From: SAR202 cluster bacterium
GTDB lineage: Bacteria > Chloroflexota > Dehalococcoidia > Lucifugimonadales > UBA2962
NCBI GenBank assembly: GCA_009392275.1
Contig: VFGV01000011.1
Location: 1-64,000 of the forward strand
Direction: 5' to 3'
DNA length: 64,000 nucleotides
Shown here: piece by piece, positions 1 to 64,000 of the stretch
How positions within the stretch are numbered: position 1 is the first letter of the stretch
How the letters are laid out: every line of letters starts with the position of its first letter
The notes under the pieces: model-generated
Told to the model about the DNA's origin: nothing
The model's input: only the letters and a program-made list of their open reading frames with translations
The model's database searches: none
Made by a program: the position numbers and the translations under genes

Positions 1-38
1 TAGGGCCCACGGGTTTAACTCCGTGGGCCCTATTTTTT
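1..38 (+). terminator. Rho-independent terminator of an upstream gene outside the window
   Basis: Perfect 12-bp stem TAGGGCCCACGG (1-12) / CCGTGGGCCCTA (21-32), 8-nt loop, followed by TTTTTT. Confidence 0.85.
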
Positions 39-132
39 ATTATTGGAAAATTAAACTATAATGACTTCCACTATAAATAGGTGCCAGGCTAAGAATGGAT
101 GTCTTTAAGATGAAATCGAGGTTAATTTAATT

Positions 133-1494
133 ATGTCTAAAGTAATGCATAATATTGAAGCAAAAACCCCAAAATCTAGTGACATGTATTCAAAAACCGG
201 AGAGGTCCTAGCTCAAGAGATAGTTGATACGGTTACAATGCCTTATCCTATTTACATTCATTCTGGCAAGGGATCGAAATTGACTGATGTTGATGGGAAT
301 GAATATATTGATTTGGTAGGAGGGTTCGGCCCCCATGTTCTCGGTAATGCGCCCAAGGTAGTAACAACTGCCCTTAAGACGGCGGTTGATAAAGGGGTGC
401 AGTTTGGACTGCAGAACCCGTATCAGGAACCATTTGCCAGGCTACTTGTTGAATCAATTCCATGTGCAGAGAAAGTCATTTTCTGTAATAGTGGGACAGA
501 AGCCAGTATGTTTGCTATTAGGGCGGCCAGATCCTTTACTGGTAAAACTAAGATCGCTATGTTTGAGGGAGGCTTTCACGGTGCTCATGATTATGTTCTT
601 GCCAAAGTAGTTCCCGATAGCAATATAGATGAACCGGACTTTTATTCTATGGGACAAGGCATTCCGGAAGAAACCCAAAGTACCGTAAAGATGCTTCCTT
701 ATTTAAATGATAAGGCTTTTGATTTAATTAGAAAACATGCCGATGAATTAGCATTAGTTATGATTGAGCCAGTTCAAGGTTCTAATCCCAGGTTAGATGT
801 GGCAGACTTTTTAACTGAACTTGTAAAAGTTTGTAAAGAAGCCGGGGTTTTATGTCTTTTTGATGAAGTAATCACAGGCTTTAGGCTCGCGTTCGGCGGT
901 GCACAGGAGTTCTTTGGGCTCGAACCTGATATGGCAATATTCGGTAAGGCACCCGGCGGAGGCTTGCCACTAGGTGTCGTAGCTGGTAGAGCTGATATTA
1001 TGGAAGTATTTACAAGACAGTTTGATATATATGATGATGTTTCTGCTGGTGTATCTCATGAACCTAGCGTGTTTACAGCTGGTACTTTTAGCGGCAATCC
1101 CTTAACTATGGCAGCGGGAAAAGCAGTTGTAACTTATATGCGTGATCATCCAGAGATTTATCAAAGTCTTTCTAAAAATGGAACTAGGTTGGCAGAAGAA
1201 GTAAATGAATTCTGTCAACGAGAAGAAATACCCGGTGTTATGTCCTCTGCACTATCGTTATTTTATTTCAGAATGCAGCCTGGCGGAACAATTAAATCAG
1301 TAAGAGATATAAATAAATACACCCTTAAGGAAGCAGACGATTTATTCTGCTTAAACTTACTTGATAGAGGTGTAATCATGTCTCCGATGCACATTGGCTA
1401 TATTTCTGCTGAACACACACCTGAGGATATAGATATAGCAATTAATGCAATTAAAGAATCATTGCTCGAAGTACGCAAAGCTGGATTGATTTAA
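133..1494 (+). CDS. Class III aminotransferase, glutamate-1-semialdehyde 2,1-aminomutase-like
   Basis: 453-aa ORF; NSGTEASMFAIRAAR, LFDEVITGFR and FGKAPGGGLPLG (PLP lysine) motifs. Confidence 0.85.
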   Translation: MSKVMHNIEAKTPKSSDMYSKTGEVLAQEIVDTVTMPYPIYIHSGKGSKLTDVDGNEYIDLVGGFGPHVLGNAPKVVTTALKTAVDKGVQFGLQNPYQEPFARLLVESIPCAEKVIFCNSGTEASMFAIRAARSFTGKTKIAMFEGGFHGAHDYVLAKVVPDSNIDEPDFYSMGQGIPEETQSTVKMLPYLNDKAFDLIRKHADELALVMIEPVQGSNPRLDVADFLTELVKVCKEAGVLCLFDEVITGFRLAFGGAQEFFGLEPDMAIFGKAPGGGLPLGVVAGRADIMEVFTRQFDIYDDVSAGVSHEPSVFTAGTFSGNPLTMAAGKAVVTYMRDHPEIYQSLSKNGTRLAEEVNEFCQREEIPGVMSSALSLFYFRMQPGGTIKSVRDINKYTLKEADDLFCLNLLDRGVIMSPMHIGYISAEHTPEDIDIAINAIKESLLEVRKAGLI

Positions 1495-1500
1495 AAGTGG

Positions 1501-1575
1501 TGGTCGGGGTGACTGGGATTGAACCAGCGACCTCCTGTTCCCAAAACAGGCGCGCTACCGCTGCGCCACACCCCG
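1501..1575 (-). tRNA. tRNA-Pro (anticodon UGG), CCA encoded
   Basis: Reverse complement CGGGGTGTGGCGCAGCGGTAGCGCGCCTGTTTTGGGAACAGGAGGTCGCTGGTTCAATCCCAGTCACCCCGACCA folds as a cloverleaf; anticodon loop TTTGGGA. Confidence 0.95.
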
Positions 1576-1624
1576 ATAGAAATTACTATTTTATAAATGT
1601 TAGTAGCTTTATAACAAGCATCAG

Positions 1625-2578
1625 TTAGTTGATATTATCAAATGCTAGTGCAGCAGCTCCGATTAAACCAGCATCATCACCCAATTTAGCAGACACAACG
1701 GGTATGTCGTTGTCGTAAGGGTACAATGCACGGACCTTAATCTCTTGTCTGGCTGCCTTCATCATTAAATCTAACGCGGACGAAACTCCTCCACCTATTA
1801 CAATTACGTCTGGGTCCAAAGTATTTAGTATCACTGACAGGGCAACGCCTAAATAACTGCCTATCCTGTCCCAGAGCTCTATAGAAAATCGATCTCCTTG
1901 CCGTGCAGCTGATGCTATATTTAGCGGTGTTAAATTGTTCAAATGTTGAGTTAAGGTTGATTTTGTCGATGTTTCGGACAGAATTTCTTTTGCAAGCCGC
2001 ACAATGGAAGGACCTGAACAATAAGTTTCGAAGCAGCCAGTACTGCCACAATTGCACGGGTTACCGTTAAAATCCAAGGTAAGATGACCCCATTCAGCTG
2101 CAAAGCCCCTTGATCCGTTATGTATTTTACCGTCTATAATTTGCCCCCCACCAACTCCGGTACTAAGAGTAAGATAAACCATATTAGAAACGGCGTTCTG
2201 CAGTCCAAATTTATATTCTGATAACGCTGCTAATGTTGCATCGTTTGCAGCAAAGATTGGTAAACCTGTGCTTTCATGCAAATCGTTGTTTAGGGAATAT
2301 CCTTTCAGACTAAGTATATTTGGAGGCATTTGCATTACCCCGGTAACAGGATCCACTGGACTAGCAAGAGCTAACCCAATCGCTATTGGCTTGGTCTCAG
2401 CCCAGGACACTGCTAATTTAGCAGAATCAAGAATTCGCTCTATGACAGCCTCTTTGCCATCAGACTCAGAAGTTTGTTGTACGCCTTTAGCTAATATCTT
2501 TGCATTTTCATCCACAACGGCATATCTTAGATTGGTTCCACCGATATCCATTGCAATTGCTACTCTAGATAAACTCAT
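1625..2578 (-). CDS. ROK-family sugar kinase / glucokinase-like
   Basis: AMDIGGTNLRYAV phosphate motif and CNCGSTGCFETYCSG zinc motif; start set at ATG 2578 (MSLSRVAIAMDIGG) rather than the ORF-track 2659. Confidence 0.9.
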   Translation of the reverse strand: MSLSRVAIAMDIGGTNLRYAVVDENAKILAKGVQQTSESDGKEAVIERILDSAKLAVSWAETKPIAIGLALASPVDPVTGVMQMPPNILSLKGYSLNNDLHESTGLPIFAANDATLAALSEYKFGLQNAVSNMVYLTLSTGVGGGQIIDGKIHNGSRGFAAEWGHLTLDFNGNPCNCGSTGCFETYCSGPSIVRLAKEILSETSTKSTLTQHLNNLTPLNIASAARQGDRFSIELWDRIGSYLGVALSVILNTLDPDVIVIGGGVSSALDLMMKAARQEIKVRALYPYDNDIPVVSAKLGDDAGLIGAAALAFDNIN

Positions 2579-2634
2579 ATAATGCATTGTAAGCACTTGA
2601 TAGTTGACTGAACACCTCCCTACAATGCATTGTA
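2578..2634. promoter_or_regulatory. Divergent promoter with two near-identical 14-bp palindromes
   Basis: TATAATGCATTGTA (2578-2591) and TACAATGCATTGTA (2621-2634), 43 bp apart; on each strand TACAAT-N7-ATG precedes the start codon. Confidence 0.55.
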
Positions 2635-3407
2635 TGAACACAATTGATCTATCTAACAAAGTAGCCGTCGTATTTGGTGTAGCAAATCATCGCTCGATCG
2701 CCTGGTCTATTACAAGTATTTTGAAAAGTGCGGGAGCAACCGTGGCGCTTTCTTATCAGAACGAAAGGCTAAAAAGATCTCTCGATAAATTAACTGCAGA
2801 TTGGAATGATCCTGTTTTGGTTGAATGTGATGTCGCAGAAGATTCTAATGTAGAAAAGGCGTTTAATGATATATCTCAAAAACTAGGGAAAATTGATATA
2901 GTGGTTCATTCAATTGCATTTGCTAATAGGGAAGATCTTGGAGGACGCTTTGTTGATACTAGTAGAGAGGGCTTTAATTTAGCACTTGAGATAAGTTCAT
3001 ATTCATTAATTCCAATTACCAAATATGCTGCCCAGCATATGAGCGATGGCGGAAATATTCTGGCAATGAGTTTTCAGGCAGCAGAGAAAGTTTTTCCTGG
3101 ATACAACGTTATGAGCACTGCTAAAGCAGCACTTGAAAATGAAGTTCGACAACTAGCCCACGATATGGGTTCACAAAATATTAGAGTTAATGCTATTTCG
3201 GCTGGTCCTGTAGACACTTTATCGTCCAGGGTTATTTCTGGATATACCGTTATGAAGCAAGCTGCTGCGGAAAGATCGCCACTCGGAAAGAATATTACAA
3301 CAGAGGATGTGGCGAAAACAGCGTTATATCTGTGTTCTGACCTTTCATCAGGAGTTACTGGTGAGGTTATACACGTGGATTCTGGATATCATGTAATGGG
3401 AATTTAA
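2634..3407 (+). CDS. Enoyl-ACP reductase I (FabI)-like SDR
   Basis: GVANHRSIAW cofactor motif and FPGYNVMSTAKAALE (Y-x6-K); start MNTIDLSNKVAVV. Confidence 0.85.
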   Translation: MNTIDLSNKVAVVFGVANHRSIAWSITSILKSAGATVALSYQNERLKRSLDKLTADWNDPVLVECDVAEDSNVEKAFNDISQKLGKIDIVVHSIAFANREDLGGRFVDTSREGFNLALEISSYSLIPITKYAAQHMSDGGNILAMSFQAAEKVFPGYNVMSTAKAALENEVRQLAHDMGSQNIRVNAISAGPVDTLSSRVISGYTVMKQAAAERSPLGKNITTEDVAKTALYLCSDLSSGVTGEVIHVDSGYHVMGI

Positions 3408-3420
3408 AATTATAAGACAC

Positions 3421-4242
3421 CTAGCCCATTACTCTGCCACCATCAACATTAATAGCCTGTCCGGTTATATTTCTTGCTGAATCTGATAGTAAAAATGCAG
3501 CAGCGTAACCAATGTCTTCAGCAGATTGATCACGCATAAGCGGCGTGGAAAGTTCTGTTATTTTATGAAACAACTCACGGTTGTTTTCAACATCTGAAAA
3601 TTCCGAAAAGATTTCTGAGCCAAAATTAAATTGCCTCATCGATATTTTGTCCCACATAGGTGTCCATATATTACCAGGGCATATGCAATTTACATTGATG
3701 TTGAACTTAGCCAGCTTCAGTGCTGAAGACTTAGTGTAGCTAATCGCAGCGGCCTTAGAAGCGTTGTAATTAGGCCTGTCTGGATTACCCATTTTACCAG
3801 CTACAGAAGCGATATTTACAATGGAGCCTTTAGTTTCTTTCATCATGTCGCCCTGTATTCTATCTGTGACATGGACAATACCTTTTACATTTACACTGAA
3901 TGTAAAATCCCAATCTTCTTCAGTAACCTCTAATCGCTCGTGCCAGCCTGGAGCTCCAATCACGCCCGCATTATTAACAAGTTTATCTATGTGTCCAACT
4001 TTATCAATTGCACTTGCTACAGCTGTATCAACTGAATCGATGTTAGTAACATCCATTTGTAGACTTATCGCTCGATATCCAAGGCTTATAAATTCATCTG
4101 CAGTAAGCTTGGCTGCGTTTCCATCAATATCAGCGATAATAATGCACGCGCCTTGTTGAGCAAGAATTTGCGCGATTCCCTTGCCTAGACCATTCGCTGC
4201 ACCAGTGATGAGTGCATTTTTACCCGTTAAATCTGCGATCAT
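3421..4242 (-). CDS. SDR family oxidoreductase
   Basis: TGAANGLGKG, NNAG and YNASK motifs. Confidence 0.9.
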   Translation of the reverse strand: MIADLTGKNALITGAANGLGKGIAQILAQQGACIIIADIDGNAAKLTADEFISLGYRAISLQMDVTNIDSVDTAVASAIDKVGHIDKLVNNAGVIGAPGWHERLEVTEEDWDFTFSVNVKGIVHVTDRIQGDMMKETKGSIVNIASVAGKMGNPDRPNYNASKAAAISYTKSSALKLAKFNINVNCICPGNIWTPMWDKISMRQFNFGSEIFSEFSDVENNRELFHKITELSTPLMRDQSAEDIGYAAAFLLSDSARNITGQAINVDGGRVMG

Positions 4243-4355
4243 GACAGAGTAATTATAAGCTTAAATTTACTTTTTTGATAAATTCACTTTTTTTTGTGGC
4301 ATTCTTAACTTAATATCAATTGAATATATCTTAAATCAGATCAAGGAGAATAGGT

Positions 4356-5228
4356 ATGTCAAATGATGCGAATCAGTTTGATCTTAAAGGTAAAGTTGCC
4401 GTTGTTACAGGGTGTTCATCAGGCTTAGGCATAAGTTTTGCTGAGGAGTTATTAAATAATGGAGCTTATGTTGTCATTTGCGCGCGCCGAGAAAAGGAAT
4501 TACAACAAATAGCAAAGGAGTTAGATCCATCTGCCCGCAGGGTAATTCCAATTAGGGCTGATGTTACGGTTCAAGATGATGTTGAGCGATTATTTGAAGA
4601 AACTAATCAAATATTTAAACGGCTTGATATATTAGTTAATAATGCGGGCATGGACTTGGAAGGCAGTCCATTTGCCGAACGAATAGAGAGCGATGACTTT
4701 GAAATGACGATCAAAGTAAATTTGGTGGGCTCATGGAATTGCTCCAAATCTGCGGGGGTTTATATGTTATCAAGTGGCGATGGAGGCTCCATAATAAATA
4801 TCGCCTCTGTAGCTGGCCTGGGCGGTTCTAAGGCAATGCTTTCACCAGGTTATTCAGCTGCTAAAGCAGGAATTATAAACCTTACACAAAACTTGGCCGC
4901 AAATTGGTCAGACAGGGGGGTGCGCGTAAACTGTATTGCCCCGGGATACTTTCCTAGTGAGATGTCTGCATTTGTAAGAAACAACCCTGCGGTGACAGAA
5001 CATGTCAAATCACAGATACCATTAGGTCGTTTCGGCAACCCAGAAGAGTTAAAAGGAGTTCTTTTGTTGCTGGCTTCGGACGCGAGTAGCTATATCACAG
5101 GTCAGACTATAGCTGTTGACGGTGGATTCAGTTCAACAGTTGGGGCGATGAACCCGCCTGACGCTGTTTACGAAACGTGGGCTGAGTTTTTAAATGGCGA
5201 TAAAGGAACAAAGATTCAAAGTTCCTAG
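4356..5228 (+). CDS. SDR family oxidoreductase
   Basis: TGCSSGLG, NNAG and YSAAK motifs; AAGGAG SD upstream. Confidence 0.9.
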   Translation: MSNDANQFDLKGKVAVVTGCSSGLGISFAEELLNNGAYVVICARREKELQQIAKELDPSARRVIPIRADVTVQDDVERLFEETNQIFKRLDILVNNAGMDLEGSPFAERIESDDFEMTIKVNLVGSWNCSKSAGVYMLSSGDGGSIINIASVAGLGGSKAMLSPGYSAAKAGIINLTQNLAANWSDRGVRVNCIAPGYFPSEMSAFVRNNPAVTEHVKSQIPLGRFGNPEELKGVLLLLASDASSYITGQTIAVDGGFSSTVGAMNPPDAVYETWAEFLNGDKGTKIQSS

Positions 5229-6169
5229 GTAAAAACTGAATTATGATAGTGTGGAATTATATGGTTGGTAAGGAGCGATAATTGGTCGGACATTTTGTCT
5301 GGAGGGCAAGTTGGCCTAATAATGAACTTCGTTGCTCCTGCATCAACAAATCTGTTAATTAATTCGATAATCTCATCTGCAGTGCCAATGGCATTTATAT
5401 CCTTCTCATTTACATCATTCCTCTGCTTATCTGGAAACATATAAGGGTGAGCCAGCTCTTTGGCCTCTTTACTGGTTTCTGCTAATGCAAAGTTTAAGAT
5501 TACACCATAGTGCTCTGTGTCTAGACTCCGACCCGCAAGTTTTGCTGTTTGTTCGACGTAAACTTTACCGACAGCCATTTCTTCAGGAGTAACCTGAGAT
5601 GCTAGCCAGCCATCTCCAAGGGTTGCCACTCTGCGTAACGCTGCTTTACTACGGCCACCCACCCAAATTGGAGGCAACTCTGGCCTTACAGGCTTAGGCT
5701 GGATAGTAACTTTATTTAAACTGAAATGGTTTCCTTTGAAATTGAATTCTTGGCATGACCATAACTTTCTCATGATTAAAAGCATTTCATCAGCTCGAGC
5801 TGCGCGGTCTTCTCTACGAACACCGCACGCTTCATACTCACTATTTTGCTCTGTGCCAAGCCCTACAGCGGGCAGAACTCTGCCTCCTGACAGATAATCG
5901 AGTGTAGCTATTTCTTTGGATAGTATTGTTGGATTGCGTAATGGTAAAGCTAAAACGCTAGTCCCAATTAACATCTTTTGGGTTCTGGCTGCTATGAAGG
6001 ATAGCGCTACAATAGGTTCAAGATTCAGTTTTGCAGAGACTATCCTGTCAGTAAGCCAAATAGAGTCGACACCAGAATTTTCAGCTTGATCAACCCAATT
6101 CCAGAGATGCTGGGGTCCATGTTTGCCAAATGGCCAACCAAACATACCTATACCAATTCTTATAGACAT
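5225..6169 (-). CDS. LLM-class flavin-dependent oxidoreductase (luciferase-like)
   Basis: IGMFGWPFGKHG..., TLDYLSGGRVLPAVGLG and PPIWVGGRSKAALRRVATLGDGWL motifs. Confidence 0.9.
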   Translation of the reverse strand: MSIRIGIGMFGWPFGKHGPQHLWNWVDQAENSGVDSIWLTDRIVSAKLNLEPIVALSFIAARTQKMLIGTSVLALPLRNPTILSKEIATLDYLSGGRVLPAVGLGTEQNSEYEACGVRREDRAARADEMLLIMRKLWSCQEFNFKGNHFSLNKVTIQPKPVRPELPPIWVGGRSKAALRRVATLGDGWLASQVTPEEMAVGKVYVEQTAKLAGRSLDTEHYGVILNFALAETSKEAKELAHPYMFPDKQRNDVNEKDINAIGTADEIIELINRFVDAGATKFIIRPTCPPDKMSDQLSLLTNHIIPHYHNSVFT

Positions 6170-6311
6170 TTGTTTTCCTTATCTCACAATTAACTTATTT
6201 TTCGTTTAAAAACTTTTAAACATATTGGTGTAAACGTTGACCTAATAGGCTAGTCTTTCTAAAATTAATATCAGATCTAGTGAATTCGCGTCCATTATAG
6301 AAAGGCTTAAC

Positions 6312-6671
6312 TTGACCACTACTAAAAGAAAACCCAGGCCACCATTAACTATAACGATATCTGAAAATGCAGCCGAGCATGTAAAAGAGTTTGCCTCTAA
6401 AGCTGGCAAGCCAAATGCCGATTTACGAGTGGCGGTTAAAGGTGGAGGCTGCTCAGGATTAACATATGTTTTGGATCTTGTAGAAGGGCCTGAAGAAGAT
6501 GATAAAACTATAGAGCAACTTGGTATAAAGTTACATGTTCCAAAAAAGTCATATGTTTTTTTGGCTGGCACGATGCTGGATTATTCCTCAGGATTAAATG
6601 GAAAAGGATTCGTTTTCAATAATCCAAATGCTAAAACAACATGTGGGTGTGGCACATCATTTGGTGTTTAG
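6312..6671 (+). CDS. A-type iron-sulfur cluster carrier (IscA/ErpA family)
   Basis: GGGCSGLTY and C-terminal CGCGTSFGV; TTG start. Confidence 0.9.
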   Translation: MTTTKRKPRPPLTITISENAAEHVKEFASKAGKPNADLRVAVKGGGCSGLTYVLDLVEGPEEDDKTIEQLGIKLHVPKKSYVFLAGTMLDYSSGLNGKGFVFNNPNAKTTCGCGTSFGV

Positions 6672-6727
6672 AAACTTTTTACTAACTATGCCAGCCTATC
6701 AACTCATAAATATTTCAGGTCACTAAT

Positions 6728-7714
6728 TTGATTACGTCCAATACTTGTGACCCCCCTAAATTCTATGTCTCGATAGAACAGGATTACTGCACGCTGACTA
6801 AAGAAGTCGCAGTTGCATACGGAACAAAATTCGGACGATTTTGGATTAGCGGAAAAGACGCACTAGATTTATTGAACCGTATTTCTACACAGCAGATTGA
6901 CAATTTAAAGCAAAATGAAGTCTCTTTTACTGTTCAAACAACCAATAAGGGCAGAATAATTGACTTTCTAACTGTTATCAACCTCGGGGACAGGTTACTA
7001 ATATTCACTGCATTAGAAGCCAAGGAACGAGTAATGGAATCAATAGACTTCTTTTCTTTTGATGATGATGTAAGGCTACATGACTGTACTGCTGAAACTC
7101 AAATTCATCAGTTAATGGGACATAAGGCACCTATAAAAATCATGTCAGTTTTAGAAGATGAATCTAATGTTCCAGATTTATTTACAGCAAAAGAAATCAT
7201 CATCAACAATGAGAAAATCATTATAATCAGGACGGATCGAGCGAAGATACCGACCTATGAAATTTTATCTACGTATCCTAGCAAGGTAATTGATTCAAAA
7301 ATAAAGTCAATGAAGATTCCTTTTGTTGGAACCGAAGCCTTGGAAATCCTACGAATAGAAGCTGGGGTGCCAGCATATGGATCTGAATTGAGCGAAAAAT
7401 TTAATCCAATTGAAGCAGGGCTATTTAATTCAATCAGTTTCGAAAAAGGCTGTTATGTTGGGCAAGAGGTAGTTGCGAGACTGAACACATATGACAAAGT
7501 AAAACGTGAGTTAATTAGATTAAATTGGAGTGAACCCGGAATTCAAAAAGGCGATATTATATTTTCAAAAGATAAGGAAATTGGTGAAGTAACTAGTTGT
7601 GTAATGAAAATGAATCGATCATATATTGGGCTTGGCTATATAACACGCAATTCAAACTTAGATGTTATAAAAATAGGTTTAAATAAAGTTTCTGCTAATA
7701 CATTAAAGATATAG
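6728..7714 (+). CDS. ygfZ: YgfZ/GcvT-like folate-binding protein
   Basis: FEKGCYVGQEVVAR carries the KGC[YF]xGQE signature; TTG start. Confidence 0.85.
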   Translation: MITSNTCDPPKFYVSIEQDYCTLTKEVAVAYGTKFGRFWISGKDALDLLNRISTQQIDNLKQNEVSFTVQTTNKGRIIDFLTVINLGDRLLIFTALEAKERVMESIDFFSFDDDVRLHDCTAETQIHQLMGHKAPIKIMSVLEDESNVPDLFTAKEIIINNEKIIIIRTDRAKIPTYEILSTYPSKVIDSKIKSMKIPFVGTEALEILRIEAGVPAYGSELSEKFNPIEAGLFNSISFEKGCYVGQEVVARLNTYDKVKRELIRLNWSEPGIQKGDIIFSKDKEIGEVTSCVMKMNRSYIGLGYITRNSNLDVIKIGLNKVSANTLKI

Positions 7715-7735
7715 TCGAGTTTACTAATTGAATGC

Positions 7736-8164
7736 TTATGACATTTCTATAAGCTCTAACCAATTTTCAAAAGGATCTTGTAAATAACAAACTGTTTTCC
7801 CTTTGGTAATTTCGATTGGTGGATTTAGAGATATCCCTCCATTTTTGACCAGGAAGTCATAACAATCTTGTATATTTGTTACATTAAAAGCTATGTGAGA
7901 CGCGGTTAATTCTGCCCTTTCAATCGATTGGGCACTTTTCGCAGTTGGATTAATATATTCGATTAGTTCAATGACCTGGCCTGCTGAGGTGCTCACGTCT
8001 GCTACTTTGATCTTAGTGTCTTTGTATCCTAAAACTTGTGATATGCCAGCCCCATCTCTTTCACGTATCTCGATTAGCTCGAGGCCTATAATTTCTGTAT
8101 AAAACTTAATAGCAATGCTTAGATTGGGAACCACAATTCCACAGTGGTTGATATCTGTGATCAT
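7736..8164 (-). CDS. VOC (glyoxalase/bleomycin resistance) family protein
   Basis: NHCGIVVPNLSIAIKFYTEIIGLELIE ... YLQDPFENWLELIE. Confidence 0.85.
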   Translation of the reverse strand: MITDINHCGIVVPNLSIAIKFYTEIIGLELIEIRERDGAGISQVLGYKDTKIKVADVSTSAGQVIELIEYINPTAKSAQSIERAELTASHIAFNVTNIQDCYDFLVKNGGISLNPPIEITKGKTVCYLQDPFENWLELIEMS

Positions 8165-8919
8165 CCTGTTAACGTTACTCCACCATCAACAACTAAAACA
8201 TGGCCTCTTATCATTTCCGATTCATCGTTACACAGAAATGCCACTGCATTAGCTAAATCTTGTGGATCAAGCGGTCTAGTGGTTATTGTAGTTTCAGCTG
8301 CAGCAACCATATCGTCTTTGTTAGGGAATGAGTCAAATGCATCAGTTTCTACGTAACCACCTGAGACTGCATTAACTCTAATGTTTAGATGTGCAAATTC
8401 TACTGCGAGGTATTTGGTCATTGCTTCTAAAGTGGCTTTAGAAGTGCCCACTGAGAAATAATATGGCAAAACTCTGTGCGAACCCAGACTGGATATATTT
8501 ACTATGCATCCACCTTTATTCATTAAACGAGATGCCTCTATCGAGCATAACCAGGGTCCTCTTGCATTAACAGACATGGTCCAGTCCCAATGTTTTGTCT
8601 CTAAGTCCACTGCATTACGTTGAATACCTGTAGCAGCATTGTTTACTAATATATCTAAACCACCATATTTCTTGTCAACCTTTGCGAATAGTTCTTTGAT
8701 CTTGTCGGGATTTCCTACATGTGCTTTTACGCTGAGACAATCTACGCCTAGCTTTTTAACCTCATTTTCTGTTTCAGCAGCAGATTCATAACTTCTAAGA
8801 TAGTTAAATGCTATGTTGGCACCCCGGCTAGCCAGATCTAAAGCAATCACCTTGCCAATTCCTCTTGAGCCACCAGTAATCAAAGCCACTTTTCCATTTA
8901 ATGTTTTGCTAGCTTTTAT
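8161..8919 (-). CDS. fabL: Enoyl-ACP reductase III (FabL)-like SDR; possible AUA start
   Basis: Resembles FabL: NNAATGIQR, LETKHWDWTMSVNA, SSLGSHRVLPYY, NAVSGGYVETDAF, IRGHVLVVDGG. Frame is open to ATA at 8919-8917 preceded by AAGGAG at 7-nt spacing; the track start is GTG 8889. Confidence 0.8.
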   Translation of the reverse strand: MKASKTLNGKVALITGGSRGIGKVIALDLASRGANIAFNYLRSYESAAETENEVKKLGVDCLSVKAHVGNPDKIKELFAKVDKKYGGLDILVNNAATGIQRNAVDLETKHWDWTMSVNARGPWLCSIEASRLMNKGGCIVNISSLGSHRVLPYYFSVGTSKATLEAMTKYLAVEFAHLNIRVNAVSGGYVETDAFDSFPNKDDMVAAAETTITTRPLDPQDLANAVAFLCNDESEMIRGHVLVVDGGVTLTG

Positions 8920-8971
8920 AACTTGGCTCCTTAAATTTTCTGTTGTCTAAACTCAATTAGAACAATTATGT

Positions 8972-9727
8972 TTATACCGCTAAACCGCCATCAACGCAAA
9001 TAACTTGTCCAGTCATATATCTCGCGTGATCAGAAGCAATAAATGCAACTAATGGGCCTAAATCATCTGGCTTTCCTAATTCGCCCATAGGTATTCGACC
9101 CCGTATTACTTCTTTGAACTCGTCTCCAAGTACCGCTACTGTATCAGTATCGATATAACCTGGTTCAATCACGTTGGCTGTAATATTTCTTGGAGCCAAT
9201 TCTTTAGCTATAGATTTAGTAAACCCAATAACTCCCGCTTTACTAGCAGAATAGTTTGTTTGTCCTGGATTTCCTCGTGATCCTACTATAGATCCGATAT
9301 TAATAATTCTGCCCCACCGATTAGACATCATTCCACGAATAAATTCCCTGGTGCAGTAAAAAGTACCATTTAAATTGGTATCAATTACAGGTTTCCAGTT
9401 TTCATCTTTCATTCTAACGATCAGAGTGTCGTCAATTATTCCTGCATTATTTACAAGAATGTCAATTCTAGGGAATTCCTGGAGTATGATTTTGGCCATG
9501 TTTTTTACCTCTTTAAGGTTACCAACATCAGCCTTTACAGATAAGCTTTTTACACCTAAAGCCTTGACCTCTTTACATAAACGCTCTGCTTCTTTTCCAG
9601 ATGAACGATAATTAATTGCAACATTTATGCCCATTTTTGCTAAGTGCAATACACTTGATTTGCCAATCCCTTTCGCGCCGCCAGTTACTAAAGCATATTT
9701 ATCGTTCATATTACTATTATCTTTCAT
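8972..9727 (-). CDS. fabG: 3-oxoacyl-ACP reductase FabG
   Basis: TGGAKGIGK, NNAGIIDDTLIVRMKDENW, NYSASKAGVIGFTKS; next to plsX. Confidence 0.9.
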   Translation of the reverse strand: MKDNSNMNDKYALVTGGAKGIGKSSVLHLAKMGINVAINYRSSGKEAERLCKEVKALGVKSLSVKADVGNLKEVKNMAKIILQEFPRIDILVNNAGIIDDTLIVRMKDENWKPVIDTNLNGTFYCTREFIRGMMSNRWGRIINIGSIVGSRGNPGQTNYSASKAGVIGFTKSIAKELAPRNITANVIEPGYIDTDTVAVLGDEFKEVIRGRIPMGELGKPDDLGPLVAFIASDHARYMTGQVICVDGGLAV

Positions 9728-10748
9728 CTTTGCCAGTTTCTGTTAGGGTTAAGAGTGTTTTAGACAGTCTTTTTTGTATTTGATTAATAAAGTCTACCTC
9801 TACTGCTCGTTTTGCAGTAGCAATAGCGCCAGCTATTTCATTTTGTTTCGATTTCCCGTGACCTATAAATGATATTCCATTTACCCCTAATAATGGCCCG
9901 GCACCATAAGCTGCTGCTGGGTTTGTAACCTGAAAAATTTGTTTAGTTAAAGCATCGGTAATATCAGAATCCAATGAATCTTTAAAGGCTTCTGTTAAAT
10001 ATTTTGATATTTCAGACCCTAACCCTTCGGTTAATTTCATTACAATGTTACCTACAAACCCGTCACAAACCACCACATTTACCAACCCTCTAGGCAAATC
10101 ACTACCCTCAACGTTACCAACAAAATTCAAGCCACTCGTTGATAATAGCTCGCTGGTTTCTTTTACTTGTTTGTTGCCTTTGCCAATCTCTGAACCAACA
10201 CTTAGTATGCCGATTTTTGGTTCTTTAATATCCCAAAATCGATTAGCAAAAACCTCTCCAATTATTGCAAAAGATAAAAGCTGTTCGGGCTTACAATCAA
10301 CATTGGTTCCAACGTCAATAATAATGGTCTGTGGAGCTAGCCCAATAATTGGACCGCCCAATGCTGGACGTGCTATGCCTTCCATTAAACCGAAAATAAG
10401 AGCACTCGCAGCCATTGAAGCTCCCGTTGACCCCATTGACACGCAAGCATCTGCTTTTCCTGTAGCTACTAACTGAGTGGCAACGACGATCGATGCCTTT
10501 TGTTTTTGTCTGAGAGCCTTAGCTGGTTGTTCGTTTTCATAAATGACACCTTCAGATGGAATCACAGCGATATCCAGAGATTCAGATTCCTGATAATTTA
10601 AAAGCGATGCTTTAATTACCTCCTTATCTCCAACAAGTTGGACGGCAACATCATTTTGGCTTGCAGCTTGCACTGCACCTGCAACAGTTTCTTGGGGGCC
10701 GTAATCTCCCCCCATCGCATCTAGCGCGATCGTAATCTTTTTGCTCAT
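9717..10748 (-). CDS. plsX: Phosphate acyltransferase PlsX
   Basis: N-terminus MSKKITIALDAMGGDYGPQETVAGA; VSMGSTGASMAAS. Confidence 0.95.
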   Translation of the reverse strand: MSKKITIALDAMGGDYGPQETVAGAVQAASQNDVAVQLVGDKEVIKASLLNYQESESLDIAVIPSEGVIYENEQPAKALRQKQKASIVVATQLVATGKADACVSMGSTGASMAASALIFGLMEGIARPALGGPIIGLAPQTIIIDVGTNVDCKPEQLLSFAIIGEVFANRFWDIKEPKIGILSVGSEIGKGNKQVKETSELLSTSGLNFVGNVEGSDLPRGLVNVVVCDGFVGNIVMKLTEGLGSEISKYLTEAFKDSLDSDITDALTKQIFQVTNPAAAYGAGPLLGVNGISFIGHGKSKQNEIAGAIATAKRAVEVDFINQIQKRLSKTLLTLTETGKDER

Positions 10749-10794
10749 AAATAACTCAACTAAATTAGTTTATCCGAAATCTTGGAAAATCCCA

Positions 10795-11235
10795 TCACAA
10801 GTTTCCAATTAAAGAAGCTTGTCCTGTAATTACTACCTCTTCATCTGTCTCACCTGTATTCAGTGTTGTTTTTGCTACCTGAATATCACACGTGATTTTG
10901 ACTTGGTTTTCGTTATCCACATCCACCTTTTTAATGTATCCTTTGGCGGTTACTATTTCTTCAGCGTAGACCGGTGCTCTAAATCTGACCTTTAATTTTC
11001 CAGATTTTGCCCATGAGTCAGAGAAGTTTTCTGACATTAGGTCTGAAAGCATGGCTGCAATTAACATGCCATGTGCTATTGTTCTACCAAAATGTGACTT
11101 AGCTGCAAATTCATGGTCAATATGAATAGGGTTAAAATCGCCAGAGGCTTTAGCGTAATTATCAATGCGTGCCTGTGTAACTTTCAGTACGATTGGCTTT
11201 AATTCCTGGTTTTCAGATGGAGAAGTTATACTCAT
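10795..11235 (-). CDS. MaoC-like dehydratase, HadB-like catalytic hotdog subunit
   Basis: ASGDFNPIHIDHEFA Asp/His motif, IAHGML. Confidence 0.8.
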   Translation of the reverse strand: MSITSPSENQELKPIVLKVTQARIDNYAKASGDFNPIHIDHEFAAKSHFGRTIAHGMLIAAMLSDLMSENFSDSWAKSGKLKVRFRAPVYAEEIVTAKGYIKKVDVDNENQVKITCDIQVAKTTLNTGETDEEVVITGQASLIGNL

Positions 11236-11238
11236 AAT

Positions 11239-11661
11239 TTAAATCGGTAAAGTTATTGTGCTTTTACCAGACATAATTTGTGATTCGGTATTATTTTTAA
11301 TTACCAAGCCTATAACCATGATGCGCATTCCAGCTCTCACTGAGTTTTGTAATAATGTTGCGGTGCAAAATATGCTTTCCCCGATTGGGAAAGGCCCAAA
11401 AAACTCCACCTCTTGTGTTAAATGCAGCGTCCCGCCAGGGATCTGCAGGTCATTTACTGCAGCCCTCACAGCAAGAGCCGCTAGAGACATTGGAGGCGCA
11501 AATTTAATGTTTTTCGTCGCTGCCTTATCTCTGGTAGATTGAAGGTAATGTCTAACAAAGGATTCATCTAAAGAAAATTTTTGGGTTGATATAATTTGAT
11601 CTGGTTTAAGTTCTGAGTATTTCACACACATGTCTGCACTATAGAATTTCGTAATCAGCAT
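11239..11661 (-). CDS. MaoC-like N-terminal / HadA-like hotdog protein
   Basis: TLHLTQEVEFFGPFPIGESIF; no D-x4-H catalytic motif seen; directly upstream of the HadB-like gene. Confidence 0.65.
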   Translation of the reverse strand: MLITKFYSADMCVKYSELKPDQIISTQKFSLDESFVRHYLQSTRDKAATKNIKFAPPMSLAALAVRAAVNDLQIPGGTLHLTQEVEFFGPFPIGESIFCTATLLQNSVRAGMRIMVIGLVIKNNTESQIMSGKSTITLPI

Positions 11662-11701
11662 TATATGACACGATCGCCATAAGTCTATTTAAAAATAATC
11701 A

Positions 11702-12061
11702 TTATTTTTTAATATTGCCACGCTGAGCATCAGCTTCCTCTAGCCAGCGCTCCAACAGCTGAAAAGAAGCTTCATTAGAATAATCGAGCTGGGCAATAGA
11801 GGTGGCTCTGAATAAAACCCCAGTTGATACTTTCGCGATGTTAGATTCTCCTAAAGCTGGAACGTTTACACCTAATGACTTTGCTACAAACCCAGCAGCT
11901 AGCATGCCATGATGCGTCAAACTAAATATCATCAAAACGTTATTCTCGTGAGTGATTTTTAAACCAGATTCATCTTGTGACAAACATAAATTGAGATGAG
12001 CTCTTGGTTTGTCTATTAATTGAGAGGCATAATCATAGATTTCAACATTTTGTTTATTCAA
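11702..12061 (-). CDS. Conserved-looking protein of unknown function
   Basis: 119-aa ORF co-directional with the hotdog/plsX cluster. Confidence 0.6.
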   Translation of the reverse strand: MNKQNVEIYDYASQLIDKPRAHLNLCLSQDESGLKITHENNVLMIFSLTHHGMLAAGFVAKSLGVNVPALGESNIAKVSTGVLFRATSIAQLDYSNEASFQLLERWLEEADAQRGNIKK

Positions 12062-12192
12062 TATCGATAAATCCCGTAATGCTTAAAATTTTTTCTGGTC
12101 TCCAATTATATGTTCAACGGTCTCGAATTATATTTTATAAATACTTTAATTAGAATATACTTGAACCCCATACAGGCTGTAAGGGGTGCGTT

Positions 12193-13119
12193 GTGCGAAT
12201 TGCAATTATTGGCCAGTCTGCTTTTGGCGAGTCAGTGCTTCAAGCTCTGGTCAATAAAGATGAAAATATAGTAGGAGTCTTCTGCCCTCCGGACTCAGAA
12301 AACAAACCGCAAGATCCGATTAAATTGAATGCACAAGCAAATAAGATACCGGTTTTTCAGTTTTCTAGAATGAGAGACAGTGAATGCATAGAAACATTTG
12401 AATCATTATCCAGTGACCTGTGCATCATGGCTTATGTTGTAGATATAGTTCCCGATCAGATTTTAAATGCACCTACTAAAGGTACCATACAGTATCATCC
12501 CTCTATATTGCCAAAACACAGGGGGCCTAGTTCAATTAATTGGGCCATAATACAAGGCGATAAGCAGACTGGATTTACAATATTTTGGCCTGATGGAGAT
12601 TTAGATACAGGTCCAATTTTATATCAAGAAGTAATCGATATAGGGCCTAACGATAGCACGGGGTCATTATATTTCAAGAAGTTGTATCCGCGTGGCGTAA
12701 GGGCGTTAATCGAGTGTGTAGATATGGTTCGCAATGATGTCGCACCAAGGATCCCTCAAGATCACTCCAAAGCTACCTATGAAGGATGGTGTAGATCGAA
12801 AGATGTATTTATAGACTGGCATAAGCCCATAAATTTAATACATGATTTAATTCGTGGAAGTGATCCATCGCCTGGCTCGAGAACATACTTTAAAGATGTT
12901 GAGTTGTGTGTGTACGGTTCGAGTATAGTGTCTACTGTGACGGACGGCTCACCCGGAGAAGTCATGCAAGTAACTGAAGAAGGGATGTTGATCGCTTGTA
13001 ATGACGGGTTAATTAAAATAAAAAAACTTAAACCTTTGGGCGGGGTTAAATCTACAGCTTTAGAATTGGCAGAAAAACTTGGGATAGGACCTGGTTCCAG
13101 CCTAAACAACACAAAATAA
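12193..13119 (+). CDS. Formyltransferase-family protein (Fmt / 10-formyl-THF hydrolase domain-like)
   Basis: YHPSILPKHRGPSSINWAIIQGDKQTGFTIFWPDGDLDTGPIL. Confidence 0.85.
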   Translation: MRIAIIGQSAFGESVLQALVNKDENIVGVFCPPDSENKPQDPIKLNAQANKIPVFQFSRMRDSECIETFESLSSDLCIMAYVVDIVPDQILNAPTKGTIQYHPSILPKHRGPSSINWAIIQGDKQTGFTIFWPDGDLDTGPILYQEVIDIGPNDSTGSLYFKKLYPRGVRALIECVDMVRNDVAPRIPQDHSKATYEGWCRSKDVFIDWHKPINLIHDLIRGSDPSPGSRTYFKDVELCVYGSSIVSTVTDGSPGEVMQVTEEGMLIACNDGLIKIKKLKPLGGVKSTALELAEKLGIGPGSSLNNTK

Positions 13120-13259
13120 CCCCATAAAACCAATCCAATTTAGTGTTTGGGCAGAAAAAAGGCGCATCAATGAATTCTTTTAATGCCCCTTAACGTATAA
13201 AATAAAAACTGAATAAAGGTATTAAGTTGGATCTGCAACTTATTATCCTGAGATGAAAA

Positions 13260-14432
13260 TTGAACTTAATTACAAATATATTTACAAAAAAATACAGTTT
13301 ATCTAATGGCTCAGGCTTATATATAGATATAGAAAACCTTCAAGAAGATGCAAAAAGCCTGATTTCAGCTTTACTTGATCAGTGGCCCGATAGTTTTCCT
13401 CGACCTAGTTTGGTGACTTTATATGTCCCAGGTGACCAAGTTGAGTTATGGCGGATGTGGGCTATAACTCAATTTCGGAAATCGGAAATTAGAGTTAGGG
13501 GTGTACAAAGATTTAGCGGACATCTCTCAAAAAATTCTGCTGATATAGCTATTGCAAGCGATGTGATTGCTGATTTTGTTAGGCGTCGAGTAAAAAGTGT
13601 TGCCGTTTTTAGTGATGATAGCGACTTTATGTCTCTGTATGTCAAAATTCGGGAAGAAGCCCCTGAAGAAGAAAAAGCCAACCCTCCCTTTTTATGGGTC
13701 TTGACTGACCGAAGGGGCACTAAGTCATTAAATATTCGTCGGTATTTTCCAAATGAACATAATTTCGTTGTTAAAACAGGACAAACAAGTTACTCTGGCA
13801 GATCATCGGGTAGAGGGACATCTCAAGGAAGTAGGTCTTACGCAAATCGTAGCTCTGGCAGAAGCTCTTCACAGGATAACACAAGTTATTCTGATCGCAA
13901 TAATTTTAGAGGCTCGACTCAAAAGGCCCGATCATATACAAGCAGGAATCCAGGCAGAGGTTCTGGGAAATCATTTCATGGAAATGATGATCATAGTGCC
14001 AGCACAAATCCGAAACCGAAAATAACGGCAAGAGATAGTGGCCATAATAAATCTGATTCCATACCAGAGAAGACCAAATCTACTCCTACATCTGAAAAAA
14101 TTTCAGAGCAAAATAAGGCATATGAGGCAGCCGAATTGCCTTTAAATAATACTAAATCTAAGTCTGACCCTTCCAAAGATCGAGCTATAGCGACAGAAAT
14201 TGTGGATAAGATGCCTTTAGGGCTATTTAAAAGCACTGATTGCCGGGATGTTGTTAAAAACATATACCCCGATCATCCTCTAGCGAATGGCACTAGTGGC
14301 GCAGTTGGTCAAAGATTCGTCAAGTATATTTTGCCAATACTGCTTGAGATGGGGGTTACCGAACCGAATCCAAATAGGCGACCACGTCGTTTTGAAATAA
14401 CCGAAAATGCTAAGCAGGCTTTAAACAAATAA
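13260..14432 (+). CDS. NYN-domain protein with SRG-rich disordered linker and a folded-looking C-terminal region
   Basis: GLYIDIENL, NSADIAIASDVIADF and SDDSDF acidic motifs; Ser/Arg/Gly linker; C-terminal helical segment. TTG start. Confidence 0.8.
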   Translation: MNLITNIFTKKYSLSNGSGLYIDIENLQEDAKSLISALLDQWPDSFPRPSLVTLYVPGDQVELWRMWAITQFRKSEIRVRGVQRFSGHLSKNSADIAIASDVIADFVRRRVKSVAVFSDDSDFMSLYVKIREEAPEEEKANPPFLWVLTDRRGTKSLNIRRYFPNEHNFVVKTGQTSYSGRSSGRGTSQGSRSYANRSSGRSSSQDNTSYSDRNNFRGSTQKARSYTSRNPGRGSGKSFHGNDDHSASTNPKPKITARDSGHNKSDSIPEKTKSTPTSEKISEQNKAYEAAELPLNNTKSKSDPSKDRAIATEIVDKMPLGLFKSTDCRDVVKNIYPDHPLANGTSGAVGQRFVKYILPILLEMGVTEPNPNRRPRRFEITENAKQALNK

Positions 14433-14453
14433 TCAAAGAGCCCTAGAAGCATA

Positions 14454-15347
14454 TTACTTTTGATTAAATTGTTCTCCCATTTCATTTAAAAAGCTTTCAA
14501 TTTCAGGCGACAAATTTGATTCTTTTGAACTCGTTGTATCCTTGCTGGAATCATTACTCTGGTCATAATAAGCTTCAAGTTGTTTGATTAATAATTGAAT
14601 TTCTGGATTTCCAGCCACCGCCTTGTCAATTTCTTTGTATTGACTCTCTCCTAGCGAGCTATCCACTATTGAACTTTTAATGTTATGTATTGCACAAATA
14701 CATTCAAGCAAACGTGACGCGCCCATTTGGTCCGAGTCTAGCTTCGCGTATTGTGGCATATGAACCATCAGACTAGTTACGTTACAGTTCTGCTCAGCCA
14801 TTTTTTCGCTGATAAGATTTACAATACTAGTAGGGCCAGTGTATTGGCTTGATCTAGAAGTTATTAATTCTCCTGCCAAGACATGTTGCTCTTCTGTTAA
14901 GTTTCCAGTAACTATGAGTTTTCTAGAATGTGGTACAGAATCATACATCCCTCCTATTCGACAATACTCTTTTACTTTAAAGTAAGTCATTAAGTCTGAA
15001 ATTGATGAAGCATAATCCTCTGCGGCCATATGGGGTTCTCGTATATGCAGAAATAGGATAGACCGATCATTTTCGGCATCATGTGCATGTCGGATTATTG
15101 TGTTTGGAACTGAAAGTACTCGTTTATTTTCGGACATAATCAGCCTAGGGCGGTATCTGGTGAAATCAAAATACATTCCTGGTGTTGACAGGCGTGTTAA
15201 CTCTTTTGCATCAAAATGCATTTCAAGCTTATTTAGCACTAAACTACCTACCCTGCCTACATCAATCCAGGGCTTTAACATTGCAAAAGCCACAGTATTT
15301 TTAAGCTCTGGAACCGGTTCAGATATTTCGAATTGTCCGATTTGCAT
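14454..15347 (-). CDS. PAC2 (proteasome-assembly-chaperone-like) family protein
   Basis: AFAMLKPWIDVGRVGSLVLN..., GPTSIVNLISEKM, LMVHMPQYA; DUF-type PAC2 architecture by eye. Confidence 0.7.
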   Translation of the reverse strand: MQIGQFEISEPVPELKNTVAFAMLKPWIDVGRVGSLVLNKLEMHFDAKELTRLSTPGMYFDFTRYRPRLIMSENKRVLSVPNTIIRHAHDAENDRSILFLHIREPHMAAEDYASSISDLMTYFKVKEYCRIGGMYDSVPHSRKLIVTGNLTEEQHVLAGELITSRSSQYTGPTSIVNLISEKMAEQNCNVTSLMVHMPQYAKLDSDQMGASRLLECICAIHNIKSSIVDSSLGESQYKEIDKAVAGNPEIQLLIKQLEAYYDQSNDSSKDTTSSKESNLSPEIESFLNEMGEQFNQK

Positions 15348-15438
15348 ATAAATATACTTGCAGACTGGGTAAAAATTCGCAACATTGATTTCTTAGGAGC
15401 AAAATCATGTAGAGGCAGGTTGTTTTCTGTAAAGATGG

Positions 15439-16383
15439 TTAAATGGTAAAAAGTGCAGAAGGATCTTTTATATTTCTTAATCTGACTCTTGTCACAGATG
15501 AAAGCACCAACTTTAGACCTTCAGTGCTGACCGCGTCTATGCCCTCATATTTTGTTGTATAAGAGGAGTATCTTGAGCATAATAATGCTCCGAATAACAA
15601 AATAGTAGCGGATATATACACCCAAGTTAAAAGGGCTAATATTGCTCCAACGGGCCCGTAAACAGCATTATGAATTGGAAAAGTTGTCACCCACCAAACA
15701 AATACAGCATTTTGTATCCAAAAAGCTATTGCTACACCGAGTGCAGTTGGCCACACATCTTTGAATCTAACATGTGTGTTGGGAATAAAGAAATAGATTA
15801 ATGAGAAAATAATGAATGAAATGATTGGGGATACTAAGTTGGTCGCAAGGTCCCATAAGATGCCGTTTTGTAAAAATGAATTTGGTGCAATGACGCCAGT
15901 AAATTCTTTCAATAGGCTGAATACAGGTGTTATAAAAAGTAGTACTACGATCAAGGTGCCTCCGCCGATAACTAGAGAAAAATCCATAAATCTTTCTCTC
16001 AGGAAAGGTCTTGTTTTTCGGATACCCCAAGCGTTATTTATTCCTTTACGTATCGCTCCAAATGCTGCTGTACTTGCCCAAATCACACCTAATATGCCAA
16101 ACACACCAGTTATTGCCCTTGCGTTAATTACATCACCCAATGTGTTTTCAATAAAATCTTTGGAAATAGGTACGACGTCTGCAATTTGTTGAACCAAATC
16201 AGACTGTTCAGCTTCAGGGCCTAGTGCAAATCCAAGTATAGATACAACGCCTAAAAATAGTGGAAACAGGCTAAACATTGTATAAAACGCGATAGCCCCC
16301 GCTACATAAGGACAGTTTTTATACATAAAATCATTTACTGCATCTGCGCAGAAAAGTACAAACCGTGAAAAATATAAAGTCAT
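15439..16383 (-). CDS. YihY/BrkB-family inner-membrane protein
   Basis: AGAIAFYTMFSLFPLFLGVVSILG, WASTAAFGAIRKGINNAWG, multiple TM helices. Confidence 0.9.
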   Translation of the reverse strand: MTLYFSRFVLFCADAVNDFMYKNCPYVAGAIAFYTMFSLFPLFLGVVSILGFALGPEAEQSDLVQQIADVVPISKDFIENTLGDVINARAITGVFGILGVIWASTAAFGAIRKGINNAWGIRKTRPFLRERFMDFSLVIGGGTLIVVLLFITPVFSLLKEFTGVIAPNSFLQNGILWDLATNLVSPIISFIIFSLIYFFIPNTHVRFKDVWPTALGVAIAFWIQNAVFVWWVTTFPIHNAVYGPVGAILALLTWVYISATILLFGALLCSRYSSYTTKYEGIDAVSTEGLKLVLSSVTRVRLRNIKDPSALFTI

Positions 16384-16591
16384 CTTTGTTGAGTGAAGTG
16401 AGTTATTATGCCGAACATTAGCTTTAATGTGTGTAAAATCCCATTATATCGTAAATCTCAACAATAAATTGGACATTTCATAGACAGTAGATGGTTAAAG
16501 CGACGTATTGACCTTCGGTGCTATAGTGTTATCGGATCGTTTAAGATGCTTGGCCATATAAAATATAATTTTAATAAATGGAGCGTGATCG

Positions 16592-18199
16592 ATGATGAAA
16601 TCAGTCTCTTATGACCAACTAAACCCCGTTTCATTTTTAGATAGAAGCTCTTCTGTTTACCCTGACAAAGAAGCTGTCATATATAAGCAAAACCGATATA
16701 CATACTCTGAATTCGGGGATCGGGTCAATCAATTAGCAAATGCCTTAAGTGGAAGTGGTGTGAGGGCTGGAGATAAAGTGGGTTTTCTTTGTCCAAATAT
16801 TCCTGCAATGCTTGAAGGACATTATGGCCCAATGAAGTTAGGGGCCATATTAGTTGCTATAAATATAAGGCTTTCATCTCGCGAAATCTTATATATTTTG
16901 AATCATTCTAAGGTTAAAGTGCTTGTTCTGGATGCGGAATTTGCTAAGAAGATTTTAGATATAGTAAATCAACTAGAGACAGTTACTGAATTCGTTCAGG
17001 TTACGGATGATTATCCAATAGATTTAGAATTGTCCAGCATAGATTATGAAAGATACATATCTAAAGAATCAGCTAGTTGTACCAATGTAGACTTGGACAC
17101 AGAGCTTGCTACTATAGCGATTAATTACACTTCTGGTACTACCGGATTGCCGAAAGGTGTTGAATATCATGCTAGGGGTGCATATTTAGCAGCAATGGGA
17201 GAGGCGTTAGAATGTAGTATGAATTGGAAGACAAGGTATTTATGGACCTTGCCTATGTTCCATTGTAATGGATGGTGTTTTACATGGGGGGTTACTGCTG
17301 TTGGCGGAACACATATATGTTTGCGAAAAGCCGAACCAAAAACAATATTCGATTTAATTTCTAAAGAAGCTATTACACATATGTGTGGAGCGCCTACCAT
17401 TCTAACCAGTATGTATTCTTCAAAAGAATCAAAGAAAGCTAATATTCAAAACTTAAACATAATGACTGCAGGTGCTCCTCCTGCACCACAAGTTATAAGA
17501 AGTATTGAAGGAATGGGTGCAATTTTGTATCACACTTATGGATTAACTGAAACATATGGACCTCATACTATCTGCGCAATTCAAGATTCTTGGTCGAACC
17601 TGTCTGATTCTGAGCAAAGTAAACTGAAATCAAGACAAGGGGTACCTTATATTGTCGCTCAAACAGGACTTAAAGTTGTTGATAAAAAAATGCGTGAAGT
17701 TCCCCGTGATGGGCATACAGTTGGGGAAGTAGTAATGAGGGGAAACAATGTTATGAGCGGCTACCACGAAAACACAGAAGCCACGCAAAAAGCATTCAAG
17801 GGAGATTGGTTTCATTCAGGAGACCTCGCGGTTTGGCATGCCGATGGATATATTGAATTACAAGATAGAGCCAAAGATGTAATTATTTCGGGAGGCGAAA
17901 ATATATCCAGCCAACAAGTTGAGAAAGTGATCATGGAACACCCAAGCGTTTTAGAAGTATCTGTTATAGGCGTGCCAGATGAAAAATGGGGTGAAGTTCC
18001 AAAGGCGTTTGTAGTTACAAAAGAAGAAAAAAATATAGAAAGTCAGGAGATAATTCAGTTTTGCAGGGAACGACTTGCTCATTTTAAAGCTCCAAAGTAT
18101 GTGGATTTTGGCCCGTTGCCAAAAACTGCCACAGGGAAAATACAAAAGTATGTTTTGCGTGAAGCAGAATGGAAAAATAAAAAGAAACGAATCAATTAA
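16592..18199 (+). CDS. AMP-binding acyl-CoA synthetase
   Basis: YTSGTTGLPKGVEYHARG, YGLTETYGP, GDWFHSGDLA, DRAKDVIISGGENISS. Confidence 0.95.
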   Translation: MMKSVSYDQLNPVSFLDRSSSVYPDKEAVIYKQNRYTYSEFGDRVNQLANALSGSGVRAGDKVGFLCPNIPAMLEGHYGPMKLGAILVAINIRLSSREILYILNHSKVKVLVLDAEFAKKILDIVNQLETVTEFVQVTDDYPIDLELSSIDYERYISKESASCTNVDLDTELATIAINYTSGTTGLPKGVEYHARGAYLAAMGEALECSMNWKTRYLWTLPMFHCNGWCFTWGVTAVGGTHICLRKAEPKTIFDLISKEAITHMCGAPTILTSMYSSKESKKANIQNLNIMTAGAPPAPQVIRSIEGMGAILYHTYGLTETYGPHTICAIQDSWSNLSDSEQSKLKSRQGVPYIVAQTGLKVVDKKMREVPRDGHTVGEVVMRGNNVMSGYHENTEATQKAFKGDWFHSGDLAVWHADGYIELQDRAKDVIISGGENISSQQVEKVIMEHPSVLEVSVIGVPDEKWGEVPKAFVVTKEEKNIESQEIIQFCRERLAHFKAPKYVDFGPLPKTATGKIQKYVLREAEWKNKKKRIN

Positions 18200-18207
18200 T
18201 AAAAACA

Positions 18208-18993
18208 ATGGTTAAGTCAATATTAACAAAAGGGATTTTGTCTGAACGTGATACACCCGTATTAGTGCTTAGTCTGACCCACTCGGAAAAAAGAAATACA
18301 CTATCTTTAGAAAAACTAATAGCTTTGAGTGCTGAAATAGCGAATTTCGCAAGTGATCCTGAGTTAAGGGTCTTAGTAATTAGAGCTGATGGACCAGTTT
18401 TCAGTGCTGGCCACGATCTTTTTGAAATTAGTAACGGGACTCGTGAAGATCACTTAAAACTATTTGAGCAATGCGCCGAGACTATGGAGCAAATTCGTAA
18501 GACCCCGAAGCCTGTAATTGCCTCTGTGAATGGATTAGCAACTGCGGCTGGTTGTCAATTAGTTGCGACCTGTGACATAGCTATTGCTTCTTCTGACTCC
18601 CAGTTCGCTACCCCTGGGGTAAATATAGGCTTATTTTGTACAATGCCAGGTGTGGCGTTATCGAGAGCAATACCTAAGAAAAAAGCGTTGGACATGATGT
18701 TAACGGGACATCCTATAGATGCTGAAGAGGCTCAATCCCTCGGATTAATTAGCAGGGTAGTTCAAAAAGACAGGTTAAAAGACGAGACATATGCTTTGGC
18801 ACACGAAATTGCGAATCTTAGCCCATCAGTAATTTCTATGGGTAAACAAGCTTTTTATCAACAGATCGAATTAAATATTGAGACTGCCTACGAATTTGCA
18901 AAACATGAGATGGTAAACAACCTTGAACATCCGGATGCAAAGGAAGGCATATCCGCATTTCTAACGAAACGTCAGCCTAATTGGATCCGATGA
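18208..18993 (+). CDS. Enoyl-CoA hydratase/isomerase family protein
   Basis: FSAGHDLFE, VNGLATAAGCQLVATCDIAIAS. Confidence 0.93.
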   Translation: MVKSILTKGILSERDTPVLVLSLTHSEKRNTLSLEKLIALSAEIANFASDPELRVLVIRADGPVFSAGHDLFEISNGTREDHLKLFEQCAETMEQIRKTPKPVIASVNGLATAAGCQLVATCDIAIASSDSQFATPGVNIGLFCTMPGVALSRAIPKKKALDMMLTGHPIDAEEAQSLGLISRVVQKDRLKDETYALAHEIANLSPSVISMGKQAFYQQIELNIETAYEFAKHEMVNNLEHPDAKEGISAFLTKRQPNWIR

Positions 18994-19015
18994 TTAAACA
19001 ATCTTAAAAACGGAA

Positions 19016-19453
19016 TTATCTGAACAGGTCTTTTATACGATCAAAGATAGATTTACCTCCGGCGACTCCCAGTAAATCCTTATTCCAAGATCTTTCAGCA
19101 GATTTGGATCTTTTCAAATCTCCAACTCGTTTTTTCATTAGGTTTAATATTTCTTTATCTTCTCCGCCATCAAGCCAGAATCCATGTTGGTCAGTACAAT
19201 AGTCAACAGGAAGATTGTATGCCCGGTAGTTAAATGTTGCCATTTTGCTATTACATTTTACGCAGCTTATATCGCTTTCTCGAATGGCATACATTCTTGT
19301 GCCCTTTTTTAGTTCTGCAACAAAAACGGTGTCTTCTAGCATGTCTAATTCATGCTGATCGAGCCATTTGCCATCGCATGAAGGGCATTGGTCGATTTCA
19401 ATTCCCCGCTCCATTTTCGTTTCAAGAGTAGTTTTATCTCTGGGACAATTCAT
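19016..19453 (-). CDS. TFIIB-type zinc-ribbon domain protein
   Basis: MNCPRDKTTLETKMERGIEIDQCPSCDGKWLDQHELDMLE; SD GGAGAGG upstream of this start. Confidence 0.8.
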   Translation of the reverse strand: MNCPRDKTTLETKMERGIEIDQCPSCDGKWLDQHELDMLEDTVFVAELKKGTRMYAIRESDISCVKCNSKMATFNYRAYNLPVDYCTDQHGFWLDGGEDKEILNLMKKRVGDLKRSKSAERSWNKDLLGVAGGKSIFDRIKDLFR

Positions 19454-19484
19454 TCTTACCTCTCCTCTGGATTTTTGAGATTTT

Positions 19485-20312
19485 TTAAGCTCCAAGCTCT
19501 TTGATTATTTTGTTTACCATCTCATCTTTATTTGATGCATCACAAGATTCCGAGAAGAATTTTAAATCAGCTAACGCTTGGGCTCGATTCCCAATCTGGT
19601 AATGTAACAAGCCGCGATCTCGACGTTCTTGAATAGCTGAGGGATTTATCGCAACTAACATGTTCAACACTTTAACAGTTTGTGCTAGATCATTGAGTTT
19701 AAGATGGGCTGCCTTTAAGTTGCGTAACATTCTAATTATAAATTCTCTATTTGTAATTGGATCCAAAAATTGATTTTCCCAATTCTGCCTGCCGACACTT
19801 ATACGTTTAAATAAAGCAATAGCTTCTTGTTTCGAAATTATTGAGCCGTTATGAAATGGGTCAATAAAATGATCATCTATTCCAAGGTGGCCGACCAAAA
19901 AATGCCCAGGCATACCTATGCCAACTAATGGTATGCCAGCCCTTTTGCCAACTTCGATGTATATCAATGCCAGAGTGATCGGAATACCTGTACGACGGTC
20001 TATAACATCATTTATATAACTGTTTTTTGGGTCATAGTAATTTTCGTGGTTGCCTTTATAATTTAAATCGTCATACAGCCATCCACTTAATAAATTCATG
20101 GCGTGTAATGGCGAGTCATCTTTACTTTGATGTAGCCTGTTCAATAGAACAGAAGACATTGAGTCTAAGGCGTCTAATTCTGATTCTCCTTCAAGTTCTG
20201 GATAATTGGATTGGGCTATTAAAATGGATGCCACTGCAAGATCAATTTGGTCATCCGCTAAATGACCTAAGCGTTCAAAGTCTGAAGTCCACTCTGGCTC
20301 TATTGTAACCAT
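19485..20312 (-). CDS. SirB1/transglutaminase-like plus TPR protein
   Basis: NYYDPKNSYINDVIDRRTGIPITLALIYIEVGKRAGIPLVGIGMPGHFLVG; C-terminal TPR-like region. Confidence 0.88.
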   Translation of the reverse strand: MVTIEPEWTSDFERLGHLADDQIDLAVASILIAQSNYPELEGESELDALDSMSSVLLNRLHQSKDDSPLHAMNLLSGWLYDDLNYKGNHENYYDPKNSYINDVIDRRTGIPITLALIYIEVGKRAGIPLVGIGMPGHFLVGHLGIDDHFIDPFHNGSIISKQEAIALFKRISVGRQNWENQFLDPITNREFIIRMLRNLKAAHLKLNDLAQTVKVLNMLVAINPSAIQERRDRGLLHYQIGNRAQALADLKFFSESCDASNKDEMVNKIIKELGA

Positions 20313-20320
20313 TTCACTAT

Positions 20321-21148
20321 TTATTCCTCATTTTGAATACAGTCCAGAAACCCCTCTCTGAACGTGGGAAACACATATTCATTATTGAGAAGAGTCTTTG
20401 CATATTTACTGGTTATTTTTCGCCCTAATACAGTATCTGTTTTCATATTGATGGGTAAAGTGACTCCAGTCAATTTTTCTATGTAGGCAAATGTTCCCTG
20501 GTTGGTTGATGGCATTATATCCACACCATTTACAATGCTTGTATTCACTCCAGGCTTGGGTGTCCCGAACGATAAGATGATTCTACAAAGATCTTGTACA
20601 TGAATTCTCGATACCATTTTATTATTACCATTAAAGCGACTAAAATCGCCTTGCATAAACCTGCTTATTAATGAGCGCCCGGGTCCATATATTCCGCCAG
20701 CTCGTATTATTCGACTATTGTCATATCGTTTCAGTATTTTATCCTCTAATTTAAGTCTTGAAGCCCCTCTTTTCGTGTCAGGGTCAGCGACACTGTCCTC
20801 ATCAAAATAGGGGACATCTATTTCCGATGCGGAAGTAAACTTCGAAGGATAGACGGAAGTTGATGATATGTGGATGTATATGACATCTGTCTGTGATGAC
20901 ATCAATCTATCTACTATCTTTCCATATGGCAGTGATAATTGGCCTGCCTCATCAATCGAGGGAGGTATAGTATCAAGAATCAAATCTGGTTTATCTATTT
21001 CATTTACAAATGCTGAATTAGCCACTGCAAATCCTAGTTTTTTAACTATTGAAGGGCGGCGAGTTAAGAATTTGATTGTATTAAGATCGCCAAATTTAGA
21101 TGCTAGGAAGGTGCCGGTAAAGCTAGCTCCAAGACAAAGTATTTTCAC
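20321..21148 (-). CDS. NAD(P)-dependent epimerase/dehydratase-like protein
   Basis: MKILCLGASFTG Rossmann start, HISSTSVYP, RAGGIYGPGR; GTG start. Confidence 0.85.
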   Translation of the reverse strand: MKILCLGASFTGTFLASKFGDLNTIKFLTRRPSIVKKLGFAVANSAFVNEIDKPDLILDTIPPSIDEAGQLSLPYGKIVDRLMSSQTDVIYIHISSTSVYPSKFTSASEIDVPYFDEDSVADPDTKRGASRLKLEDKILKRYDNSRIIRAGGIYGPGRSLISRFMQGDFSRFNGNNKMVSRIHVQDLCRIILSFGTPKPGVNTSIVNGVDIMPSTNQGTFAYIEKLTGVTLPINMKTDTVLGRKITSKYAKTLLNNEYVFPTFREGFLDCIQNEE

Positions 21149-21237
21149 AATTGATTTATCCTTAAAGAAATAATAATTTAATTAATGGAAAACATGTAAA
21201 ATTTTACTATGTACATTTAACAGAAGAAACTTTTTAA

Positions 21238-21267
21238 GTTGACATGATATCAACACAAAGTTAATCT
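21238..21267 (+). promoter_or_regulatory. Sigma70-type promoter with an overlapping palindromic operator
   Basis: TTGACA (21239-21244)-N17-TAATCT (21262-21267); imperfect palindrome GTTGACATGATATCAAC (21238-21254). Confidence 0.55.
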
Positions 21268-21303
21268 GCTTGCCGTCAACAGTTCATGGAGGAACCAATA
21301 TTT

Positions 21304-22494
21304 ATGACAGCTTATGATCGCTATAAATCACAACTAACGCAAGAATTGGAACAGATTAAAAAGTCAGGCTTATATAAAAGCGAAAAGGCTATTATAAGCT
21401 CCCAGAGTTCAGACATATCCACGCATACAGGCGATATGGTTAACTTTTGTGCTAACAATTATTTAGGTTTAGCCAATTCTCAGGAACTAATTGAAAGTGC
21501 CACAAATGCAGTGAACACCCATGGTTTCGGTGTGGCCTCTGTACGGTTTATATGCGGTACTCAGGATATACATTTGGAGCTTGAAAATAAAATCAGTGAA
21601 TTTATGGATACAGAGGCCACAATACTGTACACCTCTTGCTTTGACGCAAATACTGGCTTATTTGAAACGCTATTAGGGCCAGATGATGCAATAATATCGG
21701 ACGAGTTAAATCATGCATCAATAATTGACGGCATTAGATTATGCAAAGCTACCAGGAAGGTATATAAACATGCAGATTTAGAAGAACTGGAATCTAGATT
21801 GAAAGAAACAGCGGATTGTAGGTTCAAGATGATTGCAACGGATGGAGTTTTTTCGATGCAGGGTGATATAGCGCCGTTAAAGGGCATATGTGATTTAGCT
21901 GAAAAATATGATGCATTAGTTATGGTCGATGATTCACATGCCACAGGGTTTTTTGGCCCTAACGGACGTGGCACTGCAGATGAACTAGATGTTCAAGATA
22001 GAATTGATATAACTACCAGCACCTTAGGTAAAGCTTTAGGTGGCGCATCTGGGGGATTTACTACGGGGAGAAAAGAAATCATAGAATTTCTGAGACAAAG
22101 ATCTAGGCCTTATCTTTTTTCAAATTCGTTAGCTCCTGCGGTAGTTATGGGATCAATGAAAGCATTTGATTTAATTGACCAAAAACCTCAGTTAAGAGAA
22201 AAATTAAAAGAAAACACTGCATATTTTAGAAGCGAAATGACAAATTTGGGATTTGACATCATTCCTGGAACTCATCCTATAGTTCCCGTTATGATTGGCG
22301 ACGAAATTAAGAATGTTGAATTAGCGAAAGCTGTTAATGAACAGGGAATATTTTGTGTAGGCTTTTCATTTCCTGTTGTTCCAAAGGGACAAGCCAGAAT
22401 ACGGCTACAAATGTCAGCTGCACACGACAGAACACAATTAGATAAGGCAATTGAAGCATTTCAAAAGGCAGGCAAAGACCTTAAGGTAATTTAG
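21304..22494 (+). CDS. kbl: Glycine C-acetyltransferase (2-amino-3-ketobutyrate CoA ligase)
   Basis: FCANNYLGLA, VDDSHATGFFG, TSTLGKALGGASGG; GGAGG SD favours ATG 21304 over 21286. Confidence 0.9.
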   Translation: MTAYDRYKSQLTQELEQIKKSGLYKSEKAIISSQSSDISTHTGDMVNFCANNYLGLANSQELIESATNAVNTHGFGVASVRFICGTQDIHLELENKISEFMDTEATILYTSCFDANTGLFETLLGPDDAIISDELNHASIIDGIRLCKATRKVYKHADLEELESRLKETADCRFKMIATDGVFSMQGDIAPLKGICDLAEKYDALVMVDDSHATGFFGPNGRGTADELDVQDRIDITTSTLGKALGGASGGFTTGRKEIIEFLRQRSRPYLFSNSLAPAVVMGSMKAFDLIDQKPQLREKLKENTAYFRSEMTNLGFDIIPGTHPIVPVMIGDEIKNVELAKAVNEQGIFCVGFSFPVVPKGQARIRLQMSAAHDRTQLDKAIEAFQKAGKDLKVI

Positions 22495-22513
22495 TAGATT
22501 AGGATTAATAAAA

Positions 22514-23278
22514 ATGGAAAATTATAAAGACGAATTCGCTAATAAAGTCGCAATTGTGACTGGTGCTGGCCAGGGAATGGGGAAAGCGGTGGCCGAGAGA
22601 CTTGCTCAGGGAGGGTCTAAAATCGTAGTTTTTGACATAAATTCAGACCAAGCTGAAGCTGCTGTAAGTGCTTTGCATGCATATAGCAGCGAAACGTTGG
22701 TAGTCACTGGGGATGTAACACAAAAGCCCGATGTTGAAAAAGCTGTCAAAGATACTGTCGATCAGTTTGGTCAAGTTGATATTCTTGTTAATAATGCTGG
22801 GGTGCTGAGGCCAACAGCTGTCATTGATATTGATGAAAAGGAATGGGATTGGGTAGTTGCGGTTAATTTAAAAGGCACCTTTTTATTTTCACAGGCTGTA
22901 TTAAAAATAATGCGAAAAAATAATTGGGGCAGGATAGTCAACTTTTCATCTACGGCAGGTAAAAATATATCAACTGTTGGTGGTGCTCACTATACATCTG
23001 CCAAGGCAGCAATATTGGGATTTACTAGACATCTAGCTAAAGAGGAAGCTGGGTATGGGATTACGGTTAATTCTGTGTGCCCTGGTCTAATTGATACAGA
23101 GATGGTTAGAAATACAATTGACCCTGTGAAAACTCAAAGATATGCGGACTCCTTTCCAATAAGTCGTTTAGGAGAACCGGAAGAAGTCGCCGAGCTAGTT
23201 GCTTTTCTTTGTTCTAATCGAGCTGCTTACATTACTGGCGCTTCGTTGGATATTAACGGTGGAGATTTAATGATCTGA
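22514..23278 (+). CDS. SDR family oxidoreductase
   Basis: TGAGQGMGKAVAE, NNAGVLRP, YTSAKAAILGFTR. Confidence 0.92.
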   Translation: MENYKDEFANKVAIVTGAGQGMGKAVAERLAQGGSKIVVFDINSDQAEAAVSALHAYSSETLVVTGDVTQKPDVEKAVKDTVDQFGQVDILVNNAGVLRPTAVIDIDEKEWDWVVAVNLKGTFLFSQAVLKIMRKNNWGRIVNFSSTAGKNISTVGGAHYTSAKAAILGFTRHLAKEEAGYGITVNSVCPGLIDTEMVRNTIDPVKTQRYADSFPISRLGEPEEVAELVAFLCSNRAAYITGASLDINGGDLMI

Positions 23279-26085
23279 TGTTTAAGTTTATTTCATCGTT
23301 ACTAGTAACAATTGCCATTTTGGCAACTGTTACTATTTTTGAAGGAATGGATCTTATTGAATCCGAAACAAATCCTTTAGATGCACTAGTTATAGATTTT
23401 TATCCTTTGCCAGAAGGTCAATTGCCATTAAAAAAGATTATGAAACATCGCATCAAGGTCACTAACTCAGGCACATCGTTATTACACATCGAATTTAGGA
23501 CCGAAGTAATAGCTCCGTACCCAATGGTTATTGAGACTGTTACACCTGAGCCAAGTTTTCTTTGGCTTGAACCTGGACAGAGCGAATATATCTTTACAAA
23601 AATGGATGAGAAATGGGGTGAAATTCCAGCCTTTTTGCCATGGGAAACTAATGAGATAGGAAGCTATGAACGAACCTATCGATGGACATTTTCTCATATA
23701 GATACAGGCTCCTCTAAGACATGGGATATTACCGTTCCATATACGATAGTTGAGACCAAACGTCATGTTATGGAGCAGCCAGGAGACAAATCAATAAGTA
23801 AAGACACTCCTTTGAGGGGGGATGGTATTAGCGGTCCAATTTCTTTTGGCGGCATGGTTGTTAATGAAATTGGAGAACCTCTTGCTGGAATGGAAGTTGT
23901 TTTATCTAGTGGTAATTGGGATACTACAATTTCACAAACTGGCGATGACGGTAGATTCAGCTTTCAGAATCTTCCAGATAGAGATGATTGGGTCATTTTT
24001 GCTCAAACTCCTTCCTTCGGACTCACTTCATTAATGAGAGATAGCGCATCTTATGAAGACACAAGGCGCGCCCGAGCATTGAGTTTTGTTAAAGAGCCAA
24101 ATCAGCAGATAACGTTGACTCTAGTATCTCCAAAAGCCAAAGCTGACTATCGTCTTCTAAATTATAACGAACCAGACGTTGGTTATTGGAGAGGTGACGT
24201 GGATGACGCAGGGACTAAAATTCTGCTTATTAATGGAATGGAAAATTGGAGCTCAGATTACCCTCAACAAGAAACTAAATCTTTAGTATCCCTATTTAGT
24301 ATGGATGGTGAGCTCGTTTGGTCTTACAAAATGGGTTGGGAAGGCTGGGGCGTATCATTATCAAACGACGGTAATTATGCGGCGTTTACAACGTCTAATT
24401 GTAGCGGCAAAGCAAAAAGACCGGTTCCTGATGGAGCGTGTGGAAAATTTGGTGTTTTGGATGCTTCTGACGGAACTGAAGTTTGGACAAAAGCAGCTGA
24501 AGAAGTTACTGAAACCACGCATCCTAAGTTGGGAAGTAAGGAAGTTCAGATATCAAATACAAATAAGTATTTGGCCGTTGGAGCCACTGAAGGAACATTC
24601 TTGCTCTATGACTTAATGACTGGAGAGTTGATTTGGAATGTTTTTATCAGAGGCCAAGTTAGAGGAATATTATTCGATGATTCAGATGAATATATTTATG
24701 CTGGTTCCGGTGATGGATACACATATAAATTGTCAGCTTCTGATGGTTCGGTAATTTGGAAAACTTATAATGGCAGCTGGCCATATCTAGGCGCTTTTAA
24801 GTTTTCCAAACAAGGAGACCTTATTGGTGTTGGCGGCAAATACGGAGATCTAGCAATTATTGACACTGAAACCGGGAATCTTGTTTTGTTCGAAGATATG
24901 GATGATATAGTCAGCTGGCTAGACTTCTCGCCTGACGGCAAATATTTAGTTGCTGGCGGCGGAGGTCAATACGCTCTAACTCTTTTTGACATTTACACTG
25001 GTGAGAAAATTTGGCATGTTCCGTTTTTTTCCCATTCAGGCATGTTTACCAAAGACGGTAAATATATTTTGGCAGGAGAAACCTTGTTAGATTTATCTGG
25101 AAGGGAGATCGGCAATTTTGCGTTATCGACAACCGGTTGTCGGCCTGGGTGTGATGGATTATTCACTTATATATCCGATGACATGACGCGAGTTATAGTC
25201 ACACGCAGAGATATGGATCCTGGAGGAATCGGGATATATTTTTGGGAAGGACAGATAACCGCATATAGCCCTGGAATCGTGGAATCAGCGGATGGGTCAA
25301 TGGGATTTGATTTGGACAAGCCAAAACCAAAATTAGGCGATCCTGAATTAGCTGATCCTGAGTTTGAAGGACCTGAAAGAAAATTAGGCGATCCTGAATT
25401 AGCTGATCCTGAGTTTGAAGGACCTGAAAGAAAATTAGGCGATCCTGAATTAGTTGATCCTGAGTTTGAAGGACCTGAAAGAAAATTAGGCGATCCTGAA
25501 TTAGTTGATCGTGAGTTTGAAGGACGAAAATCAGACGTCCTTGAAGATGAAATGTTTAGTCAAAATAATGGACGATCTCCTTTTGGCACAAATGATCCAA
25601 AGATTTTAGAATGCCTAGAAAGAACGCTAGGAGGAGAGCGGTTTAAAGATCTTGCTATTGGAGGTGGAGCTCCTCCAAATCAAAGAGAAAGAGAAGCAAT
25701 GGGGTTTTGTTATCAGCCTTTGGAAGGCATGCCAACACCAGAGGCCAGGCTTAAACCAGGGCCAACACCAATTGCGTCTACAGAGCCAAAGCTTCAGGCA
25801 ACAGCAGTGCCTACAGCAACATCTATGCCAGAACCAACACCTGCAGATACAGCTGTATTTCCTAGTCCAACAGCAGTTTCTGTCGAGCCTTCATCTGAGA
25901 AATTAAGTGGCGGAGGATGCATGGCTCCGAATAATGGAGATGGTAAGGTGCACGCAGCCTGGATTTTATTGGGTTTGGTTATGCCAGGTTTAGCAGTGCG
26001 TAGCCGCATTCGTAAAAACAAGAAAATTGACGGCACTAAATTTGCTGACAAGCCAATAAATAATAATGGAGATAAATTGAATTAA
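23278..26085 (+). CDS. Large surface-type protein: CarboxypepD_reg-like domain, PQQ/WD40-like beta-propeller, 17-aa repeats, C-terminal sorting-like tail
   Basis: GEPLAGMEVVLSSGNWDTTISQTGDDGRFSF; repeated D/G-S-x-W blades; (KLGDPELADPEFEGPER)x4; tail SGGGCMAPNN...WILLGLVMPGLAVRSRIRKNKK. Confidence 0.8.
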   Translation: MFKFISSLLVTIAILATVTIFEGMDLIESETNPLDALVIDFYPLPEGQLPLKKIMKHRIKVTNSGTSLLHIEFRTEVIAPYPMVIETVTPEPSFLWLEPGQSEYIFTKMDEKWGEIPAFLPWETNEIGSYERTYRWTFSHIDTGSSKTWDITVPYTIVETKRHVMEQPGDKSISKDTPLRGDGISGPISFGGMVVNEIGEPLAGMEVVLSSGNWDTTISQTGDDGRFSFQNLPDRDDWVIFAQTPSFGLTSLMRDSASYEDTRRARALSFVKEPNQQITLTLVSPKAKADYRLLNYNEPDVGYWRGDVDDAGTKILLINGMENWSSDYPQQETKSLVSLFSMDGELVWSYKMGWEGWGVSLSNDGNYAAFTTSNCSGKAKRPVPDGACGKFGVLDASDGTEVWTKAAEEVTETTHPKLGSKEVQISNTNKYLAVGATEGTFLLYDLMTGELIWNVFIRGQVRGILFDDSDEYIYAGSGDGYTYKLSASDGSVIWKTYNGSWPYLGAFKFSKQGDLIGVGGKYGDLAIIDTETGNLVLFEDMDDIVSWLDFSPDGKYLVAGGGGQYALTLFDIYTGEKIWHVPFFSHSGMFTKDGKYILAGETLLDLSGREIGNFALSTTGCRPGCDGLFTYISDDMTRVIVTRRDMDPGGIGIYFWEGQITAYSPGIVESADGSMGFDLDKPKPKLGDPELADPEFEGPERKLGDPELADPEFEGPERKLGDPELVDPEFEGPERKLGDPELVDREFEGRKSDVLEDEMFSQNNGRSPFGTNDPKILECLERTLGGERFKDLAIGGGAPPNQREREAMGFCYQPLEGMPTPEARLKPGPTPIASTEPKLQATAVPTATSMPEPTPADTAVFPSPTAVSVEPSSEKLSGGGCMAPNNGDGKVHAAWILLGLVMPGLAVRSRIRKNKKIDGTKFADKPINNNGDKLN
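25330..25525 (+). repeat. Intragenic 51-bp tandem repeat (17 aa), about 4 copies
   Basis: Copies at 25330, 25381, 25432 and 25483; the first two identical, the third with one substitution, the fourth degenerating. Confidence 0.95.
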
Positions 26086-26339
26086 TGACAGGTAAACTGG
26101 AATATGCTTTTACAGTGCGAACAATCGAATTAGAAAAAGGATTGTCTAATTCGGCTGAGAGTGAGATTACCTTAAAGCTTGGGTCAGAACTTGCGCAATT
26201 AGCTGAGACGCTAAGCAATGGCTTAGAAGATATGCACGGAGGTAATTGGAAAGTGGTGTCTCACGATACCCTAAAACTCGAAGACAAGCTTGTTATATCA
26301 GTTTTAGTCAGCAGGCCTGTTAGTTCCGAAAAAGACTAG
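26085..26339 (+). CDS. Small protein of unknown function
   Basis: 84-aa ORF starting at the end of the 935-aa gene. Confidence 0.55.
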   Translation: MTGKLEYAFTVRTIELEKGLSNSAESEITLKLGSELAQLAETLSNGLEDMHGGNWKVVSHDTLKLEDKLVISVLVSRPVSSEKD

Positions 26340-26345
26340 TCAAAC

Positions 26346-26504
26346 TTGAATCGGCCTAATTGGTACAAAGACCATCCGGCGGCGTGCACCTGCTTGTCTT
26401 GTGCAGAAAAGAAACTCATCAAAAATCAACACGGTAAAGTGGGTCGCAATGAAAAATGTCCTTGCGGAAGCGACAAAAAGTATAAGAAATGCCATGGAAA
26501 TTAA
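26346..26504 (+). CDS. SEC-C-motif zinc microprotein (52 aa, TTG start)
   Basis: Hand translation [52 protein letters not shown]; [14 protein letters not shown] SEC-C signature; same frame as the preceding ORF. Confidence 0.7.
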
Positions 26505-26562
26505 TGGAATCACCGTTCAGCCAAAATTAAACTCACCTAAAATTAGTAATTAAGAGGTGGTT

Positions 26563-26688
26563 ATGGATGGCTTAACAATCACCATAATTCTATTGTTGCT
26601 GGTTTTTATAGTTTTATGGTTTCTTATACCGTTTTTGGTTAATAGAATATTAGCCAAAGTTTTCAGTAAGCTGGAACGTGAAGAGTAA
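26563..26688 (+). CDS. 41-aa single-pass membrane microprotein
   Basis: MDGLTITIILLLLVFIVLWFLIPFLVNRILAKVFSKLEREE; GAGGTGG SD upstream. Confidence 0.55.
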   Translation: MDGLTITIILLLLVFIVLWFLIPFLVNRILAKVFSKLEREE

Positions 26689-26726
26689 GCCTGTCCGGCT
26701 ATGTAAAGAAACGGACGGATATACGT

Positions 26727-27146
26727 TTGCTTAAACAGTCAGACAAGAACCGGGTTGTTTTCTTCGACGGATATTGCAATTTATGTAGTTTCTCGATTGA
26801 TTTAATATCAGCAAAAAATACAGAAAGTTCATTCACTTTTGTGTCTTTACAGAGCAAATTGGCCTTGGGCCTTCTTACTCAGAATGGATATCCTGTTGAA
26901 AAGATAAAAAACGTGGAAAACGTAGTCTACCTCCGACGAGGCCAGTTGATGGTCAAATCCGATGCAATTTTGGCTATATTATTTGACCTAGGTGGTATTT
27001 ACAGGTTCAGTTATGTTTTTTATTTGATCCCAACCTTTATCAGAAACGAAATATATAATTTCATTGCTAAAAAGAGATATCAATGGTTTGGTAAAAGACA
27101 AACTTGTAAATTGCCTGTATCTGATCAATCACAAGAGGAACAATAA
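26727..27146 (+). CDS. DCC-family (DUF393) thiol-disulfide oxidoreductase-like protein
   Basis: VVFFDGYCNLCSFSIDLI; TTG start. Confidence 0.8.
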   Translation: MLKQSDKNRVVFFDGYCNLCSFSIDLISAKNTESSFTFVSLQSKLALGLLTQNGYPVEKIKNVENVVYLRRGQLMVKSDAILAILFDLGGIYRFSYVFYLIPTFIRNEIYNFIAKKRYQWFGKRQTCKLPVSDQSQEEQ

Positions 27147-27212
27147 ATATTTAATAACAATGAGTTGTGTTATTGTGATGAAAACACTATTAGATGACTG
27201 GGAGGTCAGAAC

Positions 27213-27626
27213 ATGTCAAAAGCCGAAAAAATAGGCTCGATTAAGGCGCTTACAACAGCAAGAGCTTTAACAGCAAATGGAACCAATCCTGTATTTGAAG
27301 TAACCGCAACATCCGGACAAGGCACTTTGGCGGGAGCACAAATAGTACAAACGATGGCTACTTATGAAGCTGAAATGGGGCCTGACGGAATACTTCTCGG
27401 AGAATGCCCAAACTCTGGTATCGTTATTGCTGCTGATGGAGTAGCAACTTTTAGAGCTACCGGCACCGGCACTTTTACAGAAGATGGAGGCTCCACTTTC
27501 AAAGGGGTATGCTATTTTCAAACGTCAGCCCCATCACTTGCGAAGCTGAATGGAGCGGCAGTTATTTATGATTGGGACGTGGATGCTGAAGGTAACGCTG
27601 CGTGGGAGCTTTGGGAGTGGAAGTAA
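27213..27626 (+). CDS. Uncharacterised small beta-rich protein
   Basis: 137-aa ORF with GGGAGGTC-like SD; no family recognised. Confidence 0.65.
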   Translation: MSKAEKIGSIKALTTARALTANGTNPVFEVTATSGQGTLAGAQIVQTMATYEAEMGPDGILLGECPNSGIVIAADGVATFRATGTGTFTEDGGSTFKGVCYFQTSAPSLAKLNGAAVIYDWDVDAEGNAAWELWEWK

Positions 27627-27682
27627 GCATAGCTCATAGAAAGTTGCATATTTAATAAAATCCTAACAAAGGGGTACACCAT

Positions 27683-28504
27683 ATGCGTATGCGGGGTAAA
27701 ACTGCCATCATTACTGGTGCTGCCACAGGGCTTAAGGGGGAAATCAGAGGAATAGGTGGCGCAACAGCCTGGGCGTTCGTACGCGAGGGAGCAACCGTAT
27801 ATTTGGCCGATATCAACGATGAGTTGGGTGAGCGGACTGCTGCACAGATTCGTGAGACTGGGGGAGCGGCACACTATGTCCATCTCGATGTGACCGACGA
27901 GGCTTTGTGGCAAAACACAATTGACTTTATCGTAAAAGCTGAAGGAGCTTTAGATGTGCTGGTAAACAACGCTGGCACTGGCCGTGATTACGACGGCGAC
28001 TACTCCGACCCCGATGGCCCTCAGAATGCTGAGGAGGCTCTGAAAGTTGAGTTTACTACGGTTGAAGGGCTGGATCGCCAACTGGGAGTACATGTCCGAG
28101 GAGCGATGCTGGGCATGAAGTACGCCATCCCCGAGATGCGAAAGTGCGGTGGAGGGTCGATCATAAACGTCTCGTCGATTCATGGAATTGTCGGGGTTGA
28201 TACGATCACGTCATACTCGACGGCGAAGGCAGGAATGCGGCATATGTCAAAGACGGTGGCTATCCAATATGCAAGTGAGAATATTAGGGTGAATTCCGTG
28301 CATCCTGGCTATACCAAGACACCAGCGGCTTTACCACTTTTCACCGATCCCGAGCTGTATGCAGACCGCACCTCGCTGATTCCCATGGGCCGGTATGCCG
28401 AGTCCGAGGAGATCGCGAATAGCATCCTGTTTTTGGCTTCGGACGAGTCGTCTTACATTACTGGTGCGGAGCTGGTCATCGATGGGGGGCACAACGCCCA
28501 ATGA
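27683..28504 (+). CDS. SDR family oxidoreductase with insertion in the glycine motif
   Basis: IITGAATGLKGEIRGIGGATA, NNAG, YSTAKAGMRHMSK. Confidence 0.9.
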   Translation: MRMRGKTAIITGAATGLKGEIRGIGGATAWAFVREGATVYLADINDELGERTAAQIRETGGAAHYVHLDVTDEALWQNTIDFIVKAEGALDVLVNNAGTGRDYDGDYSDPDGPQNAEEALKVEFTTVEGLDRQLGVHVRGAMLGMKYAIPEMRKCGGGSIINVSSIHGIVGVDTITSYSTAKAGMRHMSKTVAIQYASENIRVNSVHPGYTKTPAALPLFTDPELYADRTSLIPMGRYAESEEIANSILFLASDESSYITGAELVIDGGHNAQ

Positions 28505-29277
28505 ACGACCGACTCGCTGGAAAAGTGGTGTTAATCACCGGTGGCGCAAACGGCCTGGATGGACAGTTGATGGGTTTCGGGGGAGCATTCGCTCGCACTG
28601 CTGCGAGAGAAGGAGCCTCGGTCGTTATAACCGATGTCGATGAAAAAAATGGCCAACTGACAGCGTCACAGATTGAAGACAGTGGATCGAAAGCCCTGTT
28701 TGCTCGTCTAGACGTTACCAAATCTGCTGAATGGCAGGCGGCAATCTTCGCAGCACAGGATGCCTATGGGCGTTTGGATGTGCTGGTAAACAACGCTGGG
28801 ATTCTATCCGCGTTCGATGTGGAGCATACTTCGGAAGAGGATTGGGAGCGAGTGCTAGCAGTGCACGCGATGGGAGCTTTTTTGGGTACGAAGTACGTTG
28901 CGCCGGTCATGCGGCAAAGTGGTGGCGGGTCAATAGTGAACATCTCCTCGATTGCTGCGATGGTGGGCAACCCCAGCAGCACGGCGTACGCGACGGCAAA
29001 AGGCGCGATTCGCTCGTTTACCAAGTCGGCTGCTATACAGCTTGCCGGGGATGGCATACGAGTGAACTCTCTCCACCCCGGGTTCGCCGACACTCCGTTC
29101 ACAGTCGATTCGCTCGGAGATCCGGCTGTTCTGAAACGCAGGCTAAGTGGAATACCAATGGGCCGCCTAGCTACGGCACAAGAGGTGGCCAATGCCATCC
29201 TCTTTTTGGCTTCGGACGAGTCGTCTTACGTCACCGGTGCAGAGCTGGTCGTAGATGGGGGGTGTTTAGCTCAGTGA
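28501..29277 (+). CDS. SDR family oxidoreductase with insertion in the glycine motif
   Basis: LITGGANGLDGQLMGFGGAFA, NNAGILSAFD, YATAKGAIRSFTKS; ATGA overlap with the upstream gene. Confidence 0.9.
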   Translation: MNDRLAGKVVLITGGANGLDGQLMGFGGAFARTAAREGASVVITDVDEKNGQLTASQIEDSGSKALFARLDVTKSAEWQAAIFAAQDAYGRLDVLVNNAGILSAFDVEHTSEEDWERVLAVHAMGAFLGTKYVAPVMRQSGGGSIVNISSIAAMVGNPSSTAYATAKGAIRSFTKSAAIQLAGDGIRVNSLHPGFADTPFTVDSLGDPAVLKRRLSGIPMGRLATAQEVANAILFLASDESSYVTGAELVVDGGCLAQ

Positions 29278-29282
29278 TTCAG

Positions 29283-30311
29283 ATGCCGCCAATGAGCCGC
29301 CAACAACTTCGCTCACGTCTAGACACACTTCCCAGGGTGAGGATCGCAACGATACCTACACCTCTACAAGAGGCTGAAAATCTGTCGCGAGAACTGGGGG
29401 TGCGAATCCTTATCAAACGAGATGATCTGACCGGTCTCGTATTAGGAGGCAATAAGGTCAGGCACATGGACTTCTGCATGGCGGATGCACTTGAAAAAGG
29501 GGCCGATGTTTCCATACATGTTTACGGTTTGACCAATAACTCCCGCATTATTGGGGCTGCATCTAAGAAAGTTGGCATGGACTACATTTGTATCGCGACT
29601 GGCAGCTACGGATCTATTGACCTTAAAGGCAGACCGTTCCAGGGTAATTTGCTGATTCAAGATCTTTTAGGGGCGGACATTCGTTTGCTTGATACCACTG
29701 ACAAGGACGAGATTTCAGGCTATGTAGAGGGCATCGAGAATCAGCTAAGAAACGAAGGTTTAACACCTTACAACCATGTCAAAGAGCACATGTCCCGTTC
29801 TTCGGCCGTGATTTCTTATATTGACGCCACTCTTGAGATAGCTAGCCAATTGGATGCGATAAACGTCGATCAGGTGAAGATCTATATCGCCAGTGGCGGA
29901 GGCCTGGGTGGCCTGCAAATTGGCGCGGCAGCATTAGGATTGCCTTGGGAGATACTTGGCGTGCTTATTGGCACTCCGGAAGAATCGTTTGCCGATGTAG
30001 TGGGTTGGTCAAACAACGCTTTGAAACACATGGGATTTGACCAACGCATGGCTTGGGAAGATGTGGTGCAGACAGCCGATTTCATCGGCCCTGGATATGG
30101 CCGTATAAGCCCTGCCTGTACAGAAGCGATACAAATGGCGGCCGAATTAGAGGGGTTACTTCTCGACCCCGTCCATACGGGTAAGGTAATGGCCGGCATT
30201 ATTGATCACGCTCGGTCCGGCGTCATTCGTCAGGGTCAGACAGTATTGTTTATCCATACAGGCGGGCTGCCTGACCTGTTCTACTTCGCCGAGGAGCTAC
30301 AAAGGTCCTAG
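29283..30311 (+). CDS. PLP-dependent D-cysteine desulfhydrase / ACC deaminase-like
   Basis: LIKRDDLTGLVLGGNKVR, IASGGGLGGLQIG, LLLDPVHTGKVMAG; the ORF-track extension to 28731 overlaps the SDR and is rejected. GTG 29274 is an alternative start. Confidence 0.88.
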   Translation: MPPMSRQQLRSRLDTLPRVRIATIPTPLQEAENLSRELGVRILIKRDDLTGLVLGGNKVRHMDFCMADALEKGADVSIHVYGLTNNSRIIGAASKKVGMDYICIATGSYGSIDLKGRPFQGNLLIQDLLGADIRLLDTTDKDEISGYVEGIENQLRNEGLTPYNHVKEHMSRSSAVISYIDATLEIASQLDAINVDQVKIYIASGGGLGGLQIGAAALGLPWEILGVLIGTPEESFADVVGWSNNALKHMGFDQRMAWEDVVQTADFIGPGYGRISPACTEAIQMAAELEGLLLDPVHTGKVMAGIIDHARSGVIRQGQTVLFIHTGGLPDLFYFAEELQRS

Positions 30312-30369
30312 ATCGGTTTCGGTTGCGTGGGCGTTGAGAGCTTACATACTGCCTGATTGGTCAATAACT

Positions 30370-31554
30370 CTAATCGATCATCTCGGATGAGGCGAGAATT
30401 CCGTCAGCTCCTATGCCGCCGAAAGTGACGATCCGACCATTTGACAGGAGCAAAGTGAAGTGGCGATAACGACCGATATTAAGGGAGCTGCTGGTGCTCC
30501 ACGTGCCGGCAACTGGATCGTAGATTTCGCTCTCTGCAATATTACCTAGTCCTCCGGTTACAAACACTCTTCCGTCTTGCAGAAGGGTGGCTTGATGCTC
30601 AGCTCTTGCAATCTCTGTCTCACCTGCGCTGGACCACGCATCGGCAACTGGATCATATAGTTCTGCGGTCATCTTCTTACCCCTGCCTCCTATGACCAGA
30701 ACCCGGCCGTCCTCCAATAACGTAGCTGTGTGGAAGGACCTAGAAACCGTCATTGGTGCCGCCTCAACCCAAGTGTCGGCGCTGGCGTCATAAATTTCCA
30801 CAGTCTTGGAATAAGGACCGTCTTCCTTGCCGCCACCAGTCACTAGAACCCTGCCGTCTGACAGCAAAGTAACGGTGTGATTGATCCGTTTTTCAGACAT
30901 TGGTGCCGCCTCAATCCAGGTGTCACTGCCGGCGTCATAAATCTCGCTTTTCTCAAGAGTACCGATCATTTTGCCGTCCATTTTGCCTCCGACTACCATT
31001 ACCCTGCCATCCGGCAGCCTGACAGCTCCCATACCATCACGGGTTCGAGCCATGGGCGAAACGGTCGTCCATGTACCTTGCGTTGGATCCCATATCTCTG
31101 CAGTGTCAGTCGTAAATTTAGTTGGCAACAGTCCGCCCGCCACCAACACGCGACCATCCTCTAACTCCACCATGGCAGGAGAGCGGCGACCCTCCGCCAT
31201 CGAACCAGTTGAGGCCCACTCGAGGGTCTCGGGGTCGAGGAGCTCTGCTGTCTCGTGCATGGTGGCAATCAAAGTGCCAATACCCAAGCCACGTCCCCCC
31301 ACAGCTAGCACCCTACCGTCGCTGAGCAAGAGGGCAGCATACCGCTCCCTCTTCGCCATCATGTCTGAAGAGGTGACGAATTCGCCTAGATCCATAGACA
31401 CATCAACAGCATCCTCAATGGGAGCCTCATCCTGAGCGGAAACGGAAGAATCTCCTCTTGGTTGCGCAGCATCAGAATCGGAGCTTGCGCTTTCAGAAGA
31501 GCAAGCTATCGCAAGTATTGTGATTAATAATCCTATTAGTATTGTCTTAAACAT
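30370..31554 (-). CDS. Kelch-repeat lipoprotein (1 of 3)
   Basis: Lipobox LAIACSS; repeated LxDGRVLVxGG blades. Confidence 0.88.
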   Translation of the reverse strand: MFKTILIGLLITILAIACSSESASSDSDAAQPRGDSSVSAQDEAPIEDAVDVSMDLGEFVTSSDMMAKRERYAALLLSDGRVLAVGGRGLGIGTLIATMHETAELLDPETLEWASTGSMAEGRRSPAMVELEDGRVLVAGGLLPTKFTTDTAEIWDPTQGTWTTVSPMARTRDGMGAVRLPDGRVMVVGGKMDGKMIGTLEKSEIYDAGSDTWIEAAPMSEKRINHTVTLLSDGRVLVTGGGKEDGPYSKTVEIYDASADTWVEAAPMTVSRSFHTATLLEDGRVLVIGGRGKKMTAELYDPVADAWSSAGETEIARAEHQATLLQDGRVFVTGGLGNIAESEIYDPVAGTWSTSSSLNIGRYRHFTLLLSNGRIVTFGGIGADGILASSEMID

Positions 31555-31863
31555 ATGAATACTCTCTTTAATAATTACTAAATTCGTGAACTATTTACTG
31601 TTTTGTATTGGATTTCGCCTTATGTTACCATGCGCGCGTAATTGAAGTTGTTTTACGTAATGTTTGGTTAAAACTCAGTATTCTAAATAAGAAATGGCTG
31701 ACCCGATTTACCAGAGAGTTCACATTCTGGCTTCGGCGACAGCCACATAACTAATTCTACACCACATTTGCACCACTTTTTGACAGGGTAATCAAGCTTA
31801 TCTCCGATTGAAACTCAAGATTATGAGGTACTTGGCTGATTACGCTTCACGATGTTATAGTCT

Positions 31864-33012
31864 TTGAAGACTAATATTAGGAAATATGTTATGAATGCCA
31901 AGCAAATTAGAGACTTATACCCTATAACCAAAGACAGAGCGTACCTTTTTAGTGGCGGCCTGGCTCCAGTGTCCGTTCGTCATGAAAAAGCTATGAAAAA
32001 ACATATGGATTGGCTTTCAGAAGACCCAGATGACATGTACGTTAATGGCTTAGACGCTGACGCCTCGGATTGCCGTCGTATGTTCGCACAACTAACAGGG
32101 TGCGATGAAGGTGAAGTAGCTATTGTTGAAAGCACGTCTGCTGGATGTAATATAGCTTTTGATTTAATCGACCCTGTTGCTGGAGGCAATGTTGTTTTTG
32201 ATGACTTCTCCTATCCTTCTAGTGTTTTCCCATGGCATTTACCTCCACATGAGTCTTTAACTAAAAGATTTGTACATGCCAGAGAGGATGGAATTATCCA
32301 TTTGGAGGATTTTGAACAAAGCATCGATGAAAACACTGTGGCTGTCTGTATATCACACGTTACACCTATCGAAGGATTTAAGCAGGACATCAAGAAGGTT
32401 GCAGAAATAGCTCATGCAAAAGGAGCTTTAGTAATTGTAGATGGTGCCCAGTCCGCTGGGGCAATGGAGATAGACCTTCATGATACTGGGGTGGATTTTT
32501 TCGCCACCACTGCTATGAAATGGTTGCTTGGGGCGGCTGGAGTAGCGTTTTTGTATGTTGCTAAACGCCACCATAGTAAAAAACCTACGAGAGCCGGATA
32601 TGCAAGCACACACAGCTTCGATATACACGACTTCAGGCTGAAAGATAATGCGCAAAGATTTGAATTAGGCATGCCGAATTTGCTTGGATTAGCTTTCACT
32701 AAACCAGGCTTAGAAATCCTTTTAGAAACTGATATGAGTGTAGTTGAGCAACACAACTTAGAATTGAGCGGGTATGCAATTGCCGGCATGAAAGAATTAG
32801 GTATCGATGTGACTACCCATGATGATCCAAATTATAGATTAGGAGTGATTTCAGCTCGGCATGAAGCAGCATCAGGACTTTGGAAGCATTTACATAATAA
32901 TAAGGTTGATACCTACTATCACGGCGAAATATTTAGAGTAGATCCACATATTTTCAACGACCGAGATGATATAGATATGCTCTTAAAAGGGATAGATAGT
33001 TTCGTTCAGTAA
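31864..33012 (+). CDS. Class V aminotransferase-family PLP enzyme
   Basis: VIVDGAQSAGAMEIDLHDTGVDFFATTAMKWLLGAAGVAFLYV. Confidence 0.88.
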   Translation: MKTNIRKYVMNAKQIRDLYPITKDRAYLFSGGLAPVSVRHEKAMKKHMDWLSEDPDDMYVNGLDADASDCRRMFAQLTGCDEGEVAIVESTSAGCNIAFDLIDPVAGGNVVFDDFSYPSSVFPWHLPPHESLTKRFVHAREDGIIHLEDFEQSIDENTVAVCISHVTPIEGFKQDIKKVAEIAHAKGALVIVDGAQSAGAMEIDLHDTGVDFFATTAMKWLLGAAGVAFLYVAKRHHSKKPTRAGYASTHSFDIHDFRLKDNAQRFELGMPNLLGLAFTKPGLEILLETDMSVVEQHNLELSGYAIAGMKELGIDVTTHDDPNYRLGVISARHEAASGLWKHLHNNKVDTYYHGEIFRVDPHIFNDRDDIDMLLKGIDSFVQ

Positions 33013-33028
33013 TACTAATAATACGAAT

Positions 33029-34660
33029 ATGCTTCGGTTCTCTCACCAAATTATCGGTATTTCTAAATTTTTCAAACAAAAACCATTTTTGCTGGTTCTT
33101 TTGCCTGCAATCGTACTGCATTTAATTTTATCGTGCCTGTCGGTTGAATATTTAATTTCTGAGTTATTCTTAGTGGACGATGCTTTTTACTCAATGAAGA
33201 TAGCCCGGAATATTGCAGCAGGCCTTGGCACTACTTTTGATGGAATTCATCCCACTAACGGATTTCAGCCATTATGGGTATGGTTGCTTGTACCAGTCTA
33301 TTGGTTTGAGCCAGACAATTTATATGGACCTGTAAAAGCTAGTGTCGTAATTTTGTCTATATTTAACTTAGCAGCCGGATATGTTTTATACAGGCTTGTA
33401 TTGTCAATTACTAAGTTGCATGCTGCTGCCTTAGTTTCAGCCGCTGTGTGGCTCATAAATCCATACTTCGTTAAAAGGGTAATCAATGGTCTAGAATCAC
33501 CGATTGCAATTTTATTTCTTCTGGCTGTGTTGTTTATGTGGGTAGTGTCATTGGATTATGGCAAGACAAGGCAAGGCAAGCTGAAATGGGCTATTTTTGG
33601 AGTGCTAATAGGCCTATCAATGCTTTCTCGAGTAGACTCGATATTCTTAGTTGGGACGTGTTTTATTGTTGGTTTGATACTACAGAGAATACCAATGGAA
33701 TATTTACGTGGCTGGTTGATTGCAGGGGTGGTTGCCGGGATTGTACTTATTCCTTGGCTTGTGTTTAGTTTTGATGGTTTTGGCACGCCAATTCCGACAA
33801 GCGGTGGTGCAGTAAGACATTGGATAAGTTTTAGGTCCGGAGGAGACGGATCTGAGATTTTATTTTTTAGTGAGGAAGTCATAAGCCGATCCATCTTATC
33901 AGTGACAATGCTCGCATCAATCTGGGCCCAAACAGGGCTTTCTCTATCATTAGGAGCAATTTCAATTCTAGTAATATTGGTATTATTAATTGTTATCGTT
34001 GCCTTTGTGAGGCCTTTTAGGTCAGCAGTTTTAGCTTTGTATCAAGATAATCCAGGACTGCACTTGATATCATTTATCTTTTCATTGATTATCTTTTTGT
34101 TTTACACATTCTATTTGCCGGCACATTGGTATTTTGAAAGATACTTTTTGGCAATCTATATTATTTATGCTCTCTATATTGGCCTCTCTTACAGATTTTT
34201 TTGGCTCCAATTGGCTCAATCGTTAGGCAAGAAGTTTAATCGCCGCATAATGTTATTAACCACAATTCCATTACTGTTATTTGCTGTTTATATACCTGCG
34301 TGGTTGCCTGGTCATCAAGAAGATGGTTTTTATAGAGCCGGTATTTGGATAAACGAGAATTTACCTCAGGACGCTATAGTTGGATCTTACTTAGCCGGCA
34401 CTGTGGGGTATTTTTCTGAGAGAAAGCTAGTTGATTTAGATGGCAAAGTAAATCGTAATGCAGCAGAAGCCTTAATAGAAGCAAATATTGGTAATTACAT
34501 TCGGGAAAACGGAATCAACTTTGTAAGTGACTGGCCATCATATATTAAGGCTCTCGAATCAAGAGGAGGCTTGAATATAGACCAGGATCTTGAGAGTCCA
34601 GTTTATAAAGATTCAAGCCATCATGATTATTCTATTTATCAATTAAAAACAAATGATTAG
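33029..34660 (+). CDS. Multi-pass membrane glycosyltransferase (GT39/ArnT-like)
   Basis: LVDDAFYSMKIARNIAAGLGTTFDGIHPTNGFQPLWVWLL and many TM helices. Confidence 0.75.
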   Translation: MLRFSHQIIGISKFFKQKPFLLVLLPAIVLHLILSCLSVEYLISELFLVDDAFYSMKIARNIAAGLGTTFDGIHPTNGFQPLWVWLLVPVYWFEPDNLYGPVKASVVILSIFNLAAGYVLYRLVLSITKLHAAALVSAAVWLINPYFVKRVINGLESPIAILFLLAVLFMWVVSLDYGKTRQGKLKWAIFGVLIGLSMLSRVDSIFLVGTCFIVGLILQRIPMEYLRGWLIAGVVAGIVLIPWLVFSFDGFGTPIPTSGGAVRHWISFRSGGDGSEILFFSEEVISRSILSVTMLASIWAQTGLSLSLGAISILVILVLLIVIVAFVRPFRSAVLALYQDNPGLHLISFIFSLIIFLFYTFYLPAHWYFERYFLAIYIIYALYIGLSYRFFWLQLAQSLGKKFNRRIMLLTTIPLLLFAVYIPAWLPGHQEDGFYRAGIWINENLPQDAIVGSYLAGTVGYFSERKLVDLDGKVNRNAAEALIEANIGNYIRENGINFVSDWPSYIKALESRGGLNIDQDLESPVYKDSSHHDYSIYQLKTND

Positions 34661-34716
34661 CAAGTTGAATTGACCGTATTTCGTAATACCAAACTGCAAA
34701 TATAATGCCAAAACAC

Positions 34717-34731
34717 TAAAATATATATATG
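34717..34731 (+). promoter_or_regulatory. Candidate leaderless promoter (-10 TAAAAT, N6, ATG)
   Basis: TAAAAT (34717-34722), 6 nt, ATG (34729-34731); no SD seen. Confidence 0.4.
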
Positions 34732-35649
34732 ACGCAAGTTATGACAGTTACAGGCCCTGTTGAAGCTAGCAATCTGGGGTTTACCTTGATGCACGAGCAT
34801 CTTCTTCTTGATTTATTAAAAGACAGCTGGTCTGTAAATAATCTTTTATATGAGCCGGAACTAGCTTATCTAGAGGTCATGAGATACAAAAATGCTGGGG
34901 GAGTGACCTTAGTTGATCAGACTAATCGTGGTTTGGGTCAAGATCCCGTGGCAGTAAAAAAGTTAGCTGAAAGAACTGGCCTTAATGTCATACTTGGCTG
35001 TGGATGGTATCGCGAACCTTACTATGAACAACATTTAAATTATTGGTATGTAGACCAGATAGCGGAGCAGATGATTTCTGATATTACTGAAGGGATCGAT
35101 GATTCGGGTGTCAAAGCAGGAATAATTGGGGAATTAGGAGCTCATGAAAAATGGGTGTCTCCAGTAGAAGAAAGAGTTTTGCGGGCTGGTGCTAGAGCTC
35201 ATCACATGACTGGCCTGACAATTGCAACTCACGGAACTAATAGTCCGGTAGCTTTAGATCAACTTGATATTTTGAAGGAAGAAAAAGTTGACTTAAATCG
35301 CGTTGTAGTCGGTCATTGCGGCAGCTGGCCATATCCTGAATTCCATGACGAGATAATAAAAAGGGGTGCTTGGCTTTCTTTCGATAATTTGTCTGACACT
35401 AACCCTTATGAGCTTAAGAAATGTTTGACTTTAATTAAGCATGCAATAAAAGAAGGAAATCTAGATCGAATTTTGCTTTCTCATGATGTCTGTTATCGCA
35501 CTCACTATGTGTCTTATGGTGGTTGTGGATATGATTTCATTTCAACTCGGTTATTTGAGCATTTAGCTGCTATTGGATTCACTGATGAAATGTTCCACCA
35601 GGTTATGGTCGATAACCCAATGAAAGCCCTTACAGGTGAACTATTTTGA
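34729..35649 (+). CDS. Phosphotriesterase-family protein, intact metal site
   Basis: TLMHEHLLLD, GIIGELGAHE, IATHGT, VVVGHCG, LLSHDVC. Confidence 0.9.
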   Translation: MTQVMTVTGPVEASNLGFTLMHEHLLLDLLKDSWSVNNLLYEPELAYLEVMRYKNAGGVTLVDQTNRGLGQDPVAVKKLAERTGLNVILGCGWYREPYYEQHLNYWYVDQIAEQMISDITEGIDDSGVKAGIIGELGAHEKWVSPVEERVLRAGARAHHMTGLTIATHGTNSPVALDQLDILKEEKVDLNRVVVGHCGSWPYPEFHDEIIKRGAWLSFDNLSDTNPYELKKCLTLIKHAIKEGNLDRILLSHDVCYRTHYVSYGGCGYDFISTRLFEHLAAIGFTDEMFHQVMVDNPMKALTGELF

Positions 35650-36560
35650 GCACCATTAATACGGTCACAGGTCCTATTCCTGCTAAAGATCTCGGTCTCA
35701 CACTTCCACATGAACATGTGTTTATAAATCACAAGAGAGACAATTGGATGGGTTCAAACGTTTTGGATGATCCTGTTCTGGCTGAGCAAGAATTAATTAA
35801 ATTTAAGGATTTGGGCGGTAAGACTATAGTAGATCAAACATCTCGCGGCGTTAATAGAAATTTAAATTTATTGAAAAAGCTGTCAGAAAAAACGGGAATA
35901 AACATCATAACTGGTACAGGTTGGTTCAAAGAAGCTTACTACGATTTGGATTTTGTAAAAACTAAGGTGGATCAATTAACTTCAATAATGGTTTCAGATT
36001 TAACTAAAGGAATTGATGATTCTGGAATTAAAGCAGGCATTATCGGAGAAATAAACGTTAATGCTAGGTGGGTGACACCTTCAGAGGAAAGGATGCATCG
36101 AGCAGCAGCTAGGACTCAAAGAAAAACTGGCATAACTTTGGCCATTGCTGGTACCCATTTATCTACTGCCAATGATCAGCTCGATATATTAGAAGATGAA
36201 GGAGCCGACCTCAGAAAGGTTATAGTTAATCATATTAACGGCAGCTTTGATAATGAGTTTTGCGCTAGCGTAATTTCGAGAGGAACTTTTATCTGTTTAA
36301 ATACTTTTCCTGTTAATTCTAAAGATTTAATGAGAAGACATGTATCAATGTGTATGGACCTGATCAATCAAGGCTTAATTAATCAAATCTTAATCTCTAA
36401 TGGAGTTTCAATAAAAAATCATTTAACTGCTTACGGAGGCGGGGGATATGCATTTGTTATTTCTGAACTACGTGAACAGTTAATAGCTAGAGGAATGACT
36501 CATGATGATTGGAATGAAATTATGCTCCTAAACCCATCAAGGTGTTTTAGCGTTGAATAG
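35646..36560 (+). CDS. Phosphotriesterase-family paralog with degraded metal site
   Basis: HEHVFIN and GIIGE retained; ATHG becomes AIAG and SHDV becomes SNGV. TTG start overlaps the upstream TGA. Confidence 0.85.
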   Translation: MSTINTVTGPIPAKDLGLTLPHEHVFINHKRDNWMGSNVLDDPVLAEQELIKFKDLGGKTIVDQTSRGVNRNLNLLKKLSEKTGINIITGTGWFKEAYYDLDFVKTKVDQLTSIMVSDLTKGIDDSGIKAGIIGEINVNARWVTPSEERMHRAAARTQRKTGITLAIAGTHLSTANDQLDILEDEGADLRKVIVNHINGSFDNEFCASVISRGTFICLNTFPVNSKDLMRRHVSMCMDLINQGLINQILISNGVSIKNHLTAYGGGGYAFVISELREQLIARGMTHDDWNEIMLLNPSRCFSVE

Positions 36561-37488
36561 GAATTTACAACAAACATCCGTGATGACGGTAACTGGATCT
36601 ATTTCTCCTGAAGAGATTGGATTTGCTTTGATTCACGAACATGTTTTCCTTTCTATTCTTGCTGACTATCTTGATACGAATAGAGTTCTTGATGACCCTG
36701 AATCTGCTTATATTGAATTAATGCATTATCAAAAATCAGGCGGAGTTACCTTGGTAGATCAAACAAATCGTGGATTAGAGCAGGATCCAATTGCGGTACG
36801 CGAAATTGCAAAAAGGACGGGTCTAAATATTGTGTTAGGTTGTGGATGGTACAGAGAGCCGTTCTATGATCCGAGCCTATATCGCACTAAAACTAACGAC
36901 ATTGCTGACCAAATGATTAGAGACCTCAATGAAGGAATAGATAAGACTGGCGTTAGAGCCGGGATTATCGGGGAGTTAGGAGCACATGAAACTTGGGTTT
37001 CTCCTGTGGAGGAACGTGTATTAAGGGCTGGTGCTAGAGCACATCTGGAGACAGGAGTAACAATAGCTACACATGGTTTGTTTGCCCCTGTGGGGCTCAA
37101 GCAGATAGATATTTTACTTGAGGAAGGAGTTAATCCTGATAGGGTCATTGTAGGACATGCTCATGATTATCCATATCATGACTATCATATTGAAATTGCA
37201 AAAAGAGGAGCATTCGTATCATTCGATGGCATGCAAGACGAGAATCAATTTCTCCTCCAAAGAGACCTTATGAATATTAAAAAAATTATTCAGGCTGGAT
37301 TTATAGATAAATTATTGCTTTCACATGACGTATGCACAAATTCTCATTACGCAATGAATGGTGGTTTTGGATATAATTTTATTATAAGCAGGCTTTATCC
37401 GTACTTACAAGAAATTGGGTTAAGTAAAGAGCAGTTTCATAAAATAATGGTAGAGAATCCCCGTAATGCACTTACTGGAGGAAATTAA
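36553..37488 (+). CDS. Phosphotriesterase-family protein, intact metal site
   Basis: ALIHEHVFLS, GIIGELGAHE, IATHGL, VIVGHAHD, LLSHDVC; ATG 36583 is an alternative start. Confidence 0.9.
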   Translation: MNRNLQQTSVMTVTGSISPEEIGFALIHEHVFLSILADYLDTNRVLDDPESAYIELMHYQKSGGVTLVDQTNRGLEQDPIAVREIAKRTGLNIVLGCGWYREPFYDPSLYRTKTNDIADQMIRDLNEGIDKTGVRAGIIGELGAHETWVSPVEERVLRAGARAHLETGVTIATHGLFAPVGLKQIDILLEEGVNPDRVIVGHAHDYPYHDYHIEIAKRGAFVSFDGMQDENQFLLQRDLMNIKKIIQAGFIDKLLLSHDVCTNSHYAMNGGFGYNFIISRLYPYLQEIGLSKEQFHKIMVENPRNALTGGN

Positions 37489-37489
37489 T

Positions 37490-38827
37490 TTGAGAATTAA
37501 GTATATAGTTCGATCCATACTAATCATCCATTTTATTTGCCTTTTTGGATTTATTTTAGGTTGTTCAGTTGAAACCAGTAACTACATAGAGGCATCAAGT
37601 TCTTTGGCTATGGATTTCACTGTTGTGCCAGCGAAAACACCATTACCTACTCCTACCTCCACCCCCGACCCAGAAAAGGAAGCTGAAGACGACCTTGGTA
37701 TAAGTCTAGAGCCAGGATGGGAGTTAATGGGGGAGCTGGAATTTGGTAGATGGGGTCATACAGCAACACTATTACAAAATGATGCACTTCTAATAGTGGG
37801 AGGAAGGAAAAGACTGAGTTTTAGGCGAGCCTCAGTTGTTAATGGTGAAATTCTTCCATTGGGTAGTAATGAATGGGTAAAAACGAGCAGATTTAATTGG
37901 GAAAGGACATTTCACACAGCATCTTTATTGCCTGATGGAAGAGTATTAGTGGCTGGAGGAACTGGAAGAGCAGTATTAAAGGAAGGTGAAGAAGAACCAC
38001 TGTTTAGGGGAAATAAAGATTTAAATAGTGCTGAGATATATGACCCTAAAAGTGATGAATGGCAAAGTGTTGCGGATATGAACTACAAGCGACAACTAGG
38101 ACAGGCAATAACCTTACCCGATGGTAGGGTCATGGTTATTGGTGGCAGATCAGGAGTTGAAACGCTTAGCTCTTCGGAAGTTTACAATATGGAAGACAAT
38201 ATTTGGTTAGAAGCTGAGCCAATGATACAGCAAAGGATGTCTCATTCAGCAATTAAATTGTCCGATAATAGGGTATTAGTCACTGGTGGCATGTCATCTG
38301 TAACAATGGGAGATACTTTAGGTTCTGCTGAGATATATGACCCGATTGAAAATTCATGGACCATGGTTGCCAGTCTTTATCGCGCACGTTTAGGGCACAG
38401 CTCTATATTATTGCCTGACGGTAGGGTGTTAGTTACCGGAGGCACTACTACCGAGACTGAAGATTTACTAGGCCCTGAAACAACGGCAGAAATTTATGAC
38501 CCAATTGGTGATAAATGGACTTTGGTTTCAACTGATCTTTTTGCTCGAAAAGACCATTCTTCAGTGTTTATACCTGAGGGTTTTAGAGGTGGCAAGGTAA
38601 TTTTGATTGGCGGAGCTGACCCCGCAGGAGCAGGCGTGTTGGCAGTAGAGTCGTATGATATCTTAAATAATGAGTGGTCAGTAATTAGCACCTTGCCTGA
38701 AGGAAGAAACTTAACTACAGCGACTCGATTAAAGGATGGATCTGTAATGGTTGTGGGCGGAGGACAGGTAAAGGGATATATTGCTGAATTTCCTGACTAC
38801 ACTCTGAAATTTAGTATTACGAATTAA
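37490..38827 (+). CDS. Kelch-repeat lipoprotein (2 of 3)
   Basis: Lipobox FILGCS; DGRVLVAGG/DGRVLVTGG blades; TTG start behind GGAGG inside the end of PTE3. Confidence 0.85.
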   Translation: MRIKYIVRSILIIHFICLFGFILGCSVETSNYIEASSSLAMDFTVVPAKTPLPTPTSTPDPEKEAEDDLGISLEPGWELMGELEFGRWGHTATLLQNDALLIVGGRKRLSFRRASVVNGEILPLGSNEWVKTSRFNWERTFHTASLLPDGRVLVAGGTGRAVLKEGEEEPLFRGNKDLNSAEIYDPKSDEWQSVADMNYKRQLGQAITLPDGRVMVIGGRSGVETLSSSEVYNMEDNIWLEAEPMIQQRMSHSAIKLSDNRVLVTGGMSSVTMGDTLGSAEIYDPIENSWTMVASLYRARLGHSSILLPDGRVLVTGGTTTETEDLLGPETTAEIYDPIGDKWTLVSTDLFARKDHSSVFIPEGFRGGKVILIGGADPAGAGVLAVESYDILNNEWSVISTLPEGRNLTTATRLKDGSVMVVGGGQVKGYIAEFPDYTLKFSITN

Positions 38828-38846
38828 TCAGCAAAAACAGATTGAA

Positions 38847-39485
38847 CTAGCTTTTTATAGAATAATTCTTTTCAATTACTGTCCCATCTAGATTTATCTG
38901 ATACATTTTTACTTCAGGACTGTCGATTTTTTCTATCGAAATTAATATGTAGTATGGATCAACCCAGCCGCTTTCGATGGCTAAACGTACATCTGTGTCT
39001 GATGGATATGCCTCGGTATGAGTGTGGGAGTGGTAGAAGCCTAATATGTTTAAATTAAGCTTGTCTGCCTTTTTATCTGCATCTAAAAATTCTTGTGGAT
39101 CCATTTGGTATCTGTATGGACTTTTAGCGGTATTTGTAATGGTTACAATGAGGTTTGCAATGTCTCCTCCACCATTGTTAGCAACATGTTCCAGCAACTC
39201 ATATACAGTTTCTAGGTTTGTACCATGGAGAGATTCAATTTCTACCTTCTTGTTCGTTAAATTTGTAATCAATGCTGCTATATTTTGGCTAGTAAGATTT
39301 AAATCTGATACTAACTTAGAGTTAAATAAGATTGATTTTGAATCTATTGAAAATTGGCTTGAACACGCATCTCTAAATTGGCCCAATAGGGTTTTGCCCA
39401 AAATAACGCCACAAGCCTCATTCGGATTTTCGTCCAGAGAATGATCGATCATATCTTTTATTGTTTGTTTATAAAATGAAAACAT
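38847..39485 (-). CDS. JAMM/MPN-domain metalloprotease-like protein
   Basis: ENPNEACGVILG and GFYHSHTHTEAYPSDTD (E + HxH-x7-8-SxxD). Confidence 0.85.
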   Translation of the reverse strand: MFSFYKQTIKDMIDHSLDENPNEACGVILGKTLLGQFRDACSSQFSIDSKSILFNSKLVSDLNLTSQNIAALITNLTNKKVEIESLHGTNLETVYELLEHVANNGGGDIANLIVTITNTAKSPYRYQMDPQEFLDADKKADKLNLNILGFYHSHTHTEAYPSDTDVRLAIESGWVDPYYILISIEKIDSPEVKMYQINLDGTVIEKNYSIKS

Positions 39486-39534
39486 GGATAGCCTAGATTC
39501 AATGATAAAGGATTATTTATGTGCTAACTTGGAT

Positions 39535-40257
39535 TCACTGATGAGTTAACAATCCGTCTTTAAAAGTCTGTGTAACCGCTAGTATCATTGAAATTGCTGG
39601 CTCTAGCTTGATTAAAGTGGTGTTTATTGATAGATGGAATTGCTTTGGGTCTTCTGGGCCGTCAAACTCAAAAAAAGTTTTATAAAACTCTGACCTGGCA
39701 GCATCTTTTGCTAGAACAATTGTTTCTGCTTCTGAGTAGTCAATATTTTCCCTGCTTGAAATTCTTTTTATCCGATCTTCTTTTGAAGATGTTAATCCGA
39801 TTTTCAATACACTTTCATCGTCTTTTAATATGGCCGCAGCTCCTCTGCCAACTATTACAGCATTATCGTTTTTTGCGATATCAACAATGACGGATGTCAG
39901 GCTATTGATGTAATCTTTGTTTTCCACGTGAGAGCCTTTAAGTATTGTGGATTTGTTAAAGTCAGCCTGCTCATTTATAAGAAATGCAGCTGCGCCTGGT
40001 CCGAAATGAGGATCGCCTCCAACGCCACTCATTGCTGACCGTTCTAGCATTCTTTGAGCAAGCGAAGATATATTCTCAAGGACGGAGACATGTTTATCCT
40101 CCTTCTCTTGCATTGCCTGGACCGTTGATCCAATTTGTTTGGCAGCTTCGGATAAAATTAAGCGATCGATGTAATCAAATCCTAGCTTTTCTGCCACTGC
40201 TTTACCAATATGTCTGCCGCCGCAACCAGTTAGCCCACCTATTGTTATAATTGCCAT
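39535..40257 (-). CDS. Cytidylate-kinase-like family protein
   Basis: MAIITIGGLTGCGGRHIGKAVAEKLGFDYIDR; VIVGRGAAAIL; AGGAGG SD. Confidence 0.85.
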   Translation of the reverse strand: MAIITIGGLTGCGGRHIGKAVAEKLGFDYIDRLILSEAAKQIGSTVQAMQEKEDKHVSVLENISSLAQRMLERSAMSGVGGDPHFGPGAAAFLINEQADFNKSTILKGSHVENKDYINSLTSVIVDIAKNDNAVIVGRGAAAILKDDESVLKIGLTSSKEDRIKRISSRENIDYSEAETIVLAKDAARSEFYKTFFEFDGPEDPKQFHLSINTTLIKLEPAISMILAVTQTFKDGLLTHQ

Positions 40258-40346
40258 TTTGAGGTCCTCCTAAATCATAGTTTTACTTAAGGAGTATCTG
40301 AACTTTTTATATTGAATTTGTATCCTTGTCAAATTGACCACATGGT

Positions 40347-40859
40347 TTATATTTTGCATAAACTATGTACAGGAATCCTTTTTAGCTTCTCTCTTCCCTT
40401 TAAGTCTATAAGTTCGATAATGACCCCTACCTCAAGCACTATTCCGCCCAGATCTTCAATTAATTTGGCAGCAGCAGCGAGAGTGCCGCCCGTCGCCATT
40501 AGGTCGTCAATCAATACGAGATTATCTGTATCAGATATAGAATCAACGTGCATTTCTAAAGAATCAGTGCCATATTCTAAGTCGTATGTAACAGTTTTTG
40601 TTTCGAATGGCAGTTTGCCTTTTTTTCTTATAAGTAATAATGGCAGTTCGAGTTCAATGGCCATAGGGGCTGCGATTAAGAAACCTCGTGACTCAATTGC
40701 AACTATGCCTTGGATGTTTTTAGCCTTATACCTGTCTGTAAATGCATCAATAACTTCTTTAAATCCAGTCGGATCTTGTAAAACAGGAGTGATGTCTCTG
40801 AAGTTTATTCCCGGTTTAGGGAAGTCCTTAACTTCTCTAATTAATTGTTCAAATATCAT
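40347..40859 (-). CDS. apt: Adenine phosphoribosyltransferase
   Basis: FPKPGINFRDITPVLQDP, ESRGFL, VLIDDLMATGGTLAAA. Confidence 0.95.
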   Translation of the reverse strand: MIFEQLIREVKDFPKPGINFRDITPVLQDPTGFKEVIDAFTDRYKAKNIQGIVAIESRGFLIAAPMAIELELPLLLIRKKGKLPFETKTVTYDLEYGTDSLEMHVDSISDTDNLVLIDDLMATGGTLAAAAKLIEDLGGIVLEVGVIIELIDLKGREKLKRIPVHSLCKI

Positions 40860-40932
40860 GGTTTTATATTTCTAATTATATTAGCCTCGGCTATGACATT
40901 ACCATCTCAAAGTTTTCAGAAAGGAGATCAAT

Positions 40933-41292
40933 ATGATAGGTATATTTGTAACTTTTAATGTTAAACCCGAATTTTTGGAACAATTTATGGATGCTAGTTA
41001 TGGTGATGCTGCTGGATCAGTTGGTAATGAACCAGGTTGTTTTAGGTTCGATATTATGACAGATCAACGGATATCTACACGTATATATTTTTATGAAGTT
41101 TATAAGGATCAAGCAGCGGTTGACGCTCATATCACATATCCTCATTATTTGAAATGGAAATCAGAAGTTGCAGATTACATCGAACACGATCCACAAATAA
41201 TATTCATGGAATCAGCAGAATTTCCTTTGTACTCATCAGCTGAATTGTGGATTAACCAGAAAAATCATATGGTGGATGAAATTAAAAGTTGA
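40933..41292 (+). CDS. ABM-domain putative monooxygenase
   Basis: EPGCFRFDIM ... FYEVYKDQAAVDAHITYPHYLKW. Confidence 0.85.
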   Translation: MIGIFVTFNVKPEFLEQFMDASYGDAAGSVGNEPGCFRFDIMTDQRISTRIYFYEVYKDQAAVDAHITYPHYLKWKSEVADYIEHDPQIIFMESAEFPLYSSAELWINQKNHMVDEIKS

Positions 41293-41295
41293 AAG

Positions 41296-42939
41296 CTATT
41301 CCATTCTTGATCCACCCCAAGCAGCAGAGGTGCCAGCTGCGGTGGGCTCCACTATTACATCAATTACAGCAGGCTTTCCGGATTTGAACGCCCTTTCTAG
41401 TGCTGGTCTTATGTCATCAGGGTTTTCAACTCTTTCCCCATAACATCCAAGAGCCTTAGCCATTTCATGGAAAGGAGTGAACCCAAGTTCTCGGCCAGGT
41501 TTTCTTTGGTTTGGAGTTCGAGCTGTCCAGCCAGCATTATTAGATATAACTGTCACTACAGGTAAATTGAATCGAACTAATGTGTCCAGTTCCATAGCAT
41601 TCATTCCCATTGAGCCGTCACCATGTAATACTAGATTTTGCTTGTCTGGTTTGGCTAGCTTAGACCCAATACCATATGGTAGGCCTACTCCCATTGTTCC
41701 GGTCACACCTGAATTAAGTCTGTGACCCGGCATATAAGTATTTATTGACTGTCTTCCAAAATGTAATATTTCGTTTCCATCAACAGTAACAATAGCGTCT
41801 CTGTCTAAAAATTTATTTATCTCATTGCAAAGCCGCAATGGGTGTATAGGAACTTGTTTCGAATTAAGGATAGCTTCCATGCTTTCAGCTTTACTGGCTT
41901 GATATTCAGAAAGCGCCTGAACCCAATCAGATTCAAGTCTGCCATCGAAATTCTGGCTACGTTTTGCTGCGGCGTCAGCTAGTTGGGACAGCGCCATTTT
42001 TGCGTCAGCAACGATTCCTAGGTCACAATCGCGATTATGACCTAGCTCAGATTCTTCTATGTCAATTTGAATTAACTTGGCATCATCAGAAAACCTACGA
42101 CCGTATTGCATCATCCAATTAAGTCTTGTACCGATGACTAACACTAGATCAGCTTCTCGCATTGCTTTGCTGCGAGCAGCCGGGAAAGATACCGGATGAT
42201 CTTCCGGTGCCAGGCCTCTGGACATTGGAGCTGTGTAGAACGGGATTTTAGTTATATCAATGAATCGTTTAAATTCATCTGCGGCGTTAGCGAAAAACAC
42301 GCCTCCACCAGCGAAAATTATAGGTTTTGATGCTGCAGAAATTAAATTAATCGTATCTTCGATTGCTTTAGGGTCAGCGCTAGGACGTGACTTTAAGTTA
42401 GGGCGAGGTGCTTTAACAGCTTTGCTTTCATCTATTTCTTCATACAGAACGTCCGCTCCACAATCAATATATACCGGACCCGGACGCCCAGAGGTAGCCT
42501 GCCTGAACGCTGTTGAGATTATTTCGGGATATCTTTCTGCAAGCGTGGGTTGATGAACATATTTACATAATGGTTCAAATATTCCGACTTGGTCAACTTC
42601 CTGGAAGGCTTCTCTGCCGATTTCATGAACTGGCCCTGCTCCGCCCAAAATAATCATGGGTGCACAGTCTATAGAGGCTGTATATACTCCAGTTAGAAGA
42701 TTAAGCGTACCTGGTCCTGATGCCGCAGTACACACACCAGGCTTTCCAGTCAATCTAGCATAAGCATGAGCAGCAAAAGCAGCAGCTTGCTCATGACGAA
42801 AATCCACGGTTTTAATACCCAAATCTTGGCATGCCATGACAATGTCAAAATTGGGTCCACCCATCAAATAAAAAAGAACTTCTACGCCCTCTTCTTTTAA
42901 TGTTTTTGCTATTAAATAACTGCCAGTTACATTACCCAT
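41296..42939 (-). CDS. Thiamine-pyrophosphate-dependent enzyme (acetolactate synthase-like)
   Basis: FRHEQAAAFAAHAYARLTGKPGVCTAASGPGTLN; GDGSMGMNAMELDTLVRFNLPVVTVISNN. Confidence 0.9.
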   Translation of the reverse strand: MGNVTGSYLIAKTLKEEGVEVLFYLMGGPNFDIVMACQDLGIKTVDFRHEQAAAFAAHAYARLTGKPGVCTAASGPGTLNLLTGVYTASIDCAPMIILGGAGPVHEIGREAFQEVDQVGIFEPLCKYVHQPTLAERYPEIISTAFRQATSGRPGPVYIDCGADVLYEEIDESKAVKAPRPNLKSRPSADPKAIEDTINLISAASKPIIFAGGGVFFANAADEFKRFIDITKIPFYTAPMSRGLAPEDHPVSFPAARSKAMREADLVLVIGTRLNWMMQYGRRFSDDAKLIQIDIEESELGHNRDCDLGIVADAKMALSQLADAAAKRSQNFDGRLESDWVQALSEYQASKAESMEAILNSKQVPIHPLRLCNEINKFLDRDAIVTVDGNEILHFGRQSINTYMPGHRLNSGVTGTMGVGLPYGIGSKLAKPDKQNLVLHGDGSMGMNAMELDTLVRFNLPVVTVISNNAGWTARTPNQRKPGRELGFTPFHEMAKALGCYGERVENPDDIRPALERAFKSGKPAVIDVIVEPTAAGTSAAWGGSRME

Positions 42940-42966
42940 TACATCCTCCAGGTTTCAACAATTTGT

Positions 42967-42985
42967 CAAGATTATCATAATCTTG
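42967..42985. promoter_or_regulatory. 19-bp perfect palindrome upstream of the TPP enzyme
   Basis: CAAGATTAT-C-ATAATCTTG, 28 bp upstream of the start codon (42939, minus strand). Confidence 0.5.
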
Positions 42986-43121
42986 CCTAATACCTAAGGT
43001 TTTCGGAAAATTATTATTAAAATCAATTAATTGCTAGAATGTTCTGGAAATTGATAAGTTGACAAGGCATTGAAAGATCATTTGCTGAATCTATGAAATT
43101 CATTTGATTGGAGAAATTAAA

Positions 43122-44330
43122 ATGATTACTAGGAATCGAATACATGTTTTATTTATAAGTTGTGTGTCGTTGTTTATTGTTTTCATTCTTGGGTGTTCGG
43201 CTGATGGTGAGTCGAACGACTTAACCGAAGCGACATCATCGCAAGATACACAATCAAACATAAACTCAGAAGGTGACCAAGCTAAGCCATTAGGTTCCGG
43301 AAAGTTTAGTGACACAGCGAAAATGGCTTACGCGCGTGGTTGGCATGTTACCGTAAAGTTAAATGACGGCAGAGTAATCAGTATGGCTGGTAAAAGTAGA
43401 GGTGGGGCCTCAGCTTGGGAACCGTCTGGAATAGCAGATTCGGAGTTTTATGATCCAAATACGGGCAAATGGTCTGAAGCTCCCTTGATGCGCGATATAA
43501 GAGAGGTCCCCAGTGGCAACTTATTACAAGACGGACGGGTCATAATTATTGGAGGTGCCGCTGTAAGACAAAAACCTCAAACTACTGTTGAGATTTTTGA
43601 TCCTAATTCGAATAGCTGGACAGTTGCAGCAGAAATGACTACTCCAAGATGGAGGCATAGATCAGTTGTTTTAAATGATGGCAGGGTATTAGTCGTTGCT
43701 GGAGAGAGAGAAGACACAATATTAGTGCCCGAAGCTGAGATTTATGACCCCGAGACGAATACTTGGTCTGATGCAGGTTCATTGCAGGTTAAACGTGCGA
43801 TGCATACGTTGACATTATTAAATGATGGGCGAGCATTAGTCGTTGGAGGAGGAGGCCGAGATTCAAAAACAAAAGTAGTAGAAATCTATGATCCTGAGCA
43901 AAACACATGGACTTTGGGGGCAGAAACTAACGTATCGCATTCGGCGCATACAGCTACTTTATTAAGCGATGGCAGAGTTCTGGTTACAGGAGGCAAAGGC
44001 AAAGTAGCTAAAGGTGAAGTATATGACCCTGAAGCAGACACTTGGACCGATGTAGGAGAAATGACTGAGTGGCGGGCTGAGCACGCAGCTATTTTACTGG
44101 CTGATGGCAGAGTTTTAGTTACGGGTGGGATCGGCAAGGTAGATTCCACCGATATATTTGACCCAAAAACTAATACTTTTAGCCCGGGGCCAAAAAGCTT
44201 GGTAGCAAGGTATGCTCATACTATGACATTATTAGATGATGGTCGAATATTGATAGTAGGTGGCAATTCAACAGATGTAGAAAGTGGTGATAGGGCTATT
44301 ACTACAGAAGTTGAAATCTGGACGCCTTGA
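43122..44330 (+). CDS. Kelch-repeat lipoprotein (3 of 3)
   Basis: Lipobox FILGCS; LNDGRVLVVAG / LSDGRVLVTGG / LADGRVLVTGG blades; GGAGA SD before ATG 43122. Confidence 0.88.
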   Translation: MITRNRIHVLFISCVSLFIVFILGCSADGESNDLTEATSSQDTQSNINSEGDQAKPLGSGKFSDTAKMAYARGWHVTVKLNDGRVISMAGKSRGGASAWEPSGIADSEFYDPNTGKWSEAPLMRDIREVPSGNLLQDGRVIIIGGAAVRQKPQTTVEIFDPNSNSWTVAAEMTTPRWRHRSVVLNDGRVLVVAGEREDTILVPEAEIYDPETNTWSDAGSLQVKRAMHTLTLLNDGRALVVGGGGRDSKTKVVEIYDPEQNTWTLGAETNVSHSAHTATLLSDGRVLVTGGKGKVAKGEVYDPEADTWTDVGEMTEWRAEHAAILLADGRVLVTGGIGKVDSTDIFDPKTNTFSPGPKSLVARYAHTMTLLDDGRILIVGGNSTDVESGDRAITTEVEIWTP

Positions 44331-44440
44331 AAACGCAAAACTTAGTTAAAAATTGATCGGATCATTTTAAAAAACCCATCATAAATCTGCGTGTTTTCGA
44401 TTAATACGATTTTTGCATGAAGTTGTATCAAACCCGGCCG

Positions 44441-44469
44441 TTGTTGACCCGGTGTAGGTCTGTTATACT
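44441..44469 (+). promoter_or_regulatory. Candidate sigma70 promoter of the molybdoenzyme operon
   Basis: TTGTTG (44441-44446)-N17-TATACT (44464-44469), about 117 bp upstream of the first gene. Confidence 0.35.
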
Positions 44470-44585
44470 GTGGCCCGCTTCGGAACTGGGTAAAAGTTCA
44501 TAATTTAATTGATAGTATGTCAATTTACATATATTATTCTTCTACTTAGTTAAAGTAAGCGATAATGAAATGAGGAGGCTGGCAA

Positions 44586-45458
44586 TTGAATTCAATTGAC
44601 TATATTAGACCCACTACCGTTGATGAGGCAGTAAGCCTGTTAGCAAAATACAAAGAGAAAGCTAGAGTGCTGGCTGGCGGCACAGACTTGATTGTTCAGA
44701 TGCGAGGTGGTCGATACCAACTAGATGCCGTAATTGATGGCAAACATATAGAAGAACTTAATCAGCTAACCTACAGCAAGGAAAACGGATTGGTCATAGG
44801 AGCAGCTGTACCATGTCATAAGATTTATGGAGATGAAAATATAGCTAGCGCATATCCTGGAATAATGGATTCGGCGACCCTTATAGGCGGAATACAGATT
44901 CAGGGCAGGGCGTCGTTAGGTGGAAATCTCATGAATGCCGCACCCAGCGCTGATGCTATACCCGCTTTAATTGCTCATAATGCTGTAGCAAATATAGTTG
45001 GTGCAAATGGAACTCGATCTGTTCCGGTTGAAGATATATGCAGTGGTCCCGGACGAACCACCTTGGACACAGGTGAAATTCTAGTATCTATTTCAGTTCC
45101 TGCGCCGTCCAAAGGTTTTGGTGCAAGATATATAAGATTTATACCAAGAAATGAAATGGATATTGCCGTTGCGGGAGCAGGAGTGTCAGTTCAATTGAAA
45201 AATGGAAAAATTGAAGCTGCGCGAGTGGCATTGTCTTCTGTGGCTCCTACCCCTCTATTTGTTGAAAATGCAGGTAATTCGTTGGTTGGTAAAGAGCCGA
45301 GTGATGAAAATATCCAGGCTGCTGCCAATCTTGCTAAAGAAGCAGCAACACCAATTACTGATATGAGAGGAACTGTTGAATTTAGAAAACACCTCTGCGA
45401 GGTTCTAACTCGTAGAGCATTACATACCGCTGTTGAGCGTGCACGGGAGGAAAATTAA
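44586..45458 (+). CDS. Molybdenum hydroxylase FAD-binding (CoxM-like) subunit
   Basis: RVLAGGTDLIVQMRGG, TLIGGIQIQGRASLGGNLMNAAPSADAIPAL. Confidence 0.93.
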   Translation: MNSIDYIRPTTVDEAVSLLAKYKEKARVLAGGTDLIVQMRGGRYQLDAVIDGKHIEELNQLTYSKENGLVIGAAVPCHKIYGDENIASAYPGIMDSATLIGGIQIQGRASLGGNLMNAAPSADAIPALIAHNAVANIVGANGTRSVPVEDICSGPGRTTLDTGEILVSISVPAPSKGFGARYIRFIPRNEMDIAVAGAGVSVQLKNGKIEAARVALSSVAPTPLFVENAGNSLVGKEPSDENIQAAANLAKEAATPITDMRGTVEFRKHLCEVLTRRALHTAVERAREEN

Positions 45459-45459
45459 A

Positions 45460-45939
45460 ATGCCAGCGACTAAAGTTCATGTAACAACAACTATAAATGG
45501 AGAGCCGGTTGAGTTTTTGGCAGAGCCAAGACAAAGCCTACTTGAAGTGTTAAGAGACGTAGTGCAGTTAACTGGGTCTAAAGAGGGATGTAACGACGGT
45601 AACTGTGGAGCCTGTACAGTTAATATGGATGGCAGGATTGTCGATAGTTGCCTTGTGCTAGGAGTGGAAGCGGAAGGTGCGGATATTCAGACCGTTGAAG
45701 GTATTGCAAGTGCAGATGGACTGCACCCAATTCAGCAGGCGTTTTTAGAGAATGCGGCTTTGCAATGTGGAATTTGTACTCCGGGATTTTTGGTTTCTTC
45801 AAAGGCTCTGTTGGAAAAAGAACCTAACCCCTCGGAAGAGCGCATAAGAATGTGGCTTGCAGGTAATCTATGTAGATGCACAGGCTACGACAAAATCGTT
45901 AAGGCTGTTATGGCAGCCGCAAAGGAAATGGCTAGTTAA
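45460..45939 (+). CDS. Molybdenum hydroxylase 2Fe-2S (CoxS-like) subunit
   Basis: GSKEGCNDGNCGACTV, QCGICTPGFL, LAGNLCRCTGYDKIV; GGGAGG SD before ATG 45460. Confidence 0.95.
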   Translation: MPATKVHVTTTINGEPVEFLAEPRQSLLEVLRDVVQLTGSKEGCNDGNCGACTVNMDGRIVDSCLVLGVEAEGADIQTVEGIASADGLHPIQQAFLENAALQCGICTPGFLVSSKALLEKEPNPSEERIRMWLAGNLCRCTGYDKIVKAVMAAAKEMAS

Positions 45940-45964
45940 TTTAATAAAATTATTTGAGGATGAA

Positions 45965-48256
45965 ATGACGACAACATACGAACCAAATAAAGTTTTATCT
46001 AACAAAGAGTTTAAGGTGGTGGGAACACGACCAGTAAGACCAGATGGAGCGGACAAAGTAACTGGTAGGGCTCAATATGGGGCGGATTTACAGTTAACAG
46101 GATTGCTTTATGGAAAAACTCTTAGAAGTCCCCACGCTCACGCTAATATAAAGTCTATCGATTTCAAGAAGGCTTTGGCACTTGAAGGAGTGAAAGCTGT
46201 AGTTAGTGCAAAAGATTTTCCAGAAACTAAAGATACAGCAAATTATGGCCTAGGTGATTCCCCAATGAATTATTTCCGGGGAAATATATTAGCTGATAAA
46301 AAAGTTTTATATAAAGGGCAAGCAATCGCAGCTGTAGCAGCTTCAAGTGTACACGTTGCAGAAGCTGCATTAAGTTTAATTGATGTTAAGTATGAAGTTT
46401 TAGACGCTGTATTAACGGCTCCAGAAGGCATGGCAAAAGATGCTCCAATCTTGCATGATGATCTGTTTACCAAGGAATTCGAGAAACAGACGAAAGTAAA
46501 TTCGAACATTGCTGAGCACTTCCAGCACAAAATGGGAGATATAGATGAAGGGTTCGCCGGAGCAGATGTGATTGTGGAGAGAACTTTTGATACAGCTACT
46601 GTTCATCAAGGTTATATTGAGCCACATAACGTTACCGCTCTGTGGAATGACGATGATCGAATACATGTATGGACTAGCACGCAGGGTGCATTTACTGTTC
46701 GTGCAGCAGTCTCAGAAGCTTTGGCCGTACCAGTTTCAAAGATAAAGGTAACCCCAATGGAGATTGGCGGTGGATTTGGTGGCAAGATAAATGTGTATGA
46801 AGATCCTGCAGCAGCGTTGCTTTCCAAGAAAGCAGGACATAAGCCCGTGAAAATGGTTATGACGCGTGCTGAGGTTTTTGAAGGTACTGGCCCAACTCCA
46901 GGTTCCCATATGACTGTAAAAATGGGTGCAACCAATGAAGGTAAAATTGTTGCAGCCCAGGCTAACCTGGCTATGGAGGCTGGTGCTTATCCGGGATCTC
47001 CTGTAGGAGCTGGAGCAATGTGTGTCTTCACAGCCTACGATATTGCTAATGTAACAATAGATGGGTATGACGTTGTGGTAAATAAGCCAAAAACAGCAGC
47101 TTATCGGGCGCCCGGTGCGCCAAATGCTGCATTTGCGGCGGAACAAGTAATAGATGAAATCGCAGAAAAACTTAACATTGATCCCTTGGAATTGAGGCTT
47201 CAGAATGCGGCCAAAGAGGGCACTCGACGTGCAGATGGTCCAATTCATCCAAGGATAGGGTGTGTAGAAGTATTAGAAGCAATGAAAGAACACCATCATT
47301 ATCAATCCCCTCTTACGCCTGCCAAAAACGGCGGTAAGGTAGGAAGAGGTGTTGGGATAGGTTTCTGGTTTAACATAGGAATGCAATCTGCATGTAATAT
47401 TTCTGTTAATAATGATGGCACGGTTAACCTTGTAGAAGGTTCAACTGACATAGGTGGTTCTAGAGCCTCTATCGCAATGCATGCTGCAGAAGTATTAGGA
47501 ATTTCATACGAAGATGTAAAGCCACAGGTCGCAGATACTGATTCCGTTGGATATACAGCGATCACAGGTGGCAGTAGAACAACATTTGCTACTGGGTGGG
47601 CGGCGTATGAAGCAGCTAATGATGTAAAAGCTCAGTTAATTGATCGAGCTGCAACTATATGGGGAGTAGACCCTGATTCAGTAGAGATGGAAGAAGGTGT
47701 TTTGCGCTCCAAAACCGATACAGAACTGAATATGAGCTTCAAGGATTTATCTGCTCAACTCAATGACACAGGTGGTCCGATAGTTGGTCGGGGCGCAGTA
47801 GACCCTTCAGGCATAGGAGGATCGTTCTGTGGTCAGATAGTTGATGTAGAGGTTGATCCTGAAACAGGAAAGACAGATATTTTGAGATTCACCGTTGTTC
47901 AGGACGCCGGAAAAGCGATCCACCCAAGTTATGTGGAAGGACAAATGCAAGGTGGTAGTGTTCAAGGAATTGGATGGGCGTTAAATGAGGAATACTATTA
48001 TTCAGAAGACGGAAGAATGAATAACCCTACATTTTTGGATTACAGGATGCCGACTAGCTTGGATCTTCCCATGATAGATACTGTAATTGTTGAAGTAGCC
48101 AATCCCGGACATCCTTATGGTGTTCGAGGAGTGGGAGAGGCCAACATAGTCTCTCCGCAAGCAGCTGTAGCTAACGCTATAAAATCAGCTGTAGGTGCCA
48201 GAATGGAAAAGATGCCTATGAACCCAGCTGCAATCATGGAACAGCTTTGGTCTTAA
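45965..48256 (+). CDS. Molybdenum hydroxylase large subunit (xanthine-dehydrogenase family), paralog 1
   Basis: GGGFGGKINV, AAYRAPGAPNAAFAAEQVIDE, YGVRGVGEA; start MTTTYEPNK. Confidence 0.93.
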   Translation: MTTTYEPNKVLSNKEFKVVGTRPVRPDGADKVTGRAQYGADLQLTGLLYGKTLRSPHAHANIKSIDFKKALALEGVKAVVSAKDFPETKDTANYGLGDSPMNYFRGNILADKKVLYKGQAIAAVAASSVHVAEAALSLIDVKYEVLDAVLTAPEGMAKDAPILHDDLFTKEFEKQTKVNSNIAEHFQHKMGDIDEGFAGADVIVERTFDTATVHQGYIEPHNVTALWNDDDRIHVWTSTQGAFTVRAAVSEALAVPVSKIKVTPMEIGGGFGGKINVYEDPAAALLSKKAGHKPVKMVMTRAEVFEGTGPTPGSHMTVKMGATNEGKIVAAQANLAMEAGAYPGSPVGAGAMCVFTAYDIANVTIDGYDVVVNKPKTAAYRAPGAPNAAFAAEQVIDEIAEKLNIDPLELRLQNAAKEGTRRADGPIHPRIGCVEVLEAMKEHHHYQSPLTPAKNGGKVGRGVGIGFWFNIGMQSACNISVNNDGTVNLVEGSTDIGGSRASIAMHAAEVLGISYEDVKPQVADTDSVGYTAITGGSRTTFATGWAAYEAANDVKAQLIDRAATIWGVDPDSVEMEEGVLRSKTDTELNMSFKDLSAQLNDTGGPIVGRGAVDPSGIGGSFCGQIVDVEVDPETGKTDILRFTVVQDAGKAIHPSYVEGQMQGGSVQGIGWALNEEYYYSEDGRMNNPTFLDYRMPTSLDLPMIDTVIVEVANPGHPYGVRGVGEANIVSPQAAVANAIKSAVGARMEKMPMNPAAIMEQLWS

Positions 48257-48282
48257 TAATATAAAACTGAAGGTGTACATAA

Positions 48283-48546
48283 ATGGCCAAAGTGTTTATA
48301 CCGTCCTTAATGCAAGAATTGACTGATGGACAGACACAATTGGACATTCAAGGCTCTACTGTTAGGGAGATAATAAAGGAATTAGAGCAAAGCTACCCAG
48401 GAGTCAAAGACAGACTGATGGATGGTTTTAAGCTTAAAGGCAATATCAACGTTGCAGTTGACGGGGAAGTTAGCCCGATTGGGGTATTGGCTAAAGTCCA
48501 AGAAAATAGCGAGGTGCATTTTCTGCCTGCTTTAGGCGGAGGTTGA
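48283..48546 (+). CDS. MoaD/ThiS-family ubiquitin-like protein ending in GGG
   Basis: 87 aa, beta-grasp-like, C-terminus VHFLPALGGG. Confidence 0.85.
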   Translation: MAKVFIPSLMQELTDGQTQLDIQGSTVREIIKELEQSYPGVKDRLMDGFKLKGNINVAVDGEVSPIGVLAKVQENSEVHFLPALGGG

Positions 48547-48601
48547 ATGCTTACATAAAGCTGAAAAAATAATTGCTTTGAAATATTAAGGAGATTACAA
48601 A

Positions 48602-50887
48602 GTGACGACAACATATGAACCAAATAAAGTTTTATCCAACGAGGAATTTAAAGTCGTAGGAACGAGGCCAATAAGGCCTGATGGAGCGGATAAAGTTACT
48701 GGTAGAGCTCAATATGGAGCAGATTATAACCCTGCAGATTTACTATATGCTAAGGTTTTAAGAAGCCCTCATGCTCATGCTAGGATAAAGTCTATCAATG
48801 TATCTAAAGCAGAATCATTAAAAGGGGTACTAGCAGTTGTCACAGGAGCAGATACTATTGCTCCAAAAAAAGGGGAAAGCGCTGATTTTGGACTTGGCCC
48901 TCAGCCAATGAAATATCTTAGAGACAATGCTATTGCCACTGACAAGGTTCTGTATCAAGGACATGCCGTGGCAGCTGTAGCAGCTCAAGACGTTCATACT
49001 GCCGAAGAGGCGGTTAATTTGATTGAAGTTGAATACGAAGTGCTTGAGCCTGTTTTGACCGCTCCGGAAGCTATGGCAAAAACCGCGCCAATCCTGCATC
49101 CTGATTTGACTACAGATGAATTTGGCAATTCAAATGTAGCCGATCATTTTCAGCATAAGATGGGTGATATAGATAAAGGATTTGCTGAAGCAGATGTGAT
49201 TGTAGAACGAGAGTTTGATACTGCAACTGTTCATCAAGGATATATTGAGCCTTGCAACGTTACGGCTTTGTGGAACGATGATGATCGTATACATGTTTGG
49301 TTAAGTACTCAAGGTCCGTTTCAATATAGAGATGCACTCGCTTTAGCCTTAGATATACCACAGTCACGAGTTAAGGTTACTCCAATGGAAATAGGAGGAG
49401 GCTTTGGTGGTAAATTTCCTTTATATCATGAACTTGCGGCCGTATTGCTTTCTAGGAAAACTCGCCGTCCAGTTAAGATTGTAATGACGCGAGCTGAGGT
49501 GTTTGGCGGCACTGGCCCAACATCCGGATCAAATGTGAAAGTTAAAATGGGTGCCACAAAAGATGGACGCATAGTCGCTGCTAAAACAGAGTTAAGGTTT
49601 GAGGCAGGTGCTTATCCAGGCTCACCTGTTGGAGCGGCTGGTATGACATCATTTGCCGCCTATGACATTCCTAATGTGATTGTAGATGGATACGATGTAG
49701 TTGTTAATAAGCCAAAAGCAGGAGCATATAGGGCTCCAGGAGCACCAAACGCTGCTTTTGGTATTGAACAAGTTATAGATGAGTTAAGTAAAGAAATCGG
49801 GGTTGACCCCGTAGAATTTAGGTTACAGAATTGCGCTAAAGAGGGTACGCGACGCGCAGACGGCCCTATACACCCGAAAGTTGGCGGTATTGAGACTTTA
49901 GAAGCGTTAAGGGATCATGACCATTACCAGTCCCCGCTGACTCCGGCTAAAAATGGCGGAAAAGTTGGCAGAGGAGTCGCTTTCGGATTTTGGTTTAATG
50001 CAGGATTACAGTCCACAGCAACTATTAGTGTTAATGGCGATGGAACAGTTAATCTTGTTGAAGGTAGCCCCGATATTGGTGGATCAAGAGCATCTATTTC
50101 TATGCAGGCAGCTGAAGTGCTCGGCATTTCTGCAGATGAGGTAAAGCCCAAAGTTGCAGATACTGACAGTATTGGATTTTCTTTCGGCACTGGTGGTAGT
50201 AGAACTACTTTCGCTACTGGGTGGGCAGCATACGAGGCAGCTAATGATGTAAAGTCGCAGTTGATTGAAAGAGCTGCAACCATCTGGGGAGTAGATCCTA
50301 ATTCTGTAGAGATGGAAGAAGGAGTTTTGCGCTCAAAGACTGACACAGAGCTTAGTATGACTTTTAAAGAATTATCTGCACAATTAAATGATACTGGCGG
50401 ACCTATAATAGGACGTGGATCGGTAAATCCAGCAGGAGTAGGAGGGGCTTTCGCTGCAAATATTGTTGATACAGAGATTGATCCTGAAACAGGGAAAGTA
50501 GATATACTCAGATTCACAATGGTTCAAGATGCCGGTAAAGCCATACACCCAAGTTATGTAGAAGGACAAATGCAGGGTGCCAGCGTTCAAGGAATCGGAT
50601 GGGCATTAAATGAAGAGTACTATTACTCGGAAAAAGGAACCATTGATAACTCCAGCTTTTTGGATTATAGAATGCCAACAAGTTTAGATCTTCCCATGAT
50701 CGATACGGTTATAGTAGAGGTGGCCAATCCAGGACATCCATATGGTGTTAGAGGTGTTGGTGAGGTGAGCTTAATCACGCCCCAAGCAGGTATTGCCAAT
50801 GCGATAACTGATGCAGTAGGTGTTAGGCTCGAATCAATGCCGATGAAGCCAAGTGTGGTGCTTGATGCGATAAATAATCAGGGCTAA
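48602..50887 (+). CDS. Molybdenum hydroxylase large subunit (xanthine-dehydrogenase family), paralog 2
   Basis: GGGFGGKFPLYHE, GAYRAPGAPNAAFGIEQVIDE, YGVRGVGEV; GTG start; extended identity to the 45965-48256 product. Confidence 0.93.
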   Translation: MTTTYEPNKVLSNEEFKVVGTRPIRPDGADKVTGRAQYGADYNPADLLYAKVLRSPHAHARIKSINVSKAESLKGVLAVVTGADTIAPKKGESADFGLGPQPMKYLRDNAIATDKVLYQGHAVAAVAAQDVHTAEEAVNLIEVEYEVLEPVLTAPEAMAKTAPILHPDLTTDEFGNSNVADHFQHKMGDIDKGFAEADVIVEREFDTATVHQGYIEPCNVTALWNDDDRIHVWLSTQGPFQYRDALALALDIPQSRVKVTPMEIGGGFGGKFPLYHELAAVLLSRKTRRPVKIVMTRAEVFGGTGPTSGSNVKVKMGATKDGRIVAAKTELRFEAGAYPGSPVGAAGMTSFAAYDIPNVIVDGYDVVVNKPKAGAYRAPGAPNAAFGIEQVIDELSKEIGVDPVEFRLQNCAKEGTRRADGPIHPKVGGIETLEALRDHDHYQSPLTPAKNGGKVGRGVAFGFWFNAGLQSTATISVNGDGTVNLVEGSPDIGGSRASISMQAAEVLGISADEVKPKVADTDSIGFSFGTGGSRTTFATGWAAYEAANDVKSQLIERAATIWGVDPNSVEMEEGVLRSKTDTELSMTFKELSAQLNDTGGPIIGRGSVNPAGVGGAFAANIVDTEIDPETGKVDILRFTMVQDAGKAIHPSYVEGQMQGASVQGIGWALNEEYYYSEKGTIDNSSFLDYRMPTSLDLPMIDTVIVEVANPGHPYGVRGVGEVSLITPQAGIANAITDAVGVRLESMPMKPSVVLDAINNQG

Positions 50888-50913
50888 TAACTCTGATAAG
50901 GTTTTCAGTTAAG

Positions 50914-50951
50914 ATTTAAAGGATCAATCTTTATAAATTGATCCTTTAAAT
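50914..50951 (+). terminator. Long AT-rich inverted repeat after the operon, probable terminator
   Basis: Perfect 15-bp arms ATTTAAAGGATCAAT / ATTGATCCTTTAAAT, 8-nt loop CTTTATAA. Confidence 0.55.
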
Positions 50952-50974
50952 TTATTTATGTTAGGTGACTAAAT

Positions 50975-51904
50975 ATGTCTGATAGTGTGTTCAAAGGAGT
51001 AATAACTCCATTATTAACTCCAATTGATACAGAAGAAAAAATAGATGAAAAATCATTAAGGAAACTTGTTAAATACCAATTATCTAATGGGGTACATGGT
51101 CTGTGGGCCTCAGGAACATCCTCTGAGTTTCCAGCGTTAAGAGAGGAAGAGCGTGTGAAGACTATCCAATTGGTAGTCGACGAGGTAAATGGGAAAGTCC
51201 CTGTAATCGGCAATGTTACGATGCCGAGTACTCGGCTCACAGTAGAATTGGCAAAACAAATTATAGGAAATGGCGTATCAGCAATTGCTGCAACTCCTCC
51301 TTATTTTTTCTCCCATACTCAAACAGAAATAGCTGATCATTATAGAGCTATTCGACATTCAGTAGATGTACCGCTCTGGATATACAATATACCAGTCATG
51401 CATAAAACACCGGTTTCGCCTTCTACCGTAGCAACATTAGCTAGTGAGGGTGTCATATCTGGTATTAAGGACAGCTCTGGTACAGGAGAATTACTTACTG
51501 AGCTACATATATTGAGGGACAATATGGGTTTTGATTTATGCTCGACCCTAGGCACTTCAGTAAGGGTTGGTGTGGCACTTTCTTTAGGTGCACAAGGAGT
51601 AGTTCCAGCTCTGGCTAATGTAATTCCTGGAATATTTGTTGATATATGGAATTCCAGCGAATCTTCCAATTTTGAAAAGATAAAATTGCTTAATGAAAAA
51701 GTGATGACTGCACTACAACTTGGGTTGCTTAGAAAACCTCCTGAAAGCACGCAAGGATCAATTTTTTCTGGATATAAAAAAGCCTTGGTTGAACTTGGAA
51801 TCATTGAATTTGATTTCGTAACTAAGCCTCATAAAGCTTTAACACCGGATGAAGCTAAATCAATACCTTCAATATTGAATAAATTAGATGCACGTGCAGT
51901 TTAA
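50975..51904 (+). CDS. DapA/N-acetylneuraminate lyase family protein
   Basis: GVITPLLTPID, GLWASGTSSEFPAL, PLWIYNIP, SGIKDSSG. Confidence 0.9.
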   Translation: MSDSVFKGVITPLLTPIDTEEKIDEKSLRKLVKYQLSNGVHGLWASGTSSEFPALREEERVKTIQLVVDEVNGKVPVIGNVTMPSTRLTVELAKQIIGNGVSAIAATPPYFFSHTQTEIADHYRAIRHSVDVPLWIYNIPVMHKTPVSPSTVATLASEGVISGIKDSSGTGELLTELHILRDNMGFDLCSTLGTSVRVGVALSLGAQGVVPALANVIPGIFVDIWNSSESSNFEKIKLLNEKVMTALQLGLLRKPPESTQGSIFSGYKKALVELGIIEFDFVTKPHKALTPDEAKSIPSILNKLDARAV

Positions 51905-52010
51905 TCTCATAAAATTAACAAAAACAATATAAAGGGCATACATTTAGCAACATAACTACTATAATATACATCTGTTTTAATGAACTCGAATTTCGGAGAT
52001 TAAAATAATT

Positions 52011-52829
52011 ATGGCTGAAAAAGAATATACATTCACGCAGTTCTCCAGCAATCCATTTTATGAAAAAACAACTGATCGTCTTATTGAATTGGCTGAAATT
52101 CAAGACGGTGGACGCATTATTGACCTCGCATGCGGGACAGGTTTGGTTACCAAAAGGATTATGGCCCATTTAAGCGACGCTAGAAATACAATGATCATTG
52201 GTGTGGATCATTCTGCAACAGCCCTTAGGGAAGCAGTTCTTGAACTAAAAGATGTTAAGGATTCCGCCGTTGTTTTTATGGAAAGTCAGGTTGAGCAGCT
52301 AGGCGAAGCGATAAAGGAAAAAGTGGATGCGGTGTTTTATTGCAATGCAATTCACTATGTACCAGATAAAGATCAGTTGATTCAGGGGATAGCTAAAACT
52401 ATTAAGCCTGGCGGAAAATTTGTTTTTAACACGTCTTTTTACGAAGGACCTGTGTCAGATGACACACTAGCTTTCTATAGAAAATGGATGTTTAAAGCGC
52501 ACCGTATATTGAGTAGAGAACATGGCTTACGTGCAAATAAATTAGATAAAGTTGAATCGCGTATACAACTTAGTGCAGATGAGTATAAAAATCTAGTTGA
52601 ACGTAATGGGTTCAAAATACTTAAACAGAAAGTAGATGAAGTAGAAGTCCCACTCCAGGGATGGGTAGACATATCTAAGTTTTCTGATTTCATTGAAGGG
52701 GCAATGCCTGGAGTTCCACTCGACAAGGCAAGCGAGTCTTTGATCAAGGCAGCTAAAGAAACTTTTGAAGAGATGAAAATCACGTATACTACCCGTAATT
52801 GGCTAGATATAGTAGCTGTAAGGACCTAA
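52011..52829 (+). CDS. Class I SAM-dependent methyltransferase
   Basis: RIIDLACGTGLVTKRI, VDAVFYCNAIHYV; GGAG SD. Confidence 0.9.
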   Translation: MAEKEYTFTQFSSNPFYEKTTDRLIELAEIQDGGRIIDLACGTGLVTKRIMAHLSDARNTMIIGVDHSATALREAVLELKDVKDSAVVFMESQVEQLGEAIKEKVDAVFYCNAIHYVPDKDQLIQGIAKTIKPGGKFVFNTSFYEGPVSDDTLAFYRKWMFKAHRILSREHGLRANKLDKVESRIQLSADEYKNLVERNGFKILKQKVDEVEVPLQGWVDISKFSDFIEGAMPGVPLDKASESLIKAAKETFEEMKITYTTRNWLDIVAVRT

Positions 52830-52839
52830 ATTTAATTTA

Positions 52840-53916
52840 CTAGCTATTGTTTGGCTCTATCAATATCTTACAAGCTTTTCCATTTTTTAATAAATCGAAT
52901 GCTTCCATAGCCCTATCAAGTGGTAGAGTGTGGCTAATTAAAGGGTTTAAATCCACAAGGCCTGACTCTAACAATTCTCTTGTTTTATGCCAGGTATCGA
53001 AAATTTCTCTACCATTCAAGGCAAGTATTGTGATGTTTTTAAAAATAAGATCATCCGCAATATCTATTTCAACCGGACGTGGAGGAATTCCGAATAAATT
53101 TACATAGCCTCCTTGCCGTACCGCCTTGAAAGCGGTTTTAATTGATACAGGTGCTCCGCTCATTTCAACCACAATATCAATATTGTGTTTACTAGCTTTA
53201 TGCAACCATTCTAAAGTGTTGCCACAATTCGCGTCAGAAGCTGGATTGAAAACACTATCAGCGCCCATTTCCGAGGCTAAAGACAATCGGTATTCGTTTG
53301 TATCTGTTGCAATGACTTTTGAGGCACCAGCAGCTTTTAATATTGCAATCGAAAACAACCCTATTGGACCACAACCAAGTACAGCAACTGTTTTGCCTCT
53401 AGGATTATGAGCTAATGATGCTCTAACTGCCCCACCAAATGCTTCTTGTAAAGCAGCTATCTTTGGATTTAATTTCGATCGGTTTGTATGCCATAAAACT
53501 TTTTCTGGAACAGATATGTATTCTGCGAAACATCCGTCTCTATCTACTCCAATAATCTCAGTATTTGGGCACATATGAGGAGTCTGAGATTCACATTGAG
53601 AACATGAGCCACAAGTTATGTGACTTTCGCACGAAACGAATTCACCAATTAAAGTTGGATCAATGTTAGTTCCAGTCGCTACTACTGTCCCAGCCATTTC
53701 ATGCCCCAAAGTTATTGGAGCCTTGACCCGATTGCTACTCCAGCTATCCCATTCCATTATATGTAGATCTGTGCCACAAATGCTTGCAGCTTCGACTTTA
53801 ATTAACACGTCATCGCTTGCCACCCTTGGTATTGGAATAGTTACCAGCTCGGCACCAGGAGCGTTTTGAATTTTCCGGAGAGCTTTCATTTTGGTTGGCA
53901 AGACGTAATTGGACAT
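52840..53916 (-). CDS. tdh: Zinc-dependent alcohol dehydrogenase, threonine 3-dehydrogenase-like
   Basis: ICGTDLHIMEWDSW, GHEMAGTVV, CGSCSQCESQTPHMC, CGPIGLFSIAILKAAGASKVIATD. Confidence 0.8.
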   Translation of the reverse strand: MSNYVLPTKMKALRKIQNAPGAELVTIPIPRVASDDVLIKVEAASICGTDLHIMEWDSWSSNRVKAPITLGHEMAGTVVATGTNIDPTLIGEFVSCESHITCGSCSQCESQTPHMCPNTEIIGVDRDGCFAEYISVPEKVLWHTNRSKLNPKIAALQEAFGGAVRASLAHNPRGKTVAVLGCGPIGLFSIAILKAAGASKVIATDTNEYRLSLASEMGADSVFNPASDANCGNTLEWLHKASKHNIDIVVEMSGAPVSIKTAFKAVRQGGYVNLFGIPPRPVEIDIADDLIFKNITILALNGREIFDTWHKTRELLESGLVDLNPLISHTLPLDRAMEAFDLLKNGKACKILIEPNNS

Positions 53917-53949
53917 AGGTATTTATTTGATGTTGAAGTAATCTAGGGC

Positions 53950-55458
53950 TTATTGGTTTGATCTTAGCTGTGGGAATAATATAACTTCCCGGATAGATGG
54001 TTCATTCAGCAATATCATTGTAAGCCGGTCAATTCCCATTCCAAGTCCTGCTGTGGGAGGCATCCCTTGTTCAATAGCTACAAGAAAATCTTCATCTAGG
54101 CGGTCATAGTCATCTTCATTTTTTGACCCCGAAGAAGTTCTCATGGATTCCTGATATTCAAACCTTTCCCTTTGGTCAATAGGATCATTAAGTTCAGTGA
54201 ATGAATTACATATTTCCATTCCACCGATAAAACCCTCAAAACGTTCAACTATGCGTTCATCGATTCTGCTTTTTTTTGCTAACGGAGACATTTCTACCGG
54301 ATAATCGATCAAGAATGATGGGCGGATTAGCTTAGGCTCAACTGTATCTGAAATTAGTTTATCAAGTAGTCCAGACCAACTTGTTTGTTGGGATGTATCA
54401 AGACCTAATTTATTCATTTTTGCTTTTAGTGAATCTAAGTTCCCGCATTCAATGAAATCCACACCTGTGTGTTCAATCAATTGTTCTCTTAAACTTAAAC
54501 GAGGCCAAGGTTCAGTTAAATCTACATTTTCTTCCTTAATAGTGATTATATTTGTCTTTAACACATCTCTGGAAATTTGAGCAATCATATTTTCTACCAT
54601 GTCCATCATATCGTGATAATCAGCAAGAGCTTCATAACATTCCAACATAGTGAATTCTGGGTTGTGGTTTAAATCTACTCCTTCGTTTCGGAACACTTTT
54701 CCGATTTCATATACTTTTTCTAGGCCACCAACAACTAATCGTTTTAAATATAATTCGGTTGCAATTCTCATATATAGGTCTCGGCGCAATTGATTATGGT
54801 GAGTTATAAATGGCCTAGCCATTGCTCCCGCCGCTATAGGCACCAATACCGGTGTCTCGACTTCAATAAATCCAGTATTATCTAAATAACGTCTCATTGA
54901 CGAGACTATCTGTGGCCTGGTTCTTGCCACTAATCGTGCCTGATCATTAGCAATTAAGTCCAAATGTCTATGACGAAACCTGAGTTCAGTGTCAGTTAAT
55001 CCGTGCCACTTCTCAGGTAGTGGGCGAAGTGATTTGCATAAAATAACAAGATTGTTAGCTTCAACAGAAGGTTCCCCGCGTCTCGTTCTAATTACTGCTC
55101 CGCTTACACCAATCCAGTCTCCGATATCTAGATCACTAATTAAATCATAATCTGTTTCGAGCAGGTTTTTTCTAAGTAATATTTGTATTTGGCCAGATAT
55201 GTCTTGAACATCCACAAAAGTTACTTTACCCATATCTCTAACATTCATTAATCTACCAGCAATTGCAACGTTGGGCTTGGTAGATGCATCTTCATCGGAT
55301 TCAATATTCTCAAGGAGCTTAATTGCCTCCATAGATGTATGAGAACGCTTGTAGTTATGAGGATAAGGATTTACCCCCTTTTCTTTCAACCGACCAAGTT
55401 TCTGTTTTCTAACCTCAAACAGGCTGTTATTAGATACGTTTTCTTCGTTGATTTTCAT
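53950..55458 (-). CDS. lysS: Lysyl-tRNA synthetase, class II
   Basis: RLMNVRDMGKVTFVDVQDISGQIQI, FRNEGVDLNHNPEFTMLECYEAL, GLGMGIDRLTMILLN. Confidence 0.95.
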   Translation of the reverse strand: MKINEENVSNNSLFEVRKQKLGRLKEKGVNPYPHNYKRSHTSMEAIKLLENIESDEDASTKPNVAIAGRLMNVRDMGKVTFVDVQDISGQIQILLRKNLLETDYDLISDLDIGDWIGVSGAVIRTRRGEPSVEANNLVILCKSLRPLPEKWHGLTDTELRFRHRHLDLIANDQARLVARTRPQIVSSMRRYLDNTGFIEVETPVLVPIAAGAMARPFITHHNQLRRDLYMRIATELYLKRLVVGGLEKVYEIGKVFRNEGVDLNHNPEFTMLECYEALADYHDMMDMVENMIAQISRDVLKTNIITIKEENVDLTEPWPRLSLREQLIEHTGVDFIECGNLDSLKAKMNKLGLDTSQQTSWSGLLDKLISDTVEPKLIRPSFLIDYPVEMSPLAKKSRIDERIVERFEGFIGGMEICNSFTELNDPIDQRERFEYQESMRTSSGSKNEDDYDRLDEDFLVAIEQGMPPTAGLGMGIDRLTMILLNEPSIREVILFPQLRSNQ

Positions 55459-55725
55459 TATTGATTTTGCAAGTTTTTTATTCAGTTAATTTTTTTAAAT
55501 TTAATGTTAAATGAAAAGATCGAGTCAGGACTAGTAAAGAGTTAAATTAGATTGATTCTAAATTGTATCTGACGATACTGCACCCTGCAAAAACAAATTT
55601 TCGACTTTGTCTAAAATTTGTACAAAAAGTACTTTAAAGACCGATATCTCGCTGCTAGTATCCACATTTAGTTGACTAAGTGCTGATAAAAATTTAAAGA
55701 AATGAGTATCAACTGAAAAATTGTT

Positions 55726-56310
55726 ATGGGAACCCAGATATCTGGAGGAAAAGATAGAGGTCGTAGGCTTTATTCTGTATCAGCGGATATTAGACCCACC
55801 TCACAAAAACTAAGGCTAGCTATTTTCTCCATTTTGTCATTTTTACCGGATTCCCCAAGAGTTTTGGATTTATATGCTGGTTCTGGAACATTTGGACTTG
55901 AAGCATTAAGTAGAGGGGCTGCTCACGCAGACTTTGTGGAGGTCAATGCAAGGCTTTGCAAAATTATACACATGAATATCAAATTGCTCGGATACCAAGA
56001 CCGGGCAAAAGTAATAAAGACGAAGGTGGAAAGATCATTCGATACTTTATTGACAGAATACGAGGACAATTTCGGTGGCCACGATGGAGGATATGATTTG
56101 GTGTTTTTGGATCCACCATATAAAAACAATCCATGGGAAGAGGTTTTAGGCAATCCTGTATGGGATGTATTGATGAAGCCCTCTGGAGTTTTAATAGCGG
56201 AACATAGTACAGAAATGGTTTTAAAAGATTACTATAACAAGTTGATTTGTAGGCAAAATCGTAATTATGGCGATTCATCTATTACTATTTTTAAATTATC
56301 GGCAAACTAA
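55726..56310 (+). CDS. rsmD: 16S rRNA (guanine966-N2)-methyltransferase RsmD
   Basis: RPTSQKLRLAIFSIL, VLDLYAGSGTFGLEALSRGA, LVFLDPPYKN. Confidence 0.93.
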   Translation: MGTQISGGKDRGRRLYSVSADIRPTSQKLRLAIFSILSFLPDSPRVLDLYAGSGTFGLEALSRGAAHADFVEVNARLCKIIHMNIKLLGYQDRAKVIKTKVERSFDTLLTEYEDNFGGHDGGYDLVFLDPPYKNNPWEEVLGNPVWDVLMKPSGVLIAEHSTEMVLKDYYNKLICRQNRNYGDSSITIFKLSAN

Positions 56311-56313
56311 ACA

Positions 56314-56796
56314 ATGGTAACGGCAATATATCCAGGCACATTTGATCCCGTTCACAATGGCCATGTAGATGTGGCAGGAAGGGCGTCTAAGCTGTTTGAC
56401 AAATTGATAATTGGAGTTTATGACAGCTCTCCAAAGAACTTACTATTTAATACTTCAGAACGTGTTGAAATGTTTGCTGAATCTGTTGTGAATAAGAAAA
56501 ATGTAGAAGTGGTTCCTTTTAGTGGACTGGCTGTTGATTTCGCAATTAAAGTTAATGCTGATTTTATTCTAAGAGGATTAAGGGCTGGGATTGACTTTGA
56601 AGTTGAATTCGAAATGGCACACATGTGGAGAAATTTGTTTCCCAATATTGACGTCGTGTGCGTTATGAGTGCTCTAGAACACCAATTCATACACTCATCT
56701 AGAATCAAGGAAGTAGCACAATTAGGTGGAAATGTTGAAAAATTAGTCCCGCCAGGGGTTGCTGGTCTAATTTCCGAAAAGCTTAATCGAAAATAA
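56314..56796 (+). CDS. coaD: Phosphopantetheine adenylyltransferase
   Basis: AIYPGTFDPVHNGHVDVAGRA, FILRGLRAGIDFEVEFEMA. Confidence 0.95.
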   Translation: MVTAIYPGTFDPVHNGHVDVAGRASKLFDKLIIGVYDSSPKNLLFNTSERVEMFAESVVNKKNVEVVPFSGLAVDFAIKVNADFILRGLRAGIDFEVEFEMAHMWRNLFPNIDVVCVMSALEHQFIHSSRIKEVAQLGGNVEKLVPPGVAGLISEKLNRK

Positions 56797-56806
56797 GGAG
56801 AGTAGA

Positions 56807-57406
56807 ATGCAAAGCGAGATGAAAAATATACTGGACGAATTGGCATCAAGTATCCAAGGAGCTAGTAAGGTGCCGGGAATTGGTAATAAAGCAATGGTTG
56901 ATATTAAGAAATTACAATCAATTCATGATGCTTTGAGGCAGTCGATGCCTGAAGAGATTTTAGAAGCATCTGAAATCATTAAACAAAAAGAAAGCATAAT
57001 AAATCAGGCATACTTAGAAGCCAAGAGAACCAAAGAAATAGCTCAACAGGAGTCAGCTTCTATTAGCGAGAAGGCTCGTGCTGATTACGAAGAGAAGGTT
57101 GGTGATAATGAGGTCACAAGAGGTGCGCACTTAAAATCAGAGGAAATTATATCCGAAGCAAATACAAAAGCTGCAGATATTGTTCAACAAAGCCAGGGTG
57201 AGGCAGATCAAATTATAGACAGAGCACAAGTTGAGGCCACTCAAAGAAAAGATGGAGCTGACCAATATTCCAAAGAAGTGTTGTTTAATATCGAAGAAAG
57301 ACTATCTCAAGTTCTAGGGCAGGTTAGAAGAGGTATAGATGCTTTGGGCGATGAAAACCAGCCAGAAGAGCCAGTTCAAGTTTCCGTCAATGGAACATCT
57401 AATTAA
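56807..57406 (+). CDS. Coiled-coil protein (DivIVA / ATP-synthase-B-like)
   Basis: Long Ala/Glu/Gln-rich heptad region, downstream of coaD. Confidence 0.6.
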   Translation: MQSEMKNILDELASSIQGASKVPGIGNKAMVDIKKLQSIHDALRQSMPEEILEASEIIKQKESIINQAYLEAKRTKEIAQQESASISEKARADYEEKVGDNEVTRGAHLKSEEIISEANTKAADIVQQSQGEADQIIDRAQVEATQRKDGADQYSKEVLFNIEERLSQVLGQVRRGIDALGDENQPEEPVQVSVNGTSN

Positions 57407-57499
57407 TTGACTGGACAGTCGCTTTAACTTAGCTGCAGTCTAACTCATTTTATATATGTGTTGTGTGTTAGATCTGCAAAATTGTCTTTAGATACCGGG

Positions 57500-58609
57500 T
57501 TATAGGCCTAAATTTAATCCATCTATACCGCTAGCAGGTGTAGGGGTTACCTCATTCGTTTGCTGTAACTGGTCTAATAGCCAGGTATATATCTCTGAAT
57601 CAAAACGAGCATAAATCTCATGATTTTCACGTTCGTTATTGATCCATGTTTTCAAAGCCAATGACTTCTGATCTTCTAGATCAGCGATACTTAGTTGTCT
57701 AGCAGTATCCTTTTCGGAGATCATAAAAAACAGAATCGATTTGGGGTTTTCAACATCTGGGATAGGTTCGCTTATTTCTCCTACGGGCAACGATATAATT
57801 TTATCTGCATACGTGCTTCTGGAACTAGTAGGCATCCAACCTATGTCTCCACCAAGTCGTTTTACTTCTGCATCATCCCAGGAAAACTCACGTGTAACAT
57901 CTTTCCATACTAATTGTCGCTCTGCTGGAGTTGTTGCTTCACGAAGTCCATCGTTTATTTTAGATATCATAATGTCTATTTCCCCACTTATTGGCATAAC
58001 AATTCGATGGACATGTACATGTTCTGTAACACTAGGCACCTGTTCTCCTATAAATTCTCTAAATTTTCCTCTTTGTATCGATCGACGCGTGACCTCTCGA
58101 TGCTCTTCTTCCGATAACCGTATCTGATTCAGGTAGTCCTTATATCTTTCTTCGAAGTCCCGTCGGAATATTTCAATTTCAAATTCAGTGTCTCCAATTA
58201 TGAATAGACTCTCAATTTGTCTGTTTATCTCGTCCTCGGTTACTGTGATATTCCATTTAGCGGCGACTTGAGTCAATATTTCATCCTCTATGAAGAGTTG
58301 CAGAGCTTCAAATATCTCTTTGCTTGCTTCGAAGTCCATGCCAAAAAATTTAGCTCCCTCTTGACGTACGCGAAGGGCTTTGATTAGATCTCCACGGGAG
58401 TAATTCGTATCGTTAACCTTAACTACAACTTCCCTTGGTGGCATCACAAAAGCAACTATGTACCCAACTGCGAGTATTGCAGCAATAATTACGAGGGCCC
58501 CGCCAATGATTATGAATGATAATTTTTGTCGAGTTGAGTTGGTACGGCCTTTTACTGCTAAGCGTCTGCGATCAGAAGTTTGGAGTTTCTTGTTATCAGA
58601 GTTTTGCAA
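57500..58609 (-). CDS. SurA/PpiC-like peptidyl-prolyl isomerase with N-terminal TM anchor
   Basis: FIIIGGALVIIAAILAVGYIVAFVMPP anchor; chaperone-like helices; HVHRIVM...RLGGDIGWMPTSS rotamase-like segment. Confidence 0.75.
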   Translation of the reverse strand: MQNSDNKKLQTSDRRRLAVKGRTNSTRQKLSFIIIGGALVIIAAILAVGYIVAFVMPPREVVVKVNDTNYSRGDLIKALRVRQEGAKFFGMDFEASKEIFEALQLFIEDEILTQVAAKWNITVTEDEINRQIESLFIIGDTEFEIEIFRRDFEERYKDYLNQIRLSEEEHREVTRRSIQRGKFREFIGEQVPSVTEHVHVHRIVMPISGEIDIMISKINDGLREATTPAERQLVWKDVTREFSWDDAEVKRLGGDIGWMPTSSRSTYADKIISLPVGEISEPIPDVENPKSILFFMISEKDTARQLSIADLEDQKSLALKTWINNERENHEIYARFDSEIYTWLLDQLQQTNEVTPTPASGIDGLNLGL

Positions 58610-58700
58610 GGTTAAATTCTTACTGATGAAGATATTAAAGTATTCATCTTATAGATGCACGGGACGTGGAATTTCACCTTTTTACATTTCACTGTAATAT

Positions 58701-59018
58701 CTACCTTGTTCCAGTGTAGGTGCCTTTGTGATTTGGTGTATAAGGAATTAGAGCTAAAAACCTGGCTCTTTTTATTGCAGTTGCTAGAGATCTTTGGCAT
58801 TTTGAACAAGTACCAGTTTTACGTTTAGTTTCAATTTTATGCAGATCAGACACATATTTACGCAGGAGATCTACGTTTTTGTAGTCTATTTTAACCGGAG
58901 TCTTGTCTTTTGAGTCACTATCACCAACACAAAAAGAGCAAACTTTTCGTCGAGCATAGAAACGACCCTTTGGACGCCTGTTCATAGGTTTAGAATATGT
59001 TGATTCTCTGGTTGTCAT
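58701..59018 (-). CDS. rpsR: 30S ribosomal protein S18
   Basis: KVCSFC..., [38 protein letters not shown]. Confidence 0.95.
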
Positions 59019-59072
59019 TTTAATTTAATTTCCCAAATTTAAGTTTTTATTTAATTGCTCGCGAGATTCAAC

Positions 59073-59513
59073 CTACCAGGGCAAATCCTCTATATCTTCA
59101 GCCGACTTAGCCTCAGGCACATTTGCTTGATTATTAGGTGCTGTATCTTGAACAGTTGGCTCTGGTTTGTTTTGTGAGAACTCCCCAGATCTGTCTAGGA
59201 AAAGTATCCTGTCAGCATTTATCTGTAATCTGAAGCGAGCCTGCCCATCATTGCCGGTCCAAGTATCTGTTTTTAATCTTCCTTCTGCGTATATTTTCAT
59301 GCCTTTAGTAACATATTGATTGCTGTTTTCAGCTTCTCGCCCCCAGGCATTTACTGTAAACCATTCAGTTTCCTCTACTCTTTCACCACTAGCATTCGTA
59401 TAGACTCTATTAGTAGCAAGTGAAAATGAGGTCACTGCAGTTCCATTGGGCGTGTATCTCATCTCAGGATCAGACCCAACGTTACCGATTACTAAAATTT
59501 TATTCATGCTCAC
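59073..59513 (-). CDS. ssb: Single-stranded DNA-binding protein
   Basis: NKILVIGNVGSDPEMRYTPNGTAVTSFSLATNR; acidic C-terminus EDIEDLPW. Confidence 0.95.
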   Translation of the reverse strand: MSMNKILVIGNVGSDPEMRYTPNGTAVTSFSLATNRVYTNASGERVEETEWFTVNAWGREAENSNQYVTKGMKIYAEGRLKTDTWTGNDGQARFRLQINADRILFLDRSGEFSQNKPEPTVQDTAPNNQANVPEAKSAEDIEDLPW

Positions 59514-59517
59514 GGAG

Positions 59518-59814
59518 CTACACCTTAATTATTAAATGCCTAAGAATACTTTCATTCATTTGCAGTATTCTGTTTAATTCATTAATTTTGTCACTCAAAA
59601 TAGAAAATTTGATTAAAGAGTAATTACCTTCGGTAAATTTCTTTATAGGAAATGCTAATGCCTTCATTCCCCATTCATCATGTTCAGAAACAACGCCATC
59701 GTTGCTTGAAACGAATTCAGTAATAATTTTTATAGAATCATCCGTTGCGTCTTGAGACGCGTCTGGACTATATATTGTGACCAGCTCGTAATTGTTTGTT
59801 AATTCAGTAACCAA
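59518..59814 (-). CDS. rpsF: 30S ribosomal protein S6
   Basis: NNYELVTIYSPDAS ... GMKALAFPIKKFTEGNYSLIKF; start proposed at TTG 59814 behind AGGAG, not ATG 59844. Confidence 0.88.
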   Translation of the reverse strand: MVTELTNNYELVTIYSPDASQDATDDSIKIITEFVSSNDGVVSEHDEWGMKALAFPIKKFTEGNYSLIKFSILSDKINELNRILQMNESILRHLIIKV

Positions 59815-59825
59815 AACTCTCCTCG

Positions 59826-59856
59826 AAAAAAAACAAGTTGCCATATAGTTGGCAAC
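59826..59856 (-). terminator. Rho-independent terminator or attenuator between menG/ubiE and rpsF
   Basis: Minus strand GTTGCCA-ACTATA-TGGCAAC followed by TTGTTTTTTTT. Confidence 0.7.
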
Positions 59857-59918
59857 ATTAAAAAAAGAAAAAATTATTATATCATTGATTTATATTGATT
59901 AACCATATGAGAGACAAC

Positions 59919-60647
59919 CTAATTTCCTTTCTGGCTTATTAAGATGCTAACTGAACCGAACGCCAGATCCTTGCTTGAAACATGGAATAAACCCAACTCA
60001 GCTGTTAATTGGCTTAGTTGCCCAGAAGACATGAAAGATTCTGCAGAAGAAGGCAAATATTCGTAAGCATCTCTGTTACCAGAGAATATAGAACCTAAAA
60101 TCGGCGCAGCTATTTTGAATGCGATATTAAATAATCTCGATGTAACTTTATTATTATCAATAGGGAAAATTTCTAAAATTGCTAATCGACCACCTGGCTT
60201 CAAAACCCGCTCTATTTCACTCAATGCCAATTGTGGATTATCGAAATTTCTAATTCCAAAACCCATTGTAACCAAAGAAAAAGTATCTTTTTTGAAAGGA
60301 AGTTGATGTCCGTCCGCCATCAATACGTTAATCTTTCGATTAAGTTTCCTTTTCGCAAGTTTTGCAATTCCAACTTTCAACATAGGTAACGAAAAATCGA
60401 TTCCTATAATGTTAGTTTTCGAATTAATTCGTTCAGTGTCGATCGCGAAGTCACAGGTGCCGGTAGCAATATCTAGAACAGGTCCTTTAACATCGATGTT
60501 TTGAAAGGCCATATTCACTGCTTTTTGGCGCCACAATTTATGTCGCCCAAAAGACATTAGATTATTTAACAGGTCATACCTTGTAGCTATGCTGCCAAAT
60601 AATTTTGAGACATACAAGCTTCCGTTTTTATTTTTTAGTTGACTCAA
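59919..60647 (-). CDS. ubiE: Ubiquinone/menaquinone biosynthesis methyltransferase
   Basis: IATRYDLLNNLMSFGRHKLWRQKAV, VLDIATGTCDFAI, GFGIRNFDN. Confidence 0.93.
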   Translation of the reverse strand: MSQLKNKNGSLYVSKLFGSIATRYDLLNNLMSFGRHKLWRQKAVNMAFQNIDVKGPVLDIATGTCDFAIDTERINSKTNIIGIDFSLPMLKVGIAKLAKRKLNRKINVLMADGHQLPFKKDTFSLVTMGFGIRNFDNPQLALSEIERVLKPGGRLAILEIFPIDNNKVTSRLFNIAFKIAAPILGSIFSGNRDAYEYLPSSAESFMSSGQLSQLTAELGLFHVSSKDLAFGSVSILISQKGN

Positions 60648-62212
60648 ACATTTAATCCTTTTAATCGGGCAATCGTTAACGGTAATTCGTTCAATAAGTC
60701 ACTAGCTACCACGCCGGCATCACCCATCATGTTTTTAAGGCTTTGACCTGTAAGAGAGTGTAAATAAACACCGGTGACAGCCGCGTCTATCATATTAGTG
60801 CCTTGGGCTAAAAGGCCTGCAATCATTCCTCCTAACACATCGCCAGTGCCAGCAGATGCCAAGGAAGGATTGGCCGTTGGGTTGATAAAAACCAACCCAC
60901 TGGGTGACACTATTCTTGTGAATGGCCCTTTCATTACGATAATTTTGTTCCATTTGTTTGAAAATTTAATTAATGTTTCGGTTGGTATATGGGTTTTAGA
61001 GTTAATATCTAATCCAATTAGGCGAGACATTTCACCTGCGTGAGGAGTTAATATCGCCAGTTGGTCAAATTTTTTATACCAGTTTGTTGTTTTAGAAAGG
61101 ATCGTTAAGGCATCAGCGTCTACAACCAGGGAGGGCAACTGATAATTAGATAGCAATAAGTTATCGATAAAAGTGGTAGTTGAATCAGTAATTCCTAGGC
61201 CACAACCTATCAAAACGGCATTATAATCCTTTATTGCACGAATGATTTGTTTATCAGCATCAGAGTCAATATAACCTTCTCTAGTTTCAGGAATCATCAA
61301 GTAGGTTATTTCTGGCGCCTTTGCTACCAAACCCAGCTGTATACTCGGGGGGACGGCAGCAGTAACAAGTCCAGCTCCAATACGTGAAGCCGCTCTAGTG
61401 GCCAGATACGATGCACCTTTGTAACGCTGACAACCTCCAGCAAACAATACTTTACCAAAAGTTCCTTTATGTGCATTCAATGGGCGGCTTGGGATCTTTG
61501 ATATGATTAATTCATCCGTAATCAATTCGGAAGCAATATCTTTGGCAATAATATTTGGTATTCCGATATCTACTATCGAAATAGAGCCACAATGTTGCGC
61601 TGCAGGCATGGTGTAATGTGCTGGCTTTGGATATCCTAAAGCAATTGTTACATCAACAGTTATCCTAGAATCCTGTATCTGGCCTGTGTCAGCGTTTATA
61701 CCTGTTGGTATATCAATAGATACCACAATTAATTTATTATCGTTTTCCTGTCGTGTTTTCAATATTTCTAATATTAGTTTCAATGTTCCGGATAACTCAC
61801 CGTTTATTCCAGTACCAATAATGCCATCAACTACAAGTGTTGCTTGTGACACCAGGCTTGCAAACAAATCTAGAGTGGGGTCGGACTGAGAGCTTATTAT
61901 CATGTTAGGATCAGGAAGCGTAGATGCTTTCTCATGAATCTTGCCGGACTTGGAGCAATTATAGATTGTTACTTTGTGCCCCCATTCTGCAAGTAGTCTG
62001 CCCGCCACTATCGCATCGCCTCCATTATTTCCAGATCCGGAAATTATCAAAATATTACTTAATTTGCTTGCCTGACTTTTTTTTAACAGTATGCTCTTGC
62101 ATATTTCTGCAGTTGCTCGACCAGCATTCTCCATGAGTACATCCGTGCTTATGCCATATTCAAGGCATTTTTGCTCTATACTTCTCATCTGATCTGTATT
62201 TACAATTTTCAT
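60644..62212 (-). CDS. nnrD: Bifunctional NAD(P)H-hydrate epimerase/dehydratase
   Basis: GSGNNGGDAIVAGRLL epimerase motif; ILTPHAGEMSRL, NPSLASAGTGDVLGGMIAGLLAQG dehydratase motif. Confidence 0.93.
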   Translation of the reverse strand: MKIVNTDQMRSIEQKCLEYGISTDVLMENAGRATAEICKSILLKKSQASKLSNILIISGSGNNGGDAIVAGRLLAEWGHKVTIYNCSKSGKIHEKASTLPDPNMIISSQSDPTLDLFASLVSQATLVVDGIIGTGINGELSGTLKLILEILKTRQENDNKLIVVSIDIPTGINADTGQIQDSRITVDVTIALGYPKPAHYTMPAAQHCGSISIVDIGIPNIIAKDIASELITDELIISKIPSRPLNAHKGTFGKVLFAGGCQRYKGASYLATRAASRIGAGLVTAAVPPSIQLGLVAKAPEITYLMIPETREGYIDSDADKQIIRAIKDYNAVLIGCGLGITDSTTTFIDNLLLSNYQLPSLVVDADALTILSKTTNWYKKFDQLAILTPHAGEMSRLIGLDINSKTHIPTETLIKFSNKWNKIIVMKGPFTRIVSPSGLVFINPTANPSLASAGTGDVLGGMIAGLLAQGTNMIDAAVTGVYLHSLTGQSLKNMMGDAGVVASDLLNELPLTIARLKGLNV

Positions 62213-62218
62213 GGACTT

Positions 62219-62599
62219 CTAGTAGTTATTGGTTTTACTTTCTGCAACAACTGATGCGATAGCAAAATTATCAGAATGGGATAATGAAAGTGCCATTTCG
62301 GTTATCCCTAGTGAAGAAGCGCGCTGACTGGCTCTGCCATGAAGACGTATTTGCGGGGCTTGGCCTGGTTGGCGCAACACCTCGATTTCTTTCCAAGATA
62401 CTCCCCTGATACCGGTCCCCAGGGCCTTCATTACTGCTTCCTTAGCAGCAAATCTAGTAGCTAGTTTAGATGGATTGCCATTGCAATATTCTATCTCTAA
62501 TGTCGAATAGATTCGGTTATAGAAACGGCTTCCATATTGATTAACTACATTTCTAATTCTATCGATTTCAATTATGTCTATTCCATGTACGAGAGTCAT
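62219..62599 (-). CDS. acpS: Holo-[acyl-carrier-protein] synthase
   Basis: GIDIIEIDRI, RFAAKEAVMKALGTG, LSLSHSDNFAIA. Confidence 0.95.
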   Translation of the reverse strand: MTLVHGIDIIEIDRIRNVVNQYGSRFYNRIYSTLEIEYCNGNPSKLATRFAAKEAVMKALGTGIRGVSWKEIEVLRQPGQAPQIRLHGRASQRASSLGITEMALSLSHSDNFAIASVVAESKTNNY

Positions 62600-62704
62600 A
62601 TCATTCGAATTTTACATTTATTTATGAAAATTATTAGCATACTAAGCCGGATTAGTTCAAATTTTAAAAAAGACTTTTGATGATTTGCAGTCTATAATCA
62701 TCGT

Positions 62705-63598
62705 TTGGGGGCTAAATTGACCAGGGTAATAGATGGCAAAGCCATTGCAGCGGAAATCAGAAGTGAACTAAAGGTATCTGTTTCTTCCTTAACTCGTAAA
62801 ACAGGAATTGTACCAGGATTGGCGGTTCTCCTTGTAGGAGATAATCCTGCATCTCAGGTATATGTTAGAAATAAACAAAAATCTGCCAGTGATATTGGTA
62901 TGAACCCTTTAGACATAAAATTCGACCAAGATGTAGACGCTAAAACCATTGAGTCCACATTACACCAATTAAATCAAGATGAATCTGTTCACGGAATATT
63001 AGTACAGCTACCCCTGCCCGACCATTTGGACGAGAAGTTAATTATTAGACACATTAATCCGATGAAAGATGTTGATGGATTACATCCAGAAAATGTAGGA
63101 TTATTACTTTCCGGCACACCTCGGTTTATTCCAGCGACACCAGCAGGAATTCACCAATTATTGATTCGAACTAACAATAATCCATCAGGCAAACATGTTG
63201 TTATTTGCGGCAGGTCAGATATTGTTGGTAAACCGATTGCAGCTTTATTATTGCAGAAAGATAAGGCATCTAATGCGACTGTAACCATATGCCATACGGG
63301 CACAAAAGACATCGGTGAAATCACTCGCCAAGCAGATATTCTAATAGCTGCAGTTGGGATACCAGAAATAATAACACCAGATATGGTGTCCGAAGGTGTT
63401 GTCGTAATTGATGTTGGGATTAATAGAATACTTGACCCATCGAAAAAATCAGGCTATAGACTTGTTGGAGATGTGCAATATGACGATGTTTCATTAAAAG
63501 CATCTGCGATAACTCCAGTACCTGGCGGAGTGGGTCCAATGACGATTGGCATGCTTTTATATAACACTTTGAAATCTGCGAAATTAAATGCTCAATGA
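62705..63598 (+). CDS. folD: Methylenetetrahydrofolate dehydrogenase/cyclohydrolase FolD
   Basis: VLLVGDNPASQVYVRNKQKSA, HGILVQLPLPDHLDE, CGRSDIVGKPIAALLL, PGGVGPMTIGML; TTG start. Confidence 0.95.
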   Translation: MGAKLTRVIDGKAIAAEIRSELKVSVSSLTRKTGIVPGLAVLLVGDNPASQVYVRNKQKSASDIGMNPLDIKFDQDVDAKTIESTLHQLNQDESVHGILVQLPLPDHLDEKLIIRHINPMKDVDGLHPENVGLLLSGTPRFIPATPAGIHQLLIRTNNNPSGKHVVICGRSDIVGKPIAALLLQKDKASNATVTICHTGTKDIGEITRQADILIAAVGIPEIITPDMVSEGVVVIDVGINRILDPSKKSGYRLVGDVQYDDVSLKASAITPVPGGVGPMTIGMLLYNTLKSAKLNAQ

Positions 63599-63616
63599 AG
63601 GCTTATTAATTTAACA

Positions 63617-64000
63617 TTACTTGAATTGTAGTGCGTTAGCAGGATTATCTATCAACATTGCATTTATTTGTTTCTGAGGTATTCCCCTCTTAATCATTCT
63701 TGGCACAATGCTTTCTAAAATATGAGCGAAGCCCCTTGCCCCATATTTCACCGTTTCTGGCTTAAGACAAACATCATGAGCCATAGTTATTTGACCACCA
63801 AGACCTTCAGAAATTAAATATTCTAACGATTCCAGGCGCTGTGCATCACTCACAGACGTCGTGCTTGTCTCACCACTCTCATACTCAAAACTTGTATCTT
63901 CAGCGCCAAAACGATCATATTCCAAATAGCAACCGGTATCCCCAAGTTCTTTTATGGCGGACATCGGACGAATGTTATCAAGATGTCCAAAAATTATGTT
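63617..64000 (-). CDS. Phosphotriesterase-family protein, C-terminal part, runs off the window edge
   Basis: Open frame to the edge: NIIFGHLDNIRP...CYLEYDRFGAED...ITMAHDVCLK...NPANAL. Confidence 0.85.
   Translation of the reverse strand, partial: NIIFGHLDNIRPMSAIKELGDTGCYLEYDRFGAEDTSFEYESGETSTTSVSDAQRLESLEYLISEGLGGQITMAHDVCLKPETVKYGARGFAHILESIVPRMIKRGIPQKQINAMLIDNPANALQFK

Follow-up and report, generated by a model that had tools for sequence, protein, structure and literature searches.

In a SAR202 (Chloroflexota) MAG of 1.53 Mb, three phosphotriesterase (PTE)-family genes lie in tandem, and the middle one, PTE2, lacks metal ligands that both of its neighbors retain. Our preferred reading, held tentatively, is that PTE2 is a retained pseudoenzyme with a remodeled pocket and probably serves its intact paralogs as a partner or a binding subunit. 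Pointing this way are a gene order and overlaps kept in 5/5 genus genomes, the ligand loss, a low dN/dS, and a pocket that was remodeled and then conserved. The genus sample consisted of five MAGs, namely the window's genome and four congeners, where the window is the whole 64,000-nt stretch analyzed (contig VFGV01000011.1). The following features of the window are considered here.

31864..33012, forward strand: class-V PLP-dependent enzyme (Aminotran_5; PF00266, 4e-37)
33029..34660, forward strand: membrane glycosyltransferase-like gene (PMT_2, weak; PF13231, 3e-6)
34729..35649, forward strand: PTE1, start ATG; intact PHP-like phosphotriesterase-family hydrolase, HHEHHD; PF02126, 4e-64
35646..36560, forward strand: PTE2, start TTG; metal-ligand-deficient paralog, HHEAHG, with a refixed pocket
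36553..37488, forward strand: PTE3, start TTG; intact PHP-like paralog, sister of PTE1; PF02126, 1e-60
37478..37483, forward strand: GGAGGA, Shine–Dalgarno (SD)-like element for the kelch gene, within the last codons at the 3' end of PTE3
37490..38827, forward strand: kelch-repeat lipoprotein gene, start TTG, 1 nt past the PTE3 stop; Kelch Pfam matches

PTE1 and PTE2 overlap by 4 nt and PTE2 and PTE3 by 8 nt, and both overlaps are identical in all five genus genomes. The kelch gene has an alternative start (ATG at 37466), and the PTE2 start codon is TTA in one congener (G004), a point against our preferred reading. The initial annotation had described a tandem, overlapping trio followed by a kelch gene with its SD inside PTE3; our coordinates agree, although the genes are adjacent or overlapping rather than 'fused' as its title had it. 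It had also proposed a search for the same order in relatives, and PTE1-PTE2-PTE3-kelch is kept in 5/5 genus genomes, inside a longer syntenic block. In three of these (G002–G004), PTE1 directly follows the class-V PLP enzyme. A glycosyltransferase-like gene separates the two only in the window's genome and G001, and is thus lineage-specific. We envisage the trio as an operon with translational coupling, its PHP-like phosphotriesterase-family genes belonging to the amidohydrolase superfamily. PTE1 and PTE3 would be active binuclear-metal hydrolases and PTE2 a non-hydrolytic pseudoenzyme. PTE2 keeps the TIM barrel and, in this view, a ligand pocket, but its metal and acid–base residues are replaced (H201->A, D301->G, and D/H->N at several places in the pocket). 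It would most likely bind substrate, product or effector, and serve PTE1 and/or PTE3 as a partner or a regulatory subunit. What we infer for PTE2 is that it no longer hydrolyzes, that it binds a ligand and that it assembles with PTE1/PTE3.

All three proteins match PF02126 (217, 190 and 206 bits for PTE1, PTE2 and PTE3, cut-off 22.4; E 9e-56 to 4e-64). PTE1 and PTE3 carry the motifs HEH/GE/ATHG/VGH/SHDV, and PTE2 carries HEH/GE/AIAG/VNH/SNGV. We aligned PTE2 with a reference sequence of P. diminuta PTE, whose six ligands landed in the expected columns. His201 and Asp301 correspond to Ala168 and Gly253 of PTE2, and the equivalents of His55, His57, the bridging acid (Glu135) and His230 are retained. 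At the six metal-ligand positions (55, 57, 169, 201, 230 and 301), PTE2 has HHEAHG in 5/5 genomes, and 76 other PTE-family proteins, from the window's and related SAR202 genomes, have HHEHHD. The sole further deviating protein in the SAR202 sample is a singular copy in G159. The binuclear metal site (HxH, Lys/Glu, His, His, Asp) is therefore complete in PTE1 and PTE3 and incomplete in PTE2. Both motif readings of the initial annotation hold: PTE1 and PTE3 are intact, with HHEHHD at the ligand positions, and the AIAG/SNGV changes of PTE2, with loss of the His201 and Asp301 equivalents, recur in all five orthologs. An assembly or sequencing artifact behind the ligand loss was considered and ruled out, as five MAGs agree. 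Judged by sequence, PTE2 is best taken as a PF02126 member by descent and not classed as a phosphotriesterase-type enzyme.

PTE2 may hold one metal via His22, His24, Glu135 and His196, with His29 or His171 in addition, and this counts against our preferred reading. In the extreme, PTE2 could still be a hydrolase, its one metal bound by these four residues and by His171 or His29 as a relocated ligand, with a different residue as base. We find this improbable. In its favor, four of the six ligands are kept, and His29 and His171 are PTE2-specific and conserved in 5/5 orthologs. These two may be alternative ligands, but they do not substitute for Asp301. Against it, the strand 8 Asp, conserved in 76/76 intact members sampled, is Gly in PTE2, the adjoining His is Asn, and the PTE2-specific conserved acids D102, D227 and D288 are predicted to lie away from the strand ends.

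Pairwise NG86 dN/dS was 0.07–0.13 for PTE2, 0.055–0.088 for PTE1 and 0.046–0.077 for PTE3, values that are rough because many pairs had dS > 1. Identity among orthologs was 75–94%, 85–95% and 83–97%, respectively, and the PTE2 orthologs contain zero stops. PTE2 is constrained, somewhat less than PTE1 and PTE3. The dN/dS check suggested for PTE2 at the outset thus gives a low value, about 0.1, indicative of purifying selection. Given this and the conserved gene order, PTE2 is neither absent nor decaying in relatives, and the original idea of a pseudoenzyme-type copy retained between intact paralogs is upheld. Ligand loss in all orthologs together with purifying selection is the combination by which we recognize a pseudoenzyme, and PTE2 shows it. 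That PTE2 is a decaying duplicate in the course of being lost is scarcely credible. It does evolve somewhat faster than its neighbors, and G159 provides a real example of lineage-singular decay. Yet retention in 5/5 genomes, dN/dS of about 0.1, the lack of stops and the fact that the pocket is better conserved than any other part of the protein all speak against decay, which the selection data contradict within the genus, barring a very recent change of regime. The G159 copy (L093:6971-7885) is 65% identical to its intact neighbor, lies beyond an intergenic gap and occurs in a single genome; no ligand-deficient copy of this type was seen in the short upstream stretch of G154 and G157. We rejected it as a second support case and counted it, a recent duplicate in one genome, as a decay example.

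Where the remaining PHP-like clade is conserved to 90% or more, eleven replacements (Y94F, R95K, I111L, G137N, S144T, V150M, T167I, H168A, R191K, D253G and C255S) are fixed in all five PTE2 orthologs. We defined the pocket as the ligand columns with two columns on either side, together with the classical substrate-pocket positions. On this definition, conserved columns were replaced and refixed in 7/14 cases in the pocket versus 4/52 elsewhere (p=0.0009; p=0.005 with the residue list), p-values that are indicative only, since the ligand-window rule was set after the first result was known and the residue list is general knowledge of P. diminuta PTE. None of the same 14 columns is changed in PTE1 or PTE3. 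Among PTE2 orthologs, 94% of the pocket is invariant versus 65% of the rest, and Asn is fixed specifically in PTE2 at 28, 139, 219 and 252, where Asp or His prevails elsewhere. The pocket has been remodeled, not eroded. The first description of a 'metal-site-degraded' copy was thus right about the ligand loss but not about mere degradation, the pocket having been specifically rebuilt, then frozen. Such a pattern is what would be expected for a new binding role, and it seems to fit that role better than a bare scaffold. Taken alone, it does not tell a binding partner apart from a non-hydrolytic enzyme of a new kind.

Indeed, PTE2 might act independently, as a ligand-binding protein, sensor, chaperone-like pseudoenzyme or non-hydrolytic enzyme of new chemistry, co-expressed with PTE1 and PTE3 without assembling with them. 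We give this a substantial minority share of our belief. A new ligand or a new reaction would be expected to refix the pocket in this way, and intact tandem PTE genes found elsewhere mean that adjacency needs no complex. On the other hand, overlap coupling to both neighbors in 5/5 genomes and recurring active/dead pairs in the phylum (see below) favor partnership. With 17 PF02126 matches in the window's genome, PTE genes in tandem are in themselves nothing unusual there. Arrays without a dead copy are also common in these genomes (as in G005, L081, with three intact genes), and adjacency by itself is therefore no proof of a complex. PTE2, by contrast, is limited to one genus, with none found beyond it among 250 genomes of the order; this restriction and the commonness of intact arrays both weigh against our preferred reading. 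In our tree, PTE1 and PTE3 are sisters (support 96/87), and PTE2 falls outside them, a placement open to long-branch error. A clade of the trio, and with it a tandem triplication in the ancestor of the genus, is neither demonstrated nor rejected by the tree (AU p=0.122). The PTE2 stem is long (1.33 changes per column versus 0.41 and 0.53) and its crown is compact, a shape in keeping with our preferred reading.

The AF2 model of PTE2 is a TIM barrel (pLDDT 82, pTM 0.86), and its PDB matches are of the PTE family, with 3k2g at the top. A PTE2-specific disordered loop was entertained as interface evidence and dropped, because the PTE1 model (pLDDT 86) has much the same low-confidence loops. PTER and resiniferatoxin-binding PTE-related proteins (PDB 3k2g, 9efa) share a Pfam family with the trio; in mammals, PTER hydrolyzes N-acetyltaurine (PMC11374699). 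Many other paralogs in the window's genome belong to a longer subfamily. The trio differs in falling within the shorter, PHP-like clade, and PTER is an active metal-dependent hydrolase. Among solved structures, E. coli PHP (YhfV, PDB 1bf6/4lef) is the best full-length relative of PTE1 (E 4e-48) and the second best for PTE2, with a TM-score of 0.87–0.91 against the PTE2 model. Like PHP, the trio proteins lack the insertion of the longer PTER-like proteins, are of the same length and have Glu in place of the carboxylated Lys. Unlike PHP, they score far below the cut-off of the equivalog model NF007373 (187, 151 and 181 bits for PTE1, PTE2 and PTE3 versus 486), and in PTE2 two of the six metal ligands of the family are missing.

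For kinases and dihydroorotase, it is well established that a pseudoenzyme can regulate an active partner or make it complete, and inactive partners within the amidohydrolase superfamily are a known principle. Because of that principle, and because tandem PTE genes are common here, the locus as a whole is not the 'undescribed system' for which it was first put forward as a candidate. As a published precedent, activity of P. aeruginosa ATCase is reported to require an inactive pseudo-dihydroorotase (pDHO) chain (PMC7053772). Like pDHO, which its partner enzyme needs, PTE2 is a putative inactive amidohydrolase-superfamily chain. Unlike pDHO, whose partner ATCase is of another family, PTE2 would have close paralogs as partners, in a proposed complex.

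Of the 250 genomes of the order, 11 have a subfamily of the class-V PLP enzyme (at least 46% identity). PHP-like PTE, assigned by tree placement, occurs in 18/250, and is present in 10 of the 11 genomes with the PLP subfamily (Fisher p 7e-8, with the genus collapsed to one and deeper relatedness ignored). The two genes are adjacent in the genus itself, in G036 and in G050, and lie 1–5 kb apart in G046 and G135, which represent two more families. In SAR202, class-V PLP enzyme plus PHP-like PTE is the older module, the PLP enzyme being an ancestral neighbor of the PTE genes.

Directly upstream of the PLP enzyme–PTE genes in G036 and G050 are two Amidohydro_2 genes that overlap or abut. One is intact (HHHHD), and the other has five of five ligands replaced (e.g. 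NANER); dead examples have FDANMALG for FDFHVHAG and GSRFP for GSDMP. This dead type is present in 18/250 genomes of the order, which fall into 13 family groups, and also in another Chloroflexota group at 56–59% identity. A metal-dead gene adjoins an intact one at about 30 loci and, where enough sequence is available, is almost always immediately upstream of it. Exceptions, with no intact partner seen, are L097/L137, L098/L138 and L113. Neither gene of the pair was found in the window's genome. As with PTE2, a dead copy is coupled to an intact one, and in two families the immediate neighbors of the pair are this same PLP enzyme and a PHP-like PTE. Unlike PTE2, which is confined to one genus, the pair is widespread; it belongs to PF04909, and its dead copy has lost all five ligands. 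The pair is an independent, broader precedent that raises the prior for PTE partnership, though it is not proof.

A bolder proposal is that PTE2 is the first described phosphotriesterase-family pseudoenzyme, forms an obligate hetero-oligomer with two active paralogs, and exemplifies a general Chloroflexota design of active/metal-dead amidohydrolase-superfamily pairs, of which the Amidohydro_2 pair would be the widespread form. We regard this composite claim as doubtful. A literature search for 'phosphotriesterase' and 'pseudoenzyme' together returned no match in a limited collection, which is weak evidence of novelty, and phosphotriesterases go unmentioned in the main text of the SAR202 pangenome paper. 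If the pair design is true, some SAR202 amidohydrolase paralogs would be subunits, not extra substrate specificities, and this would change the count of what these abundant ocean bacteria are able to catabolize.

The kelch protein matches Pfam Kelch_4/6/1 and has a lipobox in all five orthologs (ILGC or IAGC in 4/5, MLGC in G003). Repeats and a signal peptide with lipobox together identify it as a kelch lipoprotein, whereas the PTEs start directly with catalytic-domain sequence. Because of this export signal, it is unlikely to be a PTE subunit. A functional partnership of another kind, for example in sensing or capturing the same substrate at the cell surface, would be compatible with any of the readings above, but we judge it unlikely too. 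The gene is directly downstream, with its SD inside PTE3, in 5/5 genomes. Against this stand the lipoprotein signal on a neighbor of proteins that begin at the catalytic domain, and the about 18–20 kelch genes of the 1.53-Mb genome, for which some PTE–kelch adjacency is expected by chance (about 0.45 adjacent pairs). In families outside the genus, no kelch gene was found beside the homologous cluster. The 'exported partner' originally suggested comes down to genomic linkage, given the lipoprotein signal and the many kelch genes in the genome.

A link of the trio to taurine/cysteate metabolism was considered and set aside, as the D-cysteine desulfhydrase-like neighbor and a TPP enzyme miss the CuyA and Xsc cut-offs by a wide margin. 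In relatives, genes around the homologous cluster encode a Cu amine oxidase, SDR, GFO/IDH/MocA and AstE/AspA-type deacylase proteins. The linked class-V PLP enzyme, together with the amine oxidase and acyl-amino-acid hydrolase genes in relatives, weakly suggests that the substrate is an amide- or lactone-type nitrogenous compound that is catabolized.

PTE-family genes number 15–20 per genome in G005, G030, G044 and the window's own genome (G000, counted across the whole genome), with genome sizes of 1.4–2.3 Mb. The SAR202 pangenome paper (PMC6946804) says nothing of this paralog expansion in its main text. Kelch lipoprotein-like genes total about 18–20 in the window's own genome, and three lie within the window:

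30370-31554, kelch lipoprotein-like gene
37490-38827, kelch lipoprotein-like gene
43104-44330, kelch lipoprotein-like gene

Only the window's own genome and its congener G001 carry a further gene between the PLP enzyme gene and PTE1:

33029-34660, PMT_2-like membrane glycosyltransferase gene

At the start position of PTE2 in congener G004 (L042:2336, record QGNM01000054), TTA replaces the TTG or GTG of the other four genomes of the genus, with no canonical start nearby; this may be a sequencing error or an unusual start.

Genome G159 has a single ligand-deficient copy, which lacks the equivalents of the bridging Glu and His201:

L093:6971-9060 (G159:C33), PHP-like PTE copy

An intact PTE copy downstream is 65% identical to it, and the deficient copy looks like recent decay.

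Widespread in Chloroflexota is an intact Amidohydro_2 gene with a metal-ligand-free Amidohydro_2 gene immediately upstream:

L044:12072-13617, Amidohydro_2 pair
L043:3668-5276, Amidohydro_2 pair

This pair, found at about 28 additional loci (L096-L136), is probably a more rewarding subject than the PTE trio.
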